DNA of 59,072 bases from Thermodesulfovibrionales bacterium (lineage in GTDB: Bacteria; Nitrospirota; Thermodesulfovibrionia; Thermodesulfovibrionales; Dissulfurispiraceae). Below, piece by piece: positions 1 to 59,072 of the stretch. Positions within the stretch are counted from its first letter, which is position 1. The number at the start of each line of letters is the position of its first letter. The notes under the pieces were generated by a model. That model had not been told where the DNA came from. It was given only the letters and a program-made list of their open reading frames with translations, and did not search any database. The stretch is from contig JAOAHE010000006.1 of the NCBI GenBank assembly GCA_026415415.1, positions 1 to 59,072 on the forward strand. Reading direction: 5' to 3'. The translations under genes were made by a program, and so were the position numbers.

Positions 1-581
1 GGAATAACCTGCCGTTCAAGCTGGGCTACTGATCCTGAACGTATTACTACAGGTTTTAAATTAAACTTTTCTTCAATCTCCTTAGCCCACTGCTCACATA
101 GGTAGGGTGGGCAGAGAACGCAGAATTTTTTTATTTCACCTCTTTCTATGAGTTCCTTGGCTATAAGAAGAGCCTCAATGGTTTTACCCACACCAACATC
201 ATCAGCTATGAAAAGCCTTATTGGATTTAGCCTTAAAGCCATAAGTAGTGGCACAAATTGATAAGGTCTCGGTCTAATTGATATACGTCCTAATGAACGA
301 AAAGGAGTCGCACCTTCCCTTAGGATGAGCCTTGAGGCTTGCCAAAGAAGATAAGAGGCTGTTGCATCAGATACATTATCAGCTTTGGGAAGAGGGAAGA
401 CTGACGGCTCTATTCTCTCAAAGGGTAAGCTGTAACCTATTAAGTTTGATAAATTTTTATGAATCTTTACTGAATCACTGATTGAACCAGTCAGAGGCCT
501 AAGTTCCAATACATCCTCAGACTCACTTGCCATAAGTACCCAATCTCTATTACGACAGCGAACAATACAGCCAGGATTCAT
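1..581 (-). CDS. SNF2-family helicase, DrmD-like, N-terminal part (cut by window edge)
   Basis: I translated the minus strand from an ATG at 579-581; about 193 residues are open to the window edge. The frame carries an N-terminal segment rich in LRPL-type residues, then PRPYQFVPLLMAL and the Walker A region IADDVGVGKTIEALL near residues 125-139, then LCPPYLCEQW. This is the order seen in SNF2/HepA-like helicases, and the wording is closest to what I remember of DrmD, the SNF2 helicase of DISARM phage defence, and of helicases paired with DUF1156 methyltransferases. The enzyme would be an ATP-driven translocase on DNA. The catalytic C-terminal lobe and all partners lie outside the window, so the DISARM link is inference. 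The gene diverges from a toxin remnant starting 70 bases away. Confidence 0.8.
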   Translation of the reverse strand, partial: MNPGCIVRCRNRDWVLMASESEDVLELRPLTGSISDSVKIHKNLSNLIGYSLPFERIEPSVFPLPKADNVSDATASYLLWQASRLILREGATPFRSLGRISIRPRPYQFVPLLMALRLNPIRLFIADDVGVGKTIEALLIAKELIERGEIKKFCVLCPPYLCEQWAKEIEEKFNLKPVVIRSGSVAQLERQVI

Positions 582-650
582 AAGGTAGCTCCTATTTAGG
601 ACATTTTCGTAGATTTTCAGCAATGTATATTTTTCTTAAAAAAACTGCCT

Positions 651-908
651 ATGTCAATAAAAACTGAATTTGGCACTAAAATGAAGAAAAAGATATGTCC
701 CCTGCATACTAAAGATGAGTTGCCATATACTTATGCTACCATTAAAACTGAATTAGAAGCTATAGGACAGACCTTGGATGATGCTGATCTTCTTATAGCG
801 AGCATAGCTATAGCAAATAATGCGACACTGGTTACAAATAATAAAGAGCATTTCAGGAGAATTCAAGGATTGAAATCTCCAATCAAACTCCTCTACTTTT
901 TTATCTAA
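651..908 (+). pseudogene. VapC-type PIN-domain toxin remnant (C-terminal part)
   Basis: The 85-codon frame looks like the C-terminal half of a PIN-domain ribonuclease of VapC type. It contains TYATIKTELEAIG, then DDADLLIASIAIANNATLVTNN, the conserved third and fourth acidic/Asn region, and ends FRRIQGLKSPI. The N-terminal half with the first catalytic Asp and the central Glu is absent. The frame has a stop at 597-599, and upstream lies only the divergent helicase start. No antitoxin gene is visible. I therefore read it as a decayed toxin-antitoxin module. A short expressed PIN fragment cannot be excluded, but it would lack the metal-binding quartet. Confidence 0.65.
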
Positions 909-1371
909 CTGCCTAATTCAAGTGACCTCCAATAAAGGTCATAGAGCTTACACAATACAATTAAGCCCTTGATATCACCGAAATTCTCTTCTCTTACTGT
1001 TATTGTTTTTTAAAAATTAGGAGCATCAGTCCTGAAAAATCTTATTCTAAGCATTATTAAGGACTGACACACTGCTGTCAGAACATTTAAGTATACTTTA
1101 ACTTAAGAAAACATCATACCTTAGGAGGGAGAAGCATATAGTTTATAGGAAATATTCATAAGTGGCGGCAGAGGGTTAAAATTTCGGCTACATCTTTTCG
1201 TCATTACAGAACATGAAAGACCACTGTCAATTGCCATGTGTGCTGCAGCTGGTTTAGACCGAAAACTATTTCAATTTATCTAAAAATTTAAGCCATATTT
1301 TATACGATTTTTTATTAGCCTTAAACTTGCAAGCAGTGACCAAAGGATAGTTATAATTTGCAAAATAAATC
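909..1371. other. Intergenic stretch with possible gene debris
   Basis: No intact gene is seen. Around 1148-1213 one plus frame reads KWRQRVKISATSFRHYRT and stops. A second frame starting near 1203 reads ITEHERPLSIAMCAAAGLDR and runs to a TAA at 1281-1283. The two would join across one frameshift, as in a decayed C-terminal gene fragment of unknown family. An imperfect inverted repeat (AGTCCT at about 1027 with AGGACT at about 1060, followed by CTGACA/TGTCAG) lies upstream. Together with the adjoining PIN remnant this supports an accessory region in decay. Confidence 0.3.
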
Positions 1372-2397
1372 TTAAAATACTGTCCATCTTTGTGGCAAGA
1401 AAAGCCTTTCATAAGTCATAAGTGCAAAACCATCTGTCATACCAGCTATAAAGTCACAGACAATCTCATGTCTGACTGGTGTCTCAGCCTCGGTATCTTT
1501 AGAAATTTCTTCAAAATTTACAAAAAAATACTCATACAAAGCTTTTAAAATCCCCTTAGCTTTATAAAACTCCCTCTTTATAATCTCACTTTCATAAACC
1601 CTCTCATAGAGAAAATCCCTGAGACTATATATTGCAAAAGACATCTCCTCACTTAACCCAATCTTAGATCCAGTTGAGTTAAAAATAACATCTCTTACCA
1701 TAGAGTCAATCCTCTTTGAGTAATCCTCTCCTAAGGTTTTTAGGATCTTTTTTGGCACATCGTTGATCTTAATAACAGAAGCTCTTATAGCATCATCAAG
1801 ATCATGATTTACATAAGCAATAATATCAGATATCCGCACTATCTCACCTTCACGGGTTATGGGCTTTGACCTTTTATCCTCTGGCAATATCTGACCTTTC
1901 CCCTTTGAGTGTTTAAGTATACCGTCTCTTACCTCTAAAGTTAAATTTAATCCTTGTCCATCTCTTTCTAATTTATCTACAATCCTTAAACTTTGTTTAT
2001 AATGGTCAAACCCACCTGGATGAATCTCCCTCAATATTGCTTCTCCAGCGTGCCCAAAAGGTGTATGTCCTAAATCATGTCCTAAGGCAATAGCTTCTAC
2101 AAGGTCTTCATTATATCTCAATGCCTTAGCTATTGTCCGAGCGATCTGTGAAACCTCAAGGACATGGGTAAGCCTAGTTCTGTAGTGGTCACCCTTTGGT
2201 GCTAAAAAAACCTGCGTTTTATGTTTAAGTCTTCTAAAAGCTTTTGAATGAATTATCCTGTCTCTATCTCTTTGAAAACAAGTTCTTATATCATCGTCTT
2301 CTTCTGGCTTCATCCGCCCTTTACTATTTGCACTAAGGCAAGCATAAGGGTTTAAGACCTGCTTTTCAATTAATTGAGTTTGTTCACGAATTGTCAT
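1372..2397 (-). CDS. dgt: dGTPase-like HD-domain dNTP triphosphohydrolase
   Basis: 341 residues with the HD metal site of dGTPase family proteins: H78 in RLTH, H107-D108 in GHDLGH, H116, and a later Asp in the [11 protein letters not shown] segment near residue 197. Family enzymes split dNTPs into deoxynucleoside and triphosphate and help balance dNTP pools in the cytoplasm. The length and the [22 protein letters not shown] leader fit the short dGTPase-like class. It is the last gene of the feoB-fur-DUF3147-fdhD run, 44 bases behind fdhD, so it may be co-transcribed. No strong ribosome binding site precedes the ATG. Substrate preference cannot be read from sequence. Confidence 0.93.
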
Positions 2398-2441
2398 AAA
2401 ATTATTTTATAAAGCACTGAATATTGGATTAATTATAAGAA

Positions 2442-3206
2442 TTAACTCAATATAATACGTTCAGAATTTGCGTAAATATTCATTCTACCTGCTCTTACAA
2501 ACCCTACAAGAGTAACATTAGTTTTTTCTGCTATCTCAACAGCTAAACTTGTGGGTGATGTTCTACTTGCAACAATTGGAATACCCCATCTTGCACATTT
2601 TGACACTATTTCTGATGATAATCTTCCACTTGCAAGCATTATCTTGCCTTGAAAAGAAATATTTTCAAGGATCATATAACCTATTACTTTATCTACGGCA
2701 TTATGCCTACCTATGTCTTCAGCAAGAAAAAGAAGTCTATTGCCATCACTAATAGCCGCACTATGAACACACCCTGTTAGATTAAAAAGCTCAGATGCTC
2801 TTTGAAAGGATTTAAATAAACTTAAAATAGTCTCTGAAGAAATGCAGAAGGGGTCTTCTATTCTTTCTAACTTTAATCTTTTCGGAAAAGTAATTCCACC
2901 TATACATCCCGAGGTAATAACAGCTCCCTCTGTTGATACCTCACCTTCTGCTGAAATATCTACAATTATCTCTTCTCCATACAAAATTGACATCCTCTCA
3001 GAACACCATGAACCCTTTATAATATCTTCAGACATTATAATCCCTATAACTAATTCCCTTATAAGAAGAGGGGTACAGTATAGGCTTAGTATTTCCTTGC
3101 CATTTACTAAGATTCTAAGTCTTTTCTCTAATGCAACAAAATCCTCAAACAATCGTAAATTACTTTTTTCTGCCCTGTATATATTTTTCCTTATGTAACC
3201 GTCCAT
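2442..3206 (-). CDS. fdhD: FdhD sulfur carrier/sulfurtransferase for formate dehydrogenase
   Basis: 254 residues matching FdhD, which moves sulfur from a cysteine desulfurase to the molybdenum or tungsten cofactor and is needed to activate formate dehydrogenases. Diagnostic stretches are TGCVHSA (144-150) and EDIGRHNAVDK (163-173). The active loop reads SGCIGG (99-104): it keeps one Cys (C101) where the E. coli protein has a CxxC pair. No formate dehydrogenase gene lies in the window. It abuts the upstream DUF3147 gene with no gap, so translation is probably coupled. The family call is secure. Confidence 0.95.
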   Translation of the reverse strand: MDGYIRKNIYRAEKSNLRLFEDFVALEKRLRILVNGKEILSLYCTPLLIRELVIGIIMSEDIIKGSWCSERMSILYGEEIIVDISAEGEVSTEGAVITSGCIGGITFPKRLKLERIEDPFCISSETILSLFKSFQRASELFNLTGCVHSAAISDGNRLLFLAEDIGRHNAVDKVIGYMILENISFQGKIMLASGRLSSEIVSKCARWGIPIVASRTSPTSLAVEIAEKTNVTLVGFVRAGRMNIYANSERIILS

Positions 3207-3548
3207 CTAACTTAAACCCTTTTTCATCGTAATTATTAGATAAGAAAATACCAAATAAGTGATCAATCCTAAAACAAGAGATGGGATCAAACCTATCCTC
3301 ATAGTAAGAAAGATTACTGAAAATATATACCCTAACCAAGGAAACAACATTACTATCAAACCCTTAGCATAGTCAACAACCGCTTTTTCACCTCCTTCTG
3401 AATATATAGTTAAAAAGGTTATAAAAGTTATTACGGGCAGATTAGCAAAAAAAGCAGCTAAAAGACCCTTTGCATTTCCAGCTAAGTAAGTAACAACACT
3501 TACAACAAAACCTCCAACTACAAAATAAAATATATATTTTAATTCCAT
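3207..3548 (-). CDS. DUF3147/GlpM-like small membrane protein
   Basis: 113 residues, almost entirely hydrophobic with about four predicted membrane segments (near 3-20, 28-47, 62-82, 88-108). The order of VVGGFVVSVVTYL, KGLLAAFFANLPVITFITF and YAKGLIVMLFPWL matches the DUF3147 (GlpM-related) inner-membrane family, whose function is unknown. It sits between fur and fdhD, 15 bases after fur, with its stop touching the fdhD start, so it belongs to the same minus-strand operon. Its presence beside feoB and fur could hint at a metal or membrane-homeostasis role, but that is only context. Confidence 0.75.
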   Translation of the reverse strand: MELKYIFYFVVGGFVVSVVTYLAGNAKGLLAAFFANLPVITFITFLTIYSEGGEKAVVDYAKGLIVMLFPWLGYIFSVIFLTMRIGLIPSLVLGLITYLVFSYLIITMKKGLS

Positions 3549-3563
3549 AAATAACTCTATAAC

Positions 3564-3983
3564 TTATTTACAATCTTTACAGTAACCGTATATCTCGAGA
3601 TTGTGTCTGACTTTTTTAAAGTTCTCTCTTTCACATAGCTCATCCTGCAGGGTCTCAAGGGTCGGAGAATAAAACTCAATAACTTTACCACATTTTAGGC
3701 AAATCATATGATCATGATGAGACCCTGTACGAACTCTTTCATAATGAGCGTGCTTGTCAACCCTCTCTACCTCCTCTATCAAACCTATCTCAACTAAAAG
3801 AGGTAATGTCCGATAAACAGATGCCCTTGAAACTTTCGAGCCTTTTTGTTTTAGCCTCATGTAAAGCTCATCTAGGTCAAAATGACCTTCTATTTCCATT
3901 ACCTCATCAAATATTTCGTTTCTCTTTTTTGTAGACCTAAGCCCTTTACTTAAAATAAACTCTTGAAAAAATCCTCTATCCAT
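3564..3983 (-). CDS. fur: Fur-family metal-responsive repressor
   Basis: 139 residues: an N-terminal winged helix (about 1-83, with VSRASVYRTLPLL as recognition region) and a C-terminal dimerisation part. HHDH (89-92), C95-x-x-C98 and C135-x-x-C138 supply the regulatory and structural metal sites of the Fur/PerR/Zur class. It lies 25 bases after feoB and is probably co-transcribed with it, which favours an iron-sensing Fur over Zur or PerR. No convincing 19-base Fur box could be recognised upstream of feoB, so autoregulation is not shown. Confidence 0.92.
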   Translation of the reverse strand: MDRGFFQEFILSKGLRSTKKRNEIFDEVMEIEGHFDLDELYMRLKQKGSKVSRASVYRTLPLLVEIGLIEEVERVDKHAHYERVRTGSHHDHMICLKCGKVIEFYSPTLETLQDELCERENFKKVRHNLEIYGYCKDCK

Positions 3984-4008
3984 AGAATCTCCATTAAAAC
4001 AAGATACA

Positions 4009-5979
4009 CTACAGATTAATATTAAAATATTTTAGTAAGTAATTTAATATGCCACCAAAAGTAAATGCTAAGGTAAAAACTATAACAATAATGGCTAAAG
4101 CAGTTCTAATGCCTCTCTCTTTTATAATCATAAAAAAATTAGCAAGACAAGGGACAAAAAGAGTTATGGTTACAAGGCTTACTAATGTCTGAGCCGGGGT
4201 TAAAAGTCCTTGTTGATACATTGCATACAGACCAGCAGCCCCATAATCCCTCCTTAAAAAACCAACTATGAAAGCTTCGGTTGTCTTAGCAGGCAGTTCC
4301 AATATATTAACTATAACAGGTGCAGAGAACTTTTCTATTGCAACCAATATATCTAGTTTACTGAAAATAAATAAAATCAAAGTGCCCAACACAAAAAGGG
4401 GAACAGCCTCTTTCAGATACCACTCAATCCTACTTAAAGTTTTAATTATTATATTTTGTAAATGCGGTACCCTAAGAGGTGGTATCTCAAGAAAAAAATC
4501 TGTTCTTTCACCTTTGACAAGTTTTGATGATAAAAAACCTGAAAGTAAAGCTACAAGAATTAGGCTTAATCCCCATATAATTGTTGCTTTAAAAGATAAA
4601 GAACTTAAAATACCTAATATAACTCCTAATTGAGCTGAACAAGGAATGGCCAAAGCTAAGAGAAAAGTTGTGATTATCCTGTCTCGCTTAGTCTCAAGAA
4701 TCCTCGTAGTCATAACAGCCATCGTACCACAGCCAAGTCCTAAAATCATAGGTAAGATAGCTTTACCGTTTAACCCTACAAAGTTAAAGACCCTGTTGCT
4801 TAAAATAGCCAGCCGCGGTAAATAACCACTGTCTTCAAGTAAAGCAAAGGCTATAAAAAAAGTAAAGGTTATAGGTAAAACAATAGCTATTGAGTAAGTT
4901 AAAGCTACAGTAATAAGTCCATATTCACCAACTAAAAGATCTTGCACCAATTGGAAGGGTATAAATCTCGTTACCATTTCCTTTGCAAAAGGATTTATAT
5001 ACTCATTGAATAAAGTCTCCTCAAAAAAATCAACTAAAGTGCCAGCACCAAAAACCCCTACAAACTCATAGATTAAATAGAGAACTAAAAAGAGAATAGG
5101 GATACCAAAGACTGGATGCATACTAATTCTGCCTAACATTTGTAACACAGGACCTTTACCAGGAGCTATTCTTCTTACAACCCTATTAGTTATCTCTTCT
5201 GCCAGATCAAATCTTTTCTGGTTTATAAGATATAAAATTGAATCCTGTAGCTTCACTTTACACTCATTAATAAAGTCCTCAATTTTATGAAGTGTTTCAG
5301 CTTTTAAATTTGCCTTTAACCACTCTTTTAAGCTCTCATCACCACATAAAATCATTATTGATATAGCTCTTTTTGATAAATTTGATGGAGGTAAAAGCTG
5401 AGATATCTTCTCTATATAGTCTTCAATAATAGGGTGATAATTTATAATTAAAGAGGGTTTTTTAGGTTGTAATATAGCATCTTTTAGTTCCTTTATACCT
5501 TTCCTTTGTGGTGCTATGGTAATGATAACTTCTGTATCTAAAATCTTTTTAAGTTCCTCTATGTCTATCATTATCCCTCTATCTCTGGCTTCATCTATCA
5601 TGTTCAAATCTAATATCAAGGGAAGTCCCATTTCAACAAGCTGCAACGTTATGAGAATAGTTCTCTTTAAATTTTTTGCATCACCTACTTGTATTATCAA
5701 AGAAGGGCGTTCTTGCAGAAGGATATCCCTTGTAACTTTTTCATCCTCACTCATCGGGACAAGGCTATTTACTCCAGGTGTATCAATTAGTAATAACCTT
5801 TTACTGTCTAACTTTATATTGCCTTGAGATATCTCTATAGTAGTTCCTGGATAATTAGATACAGTTACATATTTACCTGTTAGCAATCCAAATATAGCAC
5901 TTTTACCAACATTTGGGTTGCCTACAAGAACAACTTTATCAATATTAATAGACTTCTTCCCTCTCTGTTCTTCTGTCAT
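4009..5979 (-). CDS. feoB: FeoB ferrous iron transporter
   Basis: 656 residues. The N-terminal G domain shows G1 GNPNVGKS (20-27), G2-region NYPGTT (42-47), G3 DTPG (66-69) and the G4-like NMIDEA. A helical segment follows, then from about residue 285 a membrane domain with paired gate regions (GYLPRLA, GLGCGTMAVMTTR and the later GAAGLYAMY). It imports Fe(II) across the inner membrane under GTPase control. No feoA or feoC is adjacent; fur follows within 25 bases. Length is somewhat below the E. coli protein (773) but usual for anaerobes. It heads the operon that runs to dgt. Confidence 0.97.
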   Translation of the reverse strand: MTEEQRGKKSINIDKVVLVGNPNVGKSAIFGLLTGKYVTVSNYPGTTIEISQGNIKLDSKRLLLIDTPGVNSLVPMSEDEKVTRDILLQERPSLIIQVGDAKNLKRTILITLQLVEMGLPLILDLNMIDEARDRGIMIDIEELKKILDTEVIITIAPQRKGIKELKDAILQPKKPSLIINYHPIIEDYIEKISQLLPPSNLSKRAISIMILCGDESLKEWLKANLKAETLHKIEDFINECKVKLQDSILYLINQKRFDLAEEITNRVVRRIAPGKGPVLQMLGRISMHPVFGIPILFLVLYLIYEFVGVFGAGTLVDFFEETLFNEYINPFAKEMVTRFIPFQLVQDLLVGEYGLITVALTYSIAIVLPITFTFFIAFALLEDSGYLPRLAILSNRVFNFVGLNGKAILPMILGLGCGTMAVMTTRILETKRDRIITTFLLALAIPCSAQLGVILGILSSLSFKATIIWGLSLILVALLSGFLSSKLVKGERTDFFLEIPPLRVPHLQNIIIKTLSRIEWYLKEAVPLFVLGTLILFIFSKLDILVAIEKFSAPVIVNILELPAKTTEAFIVGFLRRDYGAAGLYAMYQQGLLTPAQTLVSLVTITLFVPCLANFFMIIKERGIRTALAIIVIVFTLAFTFGGILNYLLKYFNINL

Positions 5980-6172
5980 CTAAAACCTCTGTAAACTTAA
6001 TTGATGTGAGAAACCTTTAGTGTGATATTTTGAAAAATTAAGGATTTGGCTATTTTTAATATTAAATCTCAATAACATTTTAAAGTATTTAAGGTATTTT
6101 TTTCAAACTGATTTTTTTAAATTTCATTAATCTACCCTTTTTTATTTTATAGATTTATTCATCATATTTTAC

Positions 6173-6201
6173 TTGACTTTAATAAAATTATTTGATATAA
6201 T
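6173..6201 (+). promoter_or_regulatory. Sigma-70-type promoter of the dnaJ heat-shock operon
   Basis: TTGACT (6173-6178) and TATAAT (6196-6201) are separated by exactly 17 bases, a near-consensus housekeeping promoter 31 bases before the dnaJ ATG. A second TTGACT lies just downstream of the -10 (6202-6207) and could be part of a repressor site. No HAIR-like inverted repeat (CTTGAGT-N7-ACTCAAG), the actinobacterial HspR operator, is present. A GAGGTGA ribosome site is at 6223-6229. Confidence 0.7.
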
Positions 6202-6232
6202 TTGACTAAATATAATTAATATGAGGTGAATA

Positions 6233-7297
6233 ATGCCTGCTACAGCTAAAGATTATTATAAAATACTTAATGTAAACAAAGATGCCACCCAAGAAGAGAT
6301 CAAAAAAGCTTACAGAAAATTAGCAAGAAAATATCACCCTGATCTAAACCCTGGAGATAAAGCAGCAGAAGAAAAATTTAAAGAAATAAACGAAGCTTAT
6401 GCGGTGCTTAGCGATCCTCAAAAAAGAAGTCAATATGATAGTGGTGGTACAACTTTTGAGTGGTTTGATGGTTTTAAGGATTTCAACTTCAAAGAAACCT
6501 TTGACTTCGGTGATATCTTTGGTGACCTTTTCAATACCACCTTTAAAAAAGGCGCTAATTTTGTAAAAGGAGAGGATATCTTCAGCAGCATGGAACTCAC
6601 CTTAGAGGAAGCGTTTACAGGTATCACTAAACCTATCTCCTTTACAAGGACTATTAACTGTACTTCCTGCGGTGGCACAGGTGCTGAAAACTATAAAGAT
6701 TGTGAAAGATGCAAAGGTACTGGAACGATCAAAAATTCAAAAGGTATTTTCAAAATGGCTCAAGCCTGTCCTGAATGCATGGGAACAGGAAAACAAATAA
6801 CCACAATTTGCAAAAAATGTGCTGGTAGAGGAAAGATCCTTCATACAGAAACATTAAATGTAAAGATACCAGCAGGTGTTGACGATGGTTCTGTGGTAAA
6901 GTTAAGAGGCAAAGGCAATGATGGTTCAGTAGGTGCTCCCAGTGGAGACCTCCATATTGAGATCAAGCTTAAACCTCACCCAATCTTCAAAAGAAAAGGA
7001 GATGATATCTATATTCAACTCCCTGTAACCTTTGGAGAAGCTGCTTTAGGGGGTAAAATTGAAGTCCCAACAATTGATGGAATTACCCTCATGAGTCTTC
7101 CTGCTGGCACTCAAAGCGGACAAAAACTAAAACTCTCAGGTAAAGGTTTTATATCCCCCAAAACTAAAAAAAGAGGGGATGCATATGTAGAGATAAAAAT
7201 AGTTGTACCAAAAAACATTCCTGAAAACGCTAAGAGTGCTATTAAGCAAATAGAATCTCTTTATAAAGAAAATCCAAGAAAGGAAATGTTGCCATGA
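6233..7297 (+). CDS. dnaJ: DnaJ-type Hsp40 co-chaperone
   Basis: 354 residues: J domain (1-70) with HPD at 35-37, a short Phe/Gly/Asp-rich linker (about 75-110), a zinc-binding domain with four CxxCxGxG-like repeats (C143/146, C157/160, C179/182, C193/196), and C-terminal substrate-binding domains. It stimulates DnaK ATPase and delivers unfolded proteins. The last zinc repeat ends GRG rather than GxG-G. It heads the dnaJ-hspR-clpB-hsp20 operon behind a strong promoter and overlaps hspR by 4 bases. No dnaK or grpE lies in the window, so this may be a second DnaJ dedicated to the ClpB disaggregase. Confidence 0.95.
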
Positions 7298-7653
7298 AAG
7301 TTAAAAAGGAAGATAAAAAAATCCCTCTTTATATGATTAGTGTGGTATCAAAAATGCTTGAGGTTCATCCACAAACTTTAAGAATGTACGAAAAAGAAGG
7401 CTTCATATGCCCAAAAAGATTGAATAAACAGAGAATGTATTCGGAAGAAGATATTGAAAAACTAAATTTAGTCATTAAACTAACGAAGGAGTTTGGAGTC
7501 AACAAAGCTGGGGTAGATATAATCTTAAGAATGCGAAGCAGAATCGAAGCATTACAGGAAGAGATGAAGAATATAATGAAGTTTGTTGATGACGATGTCA
7601 AAAAAGAGTTTGAAAGAAGACTGAAAAATTTATTCAATCAAAATAAAGAATAA
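7294..7653 (+). CDS. hspR: HspR-like MerR-family heat-shock regulator
   Basis: 119 residues. The N-terminal MerR-type winged helix reads [24 protein letters not shown], typical of HspR, and is followed by a short helical tail (about 85-115) instead of a ligand domain. HspR proteins repress chaperone operons and are released on heat stress, usually with DnaK as co-repressor. The ATG overlaps the dnaJ stop and clpB starts 14 bases downstream, so it is inside the operon it most likely controls. Its operator could not be identified here. Confidence 0.9.
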
Positions 7654-7667
7654 AAAGAGGTATAAAA

Positions 7668-10295
7668 ATGAGATTAGATAAACTAACATTAAAGAGCCAA
7701 GAAGCTTTACAACAAGCTCAACAATTAGCTGAAAAAAAAGGTAATCAACAGATAGATGTTGAACACTTACTTCATGCTCTCCTTAAAGACGAGGAAGGCA
7801 TCTGTGTCCAAATTGTAAAAAGGCTTAATGTGAATCCAAATGACTTACTTAACGAGATAGAAAAGGTTATAGATAAATTTCCAAAAGTCTCAGGTGCTAC
7901 TGCTTTAGGACAGATATATATCTCTCCTCGCCTAAAAAGTGTTTTAGAAAAAGCATACGAAGAAGCAACACACTTAACAGATGAGTATATAAGTGTAGAA
8001 CATCTTTTCCTATCCATAGCAAACACCTATGGACACGCCTCTGATATTTTACAAAAATATGGTATTACACTTGATAACATACTATCAACAATGAGAGAAA
8101 TTAGAGGAGTACATAGAGTAACAGATCCTAACCCAGAGGAGAAATATCAAGCTATTAAAAAATATGGAAAAGACTTAACAGAGTTAGCCAAAAATGGAAA
8201 ACTTGATCCTGTTATTGGTAGAGATGAAGAGATCAGGAGAGTTATTCAAGTGCTATCAAGAAGAACTAAAAATAACCCAGTTTTAATAGGCGACCCTGGA
8301 GTTGGTAAAACAGCTATAGTAGAAGGTCTTGCTCAAAGAATTGTCTCTGGAGATGTACCTGACGGCTTAAAAGACAAGAGGATAATAACCATAGATTTAG
8401 CTGGGATCATAGCTGGATCAAAATACAGGGGGGAGTTTGAAGAAAGACTCAAGGCTGTTTTAAAAGAGATACAGCAGTCAGAAGGCAAAATAATTACTTT
8501 CATTGATGAAATCCACACCCTTGTAGGCGCAGGTTCTGCCGAAGGGGCTATTGATGCCTCTAACATGCTAAAACCTGCTTTAGCACGAGGAGAGCTTAGA
8601 TGCATAGGAGCCACTACAATAAATGAATATAGAAAGTATATTGAAAAAGACCCAGCTTTAGAAAGAAGATTTCAGCCTGTTTTAATAAAAGAGCCAAGCA
8701 TAGAGGATAGTATCTCAATTTTAAGAGGGCTCAAGGAGCGTTATGAGGTTCATCATGGAGTAAAGATCAAAGACTCAGCTTTAATTTCTGCTGTCTTACT
8801 TTCTGAAAGATATATAACAGACCGCTTTCTACCCGATAAGGCAATAGATCTAATTGATGAAGCTTCAGCAAAATTAAGAATGGAAATAGACAGTATGCCT
8901 ACTGAATTAGATGAGATTGAAAGGCGAATGAGACAACTTGAGATAGAAAAAAAGGGGTTACTTAAAGATGAATCACCTGATGCTTTAGAAAAACTTGAAA
9001 AAATAAACCATGAATACTCTGAACTTCAGTCTCAAAGAGATATTCTTAGAACTCAATGGATATCCGAAAAAGAGATAATTCAAAGAATTAGAGATATAAA
9101 AGAGCAGATCGAAAAAACTAAAATCTCTTCAGAGTTAGCAGAAAGAGACGGAGATTTAGCAAAGGCTGCAGAACTTAGATATGGAAAGTTGCCCGAACTT
9201 AAAAAAGCCTTAGATGACGAAAATAGGATTTTAGCTGAAACACAATCTAAAAGAAAGATGCTAAAAGAAGAAGTAGACGAGGAAGATGTGGCAGAGGTTG
9301 TGTCAAAATGGACAGGTATTCCAGTATCAAAGATGTTAGAAAGTGAGATTCAGAAGCTTTTGCAGATGGAAGAAAGGTTAAAAAAGAGAGTGGTCGGACA
9401 AGATGAAGCTATTATCGCTGTATCAAATGCTATAAGAAGATCAAGGGCAGGATTAAGAGACCCAAATAGACCAATAGGTTCTTTTATCTTTTTAGGACCT
9501 ACTGGCGTTGGTAAAACAGAACTTACAAAAGCTTTAGCTGAATTTCTCTTTGACGATGAATCAGCGATGATAAGAATTGATATGTCAGAATATCAAGAAA
9601 GGCACACTGTCTCAAGGTTAATTGGTGCACCACCTGGTTATGTAGGGTACGAAGAAGGTGGTCAACTTACTGAAGCTGTAAGAAGAAGACCATACTCAGT
9701 TATATTATTTGACGAGGTTGAAAAAGCCCATCAAGAAGTCTTTAACCTCTTATTACAACTTTTAGATGATGGCAGGCTTACTGATGGACATGGCAGAGTT
9801 GTTGATTTTAAAAACACCATCGTAATCTTGACCTCTAATATAGGTAGTATTCACATCCAAGAAATTCTCTCAGAAAAAGCTAAAAGAAAAGGCATACATT
9901 GGGCTGAAACTACCAATAAAGAATTAAAAGACAAAATTATGGATGATTTAAGGGCTTTCTTTAGACCTGAGTTTTTAAATAGAATTGATGAGATAATAAT
10001 CTTCAACCCATTGAATGAGGAGTTATTGAGGGAAATAGTTAAAATTCAAATAGAAAGGATAAGAAGATATCTCAAAGATAAAAAACTTGACATCATACTT
10101 ACAGATAGAGCAATAGATTATATAGCTAAAATTGGATATGACCCTGTTTATGGTGCAAGACCTCTTAAACGGGCTATTGAAAAAGAGGTACTTAACCCTC
10201 TTGCTATAGAACTGTTAAATAAAACTTTTAAAGAAGAAACAACTGTAGAAGTTGATTATATATCTGATAAAATAGTATTTTACAAAAAAGATTAG
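7668..10295 (+). CDS. clpB: ClpB protein disaggregase (Hsp100)
   Basis: 875 residues in the ClpB order: N-terminal double Clp repeat (1-145), AAA-1 with Walker A GDPGVGKT (208-215) and Walker B FIDEIH, a coiled-coil middle domain (about 400-540, rich in Glu/Lys/Leu), and AAA-2 with Walker A GPTGVGKT (610-617) and LFDEVEKAH. The YVGYEEGG pore loop is present. It threads aggregated proteins through a hexameric ring with DnaK/DnaJ help. It is in an operon with dnaJ and hspR. Length is standard for the family and the call is certain. Confidence 0.98.
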
Positions 10296-10371
10296 ATTCT
10301 CCTTTTTAATTTAAATATAATAAAGAAACGAAACTATCATAAACAACTGAGTTCAAATTAGGAGGTTAATT

Positions 10372-10830
10372 ATGTCAATTATAAAATGGTCAGCAGCAAA
10401 AGAGCTTGACGAGATGAGAAAAGAAATGGATAAATTATTTGATGAGTTTTTCTCACCTTTTTTTCAAAGGAGGATGGGATACCTAAAACCTAAAGCTGGA
10501 ACCATTACTCCAACGGTAGAGATGTATGAGAGAGCTTCAGATGTAGTAGTAAGAATAGATCTACCTGGTGTTAATAAAGATGAAGTAGATATCTCCATTA
10601 TGAACGACAATTTACTAATCAAAGGCGAGATCAAAAAGCCAGAAGAGATTCGCGAAGACAATTACTACATTAAAGAGAAATCCTATGGTAGTTTTTCCAG
10701 AAGTATTTTACTTCCAGCTGATATTGATGTTGAGCATGTAAGCGCTGTGATGAAAAACGGTGTCTTAGAAATAGTTTTTGCGAAAAAAGAAGAAGCAAAA
10801 ACTAAGGAAAGAAAGATTCAAATAAAATAG
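10372..10830 (+). CDS. Hsp20 small heat-shock protein
   Basis: 152 residues with an alpha-crystallin domain (about 40-142), including VRIDLPGVNKDEVDISI, then KSYGSFSRSILLP and the terminal MKNGVLEIVFAK strand. A C-terminal I-x-I-like anchor is seen in KIQIK. Small heat-shock proteins hold unfolded substrates without ATP for refolding by DnaK/ClpB. It follows clpB by 76 bases and has its own strong AGGAGG site at about 10361-10366, so it may be read from the operon or from a promoter in the gap. Confidence 0.95.
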   Translation: MSIIKWSAAKELDEMRKEMDKLFDEFFSPFFQRRMGYLKPKAGTITPTVEMYERASDVVVRIDLPGVNKDEVDISIMNDNLLIKGEIKKPEEIREDNYYIKEKSYGSFSRSILLPADIDVEHVSAVMKNGVLEIVFAKKEEAKTKERKIQIK

Positions 10831-10842
10831 CAACTTAATAAA

Positions 10843-10880
10843 GTATAAGGGGGGGAGTTGATAACTCTTATCCCCCTATC
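10843..10880. terminator. Possible bidirectional terminator hairpin
   Basis: Between the convergent hsp20 and rubredoxin genes lies a nested hairpin: a run of G (10849-10855) faces CCCCC (10872-10876), with inner arms GAGTT (10855-10859) and AACTC (10863-10867). A T run after the stem is weak in both directions, so termination efficiency is uncertain. Confidence 0.4.
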
Positions 10881-10907
10881 AAAAGACATTTTAGATGTAA
10901 GAGTTTA

Positions 10908-11066
10908 TTAGAGCTTTTCAAAATTATCCTTAGATGCGCCACAAATAGGGCATACCCAATTATCTGGTAGCTTTTCAAAAGGCGTTCCTGCAGGAATACC
11001 TGAGGATTCATCACCCTGTTCAGGGTCATAAACATAACCACATATGCTGCATTTCCATTTTTCCAT
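10908..11066 (-). CDS. Rubredoxin
   Basis: A 52-residue protein translated from the ATG at 11064-11066 to a TAA at 10908-10910. Two CxxCG knuckles bind a single iron: C6/C9 (CSICGY) and C39/C42 (CPICGA). YVYDPEQGD and the aromatic core (W4, Y11, Y13, F30, W37) are standard. Rubredoxin is a cytoplasmic one-electron carrier in anaerobes, often serving oxygen or peroxide detoxification. It is 36 bases downstream of the CNNM/CorC-type gene on the same strand, so it may be the tail gene of the ilvB operon. Confidence 0.97.
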
Positions 11067-11102
11067 TTCCTACTCCTTATTATAAATGATTTTTATTGAA
11101 TA

Positions 11103-12419
11103 CTAACTTAATTCTGTGTCCTTGTCAACATATTCTAATTTAACCTTTGCTATTCTTTGTCCGACCATCTCAATAATCTGTAATCTCATATTATCTAACA
11201 TAACAAAATCACCGACCTTAGGAATTCTTTGCAAATAAGTTACTATAAAACCACCTAAAGTCTCATATTCTGTAGACTCAGGAATAGCGATACTATAATC
11301 ATCTCTGAGATCATTAATAGTAATTGATGGGTCAATAAGAAAAGAATTATCAGGTAACTGTATAACAGGACTCTCAGTGTCATGTTCATCCCTAATCTCA
11401 CCAACTATCTCTTCTAAAATATCCTCAAGAGTTACAAGACCTGTTACAGCACCATATTCATCAATTACAATCGCCATATGAACCCTTTTTTTTTGCATTT
11501 CTCTAAGAAGGTTGCTTATCTTCATCGTTTCAGGGATAAAAAGTGCTGGTTTTGTTGCTTTCCTAATATCAAGTTTTTGTTTCTCTTTATCAGATTGGTT
11601 CAATAGGTTTAAGAACTCCTTTGCGTATACAATCCCTCTTATATCATTTAGGTCTTTTCCTATAAGAGGATAACGAGAAAATTTTTCTTCAGATATTATA
11701 TTAACAATCTCCTCAAAACTCATATTTGTTCTTAAAGTTACCATAATAGGCGATGGAACCATAATCTCCTTCACAGATGTATCAGTAAACTCAAAAACTC
11801 CATGAATTAGTTCTTTTTCCTCAGACTCAAAAACACCCTCTCGCCTGCCTTCTTCCAAAAGGAGTTTTACCTCTTCTTCTGAGATATAATCTTTTTTACT
11901 AAAAGCCTTTTTCCCAAGTGGCTTAAGGATAAAATTAGTGCTTGTAGTTAAAAGGTATACAAATATATTTGTAAGCTTAGAAAACTTTACTATCAAAGGA
12001 GATACAAAAAGACTTACTCTTTCTGGGTTTGCAAGGGCTAAAGATTTTGGTATCAACTCGCCAAATACTAAACTTAGATAAGTTATTATGAAAACTATAA
12101 GTCCTATTGAGATAAAATCAGCCGAAGAGGATATTGCAGAAATTGGCACTTCCTTAATAATAGGACCAATGGTAGTTACAGCAAAAGAACCACCTACTGC
12201 AGATGCAAGAGCGCCCGCTGCTGTGACGCCAATTTGTATTGTTGCAAGAAACTGATCGGGATGCTCTCTAAGATTATTTAAAAACTCAGCATTTCTTATT
12301 TTTTCCTCAAGTAGTTTCTTGATTCGGCTTTTTCTGACAGTGACAACAGCTATCTCAGAGGCTGCAAAAAAACCATTTATCAATATAAAGAGGAAGATAA
12401 GGAAAATCTCAAGCCACAT
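11103..12419 (-). CDS. CNNM/HlyC/CorC-type membrane protein with CBS domains
   Basis: 438 residues: CNNM transmembrane domain (about 1-180; four hydrophobic segments beginning IFLIFLFILINGFFAASEIAVV), a CBS pair (about 205-335, including IMVPSPIMVTL and HMAIVIDEYGAVTGLVTLEDILEEIVGEI) and a C-terminal CorC/HlyC domain. Members are linked to magnesium or cobalt transport and to CorC-like efflux; the old hemolysin name is misleading. Its start overlaps the isocitrate dehydrogenase gene by 11 bases, so it is translationally coupled to an amino-acid and carbon operon, an unexpected setting. Substrate unknown. Confidence 0.9.
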   Translation of the reverse strand: MWLEIFLIFLFILINGFFAASEIAVVTVRKSRIKKLLEEKIRNAEFLNNLREHPDQFLATIQIGVTAAGALASAVGGSFAVTTIGPIIKEVPISAISSSADFISIGLIVFIITYLSLVFGELIPKSLALANPERVSLFVSPLIVKFSKLTNIFVYLLTTSTNFILKPLGKKAFSKKDYISEEEVKLLLEEGRREGVFESEEKELIHGVFEFTDTSVKEIMVPSPIMVTLRTNMSFEEIVNIISEEKFSRYPLIGKDLNDIRGIVYAKEFLNLLNQSDKEKQKLDIRKATKPALFIPETMKISNLLREMQKKRVHMAIVIDEYGAVTGLVTLEDILEEIVGEIRDEHDTESPVIQLPDNSFLIDPSITINDLRDDYSIAIPESTEYETLGGFIVTYLQRIPKVGDFVMLDNMRLQIIEMVGQRIAKVKLEYVDKDTELS

Positions 12420-13491
12420 TACTTTTTAATTTTCTAATCACTTCGTCAGTGGCTTCTGAAGTTGTACAAGCAGGAGTACCAGGAGGCTTCAAATCATAAG
12501 TAAGATATCTACCTTCGTTTAATACATCTGTAATAGCCCACTGAAGTCTTTTAGCTGCTTGAATCTCGCCAAGATGCTTTAACATCATTACCCCTGACAA
12601 GGCTAAAGCAAAAGGATTCATTTTATTCAACCCTTTATATTTTGGTGCACTTCCATGGGTAGCCTCAAATACAGCATATTCATCTCCAATATTTGCTCCT
12701 GGTGCCAACCCTAAACCACCAATCAAACCAGCAGCAAGATCAGAAACAATATCTCCATATAAATTAGGCAGCACTATTACATCATACAACTCTGGTTTTT
12801 GAACTAATTGCATACACATATTATCAATAATTTTATCATCAAATTCAATATCAGGATATCTGCCAGCTACAGAACGAGCAACTTCTAAAAAAAGCCCATC
12901 GGAAAATTTCATTATATTTGCTTTATGAACAACTGTTACTTTTTTCCTATTATTCTTCTTTGCATATTCAAAGGCAAAAGTAACAATTCTCTCAGTTCCG
13001 TAAATAGATATAGGTTTAATACTTATTCCTGAATCATTTCTGACAATCTTATTTGTCTTAACTTTCAAAAAATTAATAAGCTCCAAAGTTTCTGGTTTTC
13101 CTTGTTCAAACTCTATCCCCGCATAAAGGTCTTCATTATTCTCTCTGACAATAATTAGATCGACATTATCATATCTTAGACTCAACCCTTTAAAACTCTT
13201 ACACGGTCTTAGACAACAATAAAGATCCAGTTCTTGTCTGAGAGCAACATTAACACTTCTAAACCCTTTACCAACAGGTGTTGTAATAGGACCTTTGAGA
13301 GCAACTTTATTTTTCTTTATAGACTCTATTACCCTATCTGGTAAAGGTGTTCCCTCTTGCATATATACCTCTTCACCAGCATTTTGGACATCCCAGATAA
13401 ACTGCACGCCAGTTGCCTCTAACATTCTAACTACTGCCTCTGTAATCTCGGGACCTACTCCATCTCCAGGTATCAAAGTAATATTATACAT
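12409..13491 (-). CDS. NAD-type isocitrate dehydrogenase (isopropylmalate dehydrogenase family)
   Basis: 360 residues of the beta-decarboxylating dehydrogenase family. Visible are LIPGDGVGPEI at the start, the substrate loop KGFRSVNVALRQELDLY with the Ser expected in isocitrate enzymes, RENNEDLYAGIE, the metal Asp region LYGDIVSDLAAGL, and EATHGSAPKYKG. The short length suits NAD-dependent isocitrate or homoisocitrate dehydrogenases rather than the longer E. coli NADP enzyme. It is 9 bases after the homocitrate-synthase-family gene, so the pair probably makes and oxidises citrate/isocitrate to 2-oxoglutarate. 3-isopropylmalate dehydrogenase is the main alternative, but no leuA, leuC or leuD is present. 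Confidence 0.85.
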   Translation of the reverse strand: MYNITLIPGDGVGPEITEAVVRMLEATGVQFIWDVQNAGEEVYMQEGTPLPDRVIESIKKNKVALKGPITTPVGKGFRSVNVALRQELDLYCCLRPCKSFKGLSLRYDNVDLIIVRENNEDLYAGIEFEQGKPETLELINFLKVKTNKIVRNDSGISIKPISIYGTERIVTFAFEYAKKNNRKKVTVVHKANIMKFSDGLFLEVARSVAGRYPDIEFDDKIIDNMCMQLVQKPELYDVIVLPNLYGDIVSDLAAGLIGGLGLAPGANIGDEYAVFEATHGSAPKYKGLNKMNPFALALSGVMMLKHLGEIQAAKRLQWAITDVLNEGRYLTYDLKPPGTPACTTSEATDEVIRKLKSNVA

Positions 13492-13500
13492 CTGGCCTCC

Positions 13501-14733
13501 TTATGGGCAAACTGATAGAATTTCCCTAACGATATCAGGATAATTAGCTATGAGTTTTAACTCATCATCAGTTAAAGGTTTTTGAGTGTGTAAATTAGCA
13601 TATTGGACAATCTCAAGTATCCTACGGGCTTCGTCATCATCATGAAACTCTATCCCAAGCTTGCTATAAACATACCGAAATCCTTTTATACCACCATACT
13701 CACCGGTTGTAATAATTCTTCCTGTTTCGGTAAGCTCAGGTTCACCCCTTCCAACATCTTCAGGATCATAAAGTTCGTAGTTTCTCCTGTCCTTTAAAGC
13801 TCCATCTGCATGGATGCCAGACTCATGAGCAAATGCGTTAGCGCCTACACCTGGCTGGTTTATTGGTATCGGTAGATTAAAAGCATAAGAGGCATAACGA
13901 GCTATTTTCCATGCCTTCTTAAGGTCAATATGCTCATCTAATGGTAACTTATCTTTTAAACCATGCGAGAACTTCAGAGCTAAAATTGTTGAAACTAAAT
14001 CACAGTTACCAGCTCTTTCACCATAGCCATTTATGGTAGTGTTAATATATGCATCTGTCTCAGCTTCAATAGAGGCCTGAGCTCCTGTGATAGAGACTGC
14101 CTCTGCCATACCAAGATCATTATGACAATGCATCTCGATAGGAAACTTCGTTGCAAGGGCAAGTGTTTTTATCCTCTCATAAATTGTAATAGGGTCATCA
14201 GTACCTAAAGTATCACAATACCTAAATCTGTCAGCGCCACTTTCTTTACTTACTAATATATACTCTATAAGCCTACTTAATTCAGTTCTTGATGCATCTT
14301 CAGCATTGATGCCAACCGTCTCAGCTCCTAAACTTTTAGCCAACTTAATAGACTCAGAAACTGACTTTAAAATATCCTTCCAAGTTTTTTTACCCTGAAA
14401 TTTACCTTCCAGCATTATATCTGAAGTTGACATAGAGAGATTCAAATGTTTTAAATCAGGACAGTTATTAAAGGATAATTCAACATCTTCTGGTACAGCA
14501 CGACACCATCCTTCCAAATGAATTCTTTTCATAACACCTAATCTTGCAAGTTCAAGATTAGCGTTTATATACTTAACCTCATGTTTTATAGTAGGAAAGC
14601 CTATCTCGCTTTGATAAATCCCCATCTCATCAAGATAAATATTAAGCATCGTCTTTGATAATTTAGGTAAAAGGATTCTGGATGTCTGAACTCCGTCTCT
14701 ATTTGTTACATCAATTAAATAAACCTTATTCAT
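13501..14733 (-). CDS. Homocitrate-synthase-family enzyme, probable Re-citrate synthase
   Basis: 410 residues with the DRE-TIM metallolyase barrel shared by homocitrate, isopropylmalate and Re-citrate synthases: DVTNRDGVQTSR at the start, a MHCHNDLG metal motif, GYGERAGNCDL, and HESGIHADGALKD in the subdomain. The chemistry is Claisen condensation of acetyl-CoA with a 2-oxo acid. YQSEIGFPTIKHE and NAEDASRTELSRL are wording I associate with Re-citrate synthases of anaerobes such as Clostridium kluyveri and Syntrophus. The next gene encodes isocitrate dehydrogenase, and no lysine or nitrogenase-cofactor genes are near, which favours oxaloacetate as substrate. Homocitrate synthase remains possible. 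It lies 20 bases after ilvN. Confidence 0.72.
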   Translation of the reverse strand: MNKVYLIDVTNRDGVQTSRILLPKLSKTMLNIYLDEMGIYQSEIGFPTIKHEVKYINANLELARLGVMKRIHLEGWCRAVPEDVELSFNNCPDLKHLNLSMSTSDIMLEGKFQGKKTWKDILKSVSESIKLAKSLGAETVGINAEDASRTELSRLIEYILVSKESGADRFRYCDTLGTDDPITIYERIKTLALATKFPIEMHCHNDLGMAEAVSITGAQASIEAETDAYINTTINGYGERAGNCDLVSTILALKFSHGLKDKLPLDEHIDLKKAWKIARYASYAFNLPIPINQPGVGANAFAHESGIHADGALKDRRNYELYDPEDVGRGEPELTETGRIITTGEYGGIKGFRYVYSKLGIEFHDDDEARRILEIVQYANLHTQKPLTDDELKLIANYPDIVREILSVCP

Positions 14734-14753
14734 ATGCCTCCTTTATTTTTAAA

Positions 14754-15242
14754 TCATTTTTTCTTAACTATTTCACGAGGAAGGGCTATCTTGCCAGTTC
14801 TTACAAACTCTTTTATACCAATAGGTTTCATAAGCTCTATAAAAGCATCTATTTTTTTATCATCACCAGTAATCTCTATAGTATAAGTTGATGGACTTGA
14901 GTCTAAAACCCTACCTCTAAAAATCTCAACTATTCTTAAGACCTCTGCTTTGTGTTCCTGTTTTGGCGTAACCTTTATTAAAATCATCTGACGTTCAACA
15001 TGGTCAACCTCAGTAAGATCTACTACTTTAATTACATCAATTAACTTATTAAGTTGCTTCAAAATTTGCTCTATTATCCAGTCATCTCCACGAGTTACAA
15101 TTACCATAGTGGAGACCTGAGGGTCTATCGTTTCACCTACTGAGATACTTTCAATATTATATCCCCTACCGCTGAAAAGACCAGCAACCCGAGAGAGAAC
15201 GCCAAATTTATTCTCAACATGAATTAAGATAGTGTGTTTCAT
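14754..15242 (-). CDS. ilvN: Acetolactate synthase regulatory (small) subunit
   Basis: 162 residues: an N-terminal ACT domain (about 3-75, HTILIHVENKFGVLSRVAGLFSGRGYNIESI) and a C-terminal regulatory part (about 80-158). It binds the IlvB catalytic subunit, activates it and confers valine feedback inhibition. It follows ilvB by 12 bases and is followed by the citrate-synthase-like gene. Length matches the usual bacterial IlvN/IlvH (about 160). Confidence 0.96.
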   Translation of the reverse strand: MKHTILIHVENKFGVLSRVAGLFSGRGYNIESISVGETIDPQVSTMVIVTRGDDWIIEQILKQLNKLIDVIKVVDLTEVDHVERQMILIKVTPKQEHKAEVLRIVEIFRGRVLDSSPSTYTIEITGDDKKIDAFIELMKPIGIKEFVRTGKIALPREIVKKK

Positions 15243-15254
15243 CTTATTTGCCTC

Positions 15255-16988
15255 CTACTTAACCACTTTCAATTTCTTTTCAGCTTTTTTTTCTTTTTCC
15301 AAAAAAAGCATATCATTTAAAGTAGCTCCTGCAGGTACCATAGGAAAAACTTTCTCTTTCCAGTCTACCTGAAAATCCATAAAAACAGTTTTCTTTATTT
15401 TAAAAGCCTCACGTAGTAATGGCTCAACCTCACTTGGTTTAGTCGCTCTAAATCCTAAAGCACCATAAGCCTCAGCAAGTTTAACAAAATCAGGTACAAC
15501 ATCAAGATAGGTATGTGAGTATCTTTCATTAAAGAACAGCTCCTGCCATTGCCTTACCATTCCTAAATACTGATTATTCAGAATGGCAACCTTTACAGGT
15601 AAATTATACACAACAGCAGTTGCTAACTCTTGGATATTCATCTGAATACTACCATCTCCTGCTATGTCAATAACTAACTTATCAGGATTCGCTATCTGTG
15701 CTCCTATAGCAGCAGGGAATCCATATCCCATAGTACCAAGACCTCCTGAAGTCAGTAAAGTACGTGGCTTTGTAAACTTATAAAATTGAGCAGTCCACAT
15801 CTGATTTTGTCCCACCTCAGTGGTTATTATAGCATCACCTCTTGTGAGCTCATAAATCTTCTCAACAACAAACTGAGGCTTAATTACCTCAGAACTTTCA
15901 AAATAAAACATTGGTCTTTCTTCTTTCCACTCCTCAACCTGCCTTAACCAAGCTTTTCTTATCTCAACCCATTGGCTATTAAGTTGGTCTTTTATACACT
16001 GGTTTAATGACTTAAGAACCCTTTTAACATCACCAACTATAGGTATATCAACCCTTACATTCTTTCTAATTGAAGTTGGATCTATATCAATATGGATTAT
16101 CCTTGCATTTGGAGCAAATCCTTCTATTTTACCTGTAACCCTATCATCAAAACGCATACCTATAGCTATTAAAAGATCAGAATTCTGAACACTCTTATTA
16201 GCATAATAGGTACCATGCATACCTAACATCCCAAGAGACAAAGGATGCTCACCAGAGAAGCTCCCAAGACCCATTAAAGTCATAGTTACAGGTATATTAG
16301 TCAACTCTACAAACTCTCTTAACTCCTCAGAAGCATTAGAAAGAATACACCCACCACCAGCAATTATAACTGGTTTTTTAGCCTTAGCTATCTCATTAGC
16401 TGCCTTCTCTATCATCCAACGATTTCCCTCGTATCTGGGATTATAACTCCTAATAAATACCTTCTCTGGCCAAATAAATTCAGCTTTGTTTGCAGAAACA
16501 TCTCTTGGTAGATCTATTAAAACAGGACCTGGTCTACCTGCGTTGGCTATATAAAAAGCCTCTCTTATTAGCCTGGCAAGGTCTTTAGTGTCTTTTACAA
16601 GAATGTTATATTTTGTACATGGGCGTGTAATACCAACTATATCAGCTTCCTGGAATGCATCATTACCTATAAGCATAGTAGGGACCTGGCCAGTTATAGC
16701 TACAAGGGGTATAGAATCCATATAAGCAGTAGTAAGTCCTGTTACTGTGTTAGTTGCACCAGGTCCAGAAGTAACAAGGACAACACCGGTCTTACCTGAT
16801 GATCTTGCATAACCATCAGCGGCATGCACTGCACCCTGTTCATGCCTTGTTAATATAAGTTTTATATCTTTGTCGTCATGAAGTAAATCAAAGATGCTAA
16901 GAACGACACCACCTGGATAACCAAAAATATATTCAACACCTTCTTTTTTTAGGCATTCAATTAAAATCTCTGCACCTGTCATCTTCAT
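15255..16988 (-). CDS. ilvB: Acetolactate synthase large catalytic subunit
   Basis: 577 residues with the three thiamine-diphosphate enzyme domains: Pyr (1-165; [11 protein letters not shown], catalytic Glu in [16 protein letters not shown]), a central FAD-associated domain, and PP (about 370-545; [15 protein letters not shown] with the Asp-Gly cofactor motif and the [12 protein letters not shown] stretch). It condenses pyruvate or 2-oxobutyrate for valine, leucine and isoleucine synthesis. It is first in the run ilvB-ilvN-citrate synthase-like-isocitrate dehydrogenase. ilvC and ilvD are not in the window. A GGAGAA ribosome site precedes the ATG. Confidence 0.97.
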
Positions 16989-17148
16989 TTTATGTTCTCC
17001 TTCATTCTACAATAAAAGGGTAAAAATTAAGATAACATAAAAGAGGAAAAGTTTTCTATTTTTAAAAAATTAATTATAAAAAGTTTCATTAATAAAGTAT
17101 AAGTCATTGATCATTAAACATTTTTTCTTGTCATCTTTAAAAGTTTAC

Positions 17149-17180
17149 TTAAAGTAAGTTGTCATAACAACTTACTTTAA
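17149..17180. terminator. Perfect 14-bp inverted repeat, probable terminator of the ABC exporter gene
   Basis: TTAAAGTAAGTTGT (17149-17162), loop CATA, then the exact complement ACAACTTACTTTAA (17167-17180). It lies 36 bases downstream of the msbA-like stop and about 160 bases upstream of ilvB, both on the minus strand. A long T run is missing after the stem, so it may instead be an operator for ilvB. Confidence 0.5.
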
Positions 17181-17215
17181 AATAATCACATAAAAAACTA
17201 AACTCAAAAGATTAA

Positions 17216-18985
17216 TTAATCTGCCTTCTTTTCTTCTGATTGCAACAAATATAACTCTTTATAAATTAGCGACTCTGACAGAACTTCTTTATGATCACCA
17301 ATTTTTTCAATACATCCTTTATTTATAACAATCACCCGGGAAGCCTTTTTTAAAGTAGAAAGTCTATGTGCAATAATTATGGTTGTCTTACCAACCATTA
17401 GTTTTTCTAAAGCTAACTGAACTTTTCTCTCTGAATCTGCATCTAATGATGAAGTGGCTTCATCTAAAATGAGTATAGTAGGATTCTTCAGTATAGCCCG
17501 AGCTATTGTTAATCTTTGTTTTTGCCCACCAGAAAGTTTAGTTCCTCTTTCTCCTACTACAGTATTATATCCTTCAGGTAGCTGCACTATAAATTCATGG
17601 GCAAAAGCTGCCTTAGCAGCGTTTTCAATTTCCTCATCATTTGCCTCAGGTCTGCCACACAATATATTAGCTCTTATAGTATCATTAAATAATATTAAGT
17701 CTTGAGTTACCAACCCTATATTTGATCGTATTGTTCTTAAAGACAGTTTGCTAATATCTATGCCATCAATATAAACATTTCCCTCAGAGGGCACCCAAAA
17801 CCCAGCGAGAATATCAACGATGGTACTTTTCCCTGCCCCGCTCATACCTACTATCGCTACAACTTCTCCTTTTTTTATCTCAAAACTTACATTCTTAAGA
17901 GCATAATCGGTAGCTTCCGGATATTTAAAAGATACATTATCAAAAACTATGTTTCCTTCTAACTTTTTATCAATGCCACCTTCTCTCTCGTCTTCTTCTA
18001 AGAAAATAGTCTTTATCCTCTCTATAACCGCTCTGCCTTGCTGAAAATTATTATATACTTTGCTTAATCTTCTAATTGGCGTATAAATCATCAAAATAGC
18101 TGCTATAAAAGAGAAAAAGGAACTTACTGACAGCTCCTCTGAAATTACTAAATAGCTTCCATAAAAAAGGATTATCGCTACACCTATTCCCCCCAATATC
18201 TCAGTCATGAATCTTGAGAACTCATCTATCCTAACCTCTCTCATTGTGTTTCTATAATGTTCTGTTAGAGCCTTTTCATGTCGTTCTGACATCTTTTTTT
18301 GCATATTATAAGCTTTAATAATCTTCATACATAATAGAGTCTCATTCAAAATATGAGTTACTTCAGAAATAAGTTTTCTCGTCCGAAAAGCGGTTTTTTT
18401 CATTATCTTACCAAGTTTACTTATGCTGTAACCCATCAAAGGAATAACTATAAAGGAAAGAAGGGCTAACTCCCATTGTCTAAAGAGAGCAACACCAGCT
18501 AAAACTATTACTGTAGCTCCTTCTACGAAAAAATCTTTAATAGTATGAGCTACAGTTGAGTGAAGTAAACTTAGGTCATTTAAAATTCTTGAAATCACAG
18601 AACCAGAAGTAGTTTTAGAGAAAAAGGAAACTGGCAATAAAAGTAATTTATCATAGATTTCTTTGCGGATTGACCTTACAATCTTTGCCCCAATTGAACT
18701 CATTAAATAATTAGTTAAATAGGTAAAAGCTCCTCTTAAAAAAAACAAAACTATTATACTCAAAGGCAATAATATGAGAAGTACTTTTGATTTATGAAGG
18801 AAAAAATAATCTAATGCTGGCTTTACAAGCCATGCTATAGCGCCATTTATAGCAGCAAGTATTGCTCCTGATATAATAGCTGCTATTAGTCTTATAAAGT
18901 GGGGCTTTGAAAGTTCATAGAATATGATGAAATCTGATAAATTACTATTAGGTCTTTCCTTTATAAATATCTCTTTTATATTCAT
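17216..18985 (-). CDS. MsbA-type ABC exporter (fused permease and ATPase)
   Basis: 589 residues: six-helix exporter membrane domain (about 25-310) and a nucleotide-binding domain with Walker A GMSGAGKS (380-387), the Q-loop VTQDLILFN, signature LSGGQKQR (484-491), Walker B ILILDEA and the H-loop IAHRLSTL. Homodimers of this half-transporter type flip lipid A core or other lipids across the inner membrane; MsbA is the best-known case. No lipid A or capsule genes are adjacent, so drug or lipid-linked glycan export is also possible. It stands alone, with a 450-base gap upstream. Confidence 0.88.
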   Translation of the reverse strand: MNIKEIFIKERPNSNLSDFIIFYELSKPHFIRLIAAIISGAILAAINGAIAWLVKPALDYFFLHKSKVLLILLPLSIIVLFFLRGAFTYLTNYLMSSIGAKIVRSIRKEIYDKLLLLPVSFFSKTTSGSVISRILNDLSLLHSTVAHTIKDFFVEGATVIVLAGVALFRQWELALLSFIVIPLMGYSISKLGKIMKKTAFRTRKLISEVTHILNETLLCMKIIKAYNMQKKMSERHEKALTEHYRNTMREVRIDEFSRFMTEILGGIGVAIILFYGSYLVISEELSVSSFFSFIAAILMIYTPIRRLSKVYNNFQQGRAVIERIKTIFLEEDEREGGIDKKLEGNIVFDNVSFKYPEATDYALKNVSFEIKKGEVVAIVGMSGAGKSTIVDILAGFWVPSEGNVYIDGIDISKLSLRTIRSNIGLVTQDLILFNDTIRANILCGRPEANDEEIENAAKAAFAHEFIVQLPEGYNTVVGERGTKLSGGQKQRLTIARAILKNPTILILDEATSSLDADSERKVQLALEKLMVGKTTIIIAHRLSTLKKASRVIVINKGCIEKIGDHKEVLSESLIYKELYLLQSEEKKAD

Positions 18986-19437
18986 GAACTAAAGTAAATT
19001 AGTCTTTTAAGCCTCAAAATAGCTATTATAGTTTAATCACTACCTTTAGCTTCTTTGGCCTTCATTGAGACTAAAAGGTTAAGCTAAATTTTAAAAATCA
19101 ATAATACTCTTTACAGTAAATATAAACCTTTAGCCTCAATAAGCAAAGATGATTATGAATGGATTATAAATCCAAAATCTTAAGCTTTTTAAATCTTGAT
19201 AATCACTTAGCAAAGCCATATTTGTAGTTAGTAAACAAAAAATAAATAGATTCTACAAAACATTTAATCATGTGTTTATAGTCTCAGGCTTTTATTTTAT
19301 ATTTAAGAATAAGTTATGTGCAATAAAATTTAATAATTAAATATATACTAATTAACTGCAGTTTCAAAGAAAATCTTTATAAATTTAATTTTAATTAATA
19401 GAAAAGACTTAAAAAGAAAAGATTTTTGAGATACTAA
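18986..19437. other. Intergenic stretch, nothing recognised
   Basis: A 452-base AT-rich gap between the fumarase operon end and the ABC exporter start. I find no tRNA-like fold, no long inverted repeat, no open frame with recognisable protein features and no clear terminator. It presumably contains the promoter of the minus-strand ABC exporter. Confidence 0.5.
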
Positions 19438-20004
19438 CTAAAGTGAGGAAATTTTATATCTTTTTTTGCCCTCTTCAATCAGATCATTTCCATAAATATC
19501 ATTCGCAACAATAGCGGGGAAATCTTCAACATATAGTTTTCTAATAGCCTCTGGTCCTAAGTCCTCATAGGCAATTACCTCTGAGGATTTTATATGTTTT
19601 GACAATAAAGCCCCTGCACCTCCAGTAGCTATAAAATATACAGCACCATATTTAACCATGCTTTCTTTAACCATAGGAGATCTACCACCCTTACCTATCA
19701 TGCCCTTTAATCCTTTTTCAATTAACAGTGGAGCATAAGCATCCATACGAGAACTTGTAGTAGGTCCTGCAGACCCTATTATACGAGATGGCTTAGGAGG
19801 GGTAGGACCAACATAATAAATAACAGCTCCTTTAATATCAAATGGTAATTCTTTGCTTTCTTTTAAAAGTTCAACTAACCTCTTATGAGCTGCATCCCTT
19901 GCTGTATAAATAAAACCACTAATATAAACTAAATCACCTGCTTTAAGATCCCTTATTGCTTCATCTGTTAAAGGCGTAGTTATTTTTTTATACATCTTTT
20001 CCAT
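19438..20004 (-). CDS. Fumarate hydratase class I, beta subunit (C-terminal type)
   Basis: 188 residues matching the C-terminal half of class I fumarases. GAVIYYVGPTPP and GSAGPTTSSRMDAYAPLL form the substrate pocket, and GKGGRSPMVKESMVKYGAVYFIATGGAGAL follows. With the alpha subunit it interconverts fumarate and malate using an oxygen-sensitive [4Fe-4S] centre. The start is immediately after the alpha-subunit stop, so the two are coupled. The related L-tartrate dehydratase is an alternative by family, but fumarase is more likely in an anaerobe with a partial citrate pathway. Confidence 0.94.
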   Translation of the reverse strand: MEKMYKKITTPLTDEAIRDLKAGDLVYISGFIYTARDAAHKRLVELLKESKELPFDIKGAVIYYVGPTPPKPSRIIGSAGPTTSSRMDAYAPLLIEKGLKGMIGKGGRSPMVKESMVKYGAVYFIATGGAGALLSKHIKSSEVIAYEDLGPEAIRKLYVEDFPAIVANDIYGNDLIEEGKKRYKISSL

Positions 20005-20856
20005 TTATAATATGACCTCTTTGTGACGAGCACTATTGCATTGAATATTTACAGCAACAGGTAAACTTGCAATATGACACGGAAAATACTCAATGTTTAC
20101 AGCTAAAGCTGTAACTCTGCCTCCAAGCCCCATTGGACCGATACCTAGTTTATTTATCTCAATAAGCAATAGCTTCTCAAGTTCTGCATATCGTGGATCT
20201 GGGTTACTTTCTCCTAATTTTCTTAAAAGAGCCTTTTTAGACAATAAAGCACATTTCTCAAAGGTACCACCAATACCAATACCAACAATAATAGGAGGAC
20301 AAGGATTACCCCCTGCTTTTTCAACAGTCTCAAGAACAAATGACTTTATTCCATCTAATCCATCTGCAGGTTTTAACATCTTAATAGCACTCATATTTTC
20401 ACTGCCTCCACCTTTTGGGGCGACTGTAATCTTTACTTTATCACCGTTGACCATTTCAAGATGCAAAATACAAGGTGTATTATCGTTGGTATTCTTTCTA
20501 TCAAAAACAGGATCATTTACAATAGATTTCCTGAAATACCCTTCTGAGTATGCCCTTCTTACTCCTTCATTTACCGCCTCATAAATGCTTTTTCCTCTGA
20601 AATATACATCACTGCCCCACTCTATAAAAACAACAGCAAAACCTGTATCTTGACAAAGTGCAAGGCTCTCTTCTTTTGCAATATCTTTATTTTTAAGTAA
20701 TTGCTCAATAACCGATCTTCCCATAAGAGATTCTTCTATCTTTAAAGACTCTTCAAAGGCTTCACAGACATCCTCAGGCAGTTCAGTCACAGCTTCAAGA
20801 AAAAGTTTTCTAACTGCAAAGATTATTTGATCTTCTGATATCTCTTTTTTAAACAT
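20005..20856 (-). CDS. Fumarate hydratase class I, alpha subunit (Fe-S, N-terminal type)
   Basis: 283 residues. Three Cys expected to hold the [4Fe-4S] cluster are visible: C68 in LCQDTG, C186 in GGNPCPP and C273 in NIQCNSARH. APKGGGSENMSAIKML and GIGIGGTFE are family hallmarks. Split alpha/beta class I fumarases are typical of anaerobic and thermophilic bacteria and archaea. It is upstream of and coupled to the beta subunit. The ATP synthase terminator hairpin lies just before its start, so it probably has its own promoter overlapping that region. Confidence 0.95.
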   Translation of the reverse strand: MFKKEISEDQIIFAVRKLFLEAVTELPEDVCEAFEESLKIEESLMGRSVIEQLLKNKDIAKEESLALCQDTGFAVVFIEWGSDVYFRGKSIYEAVNEGVRRAYSEGYFRKSIVNDPVFDRKNTNDNTPCILHLEMVNGDKVKITVAPKGGGSENMSAIKMLKPADGLDGIKSFVLETVEKAGGNPCPPIIVGIGIGGTFEKCALLSKKALLRKLGESNPDPRYAELEKLLLIEINKLGIGPMGLGGRVTALAVNIEYFPCHIASLPVAVNIQCNSARHKEVIL

Positions 20857-20867
20857 ATAAACCTTAA

Positions 20868-20898
20868 AAGGGGTGGAGCTTTTTAGGAACCACCCCTT
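20868..20898 (-). terminator. Terminator of the ATP synthase operon
   Basis: Arms AAGGGGTGG (20868-20876) and CCACCCCTT (20890-20898) form a perfect 9-bp stem with a 13-base loop. Read on the minus strand it lies about 50 bases after the atpC stop and is followed by TTTTAAGG, a modest T run. Confidence 0.7.
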
Positions 20899-20945
20899 CT
20901 GTAATCCTTTTTATTTTTATAAATTTTACTACTTATTAATTACTT

Positions 20946-21347
20946 TTATCTTCTTTGAGCAAGTTGGATTCTAATTGTTGCCCTCTCTAAGGACGCAGTT
21001 GCACGAGCAAAGTCAATTTCTTCTGCCTTTTTCAGCCTCTCCTCTGCCCTTTTTAACGATGCTTTAGCTCTTTCTATATCAATATCTTCTGCCTTCTCAG
21101 CACTATCAGCTAAGATTATGACTTTCTCTCCTGTAACCTCTGCATAACCGCTATTAACAAATACATAAACTGTTTCATTACCTTTTTTATATGAAAGAAC
21201 ACCTATTTTTAAGGTAGTTATAAAAGGTACATGGCCAGCAAGCACCCCAAAATCACCTTCTGTGCCTGATGCTGATACCTCATCTACCTCTTCACTTAAA
21301 ACTTGCCCATAAGGTGTTACTATTTCTAAAAGCAACTTATTTGTCAT
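20946..21347 (-). CDS. atpC: ATP synthase epsilon subunit
   Basis: 133 residues: N-terminal beta-sandwich (about 3-86, [20 protein letters not shown] and [17 protein letters not shown]) and a C-terminal two-helix hairpin of charged repeats (about 90-130). It links the F1 rotor to the c-ring and inhibits wasteful hydrolysis. It is the last gene of the operon and is followed by a hairpin terminator. Its length is near the family norm, with a complete inhibitory helix pair. Confidence 0.96.
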
Positions 21348-21373
21348 AGAATTGACTCCTGATTTTTTAAGGT

Positions 21374-22828
<1,455 letters not shown>

Positions 22829-22833
22829 CTAAA

Positions 22834-23712
22834 TTACTTTTCAAGAGCCTCAACGCCACCAACTATATCCATTAATTCCTTTGTTATTCCAGCTTGTCTT
22901 ACTTTATTTGCTATTAAAGTCACTTTTGCTATCATATCTTCGCAGTTCTTTGAAGCGTTTTCCATTGCTGTCATCCTGGCTGCTTCTTCTGAGGCTTGAG
23001 ATTCAAGTAAAGCCCTATAGATTTGTATCTCCACATATTTTGGCAAAAGCCTTTCAAAAAGGACTTCTCTTGATGGCTCAAACTCAAAGGTTGCGGTTGC
23101 TGTTGAGCTTGTAGTTTGTGGACTACCAATTTCCCCTATAGGAAGAAGTTTCTGAGTTGTTGGTTTCTGGACTATCATTGATTTAAATTCACTGAACACG
23201 ATTATAAACTCATCTATGTTTTCATTTTCATAATTTTCAATTACATCTTTTGCGATCTCCTGGGCATTTGCATAAGTAATCTTCCCTGATAACCCAATCC
23301 AAGCATTTCGTATTGCGATACTGCGTCTTTTAAAATAATCACGGGCCTTTCTTCCTATAACGCTTATACTAACTTCAACACCTTCTTTTTTTAATGAATC
23401 TATCTGTTGCGATGCAACCCTTAATATATTTGAATTATAAGCCCCACAAAGGCCTCTGTCGGAGGTTAAAACTATAACCTCAACCTTCTTCTTAGGTCTC
23501 CAGACCAAAAGTGGATGCCCACCTGCCTCTGTAGAACCACTTGCAAGGTCTGAAAGCACAGATTCCATCTTTACTGCATAAGGTCTAAAATTTATCATTC
23601 GGTCTTGTACTTTCCTTAACTTTGCAGCGGCGACCATCTTCATTGCAGAAGTAATCTTCTTTGTTGATGCTATAGCTTTGAGCCTTTTTCTTATATCCCT
23701 TAAAGTTGGCAT
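22834..23712 (-). CDS. atpG: ATP synthase gamma subunit
   Basis: 292 residues: N-terminal coiled helix (1-60, beginning PTLRDIRKRLKAIASTKKI), a central Rossmann-like part with TSDRGLCGAYN, and a C-terminal helix (ENASKNCEDMIAKVTLIANKVRQ). It is the rotating shaft that couples proton flow to ATP formation. It is placed between alpha and beta, the usual F1 order. The C-terminal extension past the conserved IT-KELMDIVGG helix is short. Confidence 0.97.
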   Translation of the reverse strand: MPTLRDIRKRLKAIASTKKITSAMKMVAAAKLRKVQDRMINFRPYAVKMESVLSDLASGSTEAGGHPLLVWRPKKKVEVIVLTSDRGLCGAYNSNILRVASQQIDSLKKEGVEVSISVIGRKARDYFKRRSIAIRNAWIGLSGKITYANAQEIAKDVIENYENENIDEFIIVFSEFKSMIVQKPTTQKLLPIGEIGSPQTTSSTATATFEFEPSREVLFERLLPKYVEIQIYRALLESQASEEAARMTAMENASKNCEDMIAKVTLIANKVRQAGITKELMDIVGGVEALEK

Positions 23713-23736
23713 TTATAGTCTCCTGTTTAAAAACTT

Positions 23737-25245
23737 TTAAGGCTGAAATGTCTTTTTAAATTCTTCAATCGTTGAATTTAATTTTGCCCTTAGCTCATCA
23801 TCCAGTGCCTTTTTCTCTCTAATCTCGTTTCTTAAATCCTGTTTTTTGGCTTTAATGAATTTCATAAAAGAATCTTCAAAGGCTTTAATATGCTCAACGG
23901 CTATATCATCAAGAAACCCTTGGGTGCCAGCATAAATTAATATTACTTGATCCTCAAAGGGCATAGGAACGTACTGGTCTTGCTTAAGTAACTCGACCAT
24001 TCTCTTACCCCTTTCTAACTGAGCAAGAGTTGCTTTATCAAGATCAGAAGCAAACTGAGCAAATGCTGCTAACTCTCTATACTGCGCTAAATCAAGTCTC
24101 AACATACCAGCAACCTGCTTCATTGCTTTTGTCTGAGCTGCGCCACCAACACGGCTAACAGAAAGTCCTACGTTAATGGCAGGTCTGACACCAGCATAGA
24201 ATAACTCAGGCTCAAGGTATATCTGACCATCTGTAATTGAGATAACATTTGTAGGCATATAGCCTGAAACGTCACCAGCCTGGGTTTCAATTACAGGCAA
24301 AGCTGTAAGTGAGCCACCTCCTTGAGCATCTGAGAGTTTAGCAGCTCTCTCAAGTAACCTGGAGTGAAGATAGAATACATCACCAGGGTAAGCTTCACGA
24401 GCTGGAGGACGTCTTAATATGAGCGAAACCTGTCTGTAGGCATGTGCTTGTTTTGTTAAATCATCATAACATATTAGTGCATGCTTACCATTATCTCTGA
24501 AATACTCACCAATTGCACAGCCAACATAAGGAGCGATATACTGCATTGCAGCAGGCTCACTTGCGGTTGCAACAACGACTATGGTATGATCCATAGCGCC
24601 ATACTCCTCAAGAATCTTTACAGCTCTTACGATAGCTGATCTTCTTTGACCTACAGCAACATATATGCAAATAACATCGCCACCTTTTTGGTTTATTATA
24701 GTATCTAATAGAATAGCTGTCTTTCCAGTCTGACGGTCACCGATTATTAGCTCTCTCTGTCCCCTCCCAATAGGTATCATACTATCTACGGCTTTAATTC
24801 CTGTCTGCAATGGTTGATTAACTGGTTGCCTTCTAATTATACCAGGAGCCACAACATCAACCTTCATGAATTGTTTAGCATTTATTGGACCTTTACCATC
24901 AATAGGCTGTCCTATCGCATTAACAACTCTACCTATCATCGCCTCACCAACAGGGGTTTCCATAACCTTGCCTGTCCTTTTGACAATGTCTCCTTCTTTG
25001 ACAAGCTTGTCATCACCAAAAAGTATGGCTCCAACATTATCCTCTTCTAAGTTAAGCGCCATACCAACAACACCATTTGGCATCTCGAGCATCTCAGCAG
25101 CCATACAGTTGTCAAGTCCATAAATTCTTGCTACACCATCTCCAACATAAGTAATAACACCTACTTCGCTTACATCAACCTTTTTCTCGTACTCAGTTAT
25201 ATGTTTCTTAAGATAATTACTAATTTCCTCAACCTTCAATTCCAT
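23737..25245 (-). CDS. atpA: ATP synthase alpha subunit
   Basis: 502 residues with the P-loop GDRQTGKT (169-176), [10 protein letters not shown] and [14 protein letters not shown] region hallmarks. It forms the non-catalytic nucleotide sites of F1. It is 5 bases after the delta gene's stop, so the two are closely coupled. Length is standard (about 500). Confidence 0.99.
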
Positions 25246-25249
25246 TTTT

Positions 25250-25789
25250 TCACCCCTTTATTAGCTTATCTTTTAAAAGCCCTAACTGGCCTTTTATGCT
25301 ACTGTCATACATAGTGCTACCTACCTGTATTCTAACACCACCAAGTAAGGATGGATCAAAGATAAACTCCAACTCTACATCTTTACCTGTAAGCTGGGCA
25401 AGTGCCTTGGCAAGTTCTTTTTCATACTCCTTAGTTATCTCAGTTGGTGTAGCCACAACAGCCTTAACTTTCTTTTGCATCAACATATAAAGAGAATTAA
25501 TAGCATTAATTATTTCCTTAAGGTTAAAAAGCAACATCCTATTTGACAAGTAAATTAGGTACTGGGCTACTTCTGATGACATTTTCATATGATGAGATAT
25601 AATAGCTATAGCCTTTTCTCTTTCAGCTTCTGTAAAAACTGGGCTTACCATTAGAGTCTTGAAATTCTTGTCTTTCTCAATGAGACTCGCTACTGCATTT
25701 AATTGCTCAAGAGCTTTCGGGACCTCAGCCATTTCGACTGATTTCAAAAATTGTTTGGCATATTTTTTAGTATCTTTTACCTTTTTCAA
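25250..25789 (-). CDS. atpH: ATP synthase delta subunit
   Basis: 179 residues: N-terminal six-helix bundle (1-110) and the C-terminal sheet-containing part with the diagnostic [18 protein letters not shown] near 147-165. It clamps the b stalks to the top of F1. The start overlaps the b-subunit stop by 4 bases. The family call is clear from this C-terminal motif and from position. Confidence 0.95.
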
Positions 25790-26391
25790 TTTTTAACCCC
25801 TAATAATTTAATAGAATCTTGTAATATTTTGTCTTGTTCTTCTTTTGTTAATCTTGCTTTGATCTTTTCCTCAGAAAGCTTTATAGCCTCCTCAACAGCC
25901 TCTGCCTTTATTATCTCCTTTGCCATCTTGATCTCATGATCAATATTAGATTTTGCTTGCTCAAGAATTTTCGATTTAAGTCTTTCAGCATCTTCAATTA
26001 AACGCTTCTTTTCCTCTTCCCCAGATGACTTAGCTACTGCTAAAATCTCAGCAATTTCCTTATCTTTTAGTCTTAACTTCTCTTCTACCTCGGCAAGGGC
26101 TTTTTGAGCGATCTGTTTAGCTTCCTGTGCATCCTTAATACTCTTCTCTATCATCTCAGAGCGTTGCTTTAAAAAATTTTTAAGCGGCTTTCCAACAAAC
26201 TTTACTAATAATACAACTAATATAGTAAAGTTCAATATTCTCCACAACCAACCTAAGGGACCTTCTTCTGCACCACCTGCCGCATAAACTAAATTTGGTG
26301 AGAGTAATATAAAAAATGTTAAAGAGAAAATTGCAAAATTATAAATACCCATTGTCTTTGTTTCTTTCTTTAAAAATCTTTTTTTCATCAT
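25786..26391 (-). CDS. atpF: ATP synthase b subunit (F0 stator)
   Basis: 201 residues. An N-terminal hydrophobic stretch (about 15-38, ending in VYAAGG) resembles a cleavable signal peptide, followed by a second membrane helix (about 50-68, ILNFTILVVLLVKF) and a long charged coiled coil to the C-terminus. This extended b type with signal-like leader is known from Geobacter-like bacteria. It joins F0 to F1 as part of the stator. It overlaps the b' gene and the delta gene by 4 bases on each side. Confidence 0.93.
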   Translation of the reverse strand: MMKKRFLKKETKTMGIYNFAIFSLTFFILLSPNLVYAAGGAEEGPLGWLWRILNFTILVVLLVKFVGKPLKNFLKQRSEMIEKSIKDAQEAKQIAQKALAEVEEKLRLKDKEIAEILAVAKSSGEEEKKRLIEDAERLKSKILEQAKSNIDHEIKMAKEIIKAEAVEEAIKLSEEKIKARLTKEEQDKILQDSIKLLGVKN

Positions 26392-26807
26392 GCTTTCACC
26401 AACTTTCTAACTATTTCTTCTGACAATTTATCTACATCTGCCCTTAAGATGGCTCTTGCTTTTTCTGTCTCCAATTTCAGTTCCTGGCGAGCTCTCTCAA
26501 TCATTGCTACTGCTTCTTCTTCTGCCTTACGAAGTACCTCAGTTTGATAAGATATGCCAGCTTCTCGAATTGAGTTATAAATATCCTTTGCTTGCTTTCT
26601 GGCTTGCTGAAGTTCTGCATTCATCTTAGCTGCGTTTTCGTCTTTCTTAGCATTCATTGCTTTAGCATCTTCGTAAGCGCCTTTTATTGTGTTTTCTCTC
26701 TCTTTGAAAAGTTTTGCAAGAGGTTTAAAAAGAAGAGAACTTAAGATGAAATACAAAATTATAAAATTTGCGACAAGAACAAAATACCACTGATTAAACT
26801 CTAACAT
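26388..26807 (-). CDS. atpF': ATP synthase b' subunit (F0 stator, short form)
   Basis: 139 residues: one membrane helix (about 7-28, YFVLVANFIILYFILSSLLF) then a charged coiled coil. Two different b-type genes, b' and b, occur in tandem in deltaproteobacteria and relatives, cyanobacteria and some others, and assemble as a heterodimeric stator. It is first in the operon, downstream of a consensus-like promoter. Subunits a and c (atpB, atpE) are not in the window and presumably lie elsewhere. Confidence 0.92.
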   Translation of the reverse strand: MLEFNQWYFVLVANFIILYFILSSLLFKPLAKLFKERENTIKGAYEDAKAMNAKKDENAAKMNAELQQARKQAKDIYNSIREAGISYQTEVLRKAEEEAVAMIERARQELKLETEKARAILRADVDKLSEEIVRKLVKA

Positions 26808-26908
26808 ATTACCCTCTTCCTCCGTTCCAAAGTTTTTTATGCCTTTATTTGTTTTGGAACTATGTTATGTAATGTTATTCAAAGAAACAAAAAAACAATT
26901 CGGACAAA

Positions 26909-26937
26909 ACATTACCACACCAACAATCTTTTGTCAA
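26909..26937 (-). promoter_or_regulatory. Promoter of the ATP synthase operon
   Basis: On the minus strand TTGACA (complement of 26932-26937) and TAATGT (complement of 26909-26914) are separated by exactly 17 bases, ending about 100 bases before the b' ATG. A perfect -35 and a good -10 suggest a strong housekeeping promoter. Confidence 0.75.
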
Positions 26938-27408
26938 GAATTTAATAATAAATAATTATTATTAATATATAATTAGGAATTATTAATTTATAAGTCACTG
27001 AAAAAAATTGTTTTTTATCAAAAATAAGTTAGCTTTATGATGATATCAAACCATTTATATTCCTCACCTTATCTTAAACACTAAACAAAAATTTACGCCT
27101 TAAATATTAGCTTTATTTATCAGTCTGCTAAGTCACCTATTTAAGGTATTTTACAATAGTCCGAGTTAATGTTATAAAATAATAGTACCTTTTTAAAGAT
27201 TAAAAATAACGAAAAAGAAAACTTCATCCTATAAAATGTTTATTAGAAATCCAGAACTGAAGCTGAAGAGTCCTCTTCCTTATAGAAAGCTCACCGAAAA
27301 AATGATTTTTTCTTTATATATAATTCTTTGTAAGAACCTTTTTATAATCATCAAAAAGCTCTCTCTTTTTAATCACGATGTTCCGTCTTTATTTTGGAGG
27401 GATAAAGA
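26938..27408. other. Intergenic stretch upstream of tlpA-like gene
   Basis: AT-rich divergent gap between the ATP synthase promoter and the thioredoxin-like gene. Near 27297-27313 there is a perfect 8-bp inverted repeat GAAAAAAT-g-ATTTTTTC. A good GGAGGG ribosome site lies at about 27397-27402. Otherwise I see no gene or RNA fold. Confidence 0.4.
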
Positions 27409-27930
27409 ATGAAACAAAAAGCAATTATTCTTGCTATAATCTTTTTAATCGGTATTACGTTGGTTTTCCTTATAGATTCTAATAAAAGTAAGATCAAAAC
27501 AAAAGCATCAGTAGGTTTAGATGCACCATATTTTGAACTAAAAGATATTGATAACAAACTTTGGAAACTATCAGACCTCAAAGGGAAGGTAATACTATTG
27601 AATTTCTGGGCAACATGGTGTGAGACATGCAAAATTGTTAACTCTTCATTAGATAATCTTATAAAAACACGAACTGATGAAAACGTAGTTTTATTATCAA
27701 TTTTATATAAAGATACCCCTTCTAATGCAATAGAATACATGAAAAAAAATGGTTTTACCTTCCCAGTCTTAATTGATGACAAAAACGTCGCAAACATTTA
27801 CGGGATAAGTGGGATACCAGAAACCTTTATAATTAATAAAAAAGGTCTAATTAAAGATAAAATAATTGGTCCTATTAAGTGGGACTCTCCAATGGTCAAA
27901 ACTGCTATCGAACAATTTGCATCAGAGTAG
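27409..27930 (+). CDS. TlpA/ResA-like membrane-anchored thioredoxin
   Basis: 173 residues: N-terminal signal anchor (about 5-23, IILAIIFLIGITLVFLI), then an AhpC/TSA-type thioredoxin fold. The active site is WCETC with C71 and C74, followed by the cis-Pro loop GISGIPETFII. Such proteins act outside the inner membrane as disulfide reductases, often in cytochrome c maturation. No ccs or ccm genes are next to it. DUF4416 follows 2 bases after the stop, so they are coupled. Confidence 0.93.
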   Translation: MKQKAIILAIIFLIGITLVFLIDSNKSKIKTKASVGLDAPYFELKDIDNKLWKLSDLKGKVILLNFWATWCETCKIVNSSLDNLIKTRTDENVVLLSILYKDTPSNAIEYMKKNGFTFPVLIDDKNVANIYGISGIPETFIINKKGLIKDKIIGPIKWDSPMVKTAIEQFASE

Positions 27931-27932
27931 AG

Positions 27933-28463
27933 ATGGAACAAAAAAAAGGAAAAAAACCTCAAAAGGCGTTACTTTTCATTGGAATTCTTTACACAAAAGA
28001 GGATTTTTACCTGGAAGCTTTAAAACATATTCGTTTTTATTTTGACGATATTGCTATGATCACACCTTCTATGATTTGGGACTTTTCTAATTATTATAAA
28101 GAGGAATTGGGAGATAATATACTGAGAAGATTCATTTTTCTGAAAAATCTCATCGACCAAGACAGCATAGTAGATATAAAGATAATTACAAATGAAATTG
28201 AAAAAATACTTTCCATAAATAACAAAAGACAAGTTAATCTTGACCCTGGATATCTTACTTTAGCTAAAATAGTTCTTGCTTCAACAAAAGATTATTCACA
28301 CAGAATTTACTTAAAAAACGGTATATTCGCAGAAGTAACTTTAATATATAAAAATAAATCCTTCATATCTCATTTAAATACTTACAAAGACTATCAAGAT
28401 ACGCGTTACATAAATATTTTTAACTCAGCAAGAAATCTCTACAGACTAATTTTACAGGATTAA
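27933..28463 (+). CDS. DUF4416 family protein
   Basis: 176 residues from the ATG at 27933; the open frame extends 54 bases further upstream into the tlpA gene, but the family begins at about KPQKALLFIGILY. Hallmarks are YYKEELGDNILRRFIFLKNLI, NLDPGYLTLAKIVLASTKDYSHRIYL and GIFAEVTLIY, which identify DUF4416, a family of unknown function known to me from deltaproteobacteria, Nitrospirota and other anaerobes. No catalytic motif stands out. MarC follows 9 bases later, so tlpA-DUF4416-marC appear to form one transcript. Confidence 0.88.
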   Translation: MEQKKGKKPQKALLFIGILYTKEDFYLEALKHIRFYFDDIAMITPSMIWDFSNYYKEELGDNILRRFIFLKNLIDQDSIVDIKIITNEIEKILSINNKRQVNLDPGYLTLAKIVLASTKDYSHRIYLKNGIFAEVTLIYKNKSFISHLNTYKDYQDTRYINIFNSARNLYRLILQD

Positions 28464-28472
28464 ACTCTTCTC

Positions 28473-29057
28473 ATGGAGAAGATCAACTTATTTTTATTAA
28501 GCATAATACCTCTGATGGTGGCGATAAATGCTCCAGGGGTCTTGCCTATTTATATTTCAATGACAGAACATTTAACACAACAAGAGAGAAAAAAGCTCGC
28601 TCGCCAATCCGTTATTACTGCATCTATGGTAACCGTAGGATTCATTTTCGTTGGCAATATTATTTTCAGCACCCTCTCAATACAAGTAGAAGATTTTATG
28701 ATTGCAGGTGGTATCTTACTTTTGATTATCTCCATTTCAGACATGCTTAAGATAGAAGAAAGTAAAAGTGTGAATATCTCTACCCTTGGTGTAGTCCCAT
28801 TAGGAACACCTCTAATTGCTGGTCCTGCAACATTGACAACCTCTTTAATATTGGTTGGGAATTATGGTTATCTACCTGTAATTTCTTCCTTATTTATAAA
28901 TCTATTTTTTACTTGGTTAATTCTTCATTATGCCGACTCAATTATTAAGCTTATGGGGATAAATGGCTCAAGAGCTTTTGCTAAGGTTTCATCCCTACTA
29001 CTTGCAGCAATAGCAGTAAAACTTATTAGGTCAGGTATTATGAAAATTTTAGAATAA
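28473..29057 (+). CDS. MarC family integral membrane protein
   Basis: 194 residues with about six membrane segments. VAINAPGVLPIYISMTEHLT near the start, the central GGILLLIISISDML and GVVPLGTPLIAGPATLTTSLIL mark MarC/UPF0056. The function is uncertain; the old multiple-antibiotic-resistance name does not hold up. It is the last gene of the tlpA-DUF4416-marC run and converges with the PhoR-like kinase gene. Confidence 0.9.
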   Translation: MEKINLFLLSIIPLMVAINAPGVLPIYISMTEHLTQQERKKLARQSVITASMVTVGFIFVGNIIFSTLSIQVEDFMIAGGILLLIISISDMLKIEESKSVNISTLGVVPLGTPLIAGPATLTTSLILVGNYGYLPVISSLFINLFFTWLILHYADSIIKLMGINGSRAFAKVSSLLLAAIAVKLIRSGIMKILE

Positions 29058-29065
29058 AAAAATAT

Positions 29066-30322
29066 TTACTTGACTAAAATATTAACTTTGGTGCCAACTT
29101 CTTGGATACTTTCTATCTTCATATCCCATCCATGGGCTTTCACCAAATGCTTAACTATAGCTAAGCCTAATCCTGTCCCACCTAACTCACGAGACCTTGC
29201 CCTGTCAACTCTATAAAATCTTTCACCAAGCCGTGAGAGATGACTTGCAGGTATACCAATTCCAGTGTCATCAACATATACAATATAGTTATTATTAGTC
29301 TTCTTTATGCCAATCGTAACCCCACCTCTTTCTGTAAACTTAATAGCATTATCTACCAGATTTAAGAGAATTTGAACGAACCTATTTTTATCTGCAAACA
29401 AGGTTATATTTTCATTTGGGACATTTTTCCTTAAATAAAGTCCCTTTTTTTCTGCTGATTCCTTAAATGTAGAGATAACCGTATCTACTACCTCAACTGG
29501 ATCAATAAGTGCTTTTTCAACTTTTACATCACCAAGCTCAATCCTTGAAAGGGTAAGTAAATCATCAACAAGACTATTAAGGCGAGTACCATGATTTTTG
29601 ATCATTTGTAAGAATTTGATAGCATTATCCCTATCATCTATTGCACCTTCAAGAAGTGTCTCAGAAAAGCCTACTATAGCAGTCAAAGGTGTTTTTATCT
29701 CGTGTGACACATTAGCTACAAAGTCAGTTCTTATTTGTTCAAGCTGCTTAAGCCTTGTAATATCATGTAAAGTCAAAACAATCCCTGTGATATTATCATC
29801 AGAATAAATAGGAACAGCTGTAGCGATTAAGTATATATCTGAATCAGCTCTTGAGACTGTAATCTCATCAGATATAATCTCCCAAGTATCAGTAGCCCTT
29901 CTAAAAATATCTATTAATTGTCTATTTCTTATTACCTCAATAAACTGCTTTTTTTCAATATTTTTGTCTACATTAAAAATTTTTCTAAAGGTTCTGTTCG
30001 CTAATACTATCTTACCAGACGTATCGACTATCAACACGCTATCAGTCATTCCACGTAAAATAGCTTCCATCCTCCTAGTTTCTTCGTCTGCAGTTTCAAG
30101 CTTTGTTTTAATCTTTTCTAAAAAAGAGTTGACCTCCTTGACGATCTCATCTAAATGGCGACTATGGGTTTTTAAAAAAAGTCTGGCATTTAGGTTTCCT
30201 TCTGAGGCATCTTCAATAAAACGTTTAATCTCAACTACAAAGAGGGAAAACTTATAATAGTGGTAGAGTAAATAAATAATTAGGATTAAAAGTATAAAAA
30301 TTATTATGTGTTCATAAATCAT
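29066..30322 (-). CDS. PhoR-like sensor histidine kinase
   Basis: 418 residues: one membrane helix (about 5-21), a HAMP-like linker (about 28-82), a PAS domain (about 85-190), HisKA with phospho-acceptor H207 in VANVSHEIKTPLTA, and HATPase with N-box LVDNAIKFTE, DDTGIGIP and GGTGLGLAI. This is the PhoR arrangement; it is the partner of the response regulator 7 bases upstream. PhoR kinases sense phosphate limitation through Pst/PhoU, but no pst genes are here, so the signal is unproven. Confidence 0.9.
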   Translation of the reverse strand: MIYEHIIIFILLILIIYLLYHYYKFSLFVVEIKRFIEDASEGNLNARLFLKTHSRHLDEIVKEVNSFLEKIKTKLETADEETRRMEAILRGMTDSVLIVDTSGKIVLANRTFRKIFNVDKNIEKKQFIEVIRNRQLIDIFRRATDTWEIISDEITVSRADSDIYLIATAVPIYSDDNITGIVLTLHDITRLKQLEQIRTDFVANVSHEIKTPLTAIVGFSETLLEGAIDDRDNAIKFLQMIKNHGTRLNSLVDDLLTLSRIELGDVKVEKALIDPVEVVDTVISTFKESAEKKGLYLRKNVPNENITLFADKNRFVQILLNLVDNAIKFTERGGVTIGIKKTNNNYIVYVDDTGIGIPASHLSRLGERFYRVDRARSRELGGTGLGLAIVKHLVKAHGWDMKIESIQEVGTKVNILVK

Positions 30323-30329
30323 TTAGGAA

Positions 30330-31052
30330 TCAAGTATTAATATAATAACCTACTCCTCTCATAGTTTTAATATACTGAGGGTCATCGGGGTTTTTTTCAA
30401 TTTTGGAGCGAATTCTCCTAATATGCACATCAACAGTTCTTGGTTCAACATATATCTCATTACCCCACACAGCATCTAATAGATGTTCCCTACTAAAAAC
30501 TTTATTAGGTCTCTCTGTGAGATAAAGAAGAAGTTTAAACTCTGTAGCACTTAATTTAACCGACCTATCATCAACAGTAACTATATATCGTTCCTTGTCT
30601 ATTATTAAATCTCTAATCTTAATAAGGCTACTATCTTTAGAGATACCATCTTTGTTAATATTATATTTTGTAATTTCAGCTCTACGTAATATTGCCTTTA
30701 CTCTTGCGATAAACTCTTTAGGGCTAAAAGGCTTTGTTATATAATCATCAGCTCCTACTTCAAGACCATGAACTTTGTCAAACTCATCACAACGAGCTGT
30801 TAAAATTAAGACAGGTATATGAGATAAACGTGGTGTATTCCTAATAAAACTGCAAAGACGAAAACCATCTACTGATGGTAACATTAAATCAAGAATGATA
30901 ATGTCATATTCCTTCTCTTCTTCACTAAGAATCTTTAAAGCCGTTTCACCATCAAAAGCTTGTTCCACTATAAAGCCATTACTTTTAAGGTGATATGACA
31001 CTAACTCTACTATATCTGGTTCATCATCAACAACAAGAGCTCTTTTTTTCAT
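30330..31052 (-). CDS. PhoB/OmpR-family response regulator
   Basis: 240 residues: receiver domain (1-125; acidic pair D9-D10, phospho-acceptor D55 in IILDLMLP, Lys in TKPFSP) and an OmpR-type winged helix (about 145-238; SATEFKLLLYLTERPNKVFSRE and RTVDVHIRRIRSKIE). It is a DNA-binding activator partnered with the PhoR-like kinase. Its start overlaps the aroB 3' end by 26 bases, so these regulators are in the aroB transcript. Confidence 0.93.
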   Translation of the reverse strand: MKKRALVVDDEPDIVELVSYHLKSNGFIVEQAFDGETALKILSEEEKEYDIIILDLMLPSVDGFRLCSFIRNTPRLSHIPVLILTARCDEFDKVHGLEVGADDYITKPFSPKEFIARVKAILRRAEITKYNINKDGISKDSSLIKIRDLIIDKERYIVTVDDRSVKLSATEFKLLLYLTERPNKVFSREHLLDAVWGNEIYVEPRTVDVHIRRIRSKIEKNPDDPQYIKTMRGVGYYINT

Positions 31053-32118
31053 AAATATCTAAAAATTCTTCAAGTTTTACCTCTTTAATCATCACTTTCC
31101 CAATCTCTATGGGTAAAATAAATTTTATTTTATCTGCTTCTTTTTTCTTATCAATTTTAATATGTAATTTTAATTTACTAAAAGATACGCCATCAGGCAA
31201 TTGAAAAGGCAGCGTTGAACTCGCTATTAAAGATTTTATCCTTTTACTTGCATCTATATCAAGTAACCCTAACCGCTGTGAAATCTCTGCTTCAAGACAC
31301 ATTCCGATAGAGACGGCTTCTCCATGTAAAAACCGCTTATACTCTGTCTCAGTCTCTATAGCATGTCCGATCGTATGACCAAAATTCAAAATAGCCCTCA
31401 ATCCAGACTCTCTTTCATCTTTTGATACAATATCAGCCTTTATCTCACAAGACCTTTTGATTATATTAAAAAGGTAGGAATCGGATAGATCAGATATTTT
31501 TTCTAAGTTTTTTTCTAAGTATTCAAATAAATGTAAATCCCATATAACACCATATTTTATAACTTCCGATAGTCCGCTAAAAAATTCTCTCTTAGATAAA
31601 CTTTTAAGAGTTGATATATCAATAACTACCATACGCGGTTGATAAAAAGTCCCTATCATATTCTTTCCTAAATAGTGGTTTACGCCCGTTTTACCACCAA
31701 CTGAACTATCTACTTGAGCAAGTAAGGTAGTAGGCACTTGAATATGACTAATACCCCTCATATATATAGATGCAACGAAACCTGTTATATCTCCAATAAC
31801 TCCACCACCCAATGCTATAAGACAGGATTTTCTATCAAGTCCTTTTTGTAAAAGTTGAGTAATTATATGATAACACCAAAAATAATCTTTGTATTCTTCA
31901 CCATCTGGTATAAGAATATAAGAGGCATCAAACTCTGCCTGTTTCAAAGATTTCATAATTATATCACCGTAAATACCAAAGACTGTTGGATTGCTTATAA
32001 CTACAACTTTAGATGAAAAATTAAAAGACAGAAGAAATTCACCAATTTTAGATAAAATGCCAGTATTTATTAAAATGTCATAACTTCTATTTCCAAGTTC
32101 CACTTTTACCTTAACCAT
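31027..32118 (-). CDS. aroB: 3-dehydroquinate synthase
   Basis: 363 residues with the AroB NAD and zinc site motifs: IPDGEEYKDY, ALGGGVIGDITGFVASIYMRG, VDSSVGGKTGVNH, and the metal His region NFGHTIGHAIE. It makes dehydroquinate from DAHP in aromatic amino acid synthesis. It is the first gene of the aroB-phoB-like-phoR-like run. Length is standard. Confidence 0.97.
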   Translation of the reverse strand: MVKVKVELGNRSYDILINTGILSKIGEFLLSFNFSSKVVVISNPTVFGIYGDIIMKSLKQAEFDASYILIPDGEEYKDYFWCYHIITQLLQKGLDRKSCLIALGGGVIGDITGFVASIYMRGISHIQVPTTLLAQVDSSVGGKTGVNHYLGKNMIGTFYQPRMVVIDISTLKSLSKREFFSGLSEVIKYGVIWDLHLFEYLEKNLEKISDLSDSYLFNIIKRSCEIKADIVSKDERESGLRAILNFGHTIGHAIETETEYKRFLHGEAVSIGMCLEAEISQRLGLLDIDASKRIKSLIASSTLPFQLPDGVSFSKLKLHIKIDKKKEADKIKFILPIEIGKVMIKEVKLEEFLDIYEKKSSCC

Positions 32119-32249
32119 TTAAGTTTCACCTTTAAAAATTAAAAATATAAATAAATAAACTTAAAAATTTTAAATCTCTTACACTTTAAACATTAATAAA
32201 ATGACTTTAAAAAAAGCAAACTTTTTTATTATTTCATAAGGATAAGTTA

Positions 32250-32295
32250 TTGACTTGTAGATAAATTAGGTGATATATTTATCATAAATTATCAC
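32250..32295 (+). promoter_or_regulatory. Promoter and possible operator of the chemosensory cluster
   Basis: TTGACT (32250-32255) and TATATT (32274-32279), 18 bases apart, form a plausible sigma-70 promoter before the GTG start at 32314. An inverted repeat GTGATA (32270-32275) / TATCAC (32290-32295) overlaps the -10 and could be a regulator site. AAGGAGA at 32300-32306 is the ribosome site. Confidence 0.5.
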
Positions 32296-32313
32296 ACTAA
32301 AAGGAGAACAGCT

Positions 32314-33702
32314 GTGAGCAAAGGCAAAATCTTAGTGATAGATGATAGTCCTATAGTACGTAAAATGGCCGAAGTTGCTTTAGAAGAAGAAGGATACGAG
32401 GTCTACACCGCAGAAGATGGTGAAGAGGGCCTTAAAATCACTGAAGAAGTTAAGCCTTCAATTATCTTAGTTGATTTTATAATGCCAAAGATGAGCGGCT
32501 ATCAATTTTGCCAAGCCATAAAAGAAAATGAATCTCTGAAGGACATACCTATTATTTTAATAACAGGAAAAGGGGAAGATGTTGGAAGAAAATTCTCAGA
32601 GAAATTCCAGGTATATGATTACTTTATTAAACCGTTTAAGAGTGCAGATTTAGTTGAAAAAGTTAATCAAATAATGAACTCTCAAAAAATGTTAGTAGAA
32701 GAGCCTCAACAGATTGAAACAGCTAAAGCAATCGAACCTGAGCCTATCACCTTTACTTTTGAAGAACAGCCAGTACCTGCCTCTTTTGAAGAAGAAGAAA
32801 CAGTACCATTACAGGACTTTACTCAACCTGAGCCTATCACTTTTACTTTTGAAGAACAGTCAGTGCCTACCTCTTTTGAAGAAGAAAAAAGCTTTTCTCA
32901 TTCCTTTGCAGAGACAGAAATACAAATTTTAACTTCACTAAATCAGCCTTCCCCTGTTATTGAACAAACCTTATCAAAAACATCTTCTGATGTAGAAGGG
33001 AAAATCACAATGGATAATTATATCTCAGAAATTGAAAAAATAGTCGAAAAATCAATGAAAAAATTCTTCTATGAAGACTATCAACCTAATCTTCAGAAAA
33101 ATATCACAGACATATTAAAAAAATCTGGCGTTATAAAAACCTCTAATATAGTATTATCGGGCAGTGTTGCTCAATTTCCAGTAAAAAATATTTTACTTCT
33201 TTCAGAAAAATTAAAACTCTCAGGTAAACTATCAATTTTATCAGACCAGATTAATTCCGATATATACTTAAAAGAGGGAAATATTATTGGAACATCATTT
33301 AACACAGAAAACATACAAACCTTAGACAACATTTACAATCATATAGCTTCTTTATTAGAGTTATCAGAAGGAAACTTCACGATAGAAAATATCCCCCTTG
33401 AAGAAGAGCCTAAAAGTCTTTCTTTGAATTTATCAATTACCGAGGCACTCTTAGAGACTTCTCGAAGAGTAAATGAATCACTATATTTAAATATAATCAA
33501 AGATAACTTAATCCCAATAAAAAAATTTAGTGATAAATTCATAAAAGATTTTAATCTTACCAAAAGCGAGTTACTCACCCTTGCCTGTATTAATGGGGAA
33601 AGAACAATAAATGATATTAATGACCTAACAGGTATAGAGAAAAATCTCTCTCATAGAATTTTCTTTACGTTATATAATCTTGATTTTGTTAATTTCTGTT
33701 AA
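32314..33702 (+). CDS. Receiver-PATAN (DUF4388) signalling protein with repeat linker
   Basis: 462 residues from a GTG start behind AAGGAGA. The receiver domain (1-125) has phospho-acceptor D54 in VDFIMPKMSG. The linker holds two near-identical 30-residue repeats (about 141-200; core EPEPITFTFEEQ-VP-SFEEE). From about 285 to 385 there is a PATAN/DUF4388-like domain (LSGSVAQFPVKNILLLSEKLKLSG), then a short helical C-terminus of winged-helix-like wording (LLTLACINGERTINDINDLTG). Such proteins accompany chemosensory-type arrays controlling motility or polysaccharide in deltaproteobacteria-like bacteria. It is the first gene of the cheY-cheW-cheA run. Its exact output is unknown. Confidence 0.82.
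   Translation: MSKGKILVIDDSPIVRKMAEVALEEEGYEVYTAEDGEEGLKITEEVKPSIILVDFIMPKMSGYQFCQAIKENESLKDIPIILITGKGEDVGRKFSEKFQVYDYFIKPFKSADLVEKVNQIMNSQKMLVEEPQQIETAKAIEPEPITFTFEEQPVPASFEEEETVPLQDFTQPEPITFTFEEQSVPTSFEEEKSFSHSFAETEIQILTSLNQPSPVIEQTLSKTSSDVEGKITMDNYISEIEKIVEKSMKKFFYEDYQPNLQKNITDILKKSGVIKTSNIVLSGSVAQFPVKNILLLSEKLKLSGKLSILSDQINSDIYLKEGNIIGTSFNTENIQTLDNIYNHIASLLELSEGNFTIENIPLEEEPKSLSLNLSITEALLETSRRVNESLYLNIIKDNLIPIKKFSDKFIKDFNLTKSELLTLACINGERTINDINDLTGIEKNLSHRIFFTLYNLDFVNFC
32737..32886 (+). repeat. Two 90-base in-frame tandem repeats
   Basis: Two copies starting at about 32737 and 32827 encode the 30-residue period PEPITFTFEEQ-VP-SFEEE within the linker. The copies differ at only a few positions, mostly third codon bases, which suggests a fairly recent duplication or ongoing homogenisation. 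Confidence 0.8.
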
Positions 33703-33716
33703 AATGGAGGTTTTAA

Positions 33717-34079
33717 ATGGCGAAAATATTAATCGCCGATGATAGTCAGACAGACGCTAAGTTCATAGAATCAGTCTTGGAGAAAACTGGCCATGATCTT
33801 TTTTTCGCCAAAGACGGTGAAGAAACAGAGAAGATGGTCAAAAATAATCGCTTTGACCTCATCATACTTGATGTAGTTATGCCTAAGAAAAACGGTTTTC
33901 AACTTTGTCGCGAGTTTAAAAAAGATGAAAAGACAAAACATATTCCTATAATAGTTTTAACATCTAAGAATCAAGAGAGTGATAAATTGTGGGGAACTAA
34001 GCAGGGAGCTGATGCATATATTACAAAACCATGTACACCTATTGAGCTACTTTCAACAGTAAAAAAATTTTTAGGGTGA
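33717..34079 (+). CDS. CheY-like single-domain response regulator
   Basis: 120 residues, a single receiver domain: acidic pair D8-D9, phospho-acceptor D52 in IILDVVMPKKNG, Thr in IVLTSKN and Lys in ITKPCTP. The PKKNGFQLCREFK wording is close to PilH/PilG-type regulators of twitching motility. It lies 14 bases after the REC-PATAN gene and 6 bases before cheW, so it is probably a phosphate acceptor of the CheA encoded downstream. Confidence 0.9.
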   Translation: MAKILIADDSQTDAKFIESVLEKTGHDLFFAKDGEETEKMVKNNRFDLIILDVVMPKKNGFQLCREFKKDEKTKHIPIIVLTSKNQESDKLWGTKQGADAYITKPCTPIELLSTVKKFLG

Positions 34080-34085
34080 TCCTGA

Positions 34086-34472
34086 ATGTCAAGAGATGAA
34101 GAACCTAAAGAGATAACATATTGTGTATTCAGAGTTGGAGAGAAAGAGTTTCTTTTACCAACTTCATCAGTTCGAGAAGTAGTAGACATAGTTAAAATTT
34201 TCCCTGTTCCCGGTTCTCCAGAATATGTATATGGAGCAATTCCTGTAAGAGGGAAGATCGTTCCAGCTATAGATCTTTCAAAGATATACCCCATAGAAAA
34301 ACCAAATTATAATGATGCTAAGTTAATTATTGTAGATGTAAAAAATGAAAATATAGGATTTCTTTCTGAGATTGCTCCATTTTTTATATCCTTTGATCCA
34401 GATATAGTAGTAGAAGATGTAATAGATATAAAAACCTTTTTTGAGACTTACTCAATTAAGCAACCTAAATAA
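34086..34472 (+). CDS. CheW-like coupling protein
   Basis: 128 residues of CheW fold: YCVFRVGEKEFLLPTSSVREVV, GSPEYVYGAIPVRGKIVPAIDLSKIY and a third beta segment. CheW links receptors to CheA. The second part is short and the C-terminal sequence ends soon after VEDVIDIKTFFETY. No methyl-accepting receptor gene is in the window, so its partner receptor must be elsewhere. It is followed 2 bases later by cheA. Confidence 0.9.
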   Translation: MSRDEEPKEITYCVFRVGEKEFLLPTSSVREVVDIVKIFPVPGSPEYVYGAIPVRGKIVPAIDLSKIYPIEKPNYNDAKLIIVDVKNENIGFLSEIAPFFISFDPDIVVEDVIDIKTFFETYSIKQPK

Positions 34473-34474
34473 TC

Positions 34475-36793
34475 ATGATTAACAAATCAGAACTGCTTGA
34501 ATACTTTCTATCTGAGGCTGAAGATCATGTCAATGCCCTTGAAAGTGGTATAGCAGAACTTTCAAACTCTCCCGAAAAATCATATCTTATAGAAGAACTT
34601 TTCAGAGTAGCCCATACCTTGAAAGGCTCTGCAGCCCTCGTGAAGCTAAACATCACCAGCAATATCGCTCATAAGATGGAAGATATCCTTGAAGCTTTAA
34701 TGCAGAAAAGAATTGATTTAAGTTCAACAATTTTTAAGTCTTTAACAGAGATGCTTGAAGGAATAAAAACGATACTTAGAAAAGTTTCAAGGGGAGCAGA
34801 AGAATACTTAGAATCTGAACAAAGCTTAATACAGTTAGCAGATAAAATAATAAAAATGGAAAAAACAGCCTTTGTTGATCAACAATCTCTTACAGAAACA
34901 GAATCCAAAAAAGGGCAAAGCGACTTTAAAGAAAGTCACAAAGTTGTGAAACCCTATTTGATAGATGAAAACAGAGAAAAAGAAGAAAAAATACATGAAG
35001 AAACAGATGTTTTTATTAGTAGCTTCATTAAATTAGATGCTCAAAGAATAGAAGACATGCTTAATCTGATAGGTGAAGTTACTATAAAGAAAAACTATCT
35101 TTTACAAAAGGCAAAAAACGTTCTTGAAACCTCTGACGAGATATTCTTCACAGGCAGGAGATTAATTAGAGAAGTCAATGAGTTTGCAGAAAGAAATGCT
35201 TATGCACTTCCTGAAAATGTAAAATACATTGATCCTCTTCTATCAGAATTTGGTGAACTTGAGTTTGATAGATACGACCAGATAAATGTTTTTTCAAGAA
35301 AATTACAAGAGATTACCAATGATATGTCAGAATCTTTAAGAGAGCTGAGCACCTTTTTTGACCTTTTCAGTGATAACCTAAAAAGTATGGATAGCATGCT
35401 AAAGATCTTAAAAGCAAATCTAACAGAATCCCGAATGGTAGACATAGGCATACTTTTCCAGAGATTCACTAAGCCTACCAAAGAGATAGCGAAGAAATAT
35501 AACAAAAAAGTAGAACTAAAAATAACAGGTGGTCTTACAAAAATTGATAGAGTAATCTTTGAGAGACTTTTCAGTCCTTTAATGCACTTGGTTATGAATG
35601 CAATAACTCACGGCATCGAAAGCTCTGAAGAAAGAATACAAAAAAACAAAAAACCAATTGGAACTCTTTCACTTTCAGCTCACAAAGAAGGGGGCATAGC
35701 TGTCATTGAGATAACAGATGATGGTAAAGGTATTGATTTAGAATTAATTCGCAGAGAAGCTATGACCCAAGGCCTCCTTAAAAAAGATGATTCTCCCTCA
35801 GAAGAAGAACTAATTCAAATGATATTCATCCCTGGTTTTTCAACATCAGAAGTTACAGATATATCAGCTGGTAGGGGCATGGGGATGAGTGCAGTTAAAA
35901 GAATGGTTTCAGGTATAAACGGCATCTTAGAAGTTCAAACTATAAAAGATGTTGGTACTACTTTTAAAATAAAAGTACCTCTTTCTCTTGCTATCTCAAA
36001 TGTTTTGCTCTTCCGATCGGGGGCTCTTGAGTTTGTAATACCTTCAAATTTTATTGAGGAGGTAATTCACACTAATTCTATCCCATCTGACGACACAATC
36101 GTATACAGAGACAAAAAAATTATCCTTATTAATCTTTCCGAAGTATTAGGTATCCCAACAATCTCTGACTCACAAGAAAAATTTATAATAATTTGTAGTG
36201 TCTCAGACAAAAAAATTGGGTTAATTGTTGAAGATGTGATAGGACAAGAAGAAACAGTAATTAAAACAATGCATGGCTTCTTAGAGGGATTACAAATATA
36301 TTCTGGTACTACTATATCAGGTGATGGAACAATTAGATTTGTATTAAACCCAGTTAATATCTTTGATTTTAGGTTAAGTCCTTTTAAAACAATTTATCAG
36401 GTCTATGAAAACCCTGCTAAGAAAACTGTTTTAATAGTAGATGACTCAGTTAGCGTTAGGAAACATGTTAGTTCCTTCTTGGAGTCAAAAAACTTTAAAG
36501 TATACTCAGCATCCAATGGTGTCGAAGGGTTAAATATTTTATATGATAAACCCATTGATATAATAATTACAGACTTGGAGATGCCCGTAATGCATGGCTA
36601 TGAGCTTATAAACAGGGTCAAATCATCAAGAGAATTCAAAGATATCCCCATTGTTGTTTTAACCTCAAGAAGCGGAGATAAGCATAGAGAAAAAGCTTTG
36701 CTTTTTGGAGTAAATGACTACCTTGTTAAACCTTTTGATGAGGAGTCCTTACTGAATATATTAAGAAAATACTTTGAAATCAGTTATGCATAA
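34475..36793 (+). CDS. Hybrid CheA kinase with C-terminal receiver (FrzE/PilL-like)
   Basis: 772 residues: Hpt domain (1-115) with phospho-acceptor H47 in AHTLKGSA, a linker and dimerisation region (about 185-310), HATPase with the N-box HLVMNAITHGIE, the DDGKGID site and GRGMGMSAVKRM, a CheW-like domain (about 505-640), and a C-terminal receiver (about 650-770; acceptor Asp in IIITDLEMPVMHG). CheA phosphorylates CheY-like regulators; the fused receiver may act as phosphate sink or branch point. The P2 CheY-binding domain is not obvious. It closes the chemosensory cluster and converges with the kinase-like gene on the other strand after 5 bases. Confidence 0.93.
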   Translation: MINKSELLEYFLSEAEDHVNALESGIAELSNSPEKSYLIEELFRVAHTLKGSAALVKLNITSNIAHKMEDILEALMQKRIDLSSTIFKSLTEMLEGIKTILRKVSRGAEEYLESEQSLIQLADKIIKMEKTAFVDQQSLTETESKKGQSDFKESHKVVKPYLIDENREKEEKIHEETDVFISSFIKLDAQRIEDMLNLIGEVTIKKNYLLQKAKNVLETSDEIFFTGRRLIREVNEFAERNAYALPENVKYIDPLLSEFGELEFDRYDQINVFSRKLQEITNDMSESLRELSTFFDLFSDNLKSMDSMLKILKANLTESRMVDIGILFQRFTKPTKEIAKKYNKKVELKITGGLTKIDRVIFERLFSPLMHLVMNAITHGIESSEERIQKNKKPIGTLSLSAHKEGGIAVIEITDDGKGIDLELIRREAMTQGLLKKDDSPSEEELIQMIFIPGFSTSEVTDISAGRGMGMSAVKRMVSGINGILEVQTIKDVGTTFKIKVPLSLAISNVLLFRSGALEFVIPSNFIEEVIHTNSIPSDDTIVYRDKKIILINLSEVLGIPTISDSQEKFIIICSVSDKKIGLIVEDVIGQEETVIKTMHGFLEGLQIYSGTTISGDGTIRFVLNPVNIFDFRLSPFKTIYQVYENPAKKTVLIVDDSVSVRKHVSSFLESKNFKVYSASNGVEGLNILYDKPIDIIITDLEMPVMHGYELINRVKSSREFKDIPIVVLTSRSGDKHREKALLFGVNDYLVKPFDEESLLNILRKYFEISYA

Positions 36794-36798
36794 TAACT

Positions 36799-38343
36799 TC
36801 ACTTCTGAGGTTTCCACCTAACAGGAAATATCATCTTTACAGTAGTTCCTTTGCCAAGTTCACTTTCTATCTTTAACTCACCAAGATGTTCATTAACAAT
36901 CTGCTTAACTAATGGCAATCCCATTCCAAATCTTAACTCCTTTGTGCTGAAGAAAGGATCAAATATCTTTTCAAGATTTTCTTTATGGATACCTCTTCCT
37001 GTATCCATTATAGACAAAATAATTTGTTCTGATTGTTGCTCTGTAGTTATAGTGATAATGCCTCCAGGAGGGGTTGCTTCTATAGAGTTTCTAATTACGT
37101 GATAAATCGCTGCTTTTAATAGGTTTCTTTGAAGATTGATCCTCATAGGTTGTGATGAAAGCCTTAGTTCTAATTGTATCTGCTTTTCTGTTAATTCTTG
37201 CTCTAAAATATAAATTATAGAGTTTATTAGTTCATTAAGGTCTGCATACTCAAAAACATTTTGTCGGCTCTTTAAAAGATTTTCAAACTCTCCAACTATA
37301 GTCTCAAGTTTTTTACATTCATCTATTATATCCATCAAATCTCTATTTAGTTTCTCCTCTTTTTTTACGATCCTTTTACAAAGTGCTCCTATAAGGACAG
37401 CTGGATTTCTTACTTTATCTGCAACTGTAAGACCCATAAGAGCCATGGTCCTTTCAGCTACAAGAGTCTCTAACTCTCTGTTCAATTGAATAAGATCTAA
37501 ATTAACTCTTTGTAATTTATTTTCTTCATCTTGAATTCTTAAGTATGACTTATACACCATTAAAAAAAACAAACTGACAAAACCTATCCAGAAAAAGAAA
37601 ATTGTATTAATACTGCCTATAAAAGGCTTAAAAATCTCCCAGTACTCACCTTCTCCACTTGAAATAAGAAAATGTTGTAAAAAATATGCAAACATTCTTG
37701 AAATAGAGTAAGCAAAAAAGGATGACGAGAACCATATCATATAATTCCACATAACATTATCTTTATCCTTCTTATATAGAGAGATGCTTTGATGTAAACA
37801 AAGAGAAGATAATATTACAAAAACAATACTACCAACAATTTGAGTAAGAAAAATAGGAAAATAAGGTACAATGAAAAGAAAAGGCAAAAGTGTTTCCTGT
37901 TTTTTCTCCAATTTATCAGCTATTTGATTCTTTAAGAAAAGATAATAAAAAAGCATTCCAGCATCAAGCACTAAAAAATCAAACCTTGTTATTAAAAATA
38001 AATAATCTATTGGATTATCAATTAGTATTACCCTTTTAAAATACTCAAAACCTTCTTTTGAACCTAATAATGTAAAATCTTTAAATCGTCCTAAAAACAC
38101 CATCACATCCCATAAAGCAAATAGTATTATAGCTATCAAAAAATTAACCCATTGTTTTTCCTTAAGGAGATTAAACCGATAGATATAAATTGCTATAATC
38201 ATCATAGCAATAAAGAAGAAAACTCTACCTGTTGTGTGTATATAAATAGCTGGATAATCATGAGGGAGAAAGAAAGCCAAAACGTCAGCAGGTGATAAAA
38301 TTAAAAAAATAGCTAAAATAAAATAGATAAAAAAATTATGCAT
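36799..38343 (-). CDS. Membrane histidine-kinase-like protein without the phospho-acceptor His
   Basis: 514 residues: an N-terminal domain of about seven membrane helices (near 5-20, 38-57, 68-85, 110-138, 155-185, 200-225, 245-265), a coiled segment (270-300), a HisKA-like helix, and an apparently complete HATPase domain (N419 in VIRNSIEAT, DTGRGI near 447-452, FDPFFSTKE, GMGLPLVK near 473-480). In the dimerisation helix the usual AHEIRNP motif reads ADKVRNP (308-314), so Asp309 stands where His is expected. The ATP site looks intact, but autophosphorylation on that helix does not. It may act by a partner kinase or as a pseudokinase. It overlaps the VTT gene by 8 bases. Confidence 0.85.
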   Translation of the reverse strand: MHNFFIYFILAIFLILSPADVLAFFLPHDYPAIYIHTTGRVFFFIAMMIIAIYIYRFNLLKEKQWVNFLIAIILFALWDVMVFLGRFKDFTLLGSKEGFEYFKRVILIDNPIDYLFLITRFDFLVLDAGMLFYYLFLKNQIADKLEKKQETLLPFLFIVPYFPIFLTQIVGSIVFVILSSLCLHQSISLYKKDKDNVMWNYMIWFSSSFFAYSISRMFAYFLQHFLISSGEGEYWEIFKPFIGSINTIFFFWIGFVSLFFLMVYKSYLRIQDEENKLQRVNLDLIQLNRELETLVAERTMALMGLTVADKVRNPAVLIGALCKRIVKKEEKLNRDLMDIIDECKKLETIVGEFENLLKSRQNVFEYADLNELINSIIYILEQELTEKQIQLELRLSSQPMRINLQRNLLKAAIYHVIRNSIEATPPGGIITITTEQQSEQIILSIMDTGRGIHKENLEKIFDPFFSTKELRFGMGLPLVKQIVNEHLGELKIESELGKGTTVKMIFPVRWKPQK

Positions 38344-39028
38344 TTAGTTTTCTTCTTTTTTCTCTTTTTTTCCTATATTTACTTATATGCCAAAGTCTAA
38401 AAACCCTCTCAATCTTATCTTTATAAGCATAAGCAATTAAAATAAATAAAAGGGCAATCCCTGTCAAGATAAAAAACTTATAATATTCTTGATTTCTTAA
38501 ATAATCACCTCCTAAAGTCAACATGACCGTTCCCAATAATCTGCCTGTTCCACCTATTATTAAAAACTCAGAGGTTGACAGATGCCCTAATCCTAAAATA
38601 TAACACAAATAGTCCTTTGGAAAGCCTGGAATCAAAAACATTAAAAAAACAATAAATGCTCCCTTGTGATGAAGCAGATAATCAAACCTCGCAAGAGTGG
38701 CTGGACTTACTACCTTCTCTACAAAAGGCCTACCTAACTTTCTTGATAAAGTAAAAGCTATAAAAGATCCTATTGTCAAGCCAATAGTTGACAATACAAC
38801 TCCTAAGAGTTTTCCGAAAACATAGCCACCAAGTAATCCAGTGACCTCTCCTGGTACAGGGGCAGCCACTACTTGAGAAGCCTGTAAAAGGATAAAGCCT
38901 AAGAAAGCAAGAGGCCCTAAATCATCCAAAAACTTAAGAAGCCTATCCTTATCTAAAAAAAAGTGAAAAATGCCAAGTTTATAAAATATAAAAGTAACAC
39001 CAAAAATTAAAAAGATAAGAATAAGCAA
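38336..39028 (-). CDS. TVP38/TMEM64 (VTT, DedA-like) membrane protein
   Basis: 230 residues with several membrane segments. The re-entrant region QVVAAPVPGEVTGLLGGYVFG and the later FVEKVVSPATLARFDYLL and FLMFLIPGFPKDYLCYILGL match the VTT/SNARE-associated family, linked in general to membrane lipid or undecaprenyl-phosphate translocation. A basic tail ends the protein (KYRKKREKRRKL). It sits between a slipin gene and the kinase-like gene, all on the minus strand, suggesting a joint membrane-related task. Confidence 0.85.
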   Translation of the reverse strand: MLILIFLIFGVTFIFYKLGIFHFFLDKDRLLKFLDDLGPLAFLGFILLQASQVVAAPVPGEVTGLLGGYVFGKLLGVVLSTIGLTIGSFIAFTLSRKLGRPFVEKVVSPATLARFDYLLHHKGAFIVFLMFLIPGFPKDYLCYILGLGHLSTSEFLIIGGTGRLLGTVMLTLGGDYLRNQEYYKFFILTGIALLFILIAYAYKDKIERVFRLWHISKYRKKREKRRKLNA

Positions 39029-39077
39029 CCTAATCCATGCTTTATCTTGTAAGACTTTAATAATAGTTTAAACCTTT

Positions 39078-39839
39078 CTATTTTAAATTTTCTTTGAGAA
39101 AAACTTTTAATAAATCTATTGGTACAGGAAAAACGATAGTTGAGTTTTTTTCAGTTGCTATCTCAGTTAAAGTCTGAAGAAACCTTAATTGGAGTGTAGC
39201 TGGCTCAGATTGAATTATTCTTGCTGCATCAGCAAGTTTTTGAGCTGCCTGCAGTTCGCCTTCAGCATGAATAATTTTAGCTCTCCTTTCTCTTTCAGCC
39301 TCAGCTTGCTTGGCAATAGCTCTAAGCATCTCACTTGGGAGATCTACATTTTTTACCTCAACTGCTGTAACTTTTATACCCCATGGTTCGGTTTGTTGAT
39401 CAATAACTTTTTGAAGTTCTGAATTTAGTTGCTCTCTGTTAGCCAATAGCTCATCAAGTTGGCTTTGTCCAATAATACTCCTTAAAGTAGTTTGCGCAAT
39501 TTGGGAAGTGGCAAAATAATAATCTTCTACCTCTGTTATAGCTTTAATAGGGTCTATTGGTCGGAAGTAGACAACAGCATTGACTTTAACTGTTATATTA
39601 TCCCTTGTAATTATATCTTGAGGGGGAACATCCATAGTAATAGTACGTAGGCTAACTTTGACCATCTTGTCTATAATAGGCCATATGATTACTAACCCAG
39701 GACCTTTAAGAGGAATCACTCTGCCAAGTCTAAATACCACACCTCTTTCATACTCTTTTAAAATTTTTATAGCGCTTGAAAGGAAATATATAATCAAAAT
39801 AATGAGAAAAACAAAAGATAAGAAAGACGTTTGAAACAT
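39078..39839 (-). CDS. Slipin (stomatin/SPFH family protein)
   Basis: 253 residues from the ATG at 39837-39839, which has a strong AGAGGGGG site upstream; an open frame reaches 24 codons further but lacks a ribosome site and family similarity. One N-terminal membrane segment (about 7-25) is followed by an SPFH domain with [24 protein letters not shown] and the [17 protein letters not shown] pattern, then a helical region ([20 protein letters not shown]). Slipins form membrane microdomain scaffolds. An adjacent NfeD partner, common for slipins, is absent; the VTT protein gene follows instead. Confidence 0.93.
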
Positions 39840-40084
39840 AATACCCCCTCTCTTACTGAAATAATTTAAAGATAATTTTATTATAATATAAATAAAAGAT
39901 TTTAATATCAATCAAACAAAAGCTTGCTAATCTAAATCCTTCTCTATCTTTATTACGGTGCTACTACTTTTTAAAGACGAACACTAAAAGGTCCTTTCAT
40001 TGTAAAAACCTCTAAAATTAAAGAAGCCTTTACCCTTCTCCTCTGTAAGTGGCATTTTAATAAATTAATTATATATTGGATATT

Positions 40085-40279
40085 TTATCTACTAATCATT
40101 TTAATGAAGTTACTTATTGACCTATCATAGGTTTTTTCAAATTCTTTATTAAAAAAGCACGCAGGTAATTGATTATTTCTTCTATGATAATGTAAACACT
40201 CACAACACTTAAACTTCTTAGCACACGGTTCGTAAGTGCAATTACAGTAAGATTTGTTTTTTTCCATGATACATTCCAT
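40085..40279 (-). CDS. DUF6485 small Cys-rich protein
   Basis: 64 residues with seven or eight Cys: [17 protein letters not shown] near 13-29, then LPACFF and a conserved YDRSISNFI tail. The pattern CNC-x4-C-x5-CCEC and LPACFF identify the DUF6485 family, small proteins known to me from anaerobes; the function is unknown and metal or Fe-S binding is likely. A good GGAGG site lies 7 bases before the first ATG. It diverges from the NrpR-like gene. Confidence 0.82.
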
Positions 40280-40570
40280 ATTTCTACCTCCTTTTATTTA
40301 ATAAATATTATAAAGCTTCGTAAATTAAAAATTAAAATAATCTTTAAAAAATAATACCTCTTACGAATCTCTACAATATAAAAACTTTTTAACTTTCCTA
40401 AAAATTTTTTAAATCAATTTTTTTTATTAGAATAAATTTTGATATTAATTAATGATAAATTATTTAATTTTTGCTATAAATTTATTTATAATTACTTAAA
40501 TTTAGGATTACTTAATTTTTTTAGACAAGATAAACTTACACTAAAAATCAACGATGAGGATTTTAGTATT

Positions 40571-41903
<1,333 letters not shown>

Positions 41904-41926
41904 ACTATTTCTTCAATCTTGCAACT

Positions 41927-42289
41927 TCATTTATTCAATCCAGCTATTCTGGAAAATATCAATGTAATTAAACTTATTAAAATTGAACCCCAAAGGGCTG
42001 GGAAAAAACCATCAATCTGCAAACCTAAGCTAAATGGATCTGATAGCTTAGCTGTTACTATTAACATGAAGGCATTTATAACAATTAAAAAAAGACCAAA
42101 ACTTAAAATTATTAAAGGTAAAGAAAAAAAAGTTATTATTGGTTTTACCAATGTATTTACTAAACCAAAAATTATCCCTATTATTATTAGTTTCCACCAC
42201 TCACCAGTAAAATTTATACCATCAATTAATTTAATAGCGATCCCAATTGATAATGAATTTATCATAATTCTCAAGACCAACCTTGCCAA
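41927..42289 (-). CDS. Phage-holin-superfamily-IV-like (DUF360, YvlD-type) membrane protein
   Basis: 120 residues with four membrane segments (about 7-24, 31-50, 58-78, 92-113) and GLVNTLVKPIITFFSLPLIILSFGLFLIVINAFMLIV wording of the four-helix holin-like family, also called YvlD. These chromosomal proteins are widespread and the holin label is historic. No phage genes surround it. It converges with glnB over 23 bases. Confidence 0.78.
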   Translation of the reverse strand: MARLVLRIMINSLSIGIAIKLIDGINFTGEWWKLIIIGIIFGLVNTLVKPIITFFSLPLIILSFGLFLIVINAFMLIVTAKLSDPFSLGLQIDGFFPALWGSILISLITLIFSRIAGLNK

Positions 42290-42403
42290 TGCCTCACCTC
42301 TTATTTTTTTAAGATTTCTTCTATAATAGCATGTTTTTCTTAAGAAATTTTAATTAAATAAGTATATAAATATTAACTTAAAAAGTTTTTATAATATTAT
42401 TAA

Positions 42404-42820
42404 ATGGAAAAAAAAGATACTATTAAAATTCCTAAAAAAATTTATGATGATATGTTAAACTATTGTTATATGTGTTTACCTCAAGAGGCTTGTGGCATTT
42501 TAGGTGGTCAGGGTATGGAAATAAAAGATATTTTTAAGGTTACTAATATAGAAAAATCTCCAACCAGTTATTTGATGGATCCCGCAGAACAGTTCAAAAT
42601 TATGAAAATTCTCAGAGAAAAAAAACTGACTCTGGTAGCCCTTTTTCATTCTCATCCCTCATCTCCAGCTTACCCATCCTGTAAAGATATAGAGATGGCA
42701 TTTTATGAAGACTCCGTTTATATTATAATTAGTATGCAAAGTGATCCACCTGATGTGAGGGGTTTTTTTATAAAGAAACAACAAGAAATTAAAGAAATAA
42801 ACATTTTTATAACAGATTGA
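42404..42820 (+). CDS. JAMM/MPN-family metalloprotease (Mov34-like)
   Basis: 138 residues with a full JAMM zinc motif: E28 in QEACGIL, then H82-x-H84-P with S92 and D95 (HSHP-x6-S-xx-D). Bacterial JAMM proteins of this size cleave sulfur-carrier or ubiquitin-like protein tails, for example in cysteine or cofactor synthesis, but no ThiS/MoaD/CysO-like gene is next to it. The following Cpn10-like gene begins inside its stop codon region. A role in small carrier processing is likely; the target is unknown. Confidence 0.9.
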   Translation: MEKKDTIKIPKKIYDDMLNYCYMCLPQEACGILGGQGMEIKDIFKVTNIEKSPTSYLMDPAEQFKIMKILREKKLTLVALFHSHPSSPAYPSCKDIEMAFYEDSVYIIISMQSDPPDVRGFFIKKQQEIKEINIFITD

Positions 42821-43203
42821 TAAAAAAAGACTTTGTGAAAACCAAAAAAAATCTTATAATGGTTGGTGATAAAGTTCTCATTGATTTAGATCAAAAACAA
42901 GAGAGAACTTCAACAGGCCTATACCTGCCTCCAACTGTCAAAGAAAAAGAAAAGGTCCAAAGTGGCTATGTAGTTAAAACAGGACCAGGTTATTTTATAC
43001 ATGATGCCTCATACTCAGAAGAGACTTGGGCATCTGAGAAAAAAAAAGAGGTCAAATACATTCCACTTCAAATATCTGAAGGAGACTATGCTATATTTTT
43101 AATGGATGCTGCAGTAGAGATAGAGTTTGATGGCAAAAGATATCTCGTAGTTCCCTATTCAGCTATACTTGCCTTCGTTCGCACAGAAATCGTAGAAGAC
43201 TAA
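42817..43203 (+). CDS. Cpn10/GroES-like protein
   Basis: About 128 residues if started at the TTG at 42817 that overlaps the JAMM stop; a GTG at 42835 or an ATG at 42859 are alternatives, the last lying right before the conserved VGDKVLID strand. The chaperonin-10 fold shows in VGDKVLIDLDQKQERTSTGLYLP, KVQSGYVVKTGPGY and a C-terminal region with EIEFDGKRYLVVP. It is longer than GroES (about 97), with an insertion of about 30 residues around 66-90 that replaces the mobile-loop half. No groEL lies in the window, so it may not be a standard co-chaperonin. Confidence 0.75.
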   Translation: MIKKDFVKTKKNLIMVGDKVLIDLDQKQERTSTGLYLPPTVKEKEKVQSGYVVKTGPGYFIHDASYSEETWASEKKKEVKYIPLQISEGDYAIFLMDAAVEIEFDGKRYLVVPYSAILAFVRTEIVED

Positions 43204-43242
43204 TCTGAAAATTAAATCTAAATATACAAAACATTTTTCATA

Positions 43243-44628
43243 ATGAGTGCAATAGTAGCTATAGTCGGCATGCCCAATGTAGGTAAATCAACCTTATTTA
43301 ATAGAATTATAAGAATATATCAACAAAACAAAGATTTTATATCAGCTCTGACAGATAAAACACCCGGAATAACGAGAGACAAAATTTATGCGCAAGTTCA
43401 ATATAAAGGTATACCCTTTACTATTATAGATACAGGTGGATTATTCTTTGAAGACCCATCAACTACAGAGATTGATATAGAAGTTATGAAACAAGCCATG
43501 TCAGCAATGGAAGAAGCAGATTTAATTCTCCATGTGGTTGATAGTAAAGTAGGGCTTAATCCTTATGAATTAGAGATTTCCCAGAAAATAAGACAAAAAG
43601 GAAAAAAATTTTTTGTAGTAGTTAATAAAATTGACTCATCAAAGTCAAGCTCTTTGGGTGAGTTTTACCTCTTAGGAGGTCAGATTATTTTTCTTTCAGC
43701 TCTAACAGGAGAAGGAGTTGAAGAGTTGATGGATAAAATTACTGAAAACTTACCAATAAAAGAACTCAAAAAAGACTTATCATACGATCAACTAATTGAA
43801 TTACCAAAAGTTGCTGTTATTGGGAGACCAAATGTAGGCAAATCAACTTTTATAAACTCCCTTTTAGGCAAAAAGAGGCTAATTGTAAGTTCTCTCCCAG
43901 GCACTACCAGGGATTCAATAGATACTATTTGTTCTTATTATGGAAAAACGTATCTTTTCATAGATACCGCTGGGATAAGAAAAAATTTAGGTAAGCCTTT
44001 TTCAAAACAACGATTTATATATAAAAGTAGTTACTGTTCAAAGACATTGATTGAAAGAATGTGTGTTTTACAAACTATTAAAAGCATTCAAAGAGCTGAT
44101 ATAGTAATACTAATGCTTGATGCCAAAGAAGGAATAACAAATCAAGACCAAAAAATCGCCAGTATAATTTTAGAATATGGTAAAGGAGTAATCCTGTTAT
44201 TTAATAAATGGGATTTAATAGAAGAACCAGATAAATTTTACAAAACACTCTATCAAACTATTCTTGATAAATTCTGGTTTCTTAGCTATGCACCTATATT
44301 GACAGTTTCAGCCTTAAATAAAAATAGAATTACCAAAATTTTTCCTTTAATCGATGAGATTAACTCAAATAGAAAAAGGATACTCTCTGAAGAAGAATTA
44401 GAAAACTTACTATTATCTCTCTCAAGTAAATTAAGTCTTATTTACAAAACAAAAGAACTAAAAATAAAAAAAATAAAGCAAACCAACATTACACCCCCAT
44501 CTTTTGATATCTACATAAATAACATCTCCCTCATTAAAAAAAATATTATCCATTTTATAGAAAAGATTTTCAGAGAAAAGATAAATTTCAGAGGTACACC
44601 AATTAGAATATTTTTTAAATGCCTGTAA
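43243..44628 (+). CDS. der: Der (EngA) ribosome-assembly GTPase
   Basis: 461 residues: two G domains in tandem, GMPNVGKS (9-16) with DTGG and NKID in the first, GRPNVGKS (about 193-200) with DTAG and NKWD in the second, then a KH-like C-terminal domain. It is needed for 50S ribosome maturation. Domain 2 has about 20 extra residues before the RVLRT-like helix ([10 protein letters not shown] segment), slightly unusual. It begins 39 bases after the Cpn10-like gene and lacks a strong ribosome site. The length is within family range. Confidence 0.95.
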
Positions 44629-44702
44629 AAATTTATGGTAAAATATAAAGAATAAATCTAATCAAACTCAAACTAAAAAAGAGCCTTAAAGGCAATTTTT
44701 AG

Positions 44703-44720
44703 AGAAAATGTTTATTTTCT
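44703..44720. promoter_or_regulatory. Short inverted repeat before the epimerase gene
   Basis: AGAAAAT (44703-44709), loop GTTT, ATTTTCT (44714-44720), 23 bases before the epimerase ATG at 44744. A small GCCT/AGGC hairpin followed by TTTTT at 44683-44700 could end the der transcript. Both are weak signals in an AT-rich gap. Confidence 0.3.
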
Positions 44721-44743
44721 AAGAAAAAAGGTTGTATTTTTAA

Positions 44744-45721
44744 ATGAAAACTATTCTTGTTACGGGATGCTCAGGTTTTATAGGGCATAAAGTTTCAGAA
44801 TTGCTACTTGAGCAGGACTATTCTGTTGTCGGCATAGATAATTTAAATGATTACTATGATGTCCGTCTTAAAAGTTGGCGGCTAAATCAACTATTTAATA
44901 ACGCAAAGGCTAAGAATTTCACTTTCTATAAAATTAGCATAACAGATCTTAATAGTATACGCCACATATTATCAAGACATTATATAGACGCCATAATAAA
45001 CTTAGCTGCCTGCGTTGGTGTGAGAGCTTCCCTATCAGACCCATGGACTTACTTAGATACAAATATAAAAGGAACTCTTAACCTGTTAGAGGCGACAAAA
45101 GACTATAAAATAGAAAAATTTGTTCTTGCATCAACATCAAGCATTTATGGCAATAATCAAAAGCTACCTTTTAATGTATCTGACAAAACTGATAGTTGTC
45201 TTACACCTTATTCAGCTACAAAAAAATCAGCTGAGCTTCTCTCTTATAGTTACCACTATTTATACGGAATTAATATAACTATTCCAAGATATTTTACTGT
45301 TTATGGTCCAGCAAGTAGACCTGATATGGCTATTTTCAACTTCATCAAAAACATTGATTGTGGAAAAATTATTTATGTATATGGAGATGGCACTCAGAAA
45401 AGAGATTTTACTTTTATTTCAGACGCTGCATTAGGGACGATCAAAGCACTTAAAAAAACAGGCTTTGAGATAATAAACATAGGTAATGACCATCCGGTTG
45501 AACTTAATTATGTTATAAAATTAATAGAAGACGCTCTCGGCAAAAAAGCTATTATTCAATATATATCACCTCATAAGGCAGACATGAAAGATACGTGGGC
45601 AGATATTAACTATACAAAAAAAGCAATACACTGGAAACCTTCTACTTCAATAGAAGAAGGTATAGCTAAAACAGTCAAATGGCATATAGAAAATAGAGAA
45701 TTAGTAAATAGCCTAAATTAA
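44744..45721 (+). CDS. NAD-dependent nucleotide-sugar epimerase/dehydratase
   Basis: 325 residues, extended SDR fold: GCSGFIG at 8-14 binds NAD, the catalytic YSATKKSAE motif is present with Ser/Thr (STSSIYG) upstream, and GDGTQKRDFTFISDAALG marks the sugar-nucleotide epimerase group. RPDMAIFNFI resembles UDP-glucuronate 4-epimerases. It would supply activated uronic acids for surface polysaccharide. No glycosyltransferase is adjacent. The exact substrate is not readable. Confidence 0.85.
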   Translation: MKTILVTGCSGFIGHKVSELLLEQDYSVVGIDNLNDYYDVRLKSWRLNQLFNNAKAKNFTFYKISITDLNSIRHILSRHYIDAIINLAACVGVRASLSDPWTYLDTNIKGTLNLLEATKDYKIEKFVLASTSSIYGNNQKLPFNVSDKTDSCLTPYSATKKSAELLSYSYHYLYGINITIPRYFTVYGPASRPDMAIFNFIKNIDCGKIIYVYGDGTQKRDFTFISDAALGTIKALKKTGFEIINIGNDHPVELNYVIKLIEDALGKKAIIQYISPHKADMKDTWADINYTKKAIHWKPSTSIEEGIAKTVKWHIENRELVNSLN

Positions 45722-45757
45722 AAAAAGTTTTTATCTCAAATGGGTAGAGGAGGAAAT

Positions 45758-46177
45758 ATGCAAAAAATACTTGTAGCACATGATGGTTCAAAGGCATCAG
45801 ATAAGGCATTAAAAAAAGCAGTTGAACTCTTTATCAATTCCAATGCTTCTTTAACTGTTCTTTCAGTAGTCCCAGAGCTTTACCTTACCGAACTGCCTGA
45901 AGAAGATAGAAATCGCATCGCAAGAACATTAGAAGAAGAAACTCGTCAAGCAATGGAAAAAATAAGGAAGTCCCTTTCTGGTAAATCAATTGATGTAAAA
46001 ACTGTTATAAGACAAGGCGATCCAGCTGAAAAGATCTTAGAGACAGCACAAAAAATGAAGGTAGACTTAATAGTAACTGGATCCCATGGCAGGCACGGAG
46101 CGAAGAAGTTTTTACTTGGAAGTGTCTCTTCAAAAGTTATAGATTACTCAAAATGCCCTGTTTTAGTAGTTAAATAG
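45758..46177 (+). CDS. Universal stress protein (UspA family)
   Basis: 139 residues from ATG 45758, chosen because a strong AGAGGAGG site lies 4 bases before it; the frame extends 18 bases upstream. ATP-binding motif G-x2-G-x9-G-S is seen in TGSHGRHGAKKFLLGSVS. UspA-type proteins aid survival under stress through poorly known steps. It is followed by a strong intrinsic terminator and preceded by the epimerase gene. Confidence 0.93.
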   Translation: MQKILVAHDGSKASDKALKKAVELFINSNASLTVLSVVPELYLTELPEEDRNRIARTLEEETRQAMEKIRKSLSGKSIDVKTVIRQGDPAEKILETAQKMKVDLIVTGSHGRHGAKKFLLGSVSSKVIDYSKCPVLVVK

Positions 46178-46198
46178 TTAAATATAAATTTCACTATA

Positions 46199-46256
46199 GC
46201 CCTTCATTTCAACATGAAATATTAGAAATATTAATAAGATGAAGGGCATTTTTTTC
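46199..46256 (+). terminator. Strong intrinsic terminator after the Usp gene
   Basis: GCCCTTCAT (46199-46207) pairs with ATGAAGGGC (46239-46247), an inner hairpin TTTCA/TGAAA lies in the loop, and a run of eight T follows at 46249-46256. It lies 22 bases after the Usp stop. Confidence 0.85.
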
Positions 46257-46610
46257 TATGTTGCTACACATTTGCTCCCCTTTTCGCCAAAATATAAAAA
46301 ATCGTAAGATCGTATTAAGAAAAGATTTCTAAAACCTTACTTGGAAAAATAAAAACTTTATATAGTGCAAAAAATAAATATTTTCCTATAAAAAAACACT
46401 CATTTAATTTTTAAGTTCAAAGCAAGGATTAAGGACAAACATAAGATAGGCAAGATATAGTTAATTAAAATTTAAACTTAGCCTTTTAAGATAATTTTGA
46501 TCTATATTTTTACAGTTTTTATATCTTCAAACTCATCTATTTTGCTTTAGTTATTTAGCTATATAAGCCGTGGTTAACTTAGACAGAAAAATTTAATATC
46601 TAAGGTTTTT
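46257..46610. other. Intergenic stretch, nothing recognised
   Basis: AT-rich gap between the Usp terminator and the PPC-domain gene end. I see no open frame with protein-like content, no tRNA fold and no repeat. Confidence 0.5.
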
Positions 46611-47033
46611 TCACCTACTCCAAAGAAACAAACCAGTATCTTCATCATAAATCCTTATCAACTCATCTCCTTCAAAATGGAATACTTGATACTCAAAAGC
46701 ATAAACTATCGTAGGTGAGAAAAGATGCCCTCCTATAATAGAAAAGTCTTCTCTTGAAAGGACAACATGAATATGAGTAAAAATATTACCATCTTTCAGA
46801 GAAACATTGCCCAAAAGAGATACTATCTCCATATTTTCATCAAGTTTGATCTCTCGATATTTCTTGCTATGTACATCGAAGTAACCTAAACAAGCAGATG
46901 ATACAGCACCAATTCCCTCTATCTTTGCTAAGTAAATATTTTTATCTTTAAGTAAATTCACCAAAGAACTTATTAGTTCATCATCTTTATTCAAACGTCC
47001 CTGATAAATATTAACTAATTTATAATCTTTCAC
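46611..47033 (-). CDS. PPC/DUF296-domain protein
   Basis: 140 residues from a GTG at 47033 behind a strong GGAGG (47038-47042); an open frame continues 10 codons upstream to an ATG at 47063 without a ribosome site. It has the PPC (DUF296) fold with AKIEGIGAVSSACLGYFD, NIFTHIHVVLSREDFSIIGGHLF and a C-terminal hydrophobic strand. PPC proteins can bind DNA or metal; the GIGAV and H-x-H pattern suggests a metal site. It lies downstream of the lut operon, separated by a 94-base inverted repeat element. Its task is unknown. Confidence 0.88.
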   Translation of the reverse strand: MKDYKLVNIYQGRLNKDDELISSLVNLLKDKNIYLAKIEGIGAVSSACLGYFDVHSKKYREIKLDENMEIVSLLGNVSLKDGNIFTHIHVVLSREDFSIIGGHLFSPTIVYAFEYQVFHFEGDELIRIYDEDTGLFLWSR

Positions 47034-47063
47034 ACTACCTCCATCCTGTCTCATGGTATGCAT

Positions 47064-47157
47064 CTAAGTTAAGGGAGAATCAAGGTTAACTCTTTATATG
47101 GAGGAGTTTTCAAAGAGTTATTTTTTTTCAGCTATTATTAATTCTCCCTTAACTTAG
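47064..47157. repeat. 94-base element with perfect 17-bp inverted repeat ends and inner hairpin
   Basis: CTAAGTTAAGGGAGAAT (47064-47080) is the exact reverse complement of 47141-47157. The 60 bases between contain TAACTCTTT (47087-47095) and AAAGAGTTA (47112-47120), a second perfect 9-bp hairpin, followed on the plus strand by eight T (47121-47128). It could be a MITE-like insertion, a leader structure of the PPC gene, or a terminator of the lut operon. No clear target duplication flanks it and no second copy was noticed in the window. Confidence 0.85.
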
Positions 47158-47186
47158 TAACAACACAATGATAACTGTGCATCAGA

Positions 47187-49319
47187 TCAGAGCTGCTTTG
47201 CAATAATCTCAGCAATATGTTTTACCGCTATTGTAGATCCTTCCTTATCAAAACCGCCCTTAATCTGCATTACGCAGCCTGGGCAATCCATAATCACCGT
47301 GTCAACAGCTGTGTCTTTTATGTTTTTAAGCTTTCTTTGTAAAATAGGCTTTGATACCTCAGGAAACTTTAAAGAATAAGACCCTCCCATTCCACAACAA
47401 ACATCAGATTCAAACATCTCTATTATCTCAAGACCTAATCTTTTTAAAAGTTCTCTGGGTTCGCTAAAAACCCGTAAGGTTCTTTTTAAATGACAAGCAT
47501 CATGATAAGTAACCCTTTGAAGTTCTGATATAACTTTTAAAGCTAACTGCTTACTATCACACAACATCTTTACAAGTGATGATAGATCATAACTTTTCTC
47601 AGCTACCCTTTTTGCAAGAAGTAGCCACTCATCAGCTCCTTGACTCTTTAAGGTTGAGATAAATTCATATTTTAAGGCAGCCGTACAAGTTGGACAGGCA
47701 GATACAATATAGTCAGCGTCTTCCTTGAGTAAAGCTTTAATATTGTCAATAGCATTATTTACTGCAACATCAAAAACGCCGCTATAGCGAGCAGGTGCCC
47801 CGCAACAAGTTTGTTCTTGAGGGAAAATAACTTGAAAATTTGCTTTATTAAAAATTTTTATTACATCCTCTGCCATCTCAGGATATGCAAAATCTATAAG
47901 ACAGCCAGCATAAAAGATAACTTTCTTATTTGATTTAGGTTGATTTATATTATTAAACCTATCTCTAAATGGAACCTCAGCTATAGCTGGCAAACTCCTA
48001 AAATCAGCGAGCTCATTTAAAAACATCGGTAAATGTCTAATAAAACCTTCTTGGATGAAAGGCTTCTGAAATATAGATGCTTTCCTCAAAATAGAATGAA
48101 AAAGTTTACGATTATTAACAACAGAAAAAATAGTTTTTTGCACAAAAGACTGCCCTTTTTCCCTATTGAGTCTTCTTCTAATTTCAACTATTAACTCAGG
48201 AATATCAATCTTGCCTGGACAGACTTCCTTACATCTACCACATTGAATGCAAAGACCCTGAATTTCCTCTGATTTTTGAAGCTCATCAAACCATGCTGTA
48301 AGTATAGTCCCTATCCCACCCGTATATACTTTACCAAATACATGCCCCCCAACAAGTCTAAAAACAGGGCATACATTAAGACAAGAAGCACATCTTATAC
48401 ACTGTAAAGCTTCTTTAAAGATTGGATCATTTGCCATTTCACTTCTTTTATTGTCCATAAGAATGATGTGCAAATCTTTCATAGAACCATCAATATTAGG
48501 GGTCTGACCAGATATGATTGAAACATAACTTGTAAACATCTGACCTGTTGCACTTTTTGGTAGTGCTGTAAGTATTGGTGAAATATCTGTAAAGTTAGAA
48601 ACGAGTTTTTCTAACCCGACCAAGGCTACATGAATCTTAGGTAAACTTGTTACAAGGCGAGCATTCCCCTCATTTTCAATAATAACTATGCTACCAGTTT
48701 CTGCAACTGCTATATTGGCCCCCGAGATTCCCATATCTGCTTCAAGAAACTTGTCTCTTAATTGTTGTCTTGCAACTTTCACTAACCGTGGAATATCGCT
48801 ACTTAGTCTTTCATTTACTTCTTTGCTAAATATTTCTGCTACTTCTTCTTTCTTAAGATGTATAGCAGGAAGTACCATATGTGAGGGCTTCTGCCCTGCA
48901 AGTTGAATTATCCACTCACCAAGATCGGTTTCCCTAACTTCAAGTCCTGCTTCACCTAAATAAGGATTTAGGTGTATTTCTTCTGAAGCCATTGATTTAG
49001 ACTTTACAATACTCCTAACCCCTTTTTCTTTAGCCAAATTTAAAATGTATTGCCTGACTAATTCTGGACTGTTTAATCTTACAACCTTTGCTCCCTTTGC
49101 TTCAGCATTTTTTTTGAACTCTACAGCTAAAATATTGAGATTTTCTGCAACATAACTTTTTATCTGAGCGATCTTACTTCTAAGCTCCTCAAAATCAATA
49201 CCTTCAAAAGCCTTTGCTCTGCTTACCACATAAGCTTCAGAAAATCTACTGAGTGCTCCTGTAATATTGGCATTTTTTAATGCTTCATCTATTGAATACT
49301 TAAATTCCTTGCTTTTCAT
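47187..49319 (-). CDS. LutB-LutA fusion, Fe-S lactate-utilisation protein
   Basis: 710 residues combining two usually separate proteins. The N-terminal LutB/LldF part has a LUD domain (about 60-295; GISGANIAVAETGS) and two ferredoxin motifs (C307-IRCASCLNVCP and C357-IQCGRCKEVCP). The C-terminal part from about 466 is LutA-like with two CCG domains (YAGCLIDFAYP, TCCGAPA near 504, CCGMGGSY near 640s). In Bacillus LutABC oxidise L-lactate; here they would accept electrons from the GlcD-type flavoprotein encoded upstream. The start follows the LutC stop by 9 bases. Confidence 0.9.
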   Translation of the reverse strand: MKSKEFKYSIDEALKNANITGALSRFSEAYVVSRAKAFEGIDFEELRSKIAQIKSYVAENLNILAVEFKKNAEAKGAKVVRLNSPELVRQYILNLAKEKGVRSIVKSKSMASEEIHLNPYLGEAGLEVRETDLGEWIIQLAGQKPSHMVLPAIHLKKEEVAEIFSKEVNERLSSDIPRLVKVARQQLRDKFLEADMGISGANIAVAETGSIVIIENEGNARLVTSLPKIHVALVGLEKLVSNFTDISPILTALPKSATGQMFTSYVSIISGQTPNIDGSMKDLHIILMDNKRSEMANDPIFKEALQCIRCASCLNVCPVFRLVGGHVFGKVYTGGIGTILTAWFDELQKSEEIQGLCIQCGRCKEVCPGKIDIPELIVEIRRRLNREKGQSFVQKTIFSVVNNRKLFHSILRKASIFQKPFIQEGFIRHLPMFLNELADFRSLPAIAEVPFRDRFNNINQPKSNKKVIFYAGCLIDFAYPEMAEDVIKIFNKANFQVIFPQEQTCCGAPARYSGVFDVAVNNAIDNIKALLKEDADYIVSACPTCTAALKYEFISTLKSQGADEWLLLAKRVAEKSYDLSSLVKMLCDSKQLALKVISELQRVTYHDACHLKRTLRVFSEPRELLKRLGLEIIEMFESDVCCGMGGSYSLKFPEVSKPILQRKLKNIKDTAVDTVIMDCPGCVMQIKGGFDKEGSTIAVKHIAEIIAKQL

Positions 49320-49328
49320 AATCTTACC

Positions 49329-49883
49329 TCAGATCTCATCTACAAACACTATTATAAGCCTCTCCGGCCCGTGCACCCCGATAGTTAAAACCCTTTCAAT
49401 ATCAGCAGTTCTACTTGGACCTGTAATCATTGCAAAAAAACTTGCATTTTCAGGCTTTATAAATGGTAAAAGAGTTGATAAATTTAGAAATATTTTTTTA
49501 GAACTTGCGATCGCTATATGTACCTCAGGAAGCATTGAGACTAATCTCTGCTCTATCTTAGATGCATCTTGAACAAGAGTTCCCGTTTCGGCTAAAGCCC
49601 AATCAACTGTTGAGATCCCAATTTTTGAGTTGGCTACTTTAATCTTTGTAATTTCAAAGCCCAATGCTTTATAGGATGAACTTAGTCTTTGCTTTTCTTC
49701 TTCACTTAAAAATGAGTTATCAGCCCAAACAGCAAACTTTCCTTCTTCAACAGAGATACCATATTGCGTAAAAAAGCAAGTTATAAAATCTAATGCCTCC
49801 TTCTTAGTCTTAAATCTATAAACCTCTGAATTTACAAGTTCAGCTTTTTCCTTGAATAATTCATATAACCTTTCATCTACCAT
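49329..49883 (-). CDS. LutC-like LUD-domain protein
   Basis: 184 residues, a single LUD domain: GISTVDWALAETGTLVQDAS and HIAIASSKKIFLNL are family hallmarks. The C-terminal GPSRTADIERVLTIGVHGPERLIIVFVD matches LutC/YkgG. It is an accessory subunit of the lactate oxidase complex, without Fe-S motifs. It overlaps the GlcF stop by one base, which suggests tight coupling. Confidence 0.93.
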   Translation of the reverse strand: MVDERLYELFKEKAELVNSEVYRFKTKKEALDFITCFFTQYGISVEEGKFAVWADNSFLSEEEKQRLSSSYKALGFEITKIKVANSKIGISTVDWALAETGTLVQDASKIEQRLVSMLPEVHIAIASSKKIFLNLSTLLPFIKPENASFFAMITGPSRTADIERVLTIGVHGPERLIIVFVDEI

Positions 49884-51115
49884 CAGTTCCTCTTCTTTAT
49901 TTCTTCGTATATTTTCTCTATAGGATGAAAAACTTCTGTATTTGCCTGAGCACTAATAAGTGCATCAGTTAATTGCATAATACAACCAGGACAAGGGGTA
50001 AAAAGATAATCAATCTTTTTAGCCTTTATCTCCTCTGCTTTAGGTAATGAGATAGCTTTTGATTTTTTATAAAACTTAAGATTAAAGGTCCCACCAAATC
50101 CACAGCAGTCTTGATTATCCAAAGTCACATAATCTGCCTTTATATGATCGTTTAGAAATTTAGAAGGTAAATTTGATTTGTGTGTGTCATAATGGCAAGG
50201 CAGATGTAAGCTCATTTTTCCCTTCAAAGAGGTAACAATATCAAGTTCTAAGTTCTCTTCAAGAAAAATGAGAATATCAATGATTTTTCCACTAAATGCT
50301 CTGCCAGTAATCCTAAATCCCAAATCTTTTAATCCATATTCACAGGTAGGACAACAGGTTATAATTATAGGCATCTTGGTAGACTCAAAAAAGTCTAAGT
50401 TTTCATTTACCATTTTCTTATATAGCTCTAAATCTCCCATAGATGCAGCAGGTACTCCACAACACCTATTTAAATCAGGAACTAAAACAGAGACATCATA
50501 ATAATTTAGAATTCTTACAAGGGCTTCACCTATTTGTGGGAATATATACTGAACGGCACATCCTGGGTAGAAAAGAACTTGTGATTTCTCTCTTTGAGCT
50601 TTTTGAAGTCCAGCAAAACTCTTAGTAAAAGGATCTCTCTTTATACCAAATAAATGTCTTTCAGATAAATCTTTAAATATAGGTTTGTATATATCATTTT
50701 TGATTTTCTTTGAAGAAAACTTAAGTGCTATATGCATAAACGGCGCTAATTTACCCATCAACTCTGGCCTTTCCATTGCCAAAGAAAGAATAAGTTTTTG
50801 CCAGCCTTTCATTTTTTCTATTTTTCTAAGGATTGTTTTTGCTCTTAAGAAGATCTCGTCTACTTTTACCCCACTTGGACAATTTACTTTGCATCTACCA
50901 CATAAAAGACAATAATCTATGTACTTAAGTATCTTTCCTGTATCCTTTAACTTTCCTTCATAAATAGACTCTATTTGTGCAAGTTTACTTCTGGTTACAG
51001 ACTGTTCTTTAAGATCTGATCTATAAAGTGGACAAACAGACTGACAAGATCCGCATTTCATGCATCTCATTATGAGTTCTTCTAACTCTTTTAACTCTTT
51101 TATTATTTCCTTCAT
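49883..51115 (-). CDS. GlcF-like Fe-S subunit of 2-hydroxy acid oxidase
   Basis: 410 residues: two 4Fe-4S motifs at the N-terminus (CMKCGSCQSVCP and CLLCGRCKVNCP) and two CCG (heterodisulfide-reductase-like) repeats (CCGVPAASM and CCGFGGTF). Family members such as GlcF and the Fe-S subunit of D-lactate dehydrogenase pass electrons from a flavoprotein to quinone or another acceptor. It lies 3 bases after the flavoprotein gene. Confidence 0.93.
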   Translation of the reverse strand: MKEIIKELKELEELIMRCMKCGSCQSVCPLYRSDLKEQSVTRSKLAQIESIYEGKLKDTGKILKYIDYCLLCGRCKVNCPSGVKVDEIFLRAKTILRKIEKMKGWQKLILSLAMERPELMGKLAPFMHIALKFSSKKIKNDIYKPIFKDLSERHLFGIKRDPFTKSFAGLQKAQREKSQVLFYPGCAVQYIFPQIGEALVRILNYYDVSVLVPDLNRCCGVPAASMGDLELYKKMVNENLDFFESTKMPIIITCCPTCEYGLKDLGFRITGRAFSGKIIDILIFLEENLELDIVTSLKGKMSLHLPCHYDTHKSNLPSKFLNDHIKADYVTLDNQDCCGFGGTFNLKFYKKSKAISLPKAEEIKAKKIDYLFTPCPGCIMQLTDALISAQANTEVFHPIEKIYEEIKKRN

Positions 51116-51118
51116 CGT

Positions 51119-52495
51119 TTAAATACCCATCTTATAAGGATTCAAAAGATTCTTAGGGTCAAGACCATATTTCAGTTTTTTCATAAACAAAATAGTCCCT
51201 TTGCCTACTTCTTTTTCTAAATATTTTGACTTTGCTATACCTATACCATGCTCCCCGCTTAAAGTGCCATCCAGTTTAAGGGCTGCTTCAAAAATATCGT
51301 CTATGGCTTTCTTTACACGCTCCATCTCATCTTTATCGCGCCTATCTGTAAGAATTGTTGGGTGCAAGTTACCATCTCCAGCATGTCCAAACGTGCCAAT
51401 AGTAAGGTTATATTTAGCTGAAATACTCCTTATAGCCTTCATCATATCAGAGAGCTTACTTCTTGGGACTGTAGCATCTTCAAGAATTACGGTAGGTTTT
51501 ATCCTTGCTAAACAACTCAATGCTTTTCTTCTTGCTTCCCATATCTTATCTTTTTGCTGGGCATTATCAGCAACCTCAACCGTTCCATCAAGCCTTATAC
51601 AGATTTCTTTAATTTTGTTAAAATCCTCTTCCACAACTGCAGGATGTCCATCAACCTCTATTAATAGAAGGGCGTCTGCATCGGTAGGAAGACCAATCTT
51701 GGTTGCCTCTTCAACTGTCCTAATGGTAAAGGCATCTAAAAGCTCTAAGGTTGCAGGTAGGATTTTAGAAGCAATAATGTTAGAAACTGTCTCAGATGCT
51801 TTAATTATATCTTTGTATATAACCAACATTGATTTACTTGTATGAGGTTTAGGCAAAAGTTTAAATATAAACTCAAACATCACACCTAGAACCCCTTCAG
51901 AGGAAACCATGAGCCCGGGGATATTAAATCCCGTTGCTAACTTTACGGTTTTACCACCGCCAGTGACAAAATTACCCTCCATATCAAAAAACTTAACACC
52001 CATAAGATAATCCTTTGTAACCCCATACTTAAGACCCCTTAACCCTCCAGCATTTTCTGCTACATTGCCGCCTAAGGTAGAATATTTCATACTACCGGGG
52101 TCAGGGGGGTAAAAAAGCCCATTTTTTTCAGCCTCTTGAGCAAGATTAAATGTTATAGCACCCGCTTGTGCAACAGCATATAAATCTTCTCTATTAATCT
52201 CTAAAATCTTGTTCAAAGCTGTCATTAACAAGACACAGCCACCCCTTACAGGGATTGTCCCTCCACTTAGATTCGTACCTGCTCCTCGAGTAATAAGGGG
52301 AATACCTTCTTCTGAGCATATCTTTATAACTTCACATATCTGTTCATAATTATTTGGTCTTATTACAACATCTGGTATCTTGGGCTCCTCTACTGCAGCA
52401 TCATAACTATAGGAGATCAAGTCTTCTAATTTATGCCAACAGTTTAATTCCCCAACTATTTCTTTAAATTTCCTTAAAACACTCTGTTTAAGCAT
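51119..52495 (-). CDS. GlcD-type FAD-linked 2-hydroxy acid dehydrogenase
   Basis: 458 residues, VAO/PCMH FAD fold: LITRGAGTNLSGGTIPVRGG binds FAD pyrophosphate, GGNVAENAGGLRGLKYGVTKDYL follows, and the C-terminal half has the substrate-side GHAGDGNLHPTIL and SGEHGIGIAK. The likely reaction is D-lactate or glycolate to 2-oxo acid. The next genes supply Fe-S partners, and the upstream TRAP genes import the acid. Between lactate and glycolate, lactate is favoured by the LutB/LutC proteins. Confidence 0.93.
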   Translation of the reverse strand: MLKQSVLRKFKEIVGELNCWHKLEDLISYSYDAAVEEPKIPDVVIRPNNYEQICEVIKICSEEGIPLITRGAGTNLSGGTIPVRGGCVLLMTALNKILEINREDLYAVAQAGAITFNLAQEAEKNGLFYPPDPGSMKYSTLGGNVAENAGGLRGLKYGVTKDYLMGVKFFDMEGNFVTGGGKTVKLATGFNIPGLMVSSEGVLGVMFEFIFKLLPKPHTSKSMLVIYKDIIKASETVSNIIASKILPATLELLDAFTIRTVEEATKIGLPTDADALLLIEVDGHPAVVEEDFNKIKEICIRLDGTVEVADNAQQKDKIWEARRKALSCLARIKPTVILEDATVPRSKLSDMMKAIRSISAKYNLTIGTFGHAGDGNLHPTILTDRRDKDEMERVKKAIDDIFEAALKLDGTLSGEHGIGIAKSKYLEKEVGKGTILFMKKLKYGLDPKNLLNPYKMGI

Positions 52496-52509
52496 AAAAA
52501 ACCCCTTGT

Positions 52510-53829
52510 TTAATCAAGAATAACCGAAGGAAGCCATGTAATAACCTTTGGAAAAACTATGCAAAGAGCTACACCTAACATTTGCAAACAAATGAAAGGA
52601 ACTATACCTCTATATATATTCTCAGTGGTTACTCCGGGCAAATTAATTCCTCTTAAATAGAACAAGGCATACCCAAAAGGAGGTGATAGAAAAGATATTT
52701 GAAGGTTAACACTAAATAAAACCGCCAACCAGATAGGATCAAAACCAAAATGATCTACAGCTATTGGTGTAAAAATAGGTACACACAAAAGTAAAATACC
52801 AAGCCAATCTACAAACATACCAAGAATAATCAAGATTATGTTCATGATAATGAGGACAACCCATTTATTTTCACTTATACCCATTATGAAATCTGTGAAA
52901 ACATCTCCACCACCTAATCCCATAAACACAGAGGTAAAGGCATTAGCACCTACAAACAAAACCATAACCATACAAGTAACTCTCAAAGTTGCAAGACCTG
53001 CGTTGTATAATGACTTTAGGTCAATTCTTTTCCTTAGAAAAGCTAACAAGAAAGCACCAGCACAACCCATTCCTGCAGCTTCAGTAGGTGTAGCTATGCC
53101 AAACCCAATCGTCCCCAAAACTGCAAAGATTAATATCATAGGAGGCAACATTGATTTTATTACCATAACTATTTTTTGAATTGATGTATAGTTTATCTCC
53201 TCAGATATAGGGGGACCATATTCAGGTCTTAGTTTACAAAGGATAGCTGTATAAACAATATATAGTGCAGACAATAAAAGCCCTGGTATTATAGCTCCTA
53301 AAAATAGCCTTCCTACGGACTCTCCAATAATGCCAGCATAAACTACGAGCATAATCGAGGGGGGGATTAATATTCCTAAGGTACCGCCAGAAGTAATGAC
53401 ACCAGCTACAAGTTCTTTTTTATAACCTTTCTTAAGCATTGAAGGACCAGCTAACAAACCCATCGCAACTACTGAAGCTCCTACTATACCGGTTGTTGCA
53501 GCAAAAACTGTAGCTACAACAATGGTAGAAATAGCAAGTCCCCCTTTGATCTTCCCTAAAACTACATACATACTTTCAAACATCTCTTCGGCTATACCCG
53601 TTTTGTCTAATAACTGAGCCATCAATATAAAGAGGGGGATAGCTACGAGAACATAATTTGTCATTAAACCATAAGTCTTATTAGCAATCATAAACAAAGA
53701 ACCAGGACCCCAGCCTATAATCCCGAAGAAGACCGCCAACCCCCCTAAGGTAAAAGCAAGGGGATGTCCCCAAACTACTGCTATCAATAAACCAACAAAC
53801 ATCAAAATTGATAACGTCTCTGGACTCAT
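52510..53829 (-). CDS. dctM: TRAP transporter large membrane subunit (DctM)
   Basis: 439 residues, very hydrophobic, about 12 membrane segments. GHPLAFTLGGLAVFFGI at the start, ATPTEAAGMGCAGAFLLAF and VNLQISFLSPPFGYALFYLRG are DctM hallmarks. It forms the sodium-coupled transport channel. It sits 2 bases after dctQ, and the flavoprotein gene follows 14 bases later. Confidence 0.96.
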   Translation of the reverse strand: MSPETLSILMFVGLLIAVVWGHPLAFTLGGLAVFFGIIGWGPGSLFMIANKTYGLMTNYVLVAIPLFILMAQLLDKTGIAEEMFESMYVVLGKIKGGLAISTIVVATVFAATTGIVGASVVAMGLLAGPSMLKKGYKKELVAGVITSGGTLGILIPPSIMLVVYAGIIGESVGRLFLGAIIPGLLLSALYIVYTAILCKLRPEYGPPISEEINYTSIQKIVMVIKSMLPPMILIFAVLGTIGFGIATPTEAAGMGCAGAFLLAFLRKRIDLKSLYNAGLATLRVTCMVMVLFVGANAFTSVFMGLGGGDVFTDFIMGISENKWVVLIIMNIILIILGMFVDWLGILLLCVPIFTPIAVDHFGFDPIWLAVLFSVNLQISFLSPPFGYALFYLRGINLPGVTTENIYRGIVPFICLQMLGVALCIVFPKVITWLPSVILD

Positions 53830-53831
53830 AT

Positions 53832-54332
53832 CTATTTATCTCCCTTCTTAAGTATAAGAAGCGTTTTAAGAAACTCTGAAATTCCTTGAATCATCAAAAG
53901 AGTAAATCCGATCGGCATAAGGGTCTTAAAATGATATAAAGGTTGATTCCATGGTGATTGACTTCTCTCCAAGTCTATCCAAGATTGCAAAGCAAAAGCT
54001 CCACTTACATAGATCAAAACAAACATAAAAGGAAAGAAAAATATTAAATAGGTAATTAAGCTTATGATTGCCTGCTTACGTTTTGGTAGCCTGGAGGTAA
54101 AGACATCTATTGCAACATGGCCACTATACTTAAGAGTATACCCTCCTCCAAGAAGAAACATGGTTGAATAAAGCATAAAGCTCAGATCAAACCCCCAAAC
54201 AGTAGGAGCGTTAAAAACCTTTCTACTAATAACTTCATACACTACAACTAAAAGCAAGAAATATATAATAATGCTGGTGGCTCTTCCAGCATACTCATTT
54301 ATTAAATCAAATAGTTTAATTATGCCTTTCAA
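53832..54332 (-). CDS. dctQ: TRAP transporter small membrane subunit (DctQ)
   Basis: 166 residues starting at a TTG (54330-54332) that follows AGGAGG by 6 bases; the frame is open 7 codons further to another TTG at 54353 inside the stem-loop, which seems less likely. Four membrane segments (about 15-40, 48-68, 85-110, 130-155) and the conserved region around FNAPTVWGFDLSFMLYSTMFLLGGGYTLK fit DctQ. It pairs with DctM in sodium-coupled uptake. Confidence 0.88.
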   Translation of the reverse strand: MKGIIKLFDLINEYAGRATSIIIYFLLLVVVYEVISRKVFNAPTVWGFDLSFMLYSTMFLLGGGYTLKYSGHVAIDVFTSRLPKRKQAIISLITYLIFFFPFMFVLIYVSGAFALQSWIDLERSQSPWNQPLYHFKTLMPIGFTLLMIQGISEFLKTLLILKKGDK

Positions 54333-54350
54333 TATTACCCTCCTAAATAA

Positions 54351-54385
54351 CAAGCCCGAAGGGCATCAAAACCCCTTCAGACTTG
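54351..54385 (-). promoter_or_regulatory. Stem-loop between dctP and dctQ (processing or attenuation)
   Basis: CAAGCCCGAAGGG (54351-54363) pairs with CCCTTCAGACTTG (54373-54385) with one mismatch, 20 bases after the dctP stop. Such hairpins protect the mRNA of an abundant binding protein and attenuate the membrane subunits. No T run follows, so it is not a full terminator. Confidence 0.65.
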
Positions 54386-54405
54386 CTATTATTCTTCTTT
54401 ACAAT

Positions 54406-55494
54406 TTATTCTGTGTGTTTGCCTTTTATATAGTCTTCATAAGGCCATGCAGACACACCTGATCTTAAATCTTTCCAGTCAGCTAAATCCTTTATAAATG
54501 CTTCTTGTGAATCTAACACCTTTTTAAGGTCTGGATTCTTAGCCTTTAATCCGTCAATATACTCTTTTGTTACCTTTCTTAACTCATTCAAAGACTCAGG
54601 TGTCGCTTTATTAAACTTAACACCCTTTGCTTTGAATTTCTCTATTGTCCTAGCATTTTCTCTTTCAGAGTTAGCCATATCCCACATCTGAGTAGCGTAT
54701 GAAGCTACCTCAAGGGCTTTTTTCAGGTTTTCCGGTAAACTGTCATAAGCTTTTTTATTGACGATAGTCATTAACTGTACTGCAGGCTGATGCCATCCTG
54801 GCATAATTACATTCTTAGCTATATCCTGAAATCCAAGAGGGAAGGTAATATAAGGAGTACTAAACTCTGCTGCGTCAATAACTCCTCTTTCAAGGGCAAG
54901 ATAAATCTCTCCCCCAGGCAGTGGACTGACTGAAGCACCAGTTTTAGAAAGAATATCTGCTAACCAACCAACAGTCCTTACCTTCTTACCTTTAAGTTCT
55001 CTCATATCTTTGATTGGTGTCTTAGTGAAAAAACCCATCTCTTGTCCTGAATTACCAGCAGGGAAAGGAACAAGATCATACTTACCATACAACTCTTTAG
55101 CGAGTTTCATCCCATCATCAGCAAATAGCCAGATAGAGTACTCCACATTATTCATTCCAAAAGGGACAGAGCCAAACGCTACAAAAGCTTCATTCTTACC
55201 TTTCCAATACCCAGGCCAGTCATGACCCATCTCAACAACACCCTTTCTAACGGCATCAAAAACTTCAAAGGCAGGAACAATTGCACCATCTGGAAATACA
55301 GTAATCTTAATTTGACCTCCTGAAGCTACCTCAACCGTCTTTGCAAAGTACTCAGCAGTCTTATGCCAAGGTATACCCTTAGCCCAGGTAGTAGCCATCT
55401 TCCATCTGTAAACCTTTTTTTCTTGTGCAAAGGCAGATGATGAGACAGCACATACTAAAAAAATAGCCAACATTACACCTAAAAGCTTCTTCAT
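54406..55494 (-). CDS. dctP: TRAP transporter periplasmic substrate-binding protein (DctP, lactate-type)
   Basis: 362 residues with a cleavable signal (about 1-23, ending SSAFA). The family pattern is clear: WAKGIPWHKTAEYF, GHDWPGYWKGKNEAFVAFGSVPFGMN, KGKKVRTVGW and GWHQPAVQLMTIVNKKAY. The PGGEIYLALERGVIDAAEFSTPY segment resembles the TakP/lactate-binding group of TRAP proteins. It would capture lactate or another hydroxy or oxo acid in the periplasm. It heads the operon dctPQM-glcD-glcF-lutC-lutBA. No transcription regulator is nearby. Confidence 0.92.
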   Translation of the reverse strand: MKKLLGVMLAIFLVCAVSSSAFAQEKKVYRWKMATTWAKGIPWHKTAEYFAKTVEVASGGQIKITVFPDGAIVPAFEVFDAVRKGVVEMGHDWPGYWKGKNEAFVAFGSVPFGMNNVEYSIWLFADDGMKLAKELYGKYDLVPFPAGNSGQEMGFFTKTPIKDMRELKGKKVRTVGWLADILSKTGASVSPLPGGEIYLALERGVIDAAEFSTPYITFPLGFQDIAKNVIMPGWHQPAVQLMTIVNKKAYDSLPENLKKALEVASYATQMWDMANSERENARTIEKFKAKGVKFNKATPESLNELRKVTKEYIDGLKAKNPDLKKVLDSQEAFIKDLADWKDLRSGVSAWPYEDYIKGKHTE

Positions 55495-55552
55495 AGAACC
55501 TCCATTTATTTGTTTTTAAGTCTATTTAAACATCTAAAAATTAAAAACTTGT

Positions 55553-55617
55553 ATCAGTTTTGGTCTGATTTTTTTGTAAGATTCAATACTAAACTTTTAT
55601 AGGAAAAGTCCTATAAA
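55553..55617. promoter_or_regulatory. Two inverted repeats upstream of dctP
   Basis: TTTATAGGA (55596-55604), loop AAAG, TCCTATAAA (55609-55617) is a perfect 9-bp palindrome about 100 bases before dctP. Closer in, ATCAG (55553-55557) and CTGAT (55565-55569) flank TTTTGGT. Either could be an operator. The second overlaps a GGTC-T-GA core that loosely recalls FadR/LldR-type sites. Confidence 0.35.
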
Positions 55618-55637
55618 TTGTAGGATAATTCTTAACG

Positions 55638-55847
55638 ATGGGAATGTCTTTTTTTACCTTAGAAGATATAAAACCTAAAAGTAATTCGCCTTATGATATT
55701 TGTTTAATTGAAAGAGAGGCTGAAAGATCCAATTAGTTAATACTTCAGATGACTGGTACTGATAAGCTACTTAGCCCAAGTTATTTGAAGCATAAAAGAA
55801 AAACTAAAGAATTGTTAGAAAAAAGCAAGCACTCCTTCTTACAATAA
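55638..55847 (+). pseudogene. Seventy-codon frame broken by one TAG
   Basis: From ATG 55638 the frame encodes MGMSFFTLEDIKPKSNSPYD and continues to a TAG at 55734-55736, then reopens in the same frame with LILQMTGTDKLLSPSYL and ends at TAA 55845-55847. No family was recognised and there is no ribosome site. It may be a decayed small gene or chance, since AT-rich gaps are stop-rich and this is only one stop in 70 codons. Confidence 0.25.
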
Positions 55848-55896
55848 CAAATACCAAGTCCTTTTTTAAAAATTCTATCTCTTTTTAAAAAAGACC

Positions 55897-56460
55897 CTAA
55901 AATTTAACTTTTGGAACTTCTTTTTCTCCCTCTGGAACTTCATAATATGATGCCTCTGTAACTCCAGCCAAAGAAGAAAATATCTTGCCAAAAACAGTTC
56001 TTCTGTAAGTATTTAACTTCCTGACAGCATCATTATAACGCTTTCTTTCAACAGATATTCTATTTTCTGTACCTTCTAAACTATCCTGAAGCTTTAAAAA
56101 ATTTTCATTAGCTTTCAATTGAGGATAAGCTTCTTGCAACAAAAGAAGTCTTGAAAGTGCTGTTTCGATCTCATTAGCTGATTTTATCTTATCTGTTGGG
56201 GTTTGGGATTGAAAATATCTTGTTCTTGCTTGAGCTATATTCTCAAAAATTTCCTTTTCATGCTTTGCATATCCTCTCACTGTCTCAACAAGATTTGGTA
56301 TCAGATCATAACGTCTCTTAAGTTGATTTTCGACTTGAGCCCATTGAGATTTAACTTGTTCATCCAAAGCTACTGCCATATTGTACTGGCTAATTCCCCA
56401 ACCAAGTAATAGGACGATTAAAAATATAGCTAATCCAATAATAACTACTTTCTTAGACAT
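55897..56460 (-). CDS. LemA family protein
   Basis: 187 residues: one N-terminal membrane helix (about 5-25) then a long helical domain, with WAQVENQLKRRYDLIPNLVETVRGYAKHE and a later AYPQLKANENFLKLQDSLEGTENRI, the LemA signature. LemA proteins are membrane-anchored with an unclear role, and are often next to a TPM protein as here. The start has a good AGGTATAG-type upstream region. It follows the TPM gene by 41 bases on the same strand. Confidence 0.95.
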   Translation of the reverse strand: MSKKVVIIGLAIFLIVLLLGWGISQYNMAVALDEQVKSQWAQVENQLKRRYDLIPNLVETVRGYAKHEKEIFENIAQARTRYFQSQTPTDKIKSANEIETALSRLLLLQEAYPQLKANENFLKLQDSLEGTENRISVERKRYNDAVRKLNTYRRTVFGKIFSSLAGVTEASYYEVPEGEKEVPKVKF

Positions 56461-56501
56461 CTATACCTCCAATTTTTGCTTGCCTTTATCAAAATAAAAC
56501 G

Positions 56502-57308
56502 CTACCACCTACCGGATGCACCCCCACCACCAAAACTGCCTCCACCACCGCTGAAACCTCCTCCGCCACCACCCCAAGAACCACCAAAACCACCTATACC
56601 ACCACCACCAAAACCGCCTCCCCTTGTCCAATTGCCTTTTCTTGAATGACGAGCAAACCGAAAACTAATAAAAAATAGCTTTATAAAGATTAACAAAAAT
56701 AATAAAAACAAAAGATTCACAAGATAACTTAATCCTTTACCGTTTGCTCCCTTCTTGTAATCTAACTCTTTTCTTTGACTGCCTGTTATATCTTTTCCTT
56801 GATTAGATAAGATAACTTGTACTATCTTAGTAGTCGCAATATATATACCAGTAGAATAGTCACCTTTCTTAAAATATGGAACAAGATATTGCCTTCCAAT
56901 TGAGCCAACAAGGCTGTCAGGTAATACCCCTTCTAAGCCGTAGCCAACTTCAAAACGATATTTTCTTTCCTTAAGTGCTATGGTTATTAAAAGTCCGTTA
57001 TCTTTATCTTTTTTCCCAAGTCTCCATTTTTCTGCAGTCTTTAAAGAAAATTTTTCTATATCTTCACCATCAAGACTATGAATGGTCAGTATCACTACCT
57101 CAACGGAGGTCTTGTGTTCAAGATCTTTTAATATAGAACTTAATTGGATGCGAATATCTTCTTTAATTATATTAGCAAGGTCTACGACATGCCCTGGAGG
57201 AATAGAAGGAGGTGCAGGAGTTGCACAATAGATTGAAGAAGTGACAAAGATAGAACAAAAAAAAATAAAAATGAAAAAGAATCTCTGCCAAACTAAACTT
57301 TTTATCAT
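56502..57308 (-). CDS. TPM-domain (DUF477) membrane protein
   Basis: 268 residues: signal peptide (about 1-28, ending SSIYCA), TPM domain (about 35-160; HVVDLANIIKEDIRIQLSSIL and WRLGKKDKDNGLLITIALKERKYRFEVGYGLEGVLPD), one membrane helix (about 190-212), and a Gly-rich tail with GG-x-GG repeats ending GGGASGRW. TPM proteins accompany LemA and are linked to membrane protein quality or photosystem repair in plants. It lies 13 bases after the nucleotidyltransferase-like gene. Confidence 0.92.
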   Translation of the reverse strand: MIKSLVWQRFFFIFIFFCSIFVTSSIYCATPAPPSIPPGHVVDLANIIKEDIRIQLSSILKDLEHKTSVEVVILTIHSLDGEDIEKFSLKTAEKWRLGKKDKDNGLLITIALKERKYRFEVGYGLEGVLPDSLVGSIGRQYLVPYFKKGDYSTGIYIATTKIVQVILSNQGKDITGSQRKELDYKKGANGKGLSYLVNLLFLLFLLIFIKLFFISFRFARHSRKGNWTRGGGFGGGGIGGFGGSWGGGGGGFSGGGGSFGGGGASGRW

Positions 57309-57321
57309 GTGAAATTAAACG

Positions 57322-58068
57322 CTAAAGATCATCTATAACTTTTCCTAAATAATCAAGAGAGACAAAATAGTCTCTAAAAATCTTGGTTAACTCATCAAAC
57401 GAGGGCTTAATAAGGTTATCTTTCAACATTAATAGTTCTTCAAAAATAAAAAAAACAGGGTCTAACCCTTTCATTACTTTTATAACCTCAGTTCTTAAAA
57501 TAGGTGGTTCTTTTCCTATTAAAAAGATAACAGCCCTTAAAAGAGGAATCAATCCTCTAAATGAATCTATTAGTAAGTTGGATAATAATTTTTTCTCTCC
57601 TCTGCAAGATATATATCCTTCTATAAGACCTATAAGCTTTACTTTAATTTCCCTTTCGCATTGTACCCTAAGATGTCCCTTTTCAATAACGATGTCCTTT
57701 AGAATATCTTCACCTATTATGGTTCTATGAATTAGCTTGAAATCATGAAACTCAATAGGGAAGACATCTAAGGATTTAAAAAGGTACTCAGTGGTGATCA
57801 CAAGAGGTGCAGAGATTTGTTTTTTCCCATATTTTTCTCCAATCTTTGCTAAAAAATCTATAAAATTAAAACTCATCTGATGAAGTATTATAATTGAGTT
57901 TATGTCTGATGTATCTTTTCTAAAGTCCGCAGTTATAGCACTGCCTACTAAATTAATAGAATGTATTTGTTCTGAACCTTCTGAAATAATATCCCAAACA
58001 AAAGAGGCTACGGTATTAGAAACAGCTGGATTAAGCCCCTGAAGATTTTTATCAAAAAGTTGATCCAT
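57322..58068 (-). CDS. Nucleotidyltransferase-like protein (degenerate DxD) with helical C-terminal domain
   Basis: 248 residues. The N-terminal part has the polymerase-beta-like pattern GSAITADF (42-49) followed by SDIN (54-57), where active enzymes usually have SDID. The second catalytic Asp is thus replaced by Asn, so catalysis is doubtful. The rest is alpha-helical, like HEPN-type or substrate domains. It precedes the TPM and LemA genes and may be a stress or membrane accessory factor. Family assignment rests on the GS-x-T-x-DF motif and is moderate. Confidence 0.6.
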   Translation of the reverse strand: MDQLFDKNLQGLNPAVSNTVASFVWDIISEGSEQIHSINLVGSAITADFRKDTSDINSIIILHQMSFNFIDFLAKIGEKYGKKQISAPLVITTEYLFKSLDVFPIEFHDFKLIHRTIIGEDILKDIVIEKGHLRVQCEREIKVKLIGLIEGYISCRGEKKLLSNLLIDSFRGLIPLLRAVIFLIGKEPPILRTEVIKVMKGLDPVFFIFEELLMLKDNLIKPSFDELTKIFRDYFVSLDYLGKVIDDL

Positions 58069-58534
58069 CGTTAAATTATAACACCAAAATTACCTTTTTA
58101 ATAAATAATTAAATCTTTTCAATCCGACTGTAGAAAAAAAACTATAATGTGTTGAAAAGTTAAAAAATCTAAAGAAGTTTCCTAATTACAAGAAAAATTC
58201 AGTTTAATCCTTAGACTTAATGAAGTCCTTAAAAAGTAGCGATGCTTTCTTTAAATTACTGAAATCCTTTTTTCACTTTCGTATAAAACTTCTATCTCTA
58301 TTTATGGTTATACCTCTAAATAAAATCTATTTGATAAATAATTAATATTTAACTAAGAGATAGATAAAAATTCTTACTGCTAAATCAAGATTACTATATA
58401 CTAACAGCTTAATAACTATACTGAATCCTTATTTTTAAAACCTTAATAAACTCTTAGTAACTAAATCCGATATTGTTATTCAATAATATTCATTGTTTAA
58501 AATGATACCTTCTACTTCCACTATGTCTTAGCAC
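58069..58534. other. Intergenic stretch, nothing recognised
   Basis: A 466-base AT-rich gap. No open frame with protein-like content, no tRNA fold, no inverted repeat of note. It should contain the promoter of the nucleotidyltransferase-like gene and the end of the macro-domain transcript. Confidence 0.5.
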
Positions 58535-59072
58535 TTAACTTTGACTTATTTGAATATCCATTAGAGACTTTTTAAAAAGTTCTGCAGTTGAGTTATCAAG
58601 AGTTGTTAACCTAAGCTCTTTGATTGAGCTATTTGGATATAAATTAAAGAACTCATAAATGGTTTTCACAATAATCTGGGTGCATCTATCTTTTGGAAAC
58701 CCAAATATTCCACTGCTAATTGCAGGCATAGATAGACTTGACACGTTTAATTCATCAGCCTTTAATAAAGTATTCTTTACAGCTGAGGCAAGCAACATAG
58801 GTTCATTAAAGTTACCGTCTTTCCAAACTGGACCAACAGCATGAATTATGTATCTTGCAGAAAGGCTTCCTGCCCCAGTTACAGCTACTTGTCCAGTTGA
58901 GACCTTTCCATATTTAGAAACCCATTCATCACTTTCTTTCTGAATCTCAGAACCACCTCGTTTTACAATTGCCCCTGCCAGACCGCCACCATGTTGGAGA
59001 TACTCATTAGCTGCATTAACTATTACCTCCGTTGGTTCTTGTAAAATATCTCCTTGACGCACTTGTATATTC
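58535..59072 (-). CDS. Macro-domain ADP-ribose hydrolase-like protein, cut at the right edge
   Basis: At least 178 residues of macro domain: NAANEYLQHGGGLAGAI binds ADP-ribose, followed by YIIHAVGPVW and PAISSGIFGFP. The frame is open beyond a GTG at 59060-59062 to the window edge, reading NIQVRQGDILQEPTEVIVNA, and family proteins usually begin just upstream, so the true start is outside. Typical activity is removal of ADP-ribose or O-acetyl groups. It has no adjacent partner in the window. Confidence 0.9.
   Translation of the reverse strand, partial: NIQVRQGDILQEPTEVIVNAANEYLQHGGGLAGAIVKRGGSEIQKESDEWVSKYGKVSTGQVAVTGAGSLSARYIIHAVGPVWKDGNFNEPMLLASAVKNTLLKADELNVSSLSMPAISSGIFGFPKDRCTQIIVKTIYEFFNLYPNSSIKELRLTTLDNSTAELFKKSLMDIQISQS

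Follow-up and report, generated by a model that had tools for sequence, protein, structure and literature searches.

Pseudo-histidine kinases, proteins with the domain organization of a sensor histidine kinase but with another residue in place of the phosphoacceptor His, have hitherto been known mainly from DivL. Among ordinary kinases, ZraS and AtoS are partnered with NtrC-type response regulators. The contributions of individual residues to the two opposing activities of such proteins have been dissected in CrdS, a member of the HisKA family, in which the H371A and E372A replacements abolished the kinase activity and preserved the phosphatase activity, while N375A, at position +4 from the acceptor His (H+4), led to the loss of the phosphatase activity only (PMC3510030). 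In other phosphatases, CheZ and NarX, a DxxxQ motif is used (PMC3510030). DrBphP, which contains His residues at both the H+1 position and the N-box Asn site, is a dedicated ATP-dependent phosphatase (PMC8292422). The locus described here encodes a membrane protein with Asp in the acceptor position.

An Asp residue in place of the phosphoacceptor His

The window, i.e., the whole analyzed stretch of 59,072 nucleotides, contains the following features of the gene in question and its product.

36799..38343, minus strand: gene for the Asp-type pseudo-histidine kinase, 514 aa, comprising a 7-TM sensor, DHp, and CA (from the ORF, its translation, Pfam, AF2, and Foldseek)
37519..38343, minus strand: N-terminal membrane domain, residues 1-275, about seven helices (AF2 and a 14-member alignment)
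37255..37491, minus strand: DHp-like two-helix region without His, residues 285-363 (AF2 helices, His positions, and alignment)
37402..37422, minus strand: pseudo H-box ADKVRNP, residues 308-314 (conservation in the same-phylum family)
37405-37407, minus strand: codon for Asn313 (H+4), part of the pseudo H-box
37087..37101, minus strand: altered N-box with His415 replacing the first Asn and Asn419 kept (family compared with ordinary kinases)
36988..37005, minus strand: G1 box DTGRGI, residues 447-452 (DxGxG in 73 of 73 family members)
36916..36927, minus strand: G2 box GMGL, residues 473-476 (GxG in 71 of 73 family members)

The acceptor site is occupied by Asp309, encoded by a GAT codon at 37417-37419, in the sequence LTVADKVRNPAVLIG (LTVA-D309-K-V-R-N313-P), and the H+1 position by Lys310, which leaves it without an acidic residue. 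The preliminary description of this gene had noted the replacement of the acceptor His, which holds at the codon level, and described the ATP-binding boxes as seemingly complete. This is true of G1 and G2 but not of the N-box, which reads HVIRN and retains only the second of its Asn residues. All eight His residues of the protein (at positions 2, 28, 36, 184, 224, 415, 453, and 486) lie outside the DHp helices.

Pfam searches with this protein returned the HATPase_c domain (E = 1.3e-21) and no match to HisKA; HisKA_3 and CheZ matched neither it nor other members of its family. The top NCBIfam profiles were those of AtoS and ZraS, with scores far under their cutoffs. The AF2 model (mean pLDDT of 82.5, pTM of 0.62) consists of the previously proposed membrane domain of about seven helices, a DHp hairpin, and a CA domain; in Foldseek searches with this model, ZraS (9jfj) ranked first and was the best solved match, and DivL, HK853-RR468, and LvrB were also returned. 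The 7-TM domain has no assigned Pfam family and, taken alone, gave no match with E below 0.001 in a fold search of the PDB. In the alignment of 14 members, its mature start motif is found near FLPHDYPAIYxH.

Distribution and conservation of the Asp-type family

Searches over the relatives, the order, and the phylum produced a set of 73 same-phylum homologs, which were fetched together with their gene contexts. Family members were well separated from ordinary kinases, scoring at least 282 bits in the order search, compared with at most 184 bits for the latter. Asp in the acceptor position, Arg at +3, and Pro at +5 are present in all 73 sequences and Asn at +4 in 72, the exception being L214 with Gly. 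The +1 position is held by Arg in 44 members, Lys in 24, Asn and Ser in 2 each, and Gln in 1 (Lys or Arg in 68 of 73, an acidic residue in none), whereas the ordinary kinases in the same alignment have His as the acceptor in 105 cases and Glu or Asp at +1 in 101. Similarly, the N-box starts with His in 64 of 73 family members and with Asn in 104 of 106 ordinary kinases. The mean column identity in the family is 57%, conservation within the DHp region peaks at the H-box, and in the first 120 alignment columns no alternative His column reaches 20%. The G2 glycines are missing only in L098 and L099 (L141 and L142), whose degenerate G2 box, GERLRMAMPLV, is still found within a slipin-VTT operon (see below); these two proteins may be unable to bind ATP.

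The occurrence of Asp in 73 of 73 homologs greatly exceeds chance expectation, and a one-off mutation or a sequencing error can be ruled out, as can an alternative acceptor His, given the lack of His in the DHp region of the window protein and of any conserved His column. All 73 members form a single clade with a support of 1.0, which becomes 0.96 when the H, H+1, and N-box columns are masked. The Asp-type pseudo-histidine kinases are a real family, and ADKVRNP is one version of its conserved motif. Pfam matches of the homologs to HisKA reach at most 26.6 bits against the cutoff of 26.9 bits, except for L134, in which the 40.7-bit match belongs to a fused canonical kinase. Neither Pfam nor NCBIfam contains a curated model that matches this family, and no earlier description of it was found in open-license PMC papers, although one may exist elsewhere. 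Such proteins are easily labeled "sensor histidine kinase," which calls for caution with their annotation.

The phylum search suggested that the family was confined to one phylum, which was refuted by matches from a second one. One further member, L228, came from a control search that covered 46 genomes, those behind loci that were for the most part of other phyla, and 24 of the 297 genomes searched in the phylum of L228 gave matches. The 30 second-phylum sequences read have at the acceptor site either Asp (14 sequences, with ADK, ADR, and ADG) or His (16 sequences, with AHG, AHE, AHD, AHK, and AHQ) and nothing else; the N-box His is present in all 30. The normal His, retained by none of the 73 same-phylum homologs, is therefore kept by a part of this more distant sister group, so Asp is probably the derived state. 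In the extended family of 103 sequences from both phyla, sampled with a profile built from Asp-type members that may miss remote His-type relatives, the acceptor site contains Asp in 87 cases, His in 16, and no third residue. Asn, Tyr, and Gln are mutationally as close and yet are absent from this site in both phyla. After masking of the H, H+1, and N-box columns, trees from FastTree and from a fast run of iqtree indicate at least two or three switches between His and Asp; the deep nodes have weak support, and the trees do not fix the direction of every switch. The altered N-box and the lost H+1 acid are also seen in members that retain His. Judging from these sequences, the restriction of the acceptor site to Asp and His, along with the repeated switches, suggests selection for the acid rather than drift.

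In the second phylum, paralogs with AHGIRNP (L240-type) and ADGIRNP (L239-type) are sometimes encoded in one genome (G637, G445, and G658), which offers a natural comparison of the His and Asp versions. With sister proteins that have either His or Asp at this one site, it can be examined which residues are responsible for the conversion of a bifunctional kinase/phosphatase to an enzyme that works in one direction.

Sensor modules and gene neighborhoods

The Asp-type transmitter is combined with a variety of modules: the 7-TM domain (in the window protein and its orthologs), Tll0287-like, Cache-HAMP, HAMP, ABC_sub_bind-like, triple PAS, REC, and REC-PAS. An N-terminal region in second-phylum members resembles RsbT by eye and has no Pfam match. 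All 18 REC domains retain the acidic pair, the phosphoacceptor Asp, and the Thr and Lys residues; genes for the REC-type pseudokinases are often located 3' of a PAS hybrid kinase gene, with 4-bp overlaps. The L091/L134 protein (L091/L134:5955-8882) is a natural 975-aa fusion in which a 7-TM Asp-type pseudokinase is joined to PAS and to a canonical HisKA kinase with the motif AHDMKNP; this hints directly at partnering with an active kinase. In several genomes, the 7-TM domain is split over two overlapping or adjacent genes, the first coding for helices 1-3 and the second for helices 4-7 and the transmitter. In both phyla, the break is located in the loop that follows helix 3 (L144:6932-8520, L212, L216, and L268).

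Two genes lie directly upstream of the pseudokinase gene in the window.

38336..39028, minus strand: VTT-domain (DedA/TVP38-type) membrane protein (Pfam VTT_dom, 2.4e-21)
39078..39911, minus strand: slipin (Band_7/SPFH; Pfam Band_7, 5.3e-40)

The VTT gene and the start of the pseudokinase gene share 8 bp, and a gap of 49 bp separates the VTT gene from the slipin gene upstream of it. A slipin gene is found upstream of the pseudokinase in 17 genomes and a VTT gene in 13 of those: the window genome and G002, G006, G007, G014, G017, G019, G020, G034, G039, G055, G074 (for which only VTT is seen in the part of the contig that was read), and G079. In four further loci (L144, L212, L216, and L217), NfeD-slipin directly precedes a split pseudokinase, and the gene order NfeD-slipin-VTT-pseudokinase is seen in L149, L152, and L201. 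Three slipin/VTT-linked members (one recognized by Pfam, two by the N-terminal sequence) have a Tll0287-type sensor in place of the 7-TM domain, so this neighborhood does not follow the sensor alone. The slipin-VTT pair is itself widespread in the relatives. The association of the pseudokinase with this pair is real but not obligatory, since 18 of the 27 relatives that have this VTT lack an adjacent pseudokinase; conversely, a slipin gene is absent from the vicinity of most family members, which are of the REC, PAS, Cache, and other types. The operon of slipin, VTT, and pseudokinase contains no response regulator gene.

On its other side, the pseudokinase gene is 5 bp away from the end of a compact, convergently transcribed chemosensory cluster (32314-36793) that codes for a long REC protein, CheY-like and CheW-like proteins, and a CheA with a C-terminal REC. 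Of the two connections proposed in the preliminary description, that to slipin/VTT is supported as a conserved gene neighborhood in 17 genomes. The functional link to the CheA/CheW/CheY cluster was rejected, as the cluster is convergent and is not conserved next to the homologs; its location is incidental. Most slipin-linked relatives face instead a conserved c1-c4-c5 gene cluster (fabH/plsX/YceD-like by eye). In the second phylum, Asp-type members are encoded last in operons of PAS-STAS, STAS, and RsbT-like proteins, some of which are preceded by genes for a PilS-like kinase and a sigma-54 response regulator, and many 7-TM members are located 3' of an era-like gene (by eye), lnt, and corC. 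The L290, L294, L296, L283, and L289 loci, in which an Asp-type pseudokinase accompanies PAS-STAS, STAS, and RsbT-like ATPases, look like a connection from a stressosome to a two-component system.

Predicted function and comparison with known systems

Three separate autokinase determinants have been lost together family-wide, and the autokinase activity itself has very likely been lost, in agreement with the earlier suggestion of a nonphosphorylating pseudokinase. By the assignments of the published HisKA mutagenesis, the residues needed for the autokinase activity are gone and the phosphatase residue, the H+4 Asn, is kept. The window protein would be an autokinase-dead, signal-gated response regulator phosphatase that uses D309-xxx-N313, a reading to which we assign a probability of about 0.48. 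No other single function is as probable as phosphatase activity as such, which we put at about one half and propose with moderate confidence; the D309/N313 dyad is a tentative assignment made by analogy. The 7-TM domain would take in a membrane or periplasmic signal and set the conformation of the DHp-CA dimer, which would bind ATP/ADP and be unable to phosphorylate itself. Asp309 and Asn313 would share a face of DHp helix 1, the docking side for the response regulator, and could act as a signal-gated phosphatase on a phosphorylated regulator, probably of the NtrC/ZraR type, with Asn313 positioning the water and Asp309 serving as the acidic partner, as in the DxxxQ motifs of CheZ and NarX. At the window locus, this activity would be tied to the slipin and VTT membrane proteins encoded upstream. 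Such acid/amide spacing would explain the presence of Asp, and of nothing else apart from His, at the acceptor site. This reading is favored by ZraS and AtoS, with their NtrC-type partners, being the closest solved and curated relatives, by the PilS-like kinase and sigma-54 regulator genes that adjoin some Asp-type members, and by the complete set of REC residues (18 of 18) in others.

HisKA-type phosphatases have Thr or Asn at H+4, as do 72 of the 73 family members, and the retention of this Asn makes a phosphatase somewhat likelier than conformational signaling. Several observations count against it. With no response regulator gene in the operon, there is no candidate target there; Gly replaces the H+4 Asn in L214, and two members lack the G2 glycines. 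HisKA phosphatases require only the Thr/Asn residue and no acid (Willett and Kirby, PMC3510030), which argues against a role for Asp309. An Asn introduced at H+4 of DrBphP gave no phosphatase activity (PMC8292422), and the H610A variant of PleC, as cited in PMC3510030, lost both activities. Finally, Asn at +4 and Pro at +5 could be retained merely for helix geometry. It is a further and less probable step to regard the entire two-phylum set as sensor phosphatases in which Asp at the acceptor site created a CheZ/NarX-like DxxxN in a HisKA scaffold that spread over many inputs, with one branch serving slipin/VTT complexes.

The phosphatase reading has its main rival in a DivL-like pseudokinase that senses phosphorylated regulators; here, the DHp-CA module would bind a phosphorylated regulator or a canonical kinase and relay its state by conformation, with neither enzymatic activity. 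DivL itself, with Tyr in place of His, operates in this way (PMC4211667) and was matched in both the Foldseek and the profile searches; the REC-pseudokinase genes that trail a PAS hybrid kinase, the L091/L134 fusion, and the two members with lost G2 glycines, in which nucleotide use may be dispensable, all fit this model. However, DivL homologs contain Tyr or Ala, whereas this family is invariantly acidic within its phylum, the H+4 Asn is retained beyond what scaffolding alone demands, and the conservation of G1 and G2 (71 to 73 of 73) favors a nucleotide-dependent function. We consider this model less likely than the phosphatase, though it is the strongest of the alternatives.

Considerably less probable is an ATP-driven conformational switch that would act directly on slipin/VTT (and NfeD) complexes without response regulators, an idea close to that of the preliminary description. 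The slipin and VTT neighborhood in 17 and 13 genomes, which includes members with the Tll0287-like sensor, is in its favor, but the VTT proteins without an adjacent pseudokinase and the majority of members without a slipin nearby are not, and DHp conservation is highest at the H-box, the part that faces the response regulator in other kinases.

Even more remote is the persistence of kinase activity, either with a different acceptor residue or directed at a partner protein, as by the GHKL protein kinases proposed for archaeal proteins that lack the H-box. The ATP site is conserved, and some second-phylum members are encoded within RsbR/S/T-like operons, in which GHKL kinases phosphorylate STAS proteins. 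RdmS of Methanosarcina acetivorans, which has no H-box, binds and hydrolyzes ATP but showed no autokinase activity (PMC11784639). The family has lost both the H+1 base and the N-box Asn, on which phosphoryl transfer depends, and no conserved His column has taken over. A decaying, pseudogene-like kinase without a selected function, for which a truncated copy with an internal stop (G008) and the degenerate G2 box in two members could be cited, is refuted at the family level by the 57% identity, the invariant motif, the many domain fusions, and the presence in two phyla.

The combination of an invariant Asp, an intact ATP site, and the phosphatase Asn suggests that giving up autophosphorylation can be a stable design that is used with many sensors. 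Among the known systems, kinases of the ZraS/AtoS/NtrB type share with the family the DHp-CA fold, the RNP after the H-box, and the G1 and G2 boxes, but the acceptor His, the H+1 acid, and the first N-box Asn are all replaced in the family. The LvrB-type Rec-controlled histidine kinases (PMC13269768) have the same REC-DHp-CA architecture as the REC-type members, with a phosphorylatable His161 where the latter have Asp. The window pseudokinase gene, together with those for slipin and VTT, belongs to the NfeD-slipin (stomatin operon) neighborhood. DivL of Caulobacter (PMC4211667) resembles the family in its kinase-like DHp-CA module, conserved non-His residue in the acceptor position, and intact CA domain; in contrast to DivL, the family has Asp rather than Tyr, keeps the H+4 Asn, and includes REC and 7-TM fusions. 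The profile match to DivL is 87 bits versus 156 bits for ZraS, and the trees were built without DivL. The DxxxQ proteins CheZ and NarX (HisKA_3) belong to different families and have Gln instead of Asn, and their acid does not occupy the His position itself; the common feature is the acid-x-x-x-amide (i, i+4) spacing on one helix face, here D309/N313. DrBphP (PMC8292422) differs from the family in keeping the acceptor His, in having Glu at H+4, and in its sensor, but it has likewise lost both the H+1 acid and the first N-box Asn and is a phosphatase without kinase activity, which is what we predict for the Asp-type proteins.
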